This document shows, piece by piece, positions 1 through 5,738 of a DNA stretch of 5,738 bases (within the stretch, counting starts at the first letter, position 1; each line of letters starts with the position of its first letter). The stretch is taken from NCBI GenBank assembly GCA_001871015.1, contig MNUO01000003.1, forward strand, positions 1 to 5,738, written 5' to 3'. The notes below the pieces were generated by a model. That model saw only the letters and a program-made list of their open reading frames with translations. It had not been told where the DNA came from and made no database searches. A program made the position numbers and the translations under genes. The DNA is from Candidatus Desantisbacteria bacterium CG1_02_38_46 (GTDB taxonomy: Bacteria > Desantisbacteria > UBA1551 > UBA1559).

Positions 1-53
1 CAGGTCGGGCACGCCCTGAGCATTCCATTTGTCGAATTAGTAAAAAGAATTGT

Positions 54-120
54 GATTGTAGTGCCCCGATTTATCGGGATTGTAGTGGCACGACCCGCCT
101 CGGCTGGTGCCCCTGCTCTG
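54..120 (+). repeat. Modular palindromic repeat cluster with GATTGTAGTG linkers
   Basis: GATTGTAGTG occurs at 54-63 and again at 78-87. After the first is a perfect stem CCCGAT-TT-ATCGGG (65-78, 2-base loop). After the second is a longer imperfect palindrome, GGCAC (87-91) pairing with GTGCC (107-111), with an inner GCC-TC-GGC. GCTCTGC at 116-122 matches the arm of the stem in the second cluster (2493-2508). The first 218 bases hold no gene on either strand; another small palindrome, GGGC-AC-GCCC, is at 7-16. Confidence 0.7.
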
Positions 121-172
121 CTTAAAAATAACAGAATCAATATAACCCAAAAATAAACTTGATACCACTTTT

Positions 173-224
173 TCATTTTGACATTTTATCGACATGTCCC
201 ACGAGAAACAAGCTTTGCTTATTT
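173..224 (-). repeat. 3'-end hairpin repeat, copy A (nucleotidyltransferase gene end)
   Basis: On the plus strand the blocks TCATTTTGAC (173-182), CCCACGA (198-204) and CGAGAAACAAG (202-212) occur in this order, then GCTT/AAGC arms around TTT (210-220). On the minus strand this reads AATAAGC-AAA-GCTTGTTTCTCGTGGG, with the TAA being the gene's stop. There is no U-run after it, so it is not an ordinary intrinsic terminator. Confidence 0.55.
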
Positions 225-959
225 TTTATGCCTTAACATTTCAAGTTCTTTCCTTAACAGTTCCCAGTATTTTCTATCTTTTTCTCTTTCTAACAATTCC
301 TCATTCTGTAATAGTTTTTCTAATTTCGGAATATCTTTTTTAAATGCTACTTTCAGAAGTGGTCTTTTTATAGAACATTCCTTTGCCAGATCTATATTTT
401 TTCTTGCTAACTCAATTAATTTACTACTGCTTCGACATTCATATAACCACCACTTAATTTTTTCTAAAGAAAGTTTTCGGGTTGTAAATATATCATTTTC
501 TATTAAACGATTGAGCATTAACCAATCCTTGTCTCTCTGTGTCTTTTTACTCTGGGCAAGGTCTTGTAGCCCGATAATTTCAATTGTTCTATTACGGGAA
601 AATCTTACCGAAAATCTTCTTTCCCATAACTTCTGAAAATCATCACAACCCCTGAGTTTTGAAATAACATCAACCCTGAGATTTTTCACAGATTTATCAT
701 AACATCTAAAATGACAGGCATGTCCTTTCTCAAGAAATTCTTTTTTTAATGGTGGCAGATAAATATTTCTTGCTTTAAGAAAACGAAGTGCCTTTTTCAG
801 TTTAGCAAGATTTTCAGAATTACAAAAAATGACAAAATCAGAATCTCTGCTAAACTCTGCGGCGCCGTAAATGATGCACGCCTGCCCTCCGATTAGAAGA
901 CTTTTTACCCCGAATTTCTGGAAAGTAAAAAGGACTTTGAGGATCGGGTTCTGGACCAA
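219..959 (-). CDS. Nucleotidyltransferase-fold protein (pol-beta/AbiEii-like superfamily)
   Basis: A protein of 246 residues from TTG 959. The N-terminal domain has the minimal nucleotidyltransferase signature: GGQA at 24-27, SRDSD with metal-binding Asp39 and Asp41, and a third acidic residue Asp97 in RVDVIS. Other family-like stretches are EKGHACHFRC (77-86), KLWERR (110-115) and KKTQRDKDW (138-146). The C-terminal third is helical and highly charged, ending in REKDRKYWELLRKELEMLRH, probably coiled coil. The family transfers a nucleotide to a protein, RNA or small molecule; the target is unknown, and a toxin role as in AbiEii or MNT systems is only a possibility. The start is inferred: GGAGG at 965-969 lies 5 bases before TTG 959. 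An in-frame TTG at 971 would add four residues but has only a distant GGAAG. The gene overlaps the small upstream gene by 110 bases. All three acidic residues are present, so it looks active. Confidence 0.85.
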   Translation of the reverse strand: MVQNPILKVLFTFQKFGVKSLLIGGQACIIYGAAEFSRDSDFVIFCNSENLAKLKKALRFLKARNIYLPPLKKEFLEKGHACHFRCYDKSVKNLRVDVISKLRGCDDFQKLWERRFSVRFSRNRTIEIIGLQDLAQSKKTQRDKDWLMLNRLIENDIFTTRKLSLEKIKWWLYECRSSSKLIELARKNIDLAKECSIKRPLLKVAFKKDIPKLEKLLQNEELLEREKDRKYWELLRKELEMLRHKK

Positions 960-1068
960 GGTCGCCTCCAAGAGATAAATATAACTTCCACAATTTAGTT
1001 GATTCCTTCAATCTCTGCACTGGACTCAATTTTAACCATGCCTGCTCTTCATTAAAATATTTTTTCAT
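850..1068 (-). CDS. Small protein upstream of and overlapping a nucleotidyltransferase
   Basis: A 72-residue frame with a strong start: AGGAG at 1077-1081, 8 bases before ATG 1068. The N-terminal half looks like a real helical protein (EEQAWLKLSPVQRLKESTKLWKLYLSLGG), followed by GPEPDPQSPFYFPE, a segment I associate with small proteins found beside this type of nucleotidyltransferase (from memory, not searched). The last 26 or so residues are very basic, ending in LRRRRV, and are encoded over the beginning of the next gene in another frame. Function is unknown; a partner or regulator of the nucleotidyltransferase, possibly antitoxin-like, is only an inference from adjacency. The alternative is that translation of biological relevance ends elsewhere and the basic tail is a by-product of the overlap. 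It is the first gene of a two-gene unit. Confidence 0.65.
   Translation of the reverse strand: MKKYFNEEQAWLKLSPVQRLKESTKLWKLYLSLGGDLGPEPDPQSPFYFPEIRGKKSSNRRAGVHHLRRRRV
965..969 (-). promoter_or_regulatory. Shine-Dalgarno GGAGG for the nucleotidyltransferase, inside the small upstream gene
   Basis: GGAGG on the minus strand, 5 bases before TTG 959, is formed by the two glycine codons (GGAGGC) of the LGGDL segment of the overlapping small protein. It decides the start of the nucleotidyltransferase and implies translation from within the upstream coding sequence. Confidence 0.65.
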
Positions 1069-1089
1069 AAAAACAACTCCTGTTTTTGC

Positions 1090-1158
1090 TCATTTTGACC
1101 AACCCACGACGTTTATTTTTCGAGAAACAAGGTTCTGCCGAAGGCAGGTTCTTATTTC
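1090..1158 (-). repeat. 3'-end hairpin repeat, copy B (TlpA-like gene end)
   Basis: The same ordered blocks as copy A: TCATTTTGAC (1090-1099), CCCACGA (1103-1109) and CGAGAAACAAG (1121-1131). The hairpin is bigger: outer arms 1124-1131 and 1151-1158 (8 pairs, one G-U in minus-strand RNA), a 3-by-3 internal loop, then inner stem CTGCC-GAA-GGCAG (1135-1147). The TAA stop of the TlpA-like gene is in the outer arm. No U-run follows, so termination by it is doubtful. It fills most of the 83-base gap before the small gene. Confidence 0.6.
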
Positions 1159-1748
1159 AGAATCTGGCTCAGTTTCTCATCTAATTTTTTCTCTATATCT
1201 TTTTCCTCTTTAAAAACAGCGAGTATCTTGCGGTTCTTATCAATAAGTACAGTATGCGGGACTGATTCAAACCCATATTTTTCAAGGGTCTTGGAGTACA
1301 TATCAAGAAGGACTGGGATGGCAATGTTATTCTCCTTAATAAATTTCGGGAGAACCTCTTCGGGCTTTGGGTCAATGTTTACCAGAAACATCTTCAATCC
1401 CTTATCTTTGTATTTCTCATAAATCCTGTGCAATGCCGGAAGTGCCTCAATGCAGGGAATACAAATTGTAGAAAAGAAATCAATAATAACAATGTACTTT
1501 TCTTTCCTTAGTACAGCAGGAACTTTCGTATCTTCCGCACCACAGTAATTCTTCAGAGAAATATAATTTCCTTCTAAATTACGCAGAGCAAAAAGTGGCG
1601 CAAGTTGACCTGCTTTTACCTCCAGTCCTTCTTTCTTCACTTCACCCTTCTGCTGAGCATAAACAGGGAGAAGGAAAAAGACAAAAGATATAAACAAAAT
1701 TGATAACGCAATCCTCGCTGAATTTAATGGATACTTCATCCTCTGCAT
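1152..1748 (-). CDS. Secreted TlpA/AhpC-TSA-like thioredoxin-fold protein
   Basis: A 198-residue exported thiol-disulfide protein. Residues 1-31 are a signal peptide: basic start (MQRMK, R12), hydrophobic core about 13-29, cleavage likely after VYA and before QQ. The mature part carries the redoxin fold: APLFALRNLEGNYISLKNY (N-terminal hairpin of TlpA/ResA-like proteins), IVIIDFFSTICIPC with active-site Cys96 and Cys99, LVNIDPKPEEVLPKFI, and SVPHTVLID with the cis-proline Pro164 facing the active site. The site reads STICIPC, so the usual Trp before the first Cys is replaced by Ile. An additional Cys69 lies in an insertion. It probably reduces or oxidises envelope disulfides; the partner is unknown. 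I chose ATG 1748 because GGAGG sits 5 bases upstream; the longer frame from GTG 1760 would place that Shine-Dalgarno inside the gene. Not lipidated: no lipobox Cys. The TAA stop lies in a hairpin repeat shared with another gene end. Confidence 0.9.
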   Translation of the reverse strand: MQRMKYPLNSARIALSILFISFVFFLLPVYAQQKGEVKKEGLEVKAGQLAPLFALRNLEGNYISLKNYCGAEDTKVPAVLRKEKYIVIIDFFSTICIPCIEALPALHRIYEKYKDKGLKMFLVNIDPKPEEVLPKFIKENNIAIPVLLDMYSKTLEKYGFESVPHTVLIDKNRKILAVFKEEKDIEKKLDEKLSQILK

Positions 1749-1753
1749 TTTAC

Positions 1754-1758
1754 CCTCC
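1754..1758 (-). promoter_or_regulatory. Shine-Dalgarno GGAGG for the TlpA-like gene
   Basis: GGAGG on the minus strand with a 5-base spacer (GTAAA) to ATG 1748. It argues against the GTG at 1760, which would begin one base upstream of this motif. Confidence 0.75.
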
Positions 1759-1766
1759 ACAAATCA

Positions 1767-1795
1767 TTTCAATAGAAAATATTAAAAAATTGAAA
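1767..1795. promoter_or_regulatory. Inverted repeat TTTCAAT-N15-ATTGAAA upstream of the TlpA-like gene
   Basis: Seven-base perfect arms at 1767-1773 and 1789-1795 enclose a 15-base A+T-rich centre, about 20 to 50 bases upstream of the TlpA-like start. Position and symmetry fit an operator or promoter region; the A+T richness also makes chance symmetry possible. The minus-strand sequence just upstream reads GGGGTCAGACTTTC, which resembles a motif near the nrdJ end. Confidence 0.3.
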
Positions 1796-1811
1796 GTCTG
1801 ACCCCACAAAC

Positions 1812-1844
1812 TAATCATCCGATAATCATCCGATAATCATCCGA
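1812..1844. repeat. Three perfect copies of an 11-bp tandem repeat
   Basis: TAATCATCCGA repeated at 1812-1822, 1823-1833 and 1834-1844. The stop codon (TGA 1826-1828) and last residues (MIIG) of the AlbA pseudogene are encoded in it. Because 11 is not a multiple of 3, a change in copy number would change the C-terminus. Confidence 0.9.
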
Positions 1845-2298
1845 TAGAAAACTCCTCTGCCACGCCCTTTTCTTTCAACAACTCCTTTTTTAATAAGTTC
1901 TCTCAGGTCCCGATGGGATGTATCCCATCCCACACCACAGAGATTACGATATTCACGGTTGGTAATCCTTCCTCTTTCTCTAAGGTAATCAACTGCCTTT
2001 CGTTGACGCTCATTTAAATTCAGATTTAATAAATCAATTTTCTTATGAACAACATTTTCTAATTTGCTAATTTTTGCAGCATAAAGAGTTACCTTCACTC
2101 CCCCGAGAATTCCTTCAAACTTTGGAAATTTAGGCTTGAGGGGATGGTTCTGAAACTGCTCCCGGATAATGTGCATTCCGTCTCCATAGCCTTCTACGTA
2201 TCCATATCCATAAAGTGCCTTCATTATGTTAGGATTGCGGTGGACGGGCATTGTCCTTCACCTTTATGAGTGAGTTTTTTAAATTCCTCAGGAGTCAT
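1826..2298 (-). pseudogene. Decayed AlbA/Schlafen-type ATP-binding regulator (RecG-like) with internal deletion and frameshift
   Basis: The larger open piece (ATG 2251 to TGA 1826, 141 codons) is the C-terminal part of the AlbA-2/HATPase regulator family. RNPNIMKALYGYGYVEGYGDG (from residue 5) is the conserved end of the HATPase_c_4 region, and residues about 78-138 form a winged helix (LNERQRKAVDYL, ITNREY, a recognition helix near 108-121, then GRGRGVFY as the wing). Just upstream, ATG 2298 starts MTPEEFKKLTHKGEG, a typical first stretch of the AlbA domain, in a different frame that ends at 2224. Members of this family are usually several hundred residues, so roughly 300 codons are missing at the join near 2251-2256, together with a frame change. 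A start at ATG 2251 (preceded by GAAGG, very close) could still express a winged-helix fragment, so residual function is possible. The end of the frame lies in an 11-bp tandem repeat. Confidence 0.75.
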
Positions 2299-2321
2299 TT
2301 TATTTTCCCTTTTTGCAAAAG

Positions 2322-2327
2322 ATTATA
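2322..2327 (-). promoter_or_regulatory. Candidate -10 box (TATAAT) before the AlbA pseudogene
   Basis: A perfect TATAAT on the minus strand ends 23 bases before ATG 2298, a sensible distance for a transcription start plus leader (GGGA Shine-Dalgarno-like motif near the ATG). The best -35-like hexamer, TTGAGC at 2348-2353, is 20 bases away, too far for a standard sigma-70 promoter, and is part of a palindrome. Low confidence. Confidence 0.3.
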
Positions 2328-2336
2328 GATTCCATT

Positions 2337-2353
2337 TTGAGCCTGCGGCTCAA
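2337..2353. repeat. Perfect palindrome TTGAGCC-TGC-GGCTCAA
   Basis: Seven-base arms with a 3-base loop in the gap between the pseudogene and the flavoprotein gene. No T-run on either side, so it is not a typical terminator. It resembles the other short-loop stems of this window but lacks the TGTAGTG linker. The rest of the 2299-2481 gap shows no gene. Confidence 0.6.
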
Positions 2354-2481
2354 GTTCACAAGAATAAAAAATTCCAGATTGCCAGATTTTCAGATATTCA
2401 CCCAGTTTTGATTCGTCATTACCAAACAATATTTTGTTGTGCAATAAACCTGCCCGTCAAATCTTTAGTGGGGGGTCGCAC

Positions 2482-2545
2482 CGCTACATTATGCAGAGCA
2501 AGCTCTGCCACTACCATTTCGCAGAGTAAACTCTGCCACTACATC
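2482..2545 (-). repeat. Second modular palindromic repeat cluster, overlapping the flavoprotein stop codon
   Basis: Read on the minus strand: linker GATGTAGTG, stem GCAGAGT-TT-ACTCTGC (2521-2536), linker ATGGTAGTG, stem GCAGAGC-TT-GCTCTGC (2493-2508), linker AATGTAGCG, then GTGCGACCCCCC. Stems are 7-bp perfect with TT loops; linkers start every 27-28 bases. The single difference between the two stems is paired (C-G versus T-A), so symmetry is kept. The linker at 2537-2545 contains the TAG stop of the flavoprotein gene. Same design as 54-120. Confidence 0.75.
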
Positions 2546-3108
2546 TTCAACAATTTTGCTCCGAAGGAAAAAGCTTCTTTTAAGGCAGCGGGATGCTTAG
2601 TAATTGCATCCTTCTCATCTATTTGTGAAAAAAATAATTCAGCAACATAAGATACTTCAAGGGTTTTGAAAAATGCTTTTATGGTTAATGATGCTGCGGG
2701 AAAAAAATCTGTTTTCTTTCCGCCGCAAACAGATATAAATGCGCCCTTTCGATTTGGTTTATCTGATATGGGTTGTTTCAGAATATATTTTTTTACCCAC
2801 AGGCACTGGCAGCGGTCAATTATTGCCTTGAGGTTTGCGGTTATGCTCCCAAAGAAAATCGGCGAGGCAATAACAATACCTTCCGCATTCTGTAATTTGG
2901 GATACAGGGTCTGCATATCATCATCAACTACACATTTTCCTGTTTCATCACACCCGCCGCATTCCCTGCAAGGATTGATTTTTAAATCAGAAATAAAAAT
3001 AAATTCAGTTTCATCTCCATTAGTTTTAGCTCCATCGAGAACCTTTTGGAGAAGTAGAAAAGTATTCCCGTCGCGCCTCGGACTTCCTGCTATTCCAAGT
3101 ATCTTCAT
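2539..3108 (-). CDS. Iron-sulfur flavoprotein, NAD(P)H-dependent FMN reductase fold
   Basis: A 189-residue soluble flavodoxin-like protein. The N-terminal beta strand and loop MKILGIAGSPRRDGNT (1-16) form the FMN phosphate-binding site. SPIFFGSITANLKAIIDR (82-99) is the second FMN-contact segment of this family. Between them is a compact cysteine motif CRECGGCDETGKC (Cys47, 50, 53, 59; C-x2-C-x2-C-x5-C), the spacing described for 4Fe-4S iron-sulfur flavoproteins (Isf) of anaerobes, which pass electrons from ferredoxin-type donors and may reduce oxygen or peroxide. Substrate and partner cannot be read from sequence. The ATG at 3108 begins right at the FMN motif and has only a weak GGA 6 bases upstream. 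The TAG stop (2539-2541) lies in the linker of a palindromic repeat array, so the last codons (KM-stop) may be repeat-derived. The gene is 52 bases downstream of nrdJ and could be read through from it, as no clear terminator is seen between. Confidence 0.92.
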   Translation of the reverse strand: MKILGIAGSPRRDGNTFLLLQKVLDGAKTNGDETEFIFISDLKINPCRECGGCDETGKCVVDDDMQTLYPKLQNAEGIVIASPIFFGSITANLKAIIDRCQCLWVKKYILKQPISDKPNRKGAFISVCGGKKTDFFPAASLTIKAFFKTLEVSYVAELFFSQIDEKDAITKHPAALKEAFSFGAKLLKM

Positions 3109-3141
3109 AATTATCCATCTTTACAATATAGAAATGTCATT

Positions 3142-3156
3142 TGTCAAGACCTGACA
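3142..3156. repeat. Inverted repeat TGTCA-AGACC-TGACA between nrdJ and the flavoprotein gene
   Basis: Five-base arms in the 52-base gap. On the minus strand the surroundings read GGTGTCAGGTCTTGACA. The TTGACA looks like a -35 box, but no well-spaced -10 box follows. The short stem without a T-run is weak as a terminator. It may be part of a dispersed repeat (compare GGGGTCAGACTT near 1795-1806). Confidence 0.35.
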
Positions 3157-3160
3157 CCTT

Positions 3161-5290
3161 TTAAAATGGGCAGATTGTCGCAGGACATCCGCCAGCATAT
3201 TCGGCATCTGCGCTAACATGCTCTTCGCCAGTTGAATCTCTGGAGTAGATACCGAGATATAGAACCTGCTGACTTTTGCTTCCATACCTGTATACAGTAA
3301 CTCCCTTGCATTTCAGTTTGAAAGACAAAAGAAAAATGTTTCGCACATCGTCAGGACTCGCCTCACTATGCAGATTAACAGTCTTTGATACAGCATTATC
3401 TACATATTTCTGAAATGCTGCCTGCATTTGTACATGCCATTTCGGCTCTATGTCCATCGCTGTGACAAAAAGCCTGCGAATATCCTGAGGAACTCCTTCA
3501 ATTTCCTGGACCGAACCTTTGCGTGCAATTTCACCCATCAATTCCTTGCTATAAAAACCCCTCTTGCGGGCAATCTCCTCAAATAATGGATTCACCTCTA
3601 ACAACCTCATACCCTCCATAATATTACGCCCGTATGAAATAGCAAATAATGGCTCAATACCCGAGGAACATCCGGCAATTATACTTATTGAACCTGTTGG
3701 TGCTATGGTGGTCAATGTGGCATTGCGCATCTGCCTGTAATCTTTTTTCTTCCATATACTGCCTGGAAAATTAGGAAATGACCCTCTTTCATCAGCCAAT
3801 TGCTGGGATTTATTTCTTGCCTCTTCTCTAATAAATTTCATCAACTTTCTAGCTGTAGAAATTGCCTCCTCTGAATCATAGGGAATTCCCAACTTGATAA
3901 GTGTTTCAGCGAAACCCATTATTCCCAGTCCGATCTTCCGATTAGCTTTTGTAATTTTTTCAATTTGAGGGAGAGGAAATTTGTTTGCATCAATAACATT
4001 ATCCAGGAAGTGAACACAGAGATGGACTAATTTTTTCAATTTTTCCCAGTTTAACTTTCCATCTTCAACTATTTTTGCCAGATTTATTGAGCCAAGATTA
4101 CATGATTCATAGGGCAAAAGAGTCTGTTCACCGCAGGGATTAGTAGATTCTATCAGCCCGGCACCCGGAGTGGGATTGTGACGATTAATCTCATCAATAA
4201 AAAGTAAACCCGGATCACCTATCCTCCAGGCCATGTTAACTATTAAGTCAAAAAGGCTTCGCGCTGGCAACTCCCTCACAACTCTTCCATTGCGAGGATT
4301 TATCAATTGATGAGTTTCACCTCTTTCAACTGCTGTCATAAATCTATTTGTAACCGCTACAGAGAGGTTGAAGTTATTAAGAACATTCTCTTTCCCTTTG
4401 GCTGAGATGAAATCAATTATATCGGGATGCTCAACGCAAAGAACGCCCATATTTGCACCCCGTCTTCTGCCGCCCTGCTTGACTACATCAGTAGCTGTGT
4501 CAAAAATGCGCATAAACGAGATGGGTCCTGAGGCAACACCTCTTGTAGATTGGACAATATCGCCTGCTGGACGCAGCCGTGAAAAGGAAAAACCTGTGCC
4601 ACCGCCTGACTGATGAATTAAAGCCATTTCTTTCGCTGCCTGGAATATTCCTTCTATAGAATCCTCAACTGGAAGTACAAAACAAGCAGACAGTTGCCCC
4701 AGCGTGGTCCCCGCATTCATCAATGTGGGAGAATTGGGAAGAAACTCCATGTTTGACATTGATTTATAAAACTCGTCTTCTAATTTATGCACATCAGAAC
4801 CGCGAGCATATATTTTCTCCACTTCTGCAATCGCCCTTGCAACACGATGAAACATTTGTGTCGGGGTTTCCAGAACATTTCTGCGATTATCTCGCAATAG
4901 ATACCTTCTTTTGAGGACCTGGATGGCATTTACAGAAAGTTTCAAATCATCTGTAACTCCAATGACCTGTTTTGCCTCCCTGAGTTCGTTGCGTCGGTAT
5001 CGGTAAAGGATGTAGGACTTAGCCACCTCAGGATATCCATGCCTGATGAGAACTTTCTCCACGATGTCCTGTATATCTTCCACTGTAGGAACCTTCATTT
5101 GCACGGCCTTCTCGGGTAAAATGGAACACTGCTCCATAAGAGAAATTACTTCCAGAGCAAGGTCCTTTGCCAATCTGGCATCACCACTGCCCTGTGAAGA
5201 AAATGCTTTGAAGATAGCTGCCGCTATCTTGGTTGGTTCAAACCTTACAGTTGACCCGTCACGCTTGGAAATTTTCTCAATTTTTATCAT
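3161..5290 (-). CDS. nrdJ: Adenosylcobalamin-dependent (class II) ribonucleotide reductase
   Basis: A 709-residue enzyme that reduces ribonucleotides to deoxyribonucleotides using a thiyl radical generated from adenosylcobalamin; cytoplasmic and oxygen-independent. Residues 1-105 are an ATP-cone allosteric domain (KRDGSTVRFEPTKIAAAI). The catalytic barrel follows: NSPTLMNAG at 186-194, redox Cys203 in LSACF, GGGTGFSFS at 229-237, and NPCGE at 384-388 with the probable radical Cys386 and Glu388. ESCNLGSINL follows with partner Cys397, then PTGSIS at 531-536. The C-terminus ends in a cysteine pair, Cys702 and Cys707 (CPATIC), the expected shuttle that re-reduces the active site. No class I radical subunit or class III glycine-radical motif is visible, which supports class II. 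The ATG at 5290 overlaps the upstream stop by 4 bases (ATGA), so translation is probably coupled. Only a weak GGA precedes it. The gene appears full length and intact; B12 dependence is inferred from family resemblance. Confidence 0.96.
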   Translation of the reverse strand: MIKIEKISKRDGSTVRFEPTKIAAAIFKAFSSQGSGDARLAKDLALEVISLMEQCSILPEKAVQMKVPTVEDIQDIVEKVLIRHGYPEVAKSYILYRYRRNELREAKQVIGVTDDLKLSVNAIQVLKRRYLLRDNRRNVLETPTQMFHRVARAIAEVEKIYARGSDVHKLEDEFYKSMSNMEFLPNSPTLMNAGTTLGQLSACFVLPVEDSIEGIFQAAKEMALIHQSGGGTGFSFSRLRPAGDIVQSTRGVASGPISFMRIFDTATDVVKQGGRRRGANMGVLCVEHPDIIDFISAKGKENVLNNFNLSVAVTNRFMTAVERGETHQLINPRNGRVVRELPARSLFDLIVNMAWRIGDPGLLFIDEINRHNPTPGAGLIESTNPCGEQTLLPYESCNLGSINLAKIVEDGKLNWEKLKKLVHLCVHFLDNVIDANKFPLPQIEKITKANRKIGLGIMGFAETLIKLGIPYDSEEAISTARKLMKFIREEARNKSQQLADERGSFPNFPGSIWKKKDYRQMRNATLTTIAPTGSISIIAGCSSGIEPLFAISYGRNIMEGMRLLEVNPLFEEIARKRGFYSKELMGEIARKGSVQEIEGVPQDIRRLFVTAMDIEPKWHVQMQAAFQKYVDNAVSKTVNLHSEASPDDVRNIFLLSFKLKCKGVTVYRYGSKSQQVLYLGIYSRDSTGEEHVSADAEYAGGCPATICPF

Positions 5291-5738
5291 ACAAGTTCCA
5301 CATCTGCTCCTACCACTCCAGGAATTCCCTCTATGCGCTCTTTAACAGATTTCACGATGTATCCCATCAAAGGACAATGCGGGGTAGTCAGAGTCATTTT
5401 CACCCTGACAAAATCCCCTTTTTCCTGCTTGATTATCTCTACATCTTTGATTAATCCCATATCAACTATGCTTATCCCGAGTTCAGGATCCGCCACATCT
5501 CTCAATGATTCAATAACATTTTCTCTGCTCAGCGGCCCTTTTCCCGCAGGTTTCATATGCATTTTGAACCATGCAATAGTGCGGGCAAGACCATCTTCAA
5601 TTCCAATTTTGGGCTCCCACTGCAAAAACTGTTTAGCTTTGGAAATATCCGGCTGTCTCTTACGTGGATCATCTTTTGGCAGAGGAAGATATGTAATCTC
5701 ACTCGAGATACCAGTAATTTTTAGAATAAGTTTCGCAA
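5287..5738 (-). CDS. Partial SDR (UDP-glucuronate decarboxylase-like) C-terminus fused in frame to a MIP18/DUF59 domain
   Basis: The frame is open from the window edge (first full codon at 5736) to TGA at 5287-5289, 149 visible codons. Residues 1-58 match the C-terminal tail of NAD-dependent UDP-glucuronate decarboxylase/UDP-sugar epimerases: LPLPKDDPRKRQPDI at 17-31, where the family has a DDPxxRxPDI substrate-binding signature, then WEPKIGIEDGLARTIAWF, the usual last helix. Residues about 69-149 form a complete MIP18/PaaD-like domain, with DPE at 83-85 and TTPHCP holding the conserved Cys121. That family acts in iron-sulfur cluster assembly or transfer. No stop separates the two parts. Internal ATGs at 5562 and 5556 (residues 59 and 61) could start a separate MIP18 protein, but neither has a recognisable Shine-Dalgarno. 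The stop overlaps the nrdJ start as ATGA. The domain calls are firm. Whether one fused polypeptide is made is inferred from the uninterrupted frame. The decarboxylase identity is by motif, and a related epimerase is possible. Confidence 0.8.
   Translation of the reverse strand, partial: AKLILKITGISSEITYLPLPKDDPRKRQPDISKAKQFLQWEPKIGIEDGLARTIAWFKMHMKPAGKGPLSRENVIESLRDVADPELGISIVDMGLIKDVEIIKQEKGDFVRVKMTLTTPHCPLMGYIVKSVKERIEGIPGVVGADVELV

Follow-up and report, generated by a model that had tools for sequence, protein, structure and literature searches.

An in-frame fusion of a UDP-glucuronate decarboxylase-type protein with a MIP18/DUF59 domain in two Candidatus Desantisbacteria genomes

The window, by which is meant the whole stretch of DNA analysed (5,738 nucleotides), is the entire contig C24 of the 133-contig draft genome of Candidatus Desantisbacteria bacterium CG1_02_38_46 (87.8% complete). 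At one end of it a minus-strand frame of 149 amino acids (5736-5287) enters open from the contig end and closes with a TGA stop at 5289-5287, and in this frame the tail of an SDR enzyme runs into a MIP18 domain with no stop and no frameshift between them. The sequence-only reading had placed an in-frame fusion at 5287-5738; its coordinates were right, the frame is open and both domains are confirmed. A search of the window's own genome identified a second contig, C84, which carries the same first 92 residues as the window ORF and whose first 280 bases are identical to the final 280 of the window, this overlap spanning the junction. The upstream extension suggested as a check is thus supplied by C84, and the two contigs joined give a single uninterrupted ORF of 397 amino acids that begins at a GTG codon, with AGGAGG ahead of it. 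A domain search, also suggested, returned PF01883 over the C-terminal part and UDP-glucuronate decarboxylase (UDP-xylose synthase, UXS) over the N-terminal part, so that the full protein possesses a complete UXS (about residues 1-309) followed, after a short linker, by an equally complete MIP18/DUF59 domain (317-397). The features of the locus are as follows.

Contig C84 (L111:3-1022), minus strand: 5′ part of the UXS::MIP18 gene from the same genome, residues 1-248, GTG start
5287 to 5738, minus strand: 3′ part of the UXS::MIP18 gene, residues 249-397 and stop TGA, from the open frame
5548 to 5736, minus strand: C-terminal part of the UXS domain, residues 249-311, with final helix TIAWFKMHMKP, from alignment and the match to human UXS1
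5533 to 5550, minus strand: linker PAGKGP, about residues 311-316, from low pLDDT in the model and sequence difference
5290 to 5532, minus strand: MIP18/DUF59 domain (FeS_assembly_P, PF01883), residues 317-397, from Pfam, alignment and structural matches
3161 to 5290, minus strand: nrdJ, adenosylcobalamin-dependent (class II) ribonucleotide reductase with ATP-cone, from Pfam and NCBIfam
2539 to 3108, minus strand: NADPH-dependent FMN reductase family protein (PF03358), in the same order in the relative

The remainder of the window has further ORFs. That at 1826-2251 (minus strand) resembles the C-terminal end alone (HATPase_c_4 and winged helix) of RecG-like/AlbA_2 regulators, and since the stretch from there to the FMN reductase at 2539 does not contain its N-terminal part, it is probably a decayed remnant. 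The minus-strand ORF at 1152-1760 codes for a secreted TlpA/AhpC-TSA-like thioredoxin-fold protein with a signal-peptide-like N-terminus. The ORF at 219-971 (minus strand, 250 amino acids) has no Pfam match and by eye resembles a protein of the nucleotidyltransferase type (GGQACIIYGAAEFSRDSDFVI); its 5′ part seems to have been displaced into a shorter ORF that overlaps it (850-1068).

The same fusion, as a protein of 398 amino acids, is present on a single 36-kb contig (L002) of Candidatus Desantisbacteria CG1_02_49_89, the nearest relative among the genomes covered, which belongs to the same order and to another family. Looking for the fusion in related genomes had been proposed from the sequence alone, as had the counter-case in which every close relative would carry the two genes separately; this relative does not bear it out. 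Gene order is common to both genomes, namely metG, ugd, UXS::MIP18, nrdJ and the FMN reductase. The ugd gene directly upstream of the fusion, itself preceded by metG, codes for a UDP-glucose 6-dehydrogenase (nucleotide sugar dehydrogenase subfamily), an enzyme that makes the substrate of UXS. In the window, the ATG of nrdJ overlaps the TGA of the fused gene (ATGA, the overlap reading TGTATGATAAAA). The two genes of the relative are instead separated by 177 bases that contain hairpin-like repeats (L002:4454-4630).

The two fusion proteins share 296 identical residues (75% protein identity), with synonymous differences at saturation (pS 0.86) against a nonsynonymous pN of 0.145, the latter being 0.15 for the UXS part, 0.13 for the junction and 0.13 for the MIP18 part. 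Judged from these substitutions, both halves and the junction are under purifying selection since the split of the two lineages, which are the two genomes making up the sample of the phylum. As the fusion occurs in both at saturated synonymous divergence, a recent loss of a stop codon is excluded, and any such loss would be old because it predates the split.

A query spanning the junction was searched against 386 genomes around the lineage of the window, 385 around genome G094 (largely the same ones) and 82 of another phylum, amounting to roughly 470 distinct genomes. Both domains were matched in the two Desantisbacteria genomes only, all others matching one half. The one candidate match spanning a stop, in G266, was considered as a precursor of the fusion and rejected, as it belongs to an ordinary operon of the suf type in which SufT adjoins SufD and SufU, and not UXS; in G348, a 403-amino-acid open frame with a MIP18 match covers the MIP18 part of the query alone. 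Among relatives fetched from contigs of GTDB species and from viral contigs, no other ORF with both domains was found, these fetches being based on short peptide patterns which a very divergent fusion could escape; the viral contigs had UXS relatives alone and none with both domains. Within the literature covered, no paper on such a UXS-MIP18 fusion was found.

The N-terminal domain appears to be an intact UDP-glucuronate decarboxylase that would convert UDP-GlcA to UDP-xylose. It is a full-length extended-SDR domain with the NAD-binding and catalytic motifs of the family (GxxGFxGSH, STSE and YxxxK followed by R), which both fusions carry as GGAGFIGSH, STSE and YDEAKR and which are conserved in the family alignment too. 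With phmmer, the protein of the relative matches human UXS1 (4gll/2b69) over residues 2-309 with an E-value of 1.5e-103, the next family following at 2.5e-38, which makes UXS1 the closest solved structure, and Foldseek matches 2b69 with an E-value of 1.7e-43. The assignment of the tail to the C-terminus of a UDP-glucuronate decarboxylase-like enzyme, first made by eye, is borne out, the motif of the tail being DDPRKRQPDI...LQWEPK. In the alignment, stand-alone UXS proteins end at about the position of residue 311 of the fusion.

The C-terminal domain, by its motifs, is likewise an intact domain of the MIP18/SufT type, and its activity would be that of the family. The PF01883 match covers residues 71-146 of the window ORF and the whole profile (1-73 of 73) with an E-value of 1.6e-18 and 67.2 bits against a cut-off of 23.5. 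The DPELG motif lies at about 5476-5490 and the codon of the conserved cysteine (T-x-x-C-P) at 5374-5376; this residue, Cys369, occurs in both fusions, as does D-P-E-x-G, and the D, T, P and C are invariant in the MIP18 alignment. The Gly of D-[LM]-G-L, a near-invariant residue, is replaced by Glu in the relative, and both fused domains are without the W-x-P-P-W tail found in many SufT proteins. A separate AF2 model of the MIP18 domain (18 sequences, pLDDT 87) is better than the corresponding part of the full-fusion model, and its top PDB matches are the DUF59/SufT structures 3cq1, 1uwd, 3lno and 5ird. Whole-domain score, T-x-x-C-P cysteine and predicted fold all place the domain in MIP18. The SUF_assoc model TIGR02945 scores 67.7 bits for the window and 70.2 for the relative against an equivalog cut-off of 143.4 bits, and for this reason the domain is assigned to MIP18 by family and is not filed as SufT. 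As an aside, the Thermus DUF59 structures 2cu6, 3cq1 and 3cq2 are named "dTDP-4-keto-L-rhamnose reductase-related" in the PDB, a name that may go back to an early annotation in which DUF59 was connected with a nucleotide-sugar SDR; a literature search on this link returned nothing useful.

The AF2 model of the whole fusion of the relative has two folded domains with a mean pLDDT of 88, its MIP18 part being based on only two sequences. When stand-alone MIP18 proteins were aligned jointly with the fusion they were placed wrongly on the N-terminus, and this alignment was left out of the folding. The sole segment with pLDDT below 50 is residues 311-314, and here the sequences of window and relative differ while the flanks are conserved. 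Of the linker originally read as KMHMKPAGKGP, a short linker stands, but KMHM is part of the last UXS helix and the linker proper is confined to about residues 311-316.

With regard to Fe-S metabolism, the fusion is the sole PF01883 match in each of the two genomes, both being draft metagenome assemblies (88% and approximately 93% complete) from which a second MIP18 gene could be missing, while 13 of 14 control genomes score above the cut-off. SufB/D (PF01458) had no match in either genome and is present in all 14 controls. A NifU_N/IscU-type scaffold is encoded in both; in one of them (G001) a cysteine desulfurase adjoins iscU, and the other (G000) has a separate Mrp-like ATPase of 258 amino acids, with no strong Mrp match found in the draft of G001. 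Fe-S assembly in the two genomes seems to rest on IscS/IscU-type proteins.

Taken together, the fusion is real and lineage-restricted, and it is probable that the locus encodes a single bifunctional protein whose tail is most likely SufT-like and not coupled to UXS. The suggestion of an unusual bifunctional protein, made from the sequence alone, gains support from the same fusion in a second family and from purifying selection throughout; both activities, the tethering on a dimer and the absence of functional coupling are what we infer from these data. The fusion probably arose by loss of the stop codon between two neighbouring operon genes in an ancestor of the lineage, and its fixation may be due to the free C-terminus of UXS, where an added domain is tolerated. 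The UXS half would act after the adjacent UDP-glucose 6-dehydrogenase, with the MIP18 half hung on its short flexible linker and riding on the UXS dimer. UXS enzymes are dimers, and the fusion could thus hold two MIP18 domains close together. As the tail is the sole MIP18 domain detected in these genomes, it most likely keeps the general job of SufT, aiding the IscS/IscU pathway (and Mrp/ApbC where present) and contributing to the maturation of Fe-S proteins through its conserved cysteine, and no chemical link between the two activities would be required. Work in S. aureus and M. tuberculosis assigns DUF59 proteins to the maturation of Fe-S proteins, and the SufT of M. tuberculosis forms homodimers (PMC4982691, PMC9045647).

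Several other readings were weighed against that of an uncoupled bifunctional protein. It is unlikely that the domains are coupled, with the tail sensing iron or redox state by way of a reactive cysteine or an Fe-S cluster and tuning UXS and the supply of UDP-xylose, or else targeting the protein, and the narrower proposal that nucleotide-sugar output is tied to Fe-S, iron or redox state by a MIP18 sensor or switch on UXS has a slimmer chance. Regulation of UXS by iron or redox state is not known, the model has a flexible linker and no docked regulatory domain (a monomer model would miss contacts in the dimer), and the presence of a sole MIP18 domain in the genome favours a general role. What speaks for coupling is the retention of the fusion over a large divergence with both halves constrained, the description of MIP18 cysteines as hyper-reactive and the fusion of DUF59 to a metabolic enzyme in at least one case (CysE, the S9 architecture; PMC4982691).

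Production of free MIP18 from the fused gene, as an additional or main product, through an internal start or through proteolysis of the linker is similarly improbable. In-frame ATG codons at positions 307 and 309 lie at the domain border in both genomes and the linker is predicted to be flexible; methionine, however, has one codon only, so the conservation of these ATGs proves nothing, and the codons 5′ of them vary freely at synonymous positions. Neither genome has a Shine-Dalgarno sequence at ATG307 or ATG309, the anti-SD duplex energies before them (about -2.7 and -5.6 kcal/mol) being near the in-gene means of -3.9 and -4.5 kcal/mol and far from those of the true starts (-10.2 and -9.5 kcal/mol). 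For want of a ribosome-binding site, internal initiation at these codons finds no support, and neither does the alternative in the sequence-only reading of a lost SDR stop and a MIP18 domain also made from internal ATGs.

That the tail serves the adjacent ribonucleotide reductase or another operon partner, and not the cell at large, is very improbable, as adenosylcobalamin-dependent class II enzymes such as this neighbour have no Fe-S cluster and the two genes of the relative stand apart. The position of nrdJ next to the fusion in both genomes, with overlap in the window, would fit such a role, as would the occurrence of sufT beside the gene for the anaerobic ribonucleotide reductase activase in some lactobacilli (PMC4982691). 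Finally, a chimeric assembly, or a stop of UXS lost recently and by accident in a single strain, to which a frame cut by the contig end and a draft of many contigs might point, can be dismissed, since two contigs of the same genome share the junction (the exact 280-bp overlap) and the fusion recurs, at saturated synonymous divergence, on the 36-kb contig of an independent genome from another family, which likewise excludes the assembly join once suspected near 5560.

MIP18 domains are widespread, but their bacterial role is ill-defined. In the present lineage, where SufB/D is not detectable, the one MIP18 domain detected is kept covalently attached, as a tail, to a metabolic enzyme to which it is unrelated. 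Such an arrangement naturally tests whether a MIP18 protein depends on a suf operon, on a free N-terminus or on a P-loop partner. It is also a warning that the Rosetta-stone rule, by which function is transferred from one fused partner to the other, should not be applied unchecked, and UXS::MIP18 may be entered by automatic annotation under either half alone. Were the MIP18 tail a switch on UXS, cell-envelope sugar synthesis would be under a kind of control so far undescribed for it.

In comparison with known systems, the N-terminal half resembles human UXS1 (2b69, 4gll) as a full-length domain of the same fold (TM-score of 0.96 over the target), with the family motifs retained and a UDP-glucose dehydrogenase gene adjoining; it differs from stand-alone UXS proteins, which end where the fusion goes on into the linker and an 81-residue MIP18 domain. 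The C-terminal half shares the DPE-G-SIVD motif, T-x-x-C-P and the predicted fold with SufT/DUF59 proteins such as TM0487 (1uwd), Rv1466 (5ird) and those of Bacillus (3lno) and Thermus (3cq1). Unlike these, it is neither free nor in a suf operon, sits in a genome without SufBD, lacks the C-terminal W-x-P-P-W extension and scores under the SUF_assoc cut-off. The protein does not belong with Mrp/ApbC proteins having an N-terminal MIP18 domain, its partner being an SDR and not a P-loop NTPase. As in the known DUF59 fusions (Mrp/ApbC, HCF101, U-type scaffold, Rieske, PqqD, DUF1858, CysE, Nfu::SufT), DUF59 here forms part of a longer polypeptide. The partners recorded in a survey of DUF59 architectures are U-type scaffolds, Rieske, PaaJ/acetyltransferase, P-loop NTPase, DUF1858, PqqD and, in one case, CysE; an Nfu fusion is mentioned as well, and fusions of this kind, once formed, are reported to be largely retained, while none listed has an SDR or nucleotide-sugar enzyme (PMC4982691). 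UXS::MIP18 is thus a conserved and apparently undescribed architecture built from two known families, in which the partner is new and the habit of fusing is known.
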